Of a stretch of DNA of 10,340 bases, positions 1 through 10,340 are shown one piece after another. The DNA comes from Candidatus Delongbacteria bacterium (GTDB lineage Bacteria; UBA4055), in NCBI GenBank assembly GCA_016937995.1, contig JAFGVM010000010.1, positions 1-10,340 on the forward strand, written 5' to 3'. Numbering within the stretch: position 1 is the first letter of the stretch; each line of letters opens with the position of its first letter. A program made the translations under genes and the position numbers. The notes below the pieces were generated by a model. The model was not told the origin of the DNA, did no database searches, and saw only the letters and a list, made by a program, of their open reading frames with translations.

Positions 1-22
1 ATAAAAAGTAAGATAAATGAAT

Positions 23-57
23 AAAAAAATCCCGGTTCAATTAACCGGGATTTTTTT
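23..57. terminator. Bidirectional intrinsic terminator closing the four-gene membrane operon
   Basis: Two perfect 15-base arms (23-37 and 43-57) flank a 5-nt loop CAATT. The stem has a GC core (CCCGG/CCGGG) and ends in A7/T7 tracts, so a U-run follows the hairpin whichever strand is transcribed. It begins 4 nt past the stop codon of the membrane protein ending at 62, so it most likely ends that operon. It could equally stop a convergent transcript from the left. Confidence 0.93.
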
Positions 58-61
58 ATTC

Positions 62-820
62 CTAATGCATCTGTTCGTCATCAAAAGCAGGTTCTTTATA
101 AACAAATTTGAAATAGATGAACAGGAATATGATTATCGCGATCATGAACACAATCGAAGCCTGCCAGTTCTCTGCCAATACCTGTGCTCTACCTATAAAT
201 AATGCGATCCTTCCCATTACTGTAGCACCGAATGAAGCTCCGAAATTTATCATTAGAATTATAATACCGATCCTTGCTGTTTTTCCAAAAAGTCCCTTAT
301 GAGGTTTTGAGAAGAAGAAATACAGAAGACCTGCAAATGTTCCAAAAATGATCACTATCCATTTTGTCACTTCGAAAAAAGAAGGTTGTTCAAAGATAGG
401 ATGCATCATATTGTCCGCCTGAATAAACAGAGACTGGACATTTATTGGGATCTGGTAACCTGCAAAATATGCAAATACAAAAGCAAAGTAATAATTTGCC
501 ACCCAGGCTTTTGTTCTTGTAAATCTAAAAAATAAAGTTGATCCCATTGCCAGCCAGAATACCATAACAAGATCATATGCATTAAAATCAATTGCCGCAT
601 CTTTGATCGGTCTGATAAGATAAGGTACAACTGTTACGTACCACAATTTAGTCCAGCCGTATCCTAAAGAAATACCAAGAAAAGTATTTTCCCCGAACTT
701 GTACAATGGATTATCTCTATACAGGAATGAAAGTATCATAAGTGTAAATAGAACTGAAACCCATATCTGGATAGTAGGGTTCAATATTGTTGAGTCTATT
801 AAATTATTGAATAATTCCAT
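62..820 (-). CDS. Multi-pass membrane protein, last gene of a four-gene membrane operon (function unknown)
   Basis: This 252-residue protein is almost entirely hydrophobic. I see about seven likely membrane segments, near residues 17-35, 46-68, 82-100, 108-124, 153-171, 182-212 and 222-243. The C-terminal tail is short and acidic (EPAFDDEQMH). There is no signal peptide, enzymatic motif or transporter signature that I recognise. The ATG at 820 is preceded by AAGG about 10 nt upstream. The gene starts 16 nt after the stop of the 280-residue protein and is followed at once by a strong terminator, so it is the last gene of the operon. It probably forms a membrane complex with the three upstream products; this is inferred only from tight spacing and the shared membrane character. 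Confidence 0.85.
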   Translation of the reverse strand: MELFNNLIDSTILNPTIQIWVSVLFTLMILSFLYRDNPLYKFGENTFLGISLGYGWTKLWYVTVVPYLIRPIKDAAIDFNAYDLVMVFWLAMGSTLFFRFTRTKAWVANYYFAFVFAYFAGYQIPINVQSLFIQADNMMHPIFEQPSFFEVTKWIVIIFGTFAGLLYFFFSKPHKGLFGKTARIGIIILMINFGASFGATVMGRIALFIGRAQVLAENWQASIVFMIAIIIFLFIYFKFVYKEPAFDDEQMH

Positions 821-836
821 AATTTGTTCGCCTTGT

Positions 837-1679
837 TTAAATTTTCTTTACCTTCTTCTCAAATAGATAGATCAGATTACCGATCGCAATGAACATGAAC
901 ATGACCAGATGTGATAATGTAAGTGATGCCATTCCGGCATTCGCTTTCCTGTTGAATTTTTTATCGGAACCTGCTTTTACTCTGATGTTCTCATATTCTG
1001 CGGCTCCCTTTAATCCGAATAACATACCCTGCAGCTGACCTGTTTGAAGAAACGGAATGTAATCCGGTCCGATAACAGCTGTAACACCCACCTGCATTTT
1101 AAAACCGAATCTTCGCTGTAATAAAATATAACTTTCAGGCCATGATGAACCTGAGAAGCACATAACATATTTTATATCTGCAAAAGTATTCAACCCTTTA
1201 AATATTTTACCCTCTTTACCGAAAGTACCTTTAAAATCTGAATACATCGAGAAAAGAAGCATGTCGGTCATTAGAGGTAAATATCCTAAGTTCTGATAAT
1301 GGACACCTTCTTCTATATATTCGTATCCGGGTTCCTTCTGAAGTTTTGCCAAAGCATTTTCACCAAGGCTGATACCTGTCAAAAACGGGAAATATATGAA
1401 TACTCTCAATTTTTTATCAAAGCACTGTTTTAATGTTTGTTCTGCCATAGGAAGTAATTCAGCCTGAGTAGTTGGATCAAAGGCCCAGTCGATAAAAACA
1501 GCATCCCCTTCCTTAAGTTCATTAATATTGTCATAGAAAGCAATAGTTTCCTTTGTTTCAGAAAATTCCTGATTAAGAAATTCAAATCCGGGAAAGAACG
1601 GTAGAATACAAGACAGGAAAATAAGTAAATATATCCATCTCTTGTCTATCTTTTTTAACTTTTCAACTAATTTATCCAT
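837..1679 (-). CDS. Membrane-anchored protein with large extracytoplasmic domain (function unknown)
   Basis: The protein has 280 residues. A basic N-terminus (MDKLVEKLKKIDKR) precedes a membrane segment at about 15-33. A hydrophilic alpha/beta domain of roughly 215 residues follows, then a C-terminal membrane helix (about 254-273) ending in the basic tail EKKVKKI. Positive charges at both ends suggest that both termini are cytoplasmic and the middle domain lies outside the membrane. Alternating strand-like and helix-like stretches (GDAVFIDWAF, KLRVFIYF, IKYVMCFSGS) suggest a Rossmann-like fold, but I recognise no nucleotide-binding or catalytic motif. The ATG at 1679 has AGGGAT upstream. The gene starts 23 nt after the 204-residue membrane protein gene and belongs to the same operon. 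I cannot assign a family. Confidence 0.85.
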   Translation of the reverse strand: MDKLVEKLKKIDKRWIYLLIFLSCILPFFPGFEFLNQEFSETKETIAFYDNINELKEGDAVFIDWAFDPTTQAELLPMAEQTLKQCFDKKLRVFIYFPFLTGISLGENALAKLQKEPGYEYIEEGVHYQNLGYLPLMTDMLLFSMYSDFKGTFGKEGKIFKGLNTFADIKYVMCFSGSSWPESYILLQRRFGFKMQVGVTAVIGPDYIPFLQTGQLQGMLFGLKGAAEYENIRVKAGSDKKFNRKANAGMASLTLSHLVMFMFIAIGNLIYLFEKKVKKI

Positions 1680-1702
1680 AATTTATATCCCTAATGAATT
1701 AT

Positions 1703-2317
1703 TTACTCTGATATATGAGATCTTTCAAGTCCGAAGGCTATTCTGATCATCATTGTTAATCCCCCAAGATATGCTCCGAAAAGAATTGCTCTTTTCCCGG
1801 CACTTGTAGGACCGTCCATTATCCACTCTCCGATAACGGGTATTTTACTCCACATTGCTTCACCTAAAGGTATCTTGCTTAACATTATAAAAATAGCTGC
1901 TACAAGCAAAAATGCTGATTCTATGGATTTTATTCTGAAGGATCTGTATGAGGCTGAAGCAACATAGAATGCCAATAATGAGAAAACAGTAGCATCAAGC
2001 GGCACAAAACCAAATGTGAACATCGCATCGAAAGGAGTTCCTGGATTTACACCTCTTGTCACACCTAAAAGTATCATAAATCCGATCAAACTCAATTGAT
2101 ATACAGAAAACCACCTGTCATTATTATACTTGATCCTTTTGAAATTAATTCTCAGTACACTGAAAGCTCCTACAAGAAGACCGACTATGGTAACTGTCTT
2201 GAATCCGTTAGTAAAGAACATTTTCCAGTTCTCGAAGAATGTCCCGGCCATGAAGAATTCCAAGTACCAGCCAATTGTGGCAAAAAATCCTATCAGTAAC
2301 GGTATTTCTTTTTTCAT
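1703..2317 (-). CDS. Small multi-pass membrane protein of the DUF6754-linked operon
   Basis: The protein has 204 residues and about six predicted membrane segments, near 5-25, 38-56, 70-88, 107-124, 130-147 and 174-195. The C-terminal stretch contains SAGKRAILFGAYLGG followed by RIAFGLERSHI. A conserved-looking Gly/Arg-rich motif leading into the last helix suggests a functional site rather than a simple anchor. The ATG at 2317 has a good ribosome site (AAGGAT about 9 nt upstream). It begins 25 nt after the stop of the DUF6754-like gene, consistent with cotranscription. I recognise no transporter or enzyme family. My recollection that small proteins of this kind accompany DUF6754 genes in other phyla is uncertain. 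Confidence 0.85.
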   Translation of the reverse strand: MKKEIPLLIGFFATIGWYLEFFMAGTFFENWKMFFTNGFKTVTIVGLLVGAFSVLRINFKRIKYNNDRWFSVYQLSLIGFMILLGVTRGVNPGTPFDAMFTFGFVPLDATVFSLLAFYVASASYRSFRIKSIESAFLLVAAIFIMLSKIPLGEAMWSKIPVIGEWIMDGPTSAGKRAILFGAYLGGLTMMIRIAFGLERSHISE

Positions 2318-2342
2318 AATGATATATCCTTAAGTTACTTTA

Positions 2343-4172
2343 TTATCTGGTATTTACTAGATCCTGAAGGAATGTCCATTCAGAATTTATTGTTAGGAAT
2401 ATCGTTCCTATAATGAACAATATACCAATAGTTATTTTTGCATAGTCCGAAAGCTTGAGATTGGTTAAAATCTGAGCATCTCTGGAAATATATGCCGCAG
2501 CAGCATACAGCTCTTCTCCGATCAGTGTGTAATCACAAGCAGTTATAAAGAATGGTAACTGACCCACTGATGTAGTACCTGCCACCTGTATAGCTCCTGC
2601 TGAAAATCCTGCTTCAGCAATTAGAAGGGATTCTGCAAGATAGAATCCGAAATGCAATGCAGTTGCAGGTTTTTTTCTTGCAAGCAATCCTGCAATTCCA
2701 GCTGCAAATGCAAACTGGTCAGCTGCGAGATAAAAAACATTGTCCTTTTTATGGTCTTCAGGATAACCCGCATCCAAAAATCCTGATGCTACCATTTCTT
2801 CTGATATCTGCATTACTACAGGGTCACAAGTAGGAACATATATCTCAGCTTTGAATTCTGCAACTTTCTTAGCTACACTTTTCAGGATAAGCATACTGGC
2901 AATAGTATCAATATTTGAATAAGCACCAATACCTGAATCATAAACTATAGGTCTTCCCATTTCAGTAGCTCTTCCTATTGCATCATCAATAGCATCTAAT
3001 CCGGGTATTCTTCTTATGAACATAGAGTCCTTACTCCTCTTGACCCTTCTGAATATGAATACGAATAACATCATGAATAAAATAGTTCCAACAAAAACAT
3101 TAAGCCTGAAACTTCTGAAAAGAGGTTGGTATTCATACTGAATGTAAAATCCAAATTTACCTACTAGACCGCTGTAAAATTTATATTTGATAAGATCATT
3201 GAAATTTTGCTCAAAGGAATCATTGGAATCCTTTATTGATAGAAGGAATTCATCAGATATATCAAAATTTTTAATATTTCTTTCTACTTTCAGTGAATCT
3301 AAATATTCTGTAACTATTTTACTGATCCTTCTTGATTCATAATCCAAAAGATCGAACATGGTAGCTCTTTTTTCCTCTAACCAATATTCTTTTGAAGAGA
3401 TCAGCTCATTTCTTTTTTTATCTATAAGTTCGGATCTCTTTTCTTCTATATATCTGTTCAATTTATCAACAAAGAATTTGTCTAATTTTGATTTTTCATC
3501 CTGAGATGACAGTTGCATTCTTTTATACTGCAGCAGCATCATGTCATTATTGTATTGTTCATCATCCAACAGATCATCTATGACCTTCAGGTCACTGATA
3601 TTTTTTAGAGAATCAAGTTGAAGTTCATTTTTACGCATTTCATCCAGAAGTTCTTGGATATAGACTTCCTGATCTTTGAGCAGTTTGTCTGAATTGGCTC
3701 TGGAATGATCACCAAGTTTTTTTGCTATTAATTTTAAGTTTGAGGAAATATCTTCATCTATATAACCCCAGTAAAAATCTTTTTCTGCTGAATATCTTGA
3801 TATTTCTTCATAAACAGATTCTTTTAAGCCTTTATAAGCTACAAAAGTCCTTCTTTCGTAATCAGTTAATTTCTCACCTGACTTTTCCTTAACGAACAAC
3901 TCTTTTGTAAATTCCGGAAAATCATCATAAAAATCGGTTACAAATTCTTTGATCCTTGGATACAATATCTTATAATTTTCACTACTGTCCCAGTTGTCAT
4001 AGATTTTCATGATCTCTTCAGCAGCTTCCTTACATAACATTTGTTCTTCTGAAAGTTCCGAAGGTTTTTCAGAGGATGTTATTTCAGATGTATTTCCGGT
4101 TGAGGTCTCTTCCTGAGCTGACATGGTTATTGTGAATAAAAAGATCAGGATAATTAGGTAAAATTTTTTCAT
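2343..4172 (-). CDS. Secreted coiled-coil/transmembrane protein with DUF6754-like C-terminal domain
   Basis: This is the first gene of the membrane operon (609 residues). Residues 1-20 form a signal peptide, with likely cleavage after MSAQ. Residues 40-330 are highly charged and helical, with probable coiled coil around 160-295. A transmembrane helix lies at about 357-375, followed by a basic RRVKRSK stop-transfer patch. Residues 388-575 (starting RRIPGLDAIDDAIGRATEMG) are rich in Ala/Gly and match my memory of the DUF6754 family, which has no known function. A final hydrophobic helix spans about 580-597. The expected topology is coiled coil outside and DUF6754-like domain inside. The ATG at 4172 has AGGGAA 7 nt upstream. 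The domain name is recalled and was not checked by a search. The gene call itself is certain. Confidence 0.85.
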   Translation of the reverse strand: MKKFYLIILIFLFTITMSAQEETSTGNTSEITSSEKPSELSEEQMLCKEAAEEIMKIYDNWDSSENYKILYPRIKEFVTDFYDDFPEFTKELFVKEKSGEKLTDYERRTFVAYKGLKESVYEEISRYSAEKDFYWGYIDEDISSNLKLIAKKLGDHSRANSDKLLKDQEVYIQELLDEMRKNELQLDSLKNISDLKVIDDLLDDEQYNNDMMLLQYKRMQLSSQDEKSKLDKFFVDKLNRYIEEKRSELIDKKRNELISSKEYWLEEKRATMFDLLDYESRRISKIVTEYLDSLKVERNIKNFDISDEFLLSIKDSNDSFEQNFNDLIKYKFYSGLVGKFGFYIQYEYQPLFRSFRLNVFVGTILFMMLFVFIFRRVKRSKDSMFIRRIPGLDAIDDAIGRATEMGRPIVYDSGIGAYSNIDTIASMLILKSVAKKVAEFKAEIYVPTCDPVVMQISEEMVASGFLDAGYPEDHKKDNVFYLAADQFAFAAGIAGLLARKKPATALHFGFYLAESLLIAEAGFSAGAIQVAGTTSVGQLPFFITACDYTLIGEELYAAAAYISRDAQILTNLKLSDYAKITIGILFIIGTIFLTINSEWTFLQDLVNTR

Positions 4173-4220
4173 GCTTATTCCCTATTATTGAATACCAATA
4201 CCTACTTTATAATCAAGCGA

Positions 4221-4249
4221 AAGATAAATGCTATTATTCCTATTAACAA
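4221..4249 (-). promoter_or_regulatory. Weak sigma70-like promoter candidate for the membrane operon
   Basis: On the minus strand TTGTTA (4244-4249) and TATCTT (4221-4226) are separated by 17 nt, each matching four of six consensus positions. This would start a transcript some 40-45 nt before the DUF6754-like gene. The 186-bp gap 4173-4358 is very AT-rich, so such matches arise by chance. The gap is the only reasonable place for this operon's promoter, because no obvious terminator separates it from dapF. Confidence 0.2.
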
Positions 4250-4358
4250 GGGTAAAATTAAAAATATAAACAAAATCTAATTCTGTCATTAATCCGACCC
4301 TGAATAAAGATAAATAAATTACTCAAAATAAATATGATAAAACCGATAAAACGCTGAT

Positions 4359-5135
4359 CTACACGGCTGAAAGATCAATAAAACCCTCAAATACCAATTC
4401 CGCTGGTCCACATAAAAATACAGATCCGTCTTTTTTCTGAACTGTCATTTCATATCCTAAAACAGTCCTGATAATCTTTTTATCATCTCCGGATAGTCTC
4501 ATATCGATCAATCCCGCAGCAGTAATGCCTGTTCCACATGCTTTTGTCTCAGCTTCGACACCCCTTTCATAGGTCCTGATAAGCAATGTATTGTTACTTG
4601 ATCTTTGAACGAAATTCGCATTTGTTCCATTGGGGAATTTTCTGTTATTTCTTATCTGAGAACCGAATTTATGAACATCAACAGCATCAATATTATCATA
4701 AAAACCTACAACATGCTCTACGCCTGTATTTATATAGTAAAAATTATTGTCAATGCCTTCAAACAATAATCCTTCCTCATAATCTTTTTCTGCCGCCATT
4801 TTTATCATGATGTCACCGCTTTCAAGTATCGATCCTTCGTGAACTCCATCATCAGCTACAAAAGTACAATGAGTGCTTTTAAAATACATTAAGACACTTG
4901 CAAGAAGAACAGCACATCTTCCTCCATTTGCACAGAAATCAGCTTTACTGCCATCAGCATTGAAATATTTCATTTTAAAATCAGAGTCCGGAACTTTTTT
5001 TATAAAAATAACTCCATCAGCACCTATACCAAGATTCCTGTCACAGATCTTTTTTAGTCCGCTACTGGAAATTTCGGGATCACCTTCAAAGAAGATAAAA
5101 TCGTTCCCTGCTCCATGCATTTTATAAAATTTCAT
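4359..5135 (-). CDS. dapF: Diaminopimelate epimerase
   Basis: DapF interconverts LL- and meso-2,6-diaminopimelate in the cytoplasm, the penultimate step to lysine and the source of meso-DAP for peptidoglycan. The 258-residue protein opens with the family signature MKFYKMHGAGNDF. Both catalytic cysteines are visible: Cys68 in FCANGGRC (family form CGNGxRC) and Cys200 in KACGTG. The downstream RTYERGVEAETKACGTG block is also typical. The length is slightly below the roughly 270-280 residues usual for the family, with no missing core motif. The ATG at 5135 has GAGGAG directly upstream. A strong terminator hairpin for iorB ends about 15 nt before this start, so dapF needs readthrough or a promoter inside iorB. 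Confidence 0.97.
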   Translation of the reverse strand: MKFYKMHGAGNDFIFFEGDPEISSSGLKKICDRNLGIGADGVIFIKKVPDSDFKMKYFNADGSKADFCANGGRCAVLLASVLMYFKSTHCTFVADDGVHEGSILESGDIMIKMAAEKDYEEGLLFEGIDNNFYYINTGVEHVVGFYDNIDAVDVHKFGSQIRNNRKFPNGTNANFVQRSSNNTLLIRTYERGVEAETKACGTGITAAGLIDMRLSGDDKKIIRTVLGYEMTVQKKDGSVFLCGPAELVFEGFIDLSAV

Positions 5136-5150
5136 TTCTCCTCGTATAAT

Positions 5151-5173
5151 AAAAAAGCCGCAAAATGCGGCTT
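5151..5173 (-). terminator. Intrinsic terminator between iorB and dapF
   Basis: On the minus strand a perfect 7-bp stem (AAGCCGC at 5155-5161 pairing with GCGGCTT at 5167-5173, 5-nt loop) is followed by a T-run. It lies 7 nt past the iorB stop codon and about 10 nt before the dapF ribosome-binding site. It is a textbook rho-independent terminator for the iorAB transcript. Its closeness to the dapF start could also tune dapF expression by partial readthrough. Confidence 0.88.
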
Positions 5174-5180
5174 CTTCAAA

Positions 5181-5765
5181 CTATTTATTAAATTTTTCAG
5201 CGAAAGCTTTTCCGGCTTCCAGAGCTTTAACATTCAAGTTGACCATCTCTTCACCTTTGCGACCGAAAATAAATTTTATACCTTCAATAAGCTTATCAAA
5301 TTCAATACCAAGGAATGAGGATGCAGCACCTATCATTACCATGTTCATTGATCTTGGCGATCCAATCTCTTTAGCAATATCATCGGCATTGATAAGAATG
5401 TGATTATCTAATTTTTTTATCTGCTTGTATACATCTTCTGTCTCAGGGTAATTAACGATATTGTTAAAAGGTTTATCATTAGTTATGACCCATCCGTTTT
5501 TGGATAAGTAAGGTAAATATCTTAGCGATTCCATAGGTTCTACAGAGAGGATCATATCAGCTCCACCGAAAGGTATCAGGTCTGAAAATATCTCTTTGTC
5601 AGATATTCTGAAATGAGATTGTACATCTCCACCTCTCTGGCTCATTCCGTGAACTTCAGCCTGCTTCAGGTATAATCCGGAATCAACAGCAGCATATCCG
5701 ATCACAGTTGCAATAGATAAAATACCCTGTCCGCCAACACCGCATAGAATTATATCTTTTTTCAT
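5181..5765 (-). CDS. iorB: Indolepyruvate:ferredoxin oxidoreductase, beta subunit
   Basis: IorB is the gamma-type (pyruvate/ketoisovalerate oxidoreductase) subunit. It pairs with IorA to convert arylpyruvates from aromatic amino acids to aryl-acetyl-CoA, reducing ferredoxin. The sequence carries GVGGQG at residues 9-14 and EVHGMSQRGG at 37-46, both hallmarks of this subunit. I chose the ATG at 5765 (194 residues) over a TTG six bases upstream: GGGAG abuts that TTG with no spacing but sits 6 nt before the ATG. The ribosome-binding site overlaps the iorA stop codon, and the iorA-iorB gap is 10 nt, indicating translational coupling. A terminator follows the gene. Confidence 0.93.
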   Translation of the reverse strand: MKKDIILCGVGGQGILSIATVIGYAAVDSGLYLKQAEVHGMSQRGGDVQSHFRISDKEIFSDLIPFGGADMILSVEPMESLRYLPYLSKNGWVITNDKPFNNIVNYPETEDVYKQIKKLDNHILINADDIAKEIGSPRSMNMVMIGAASSFLGIEFDKLIEGIKFIFGRKGEEMVNLNVKALEAGKAFAEKFNK

Positions 5766-5775
5766 TTGCAACTCC

Positions 5776-7368
5776 CTATTTCTTTTTAAGTTTTCTTTTT
5801 AAAGTCTGCATACATTCTCTTGTAGGTATTATAACAGAAACACCATTATAAGCGATCTCTTTTCTGATCAATTCAACAAGAGCCTCATGGTTTTGCTTGA
5901 TCGGATTGACCCTTGTTATGTGGTCTTTCTCAACACCAAGACCCTCACATATACTTACAAGTCTGTCCAATGCATGAGAATCCTGCCCGCCTGTCATTCC
6001 GGTTGTTGAATTATCAAGTATCATCACAACAATATTCGTACCTTCGATCACAGCATCTAGAAGTCCTGTCATTCCTGAGTGAGTGAACGTTGAATCTCCT
6101 ATTGTTGCAATTACAGGGAATAAACCTGAATCAGCAGCTCCTTTCGCCATTGTGATAGAAGCTCCCATATCAACACAGGAATTAATTGACTGGAAAGGAG
6201 GTAAAGCTGCAAGTGTATAGCATCCAATGTCAGAAAGAACATGACCGTCACCATAATCAGCCATTACTTCCTTTATAGCGTTATAGGCATCAATGTGACC
6301 ACAACCTTTACAAAACTGAGGAGGTCTGCCTTTAACCTCTTCAGGGATCAGGTTCATTTCCACTTTTTCGCCGTTAATTGCCTGTAGAACTAGATTTGGG
6401 TTCAATTCACCATCTCTCGGTAAAGTCCCATCAAGTCTTCCACGTATGTTAAGACAATCTCCTAAATATCCTTTCAACATCTCCTCTATCATAGGAGCTC
6501 CTTCTTCAAGAACGAGTATTTCTTTGCATTCAGAAGTTATCTTTTCAACCATTTTTCTAGGTAGAGGATACTGGCTCACTTTGAGTACAGGGAAAGGACA
6601 GGTTGAATCTGTATAATTTTCCATAAGATAATTATAGGCTATACCGCAAGCTATAATACCTTTACTTTTATCGGAACCCCCGATAAATTTATTGAATGGA
6701 GAATTTTCACTTTCAGTTTCGAATTTTACCTGATTATCCAAAAGCATTTTGTACCTTCTTCTCGCTATTGCAGGAAGAAGAACGAACTGTCTTTTGTCTT
6801 CAGGCAGTTTTAATTCATTCTCAGCTATCATATCTTTTGTAGCGACACCACTTCTAGAGTGAGATAATCTTGTTGTCAATCTCATCATAATCGGGATCTG
6901 ATACTTTTCTGATATTTCAAAAGCATGAAATGTCATATCATAACATTCCTGTTGATTAGACGGTTCAAAAATCGGGATCATCGCAAATTTACCGTAGATC
7001 CTGCTGTCCTGCTCATTTTGAGAAGAATGCATGGAAGGATCATCCGCGACAGTTACTATTGTACCACCATTAGCACCTGTTATCGCAGAGTTCATAAAAC
7101 AATCCGCAGCAACATTCAATCCTACGTGCTTCATTGTACACATTGATCTCTTTCCTGCATAAGACATTCCTAGAGCAGCTTCTGCAGCTGTTTTTTCGTT
7201 TGCAGACCATTTTCTGTGGATATTTCTTTCTTGTGCTGTTTTAGACCTTTGAACATATTCAATGATCTCTGTTGAAGGAGTTCCCGGATAACCGTAGATA
7301 CCGGACATTCCAGCGTCTATTGCACCCTGAGCTATTGCTTCATCTCCAAGTAAAAGTAATTTCTCCAT
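5776..7368 (-). CDS. iorA: Indolepyruvate:ferredoxin oxidoreductase, alpha subunit (form without C-terminal ferredoxin domain)
   Basis: IorA is the thiamine-pyrophosphate subunit of the enzyme that oxidises arylpyruvates with CoA and ferredoxin. The N-terminal domain has GYPGTPSTEI (26-35). A CKGCGH motif at 353-358 introduces the TPP domain. The TPP/Mg signature runs from GDSTFTHSG (424-432) to LDNSTTGMTGGQ (451-462). The protein ends at residue 530 with a lysine-rich tail (KRKLKKK). The eight-cysteine 2[4Fe-4S] ferredoxin domain that closes the roughly 600-650-residue archaeal type is absent. Such short forms occur, as I recall, in Bacteroidota. The end is a normal stop feeding directly into the iorB ribosome site, so it is not a truncation artefact. 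The ATG at 7368 has AAAAGGAAA upstream. Confidence 0.93.
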   Translation of the reverse strand: MEKLLLLGDEAIAQGAIDAGMSGIYGYPGTPSTEIIEYVQRSKTAQERNIHRKWSANEKTAAEAALGMSYAGKRSMCTMKHVGLNVAADCFMNSAITGANGGTIVTVADDPSMHSSQNEQDSRIYGKFAMIPIFEPSNQQECYDMTFHAFEISEKYQIPIMMRLTTRLSHSRSGVATKDMIAENELKLPEDKRQFVLLPAIARRRYKMLLDNQVKFETESENSPFNKFIGGSDKSKGIIACGIAYNYLMENYTDSTCPFPVLKVSQYPLPRKMVEKITSECKEILVLEEGAPMIEEMLKGYLGDCLNIRGRLDGTLPRDGELNPNLVLQAINGEKVEMNLIPEEVKGRPPQFCKGCGHIDAYNAIKEVMADYGDGHVLSDIGCYTLAALPPFQSINSCVDMGASITMAKGAADSGLFPVIATIGDSTFTHSGMTGLLDAVIEGTNIVVMILDNSTTGMTGGQDSHALDRLVSICEGLGVEKDHITRVNPIKQNHEALVELIRKEIAYNGVSVIIPTRECMQTLKRKLKKK

Positions 7369-7461
7369 AGATTTCCTTTTATTTATATGATTTCATTAAT
7401 TTTAAGACACTCAATCTATATTTTTTTATACGATTTTGCAAGGTAATTTTTTAGAAAAAGA

Positions 7462-7503
7462 GTTGTGGGTTGTGAGTTGTGAGTTGTGGGTTGTGAGTTG
7501 TGA
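7462..7503. repeat. Six tandem heptamers (GTTGTGG/GTTGTGA)
   Basis: Six perfectly abutting 7-mers fill these 42 bases in the order G-A-A-G-A-A, where the letter is the last base of each GTTGTGN unit. This gives a higher-order period of 21 bp (two copies of a 21-mer). The 7-bp unit can change copy number by polymerase slippage. It lies about 95-135 bp upstream of iorA, outside any gene. Confidence 0.95.
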
Positions 7504-7550
7504 ATTTCTACTTTCTGACTTAAATTTCCACTTGCAGAAGTCAATAATTT

Positions 7551-7567
7551 TCACTACGATGTAGTGA
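7551..7567. repeat. Perfect 7-bp inverted repeat (small hairpin)
   Basis: TCACTAC (7551-7557), loop GAT and GTAGTGA (7561-7567) form a perfect stem. The A-run 3' of it on the plus strand means that on the minus strand a T-run precedes rather than follows the hairpin. It is therefore not a standard terminator for the upstream HEPN/MNT genes. It may be a protein-binding operator or a repeat remnant. Confidence 0.6.
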
Positions 7568-7732
7568 TAAAAAAATAATAAATGATGACACAGGAGAAAA
7601 AAACGACATATGGCGTATTTTCAGACGTTAGGGGCAATTAATGATTGTTAACCGGTGTTTTTTATAAGATTTGGAGATGTGATTTAAAATATAAGCAATT
7701 CAGCAATTTAGAGGATATTTCAATACTTTTGA

Positions 7733-8038
7733 TTAAATCCTGATCCCTGTCCGAATAATTTCTTCCAGGAAAGGATTATGTTGTTCAACATCACTTTTTT
7801 CAAACGGGTGAGGTTCGATTCTTAGGTCAATTTTTCTGACAAGTTTCATAAGTTCAACTCTTGTATCAAACCTGTCTTCCATTTTATCGAATACCAGTGC
7901 AACATCAATATCACTGTCTTCATTAAAGGTTCCTTTTGCGTAGGAACCAAAAAGATAAGCATTTATTATTTTATACTTCCTAATCCCAAGAATATCGATA
8001 TATCTTTTTATTATTTCTGTAATAGTTGTTTCAACCAT
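7733..8038 (-). CDS. MNT-type minimal nucleotidyltransferase (putative antitoxin, HEPN partner)
   Basis: This 101-residue polymerase-beta-fold nucleotidyltransferase carries the signature GSYAKG (31-36) followed by DSDID (41-45), the GSx10DxD metal- and nucleotide-binding motif. A third acidic residue is likely at Asp71 in KIDLRIEPH. Proteins of this size usually act with a HEPN partner; in characterised HEPN/MNT systems the MNT protein AMPylates and neutralises the HEPN toxin. Here it follows and overlaps the HEPN gene by 28 nt. The ATG at 8038 is the first possible start, because an in-frame TAA lies two codons upstream. Its Shine-Dalgarno sequence is poor, suggesting coupled translation. 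The catalytic residues look intact. The antitoxin role is inferred from the family. Confidence 0.9.
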   Translation of the reverse strand: MVETTITEIIKRYIDILGIRKYKIINAYLFGSYAKGTFNEDSDIDVALVFDKMEDRFDTRVELMKLVRKIDLRIEPHPFEKSDVEQHNPFLEEIIRTGIRI

Positions 8039-8403
8039 AATTTATTCTCTTTTATTTTCTTATTCCATATATTCGTGTAATTTGAAGTACATTTTTTATA
8101 AAATTCAGCCTTATAATCTTCATAACGGGCTTCGATATTGAATGAAGTAATAACTGTCAGGTCATCCATTTGAGTTTCGGTAAGTTTCAGTTCAGCTTTG
8201 TCAGCAATTCTAAGTAAATTATGAATGTAAGGTGGTTGTTCGTTTTTAATTTTTATATAATAAGCTTTTAATAATTTCTCAATAACCAGATGTCCCACAA
8301 ATAATGACCAACTGTAATCCTTTTTCTCAAATAAGTGTTCGATTGCGATATAATCCTGCTCGGCAGACTCGATCCAGTGATTTATCATATCTTTTTGTTC
8401 CAT
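8011..8403 (-). CDS. HEPN-domain protein (putative toxin or partner of MNT)
   Basis: This 130-residue all-helical protein matches the HEPN family: an N-terminal helix WIESAEQDYIAIEHL (10-24), FVGHLVIEKLLKAYYI (35-50), PPYIHNLL (57-64) and SFNIEARYEDYKAEFYKK (87-104). The RNase-type HEPN motif Rx4-6H is not evident: no histidine follows Arg93 at the expected distance. Catalytic toxicity is therefore doubtful, and it may serve as a nucleotide- or substrate-binding partner. The ATG at 8403 has AAAAGG 7 nt upstream. It starts 69 nt after the stop of the DGR reverse transcriptase on the same strand, so it may be transcribed together with the DGR. Confidence 0.88.
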   Translation of the reverse strand: MEQKDMINHWIESAEQDYIAIEHLFEKKDYSWSLFVGHLVIEKLLKAYYIKIKNEQPPYIHNLLRIADKAELKLTETQMDDLTVITSFNIEARYEDYKAEFYKKCTSNYTNIWNKKIKENKLWLKQLLQK

Positions 8404-8433
8404 AAAAAAACCTTTTCTATATTTACTTATCTG

Positions 8434-8448
8434 TAATATACTATATTA
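8434..8448. repeat. AT-only palindrome between reverse transcriptase and HEPN gene
   Basis: TAATATA (8434-8440), a single central C, and TATATTA (8442-8448) form a perfect 7-bp-arm palindrome, 31 nt upstream of the HEPN start. The position suits an operator or promoter element for HEPN/MNT autoregulation. In such AT-rich DNA it could also be chance. Confidence 0.4.
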
Positions 8449-8472
8449 TCTTAATCAAATCAATAATATCAT

Positions 8473-9561
8473 TCACACGCAGAATGTAAATTCATAATTC
8501 TTATCCTGATGCATAAACTTGATTTTGTCTAAAATGCCATTAATCAGTCGAACATACTTTCCTTTTCCAATAAATCCAAGCCATGAATTTAACGACATTA
8601 GTATCGATTCAAATTGTATTTTACCGTCTTTCAAATATCTGCTGTACTTTCTCATTTTGATTATGAATCTTTTCAGGTTACTCCTCAATATTTTGATTCT
8701 GCCTTTGTAAAGATGAAAACCAAGATATGACAGTCCGTTCTTCAAATTAATTAACATTGATTTATTTCTGTTAAGTTTCAAACGGTTTGATCCCAAATAT
8801 TTTTCGATTTCATTGAATGCATCTGCAAGCTCCAATTTGCTGTCTGTAAATATAATTATGTCATCCATATACCTGACAAATGATTTGATTCTTAATTTTT
8901 CACATATCAGCCTGTCAATCTGATTCAGATAAAAATTCGCGAAAAGCTGGCTTGTCAAGTTACCTATCGGTAAACCTTTACACCTTGCATAATCAAACAA
9001 AGTATCGTCTTCAAATCCCATATAATATTCCTGACCGGTATCGTGTGTTTCAAGAAGTAATTTTATGAGTGAAAGCAGTTTTTTATCAGATATCTTCTTT
9101 CTTAATTTCTTAAGCAAATTTTCATGATCTATTGAGAAGAAATACTTTTTTACATCCAACTTGAGAACATATTTATATTTTCTGACATACTCAACTGCTT
9201 TTGAGATAGCTCTGTGTGAACCTTTATTGTATCGGCAGGCATAAGTCTGATGCATTAGCGTTTTATCTATCATAGGCTCAAGAAAATTGCATATTGCGTG
9301 ATGAACCACTCTGTCTTTGAATGGTGCTGCCGATATTTTTCTTTCCTTTGGATCAGTTACGACAAATTCATTATACCCGCTGAATCTAAAAGTTCCGTTC
9401 TTAAGTTCTTGCTGAATCTTAAACAAGTTACTTTCAAGATCGTATTCAAATTCGCTTACTTCCTTTTTATTTCTCTTACCTTTTCTTGCTTTTCTGTAAG
9501 CTGAATACAAATTATCGAACTCATAAATTTTATTGTAAATGTTTTTATATTTAATCCCCAA
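8473..9561 (-). CDS. Diversity-generating retroelement reverse transcriptase
   Basis: This 362-residue reverse transcriptase copies the TR RNA into adenine-mutagenised cDNA. Motif 2 lies near RKISAAPFKDR (74-84). Motif A is LKLDVKKYFFSID (133-145), and motif C is the catalytic YMDD (231-234). Motif E is YLGFHLYKGR (279-288). The decisive mark is motif B, GLPIGNLTSQLFANFYL (196-212): the IGxxxSQ form is characteristic of DGR enzymes, where group II intron and retron types usually have QG. There is no maturase or endonuclease domain, as expected. Translation appears to start at TTG 9561, overlapping the avd stop by 11 nt, with no strong ribosome site and no alternative methionine near the N-terminus. 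This suggests coupling to avd. The next gene is the HEPN gene. Confidence 0.95.
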   Translation of the reverse strand: MGIKYKNIYNKIYEFDNLYSAYRKARKGKRNKKEVSEFEYDLESNLFKIQQELKNGTFRFSGYNEFVVTDPKERKISAAPFKDRVVHHAICNFLEPMIDKTLMHQTYACRYNKGSHRAISKAVEYVRKYKYVLKLDVKKYFFSIDHENLLKKLRKKISDKKLLSLIKLLLETHDTGQEYYMGFEDDTLFDYARCKGLPIGNLTSQLFANFYLNQIDRLICEKLRIKSFVRYMDDIIIFTDSKLELADAFNEIEKYLGSNRLKLNRNKSMLINLKNGLSYLGFHLYKGRIKILRSNLKRFIIKMRKYSRYLKDGKIQFESILMSLNSWLGFIGKGKYVRLINGILDKIKFMHQDKNYEFTFCV

Positions 9562-9895
9562 CTTTCAGCCAGCCTCCGGTCATTTTTCCTATTTCATCAA
9601 TTTCTTTTGAAGCATATTCGTAAGCCTTTATAGTTAAGCATTGAGTATCTTTTGAAAGCCTGATGAGAAATCTTAATTTCTCTAGAGAGAGATTCACATT
9701 TTTTAAAAACTGCTTTTTTGACCTGCCGTATTTAGCTTCAATTATATTTTCAAGTATATCAAGCATCAGAGTAAAAATCCTGTCTCCGAGGTTGTATTTG
9801 TATTTTTTGGGATATTTAGCGAATTTATCCGAATACCAGAGCATCAAGTCATACAGCTTCGGCAGGATCGTTATTTCATTATTCATTTTTTCCAT
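9551..9895 (-). CDS. avd: DGR accessory variability determinant, Avd-like four-helix-bundle protein
   Basis: In studied DGRs Avd is a small basic pentameric four-helix bundle that binds the reverse transcriptase and the template RNA and is needed for mutagenic retrohoming. This 114-residue protein is helical throughout and strongly basic. It has the family pattern KYNLGDRIFTLMLDILENII (33-52), then the KYGRSKKQFL region, and ends with TGGWLK. The ATG at 9895 is used; a second ATG three codons in (9886) is an alternative, with GGA spaced before it. The gene sits between the TR-bearing noncoding RNA region and the reverse transcriptase, with an 11-nt overlap into the latter. The family assignment rests on pattern and context. 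Confidence 0.9.
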   Translation of the reverse strand: MEKMNNEITILPKLYDLMLWYSDKFAKYPKKYKYNLGDRIFTLMLDILENIIEAKYGRSKKQFLKNVNLSLEKLRFLIRLSKDTQCLTIKAYEYASKEIDEIGKMTGGWLKVGD

Positions 9896-10044
9896 TCAAT
9901 TTATCCGGTTTTGGGGTAATTACAGATTATTTAAAAACGAGCAGATCAAGGAGAATTTAGGATTTCAAAATGGAGCTTAGTTTAACCTAAGTGACATTGC
10001 AGAAATTGAAATTCAACGCAGATATCCGAAGTTTTTAATAATCT

Positions 10045-10088
10045 GGAGCGGCACCTTTCTCAACGAAAAAAATACTCAGAACCGCTCC
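10045..10088 (-). other. Bulged stem-loop in the DGR RNA spacer
   Basis: Arms GGAGCGG (10045-10051) and CCGCTCC (10082-10088) pair perfectly. After a 4-nt bulge, TTCT (10057-10060) pairs with AGAA (10078-10081), leaving a 17-nt loop with an A7 run (U-rich in the minus-strand RNA). It is the most GC-rich structure between TR and avd. No T-run follows its base on the minus strand, so it is not a terminator. Its position suits the structured spacer required for DGR cDNA priming. Confidence 0.55.
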
Positions 10089-10145
10089 CCTGTTACAATA
10101 TTCGCCCTTTTACAGGCAGGATACGACCTGGACTATTTTGCTCTC

Positions 10146-10173
10146 TTTTATTTCTGTGCTGCATGAAATAAAA
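10146..10173 (-). other. Stem-loop just downstream of the template repeat
   Basis: TTTTATTTC (10146-10154) and GAAATAAAA (10165-10173) make a perfect 9-bp stem with a 10-nt loop. It begins a few bases past the 3' end of TR as transcribed. In some DGRs a hairpin follows the variable repeat and helps target recognition; here it follows the template copy. It may instead shape the RNA or be duplicated from the target gene. Confidence 0.55.
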
Positions 10174-10178
10174 CTCCC

Positions 10179-10304
10179 GCTTATGCATAGTATTGCAATA
10201 CGAAACCCGTTGTTGTTGTTCTTGTTGTCTGGGTTGTTGTTGTTGCGGTTTGAAACTTTGCAGTTGTTGTCGTTGTTGTTCCACGACCCGCCACGAACAA
10301 CACG
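10179..10304 (-). repeat. DGR template repeat (TR)
   Basis: Read from 10304 on the minus strand, codons give RVVRGGSW, then runs of Asn (AAC), and finish with GFRIA near 10194. This is the C-type-lectin/formylglycine-enzyme-like fold segment that DGR variable regions encode. There are 15 AAC codons between 10280 and 10209, interspersed with GAC, TGC, AAA, TCA, CGC, CCA and AAG. AAC is the ideal DGR codon: mutating its two adenines samples 15 amino acids and never gives a stop. An in-frame TAA at 10313-10311 and the absence of an upstream start mean the repeat is not translated here, so it is the template rather than the variable copy. The outer boundaries are approximate because no VR is available for alignment. 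Confidence 0.9.
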
Positions 10305-10320
10305 GTTCGTTTATTGTTCG
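10294..10320 (-). other. Inverted repeat at the 5' edge of the template repeat
   Basis: CGAACAA (10294-10300) and TTGTTCG (10314-10320) are perfect 7-bp arms with a 13-nt loop. An alternative 5-bp pairing exists inside (10294-10298 with 10305-10309). It straddles the upstream boundary of TR on the minus strand and may form a small RNA hairpin. It could also be a chance repeat. Confidence 0.35.
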
Positions 10321-10340
10321 GTCATACCCTTTATTTCAAA
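10311..10340 (-). other. Possible 3' end of an upstream gene (partial, very uncertain)
   Basis: On the minus strand the frame open from the window edge reads FEIKGMTEQ followed by TAA (10313-10311). The stop lies seven bases before the TR reading begins and in the same frame. It may be the C-terminus of the gene preceding the DGR, possibly the target gene, but nine residues are too few to judge. A chance open frame is equally likely. Confidence 0.12.

Follow-up and report, generated by a model that had tools for sequence, protein, structure and literature searches.

The window analyzed here is the whole of contig C40, 10,340 bp of a 2.75-Mb Candidatus Delongbacteria genome (97% complete), and it almost certainly carries a complete chromosomal diversity-generating retroelement (DGR) that would rewrite two predicted exported FGE-fold proteins—one in cis, one in trans. 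In such elements a reverse transcriptase (RT) and the accessory variability determinant (Avd) copy a template repeat (TR) with errors, and the product replaces a variable repeat (VR) in a target gene. The system is of an ordinary kind; its layout is uncommon and its evolutionary history well preserved. Contig ends had cut off its targets, which, as read from sequence, would now complete it: two lectin-fold proteins predicted to be exported, one of them caspase-bearing. Because a DGR may coincide with a contig break, genome assembly can easily part its donor half from its target half.

The original prediction, made from the letters of the window, placed a TR, an Avd-like gene, and an RT with an IGNLTSQ motif together on the minus strand; all three are present there (Table 1). 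It further held that the 10.3-kb window contains no VR, that the target must lie upstream past position 10,340 or elsewhere, and that a genome search with the TR should find it. Apart from the TR's own position on C40, the strong matches in that search were VRs on contigs C13 and C56 only, two copies differing from the TR mainly at adenines. Both predicted locations are occupied: C13 lies directly upstream, overlapping the window's end by 31 bp, and C56 lies elsewhere.

Table 1. Positions of the element's parts, its targets, and adjacent genes (window coordinates unless a contig is named)
Feature	Coordinates	Strand	Description
TR, VR-matching core	10304-10193 (10193..10304)	-	112 bp; matched by both VRs
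TR-avd spacer	9896..10192	-	297 nt; GGAGCGG...CCGCTCC hairpin inside
avd, accessory variability determinant	9895-9551 (9551..9895)	-	114 aa
DGR RT	9561-8473 (8473..9561)	-	362 aa; TTG start; 11-bp overlap with avd
HEPN and MNT nucleotidyltransferase genes	7733-8403	-	mutually overlapping; begin 70 bp past RT
Window/C13 overlap	10310..10340 (=C13:1-31)	-	31 bp exact, contig ends
VR1	C13:127-237	-	3' end of target gene C13:114-1460 (-), 448 aa
VR2	C56:33306-33422	-	3' end of 741-aa caspase-FGE gene

The TR core (RVVRGGSWNNNDNNCKVSNRNNNNPDNKNNNNGFRIA) contains 42 adenines in 112 bp, mostly within AAC codons. Across this core, VR1 differs from the TR at 24 of the 42 adenines and at none of the 70 other positions (P = 2e-13), and VR2 at 22 of 42 adenines and 3 of 70 other positions (P = 5e-9), the three exceptions falling in codons 3-4 at its 5' edge. 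The mismatch to template adenines by which DGRs are recognized thus accounts for 24 of 24 changes in VR1 and 22 of 25 in VR2; a 112-bp repeat pair with 24 mismatches, all at template A, is far beyond chance. The TR 3' end (CGGGTTTCGTATTGC; 15 bp) is identical in TR, VR1, and VR2 and resembles an IMH. Past it the repeats part, the TR continuing AATACTATG and the VRs A/G-AGGACT, so that the shared 3' element, the divergence beyond it, and a hairpin behind the VR—together typical of a DGR—are all present. The G/C-only 14-mer of the Bordetella IMH is absent from the TR and from the VRs. Overall, the RNA structure of the TR-avd spacer is unremarkable (z −0.70), and an Rfam search of the window gave no match.

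Both VRs end FGE-sulfatase domains and so occupy the 3' end of a gene with a C-type-lectin fold, as expected of DGR targets; among the 11 FGE genes of the genome, only these two match the TR at the DNA level. The VR1 target joins a FlgT_N-like N-terminal part to its FGE-sulfatase domain. The VR2 target consists of a Peptidase_C14 (caspase) domain (PF00656, 4.7e-18), a long linker, and the FGE domain, and by inspection it retains the caspase His (FFSGHG) and Cys (VDACR) motifs. Each begins with a hydrophobic segment, and both proteins are probably exported. Among solved structures, the target matches the Treponema denticola variable protein 2y3c best (3e-37), with true FGE enzymes ranking behind it. 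The target's variable residues lie within the segment that aligns to the variable region of TvpA, so ligand binding at the cell envelope is likely to vary with them. The DGR thus likely varies the ligand-binding face of envelope proteins, one of which would be coupled to a caspase-type protease. That the VR2 target acts as a sensor-protease is a guess.

The Avd assignment rests on NCBIfam DivGenRetAVD (111 bits; equivalog cut-off 80) and Pfam bAvd (5.6e-21), and Avd supplies the accessory protein—Avd or HRDC—expected of a DGR. The RT matches PF00078 (3e-29) and carries an RYMDD catalytic box and LPIGNLTSQ, the latter invariant among aligned relatives. Its top PDB matches are 8ub7, which we take to be the Bordetella phage enzyme bRT, and relatives labelled "Reverse transcriptase" (8e-52); retron-type and group II RTs come next, only at 8e-20. 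In a tree built without a non-DGR outgroup of sure identity, the window RT groups at 99/100 with RTs of Cloacimonadota and Planctomycetota (L085–L087), whose loci each hold a TR/VR pair, and apart from the other RTs of its family. PDB ranking, alignment (IGNLTSQ in place of QGxxxSP), and tree thus agree with the predicted placement among DGR RTs. Such a placement is consistent with an outside origin or with intermediates having been lost. The RT was not found in two genomes of the same genus (88% and 79% complete), so the element is not indispensable.

C13 ends in 31 bases identical to the start of the window's minus strand, which places the target gene directly upstream of the TR; in the joined C13-C40 sequence, 118 bp separate the target stop codon from the TR core. 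Indirect support comes from two further contigs. On C56, the sequence following VR2 can be aligned first with the C13 flank and then, past the junction, with the bases that precede the TR. In G005, from another genus of the same family, a single contig holds a target, the hairpin, and GGGTATGGCCGAACAACAACGGCTTTCGTGTTG in succession; GGGTATGGCCGAACAACAACGGCTTTCGTGTTG can be read as the pre-TR sequence joined to the TR right end, the TR having apparently been deleted between short AACAA repeats. The end overlap, the C56 flank, and the G005 relic together support VR1 as a cis target and the order target-TR-avd-RT.

This order is uncommon. It occurs in none of 117 four-element loci of relatives (VR-avd-TR-RT in 67, VR-avd-RT-TR in 29, others fewer), nor in 17 further loci from the L085 phylum, every one of them VR-avd-RT-TR; two of these 17 duplicate loci already counted, and the survey covers about 130 DGRs. 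An apparent TR-VR-avd-RT order at L144 is probably a chance repeat. The original prediction was correct that the TR lies upstream of avd, in place of the avd-TR-RT layout of the Bordetella phage element, but drawing the contrast with Bordetella only was too narrow, since the T. denticola DGR (TvpA) has the order target-TR-HRDC gene-RT (PMC4891356).

About 60 bp downstream of both VR1 and VR2 is an AT-rich hairpin (CTTCTTTTTCTTTT-loop-AAAAG..AAAAAGAAG). The exact pattern occurs twice in the 2.75 Mb, once behind each VR, and folds as DNA at −8.2 kcal/mol, the same for VR1, VR2, and G005. L085 (Cloacimonadota) and L086 (Planctomycetota) have the same hairpin type (CTTCTTTTT...AAGAAG) downstream of the VR; wherever the full palindrome occurs in their genomes or in G003, it follows an FGE-type target. 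The CTTCTTTTT sequence was rejected as a marker shared by the whole RT clade: Other members carry hairpins that differ in sequence or show no 8-bp hairpin, which agrees with a published view in which the structure of the hairpin matters, not its sequence (PMC3240598). Across the survey, perfect stems of at least 8 bp follow 41 of 140 VRs of relatives vs. 29 of 657 control windows.

How the element would work can be modeled on Bordetella phage, where RT-Avd copies the TR error-prone and the VR is replaced (PMC3240598). The TR would be transcribed to RNA, RT and Avd would copy this RNA into cDNA while misreading template adenines, and the mutagenized cDNA would replace the 3' end of the target genes (mutagenic retrohoming). 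Homing would be guided by the identical 15-bp TR/VR 3' end and the hairpin past each VR, with the neighboring FlgT_N-like/FGE protein as cis target and the caspase-FGE protein as trans target.

The trans target appears to have been acquired by recombination. The C56 caspase gene is 84.5% identical to a G005 caspase-FGE over 477 residues, and its FGE domain is 77.1% identical to that of the VR1 target and 70.7% to that of G005. Behind the C56 hairpin, GTTGTCCGTCTCTCATAG... aligns locally to GTTGTTCGTCTCCCATAG... with a score of 57 (best of 2000 shuffles, 29), and this stretch probably represents the remains of the caspase-FGE gene's old end. That old end and the TR left edge have CGTGTTGTTCGT in common, which suggests, as the simplest reading, one event in which a VR-hairpin-TR-edge block recombined into the caspase gene at the CGTGTTGTTCGT microhomology. 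Such capture would be possible because the TR sits between target and avd, not behind the RT, so that VR, hairpin, and TR edge could move as one block. Only tentatively do we generalize that DGR target sites spread as a mobile cassette of VR, IMH, and hairpin through recombination at the TR left edge, by which pre-existing genes—here an exported caspase—would become trans targets.

The same C56 flank, with its old caspase-FGE end past the hairpin and TR left edge, would also fit a reading in which only the neighboring FGE protein is a live target and VR2 is a one-off recombination product never rewritten in trans; the three non-adenine differences at the VR2 5' edge point the same way. We regard this as unlikely. 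VR2 and VR1 disagree at 33 positions, but VR2 departs from the TR almost only at A, so the TR was the source of VR2, copied either later than VR1 or independently of it. VR2 has also kept an intact IMH-like end and hairpin. Targets at a distance are moreover normal in T. denticola (PMC4891356) and are diversified in trans in Thiohalocapsa, from which putative antigen sensors with effector domains are known (PMC10907252).

Relics are common in the family, and they raise the question of decay. The G005 genome keeps a VR (on C51; 28 of 41 A and 3 of 71 other positions changed relative to the window TR), the hairpin, and the internally deleted TR, and no RT was found in it. G003:C91 has kept the hairpin, an avd shortened by an internal deletion, and a target whose VR 3' flank is almost identical; an old VR in G002 differs from the window TR at 28 of 40 A and 10 of 71 other positions. 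The window element could likewise be an inactive one with intact-looking parts, its VRs the frozen products of past activity, a reading we hold to be quite improbable: RT, avd, and both targets are full-length here, and VR1 has 0 of 70 non-adenine changes vs. 3 of 71 and 10 of 71 in the relic VRs. The complete DGR is instead probably active at present. With its target-TR-avd-RT layout, the sister-genome relics—deleted TR, deleted avd, drifting VRs, and a captured VR cassette—would form a stepwise record of target gain and element death. Finally, ordinary paralogous FGE domains beside an unrelated group II-type RT, suggested by the abundance of FGE genes and by an RT match to the group II RT/maturase model (158 bits, below the cut-off of 300), are refuted by the adenine-specific TR/VR mismatch counts, with Avd, DGR motif, tree, and PDB rank all against them.

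Among known systems, T. denticola is similar in its target-TR-accessory-RT order with the accessory gene overlapping the RT, in its several exported FGE-fold targets, most of them remote, and in relic targets in strains without RT and TR (PMC4891356); its variable protein is the solved relative noted above. It differs in its accessory, an HRDC protein there and Avd here—the window has no HRDC gene between TR and RT—and in that one target here bears a caspase domain. Bordetella phage BPP-1 (mtd-avd-TR-brt) shares Avd and RT homologues, adenine-specific TR/VR differences, a C-type-lectin target, and a hairpin past the VR; here, however, the element is chromosomal, with TR upstream of avd and no G/C-only 14-mer, and its hairpin is AT-rich and removed from the VR, where that of BPP-1 follows directly. 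The L085–L087 DGRs share RT clade, avd, and TR/VR and differ in having the TR downstream of the RT (VR-avd-RT-TR). Cyanobacterial orthocaspase-CLec variable proteins fuse a caspase-type peptidase to a DGR-variable lectin-fold tail (PMC7517822), the same fusion as in the VR2 target; the present case lies in another phylum, with a signal-peptide-like N terminus and probable trans diversification.

The neighborhood is chromosomal, not phage, given the housekeeping and signaling genes upstream of the target on C13 (by inspection, an EF-P-like protein, sensor kinases, and a transcription-repair coupling factor-like helicase) and, downstream of the RT, the HEPN-MNT genes and genes for a 2-oxoacid:ferredoxin oxidoreductase and a diaminopimelate epimerase. 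The HEPN-MNT genes form a type VII-like toxin-antitoxin pair, and similar genes lie near the DGR of G003:C8 (L079:578-883, 5393-6089). Four predicted membrane proteins, one with DUF6754 and otherwise without annotation, run through window positions 62-4172 on the minus strand.

The survey yielded further observations. At the G003:C8 locus (L079:1-8593), the DGR RT is truncated and accompanied by two TR-like copies and several exported caspase-FGE genes, whole or broken; G005:C39 (L064) carries a VR of its TR type (19 of 36 A, 7 of 89 other). Three other DGR RTs occur in G003, two with HRDC and avd genes, and one, with HRDC, in G004; two sister-genus DGRs (L078:767-3303 and L077:620-2529) combine both accessories as HRDC-avd-TR-RT. 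Six caspase ORFs with a VR were found at five loci (L132, L138, L141, L160 twice, and L163), L160:2072-11437 being a DGR locus from Blastocatellia in which two of four caspase-like ORFs contain VRs. At L114:2038-2409, L175:5658-6044, and L232:5623-6039, avd lies on the strand opposite to the RT and overlaps the RT start; in L175 and L232 it sits between TR and RT.
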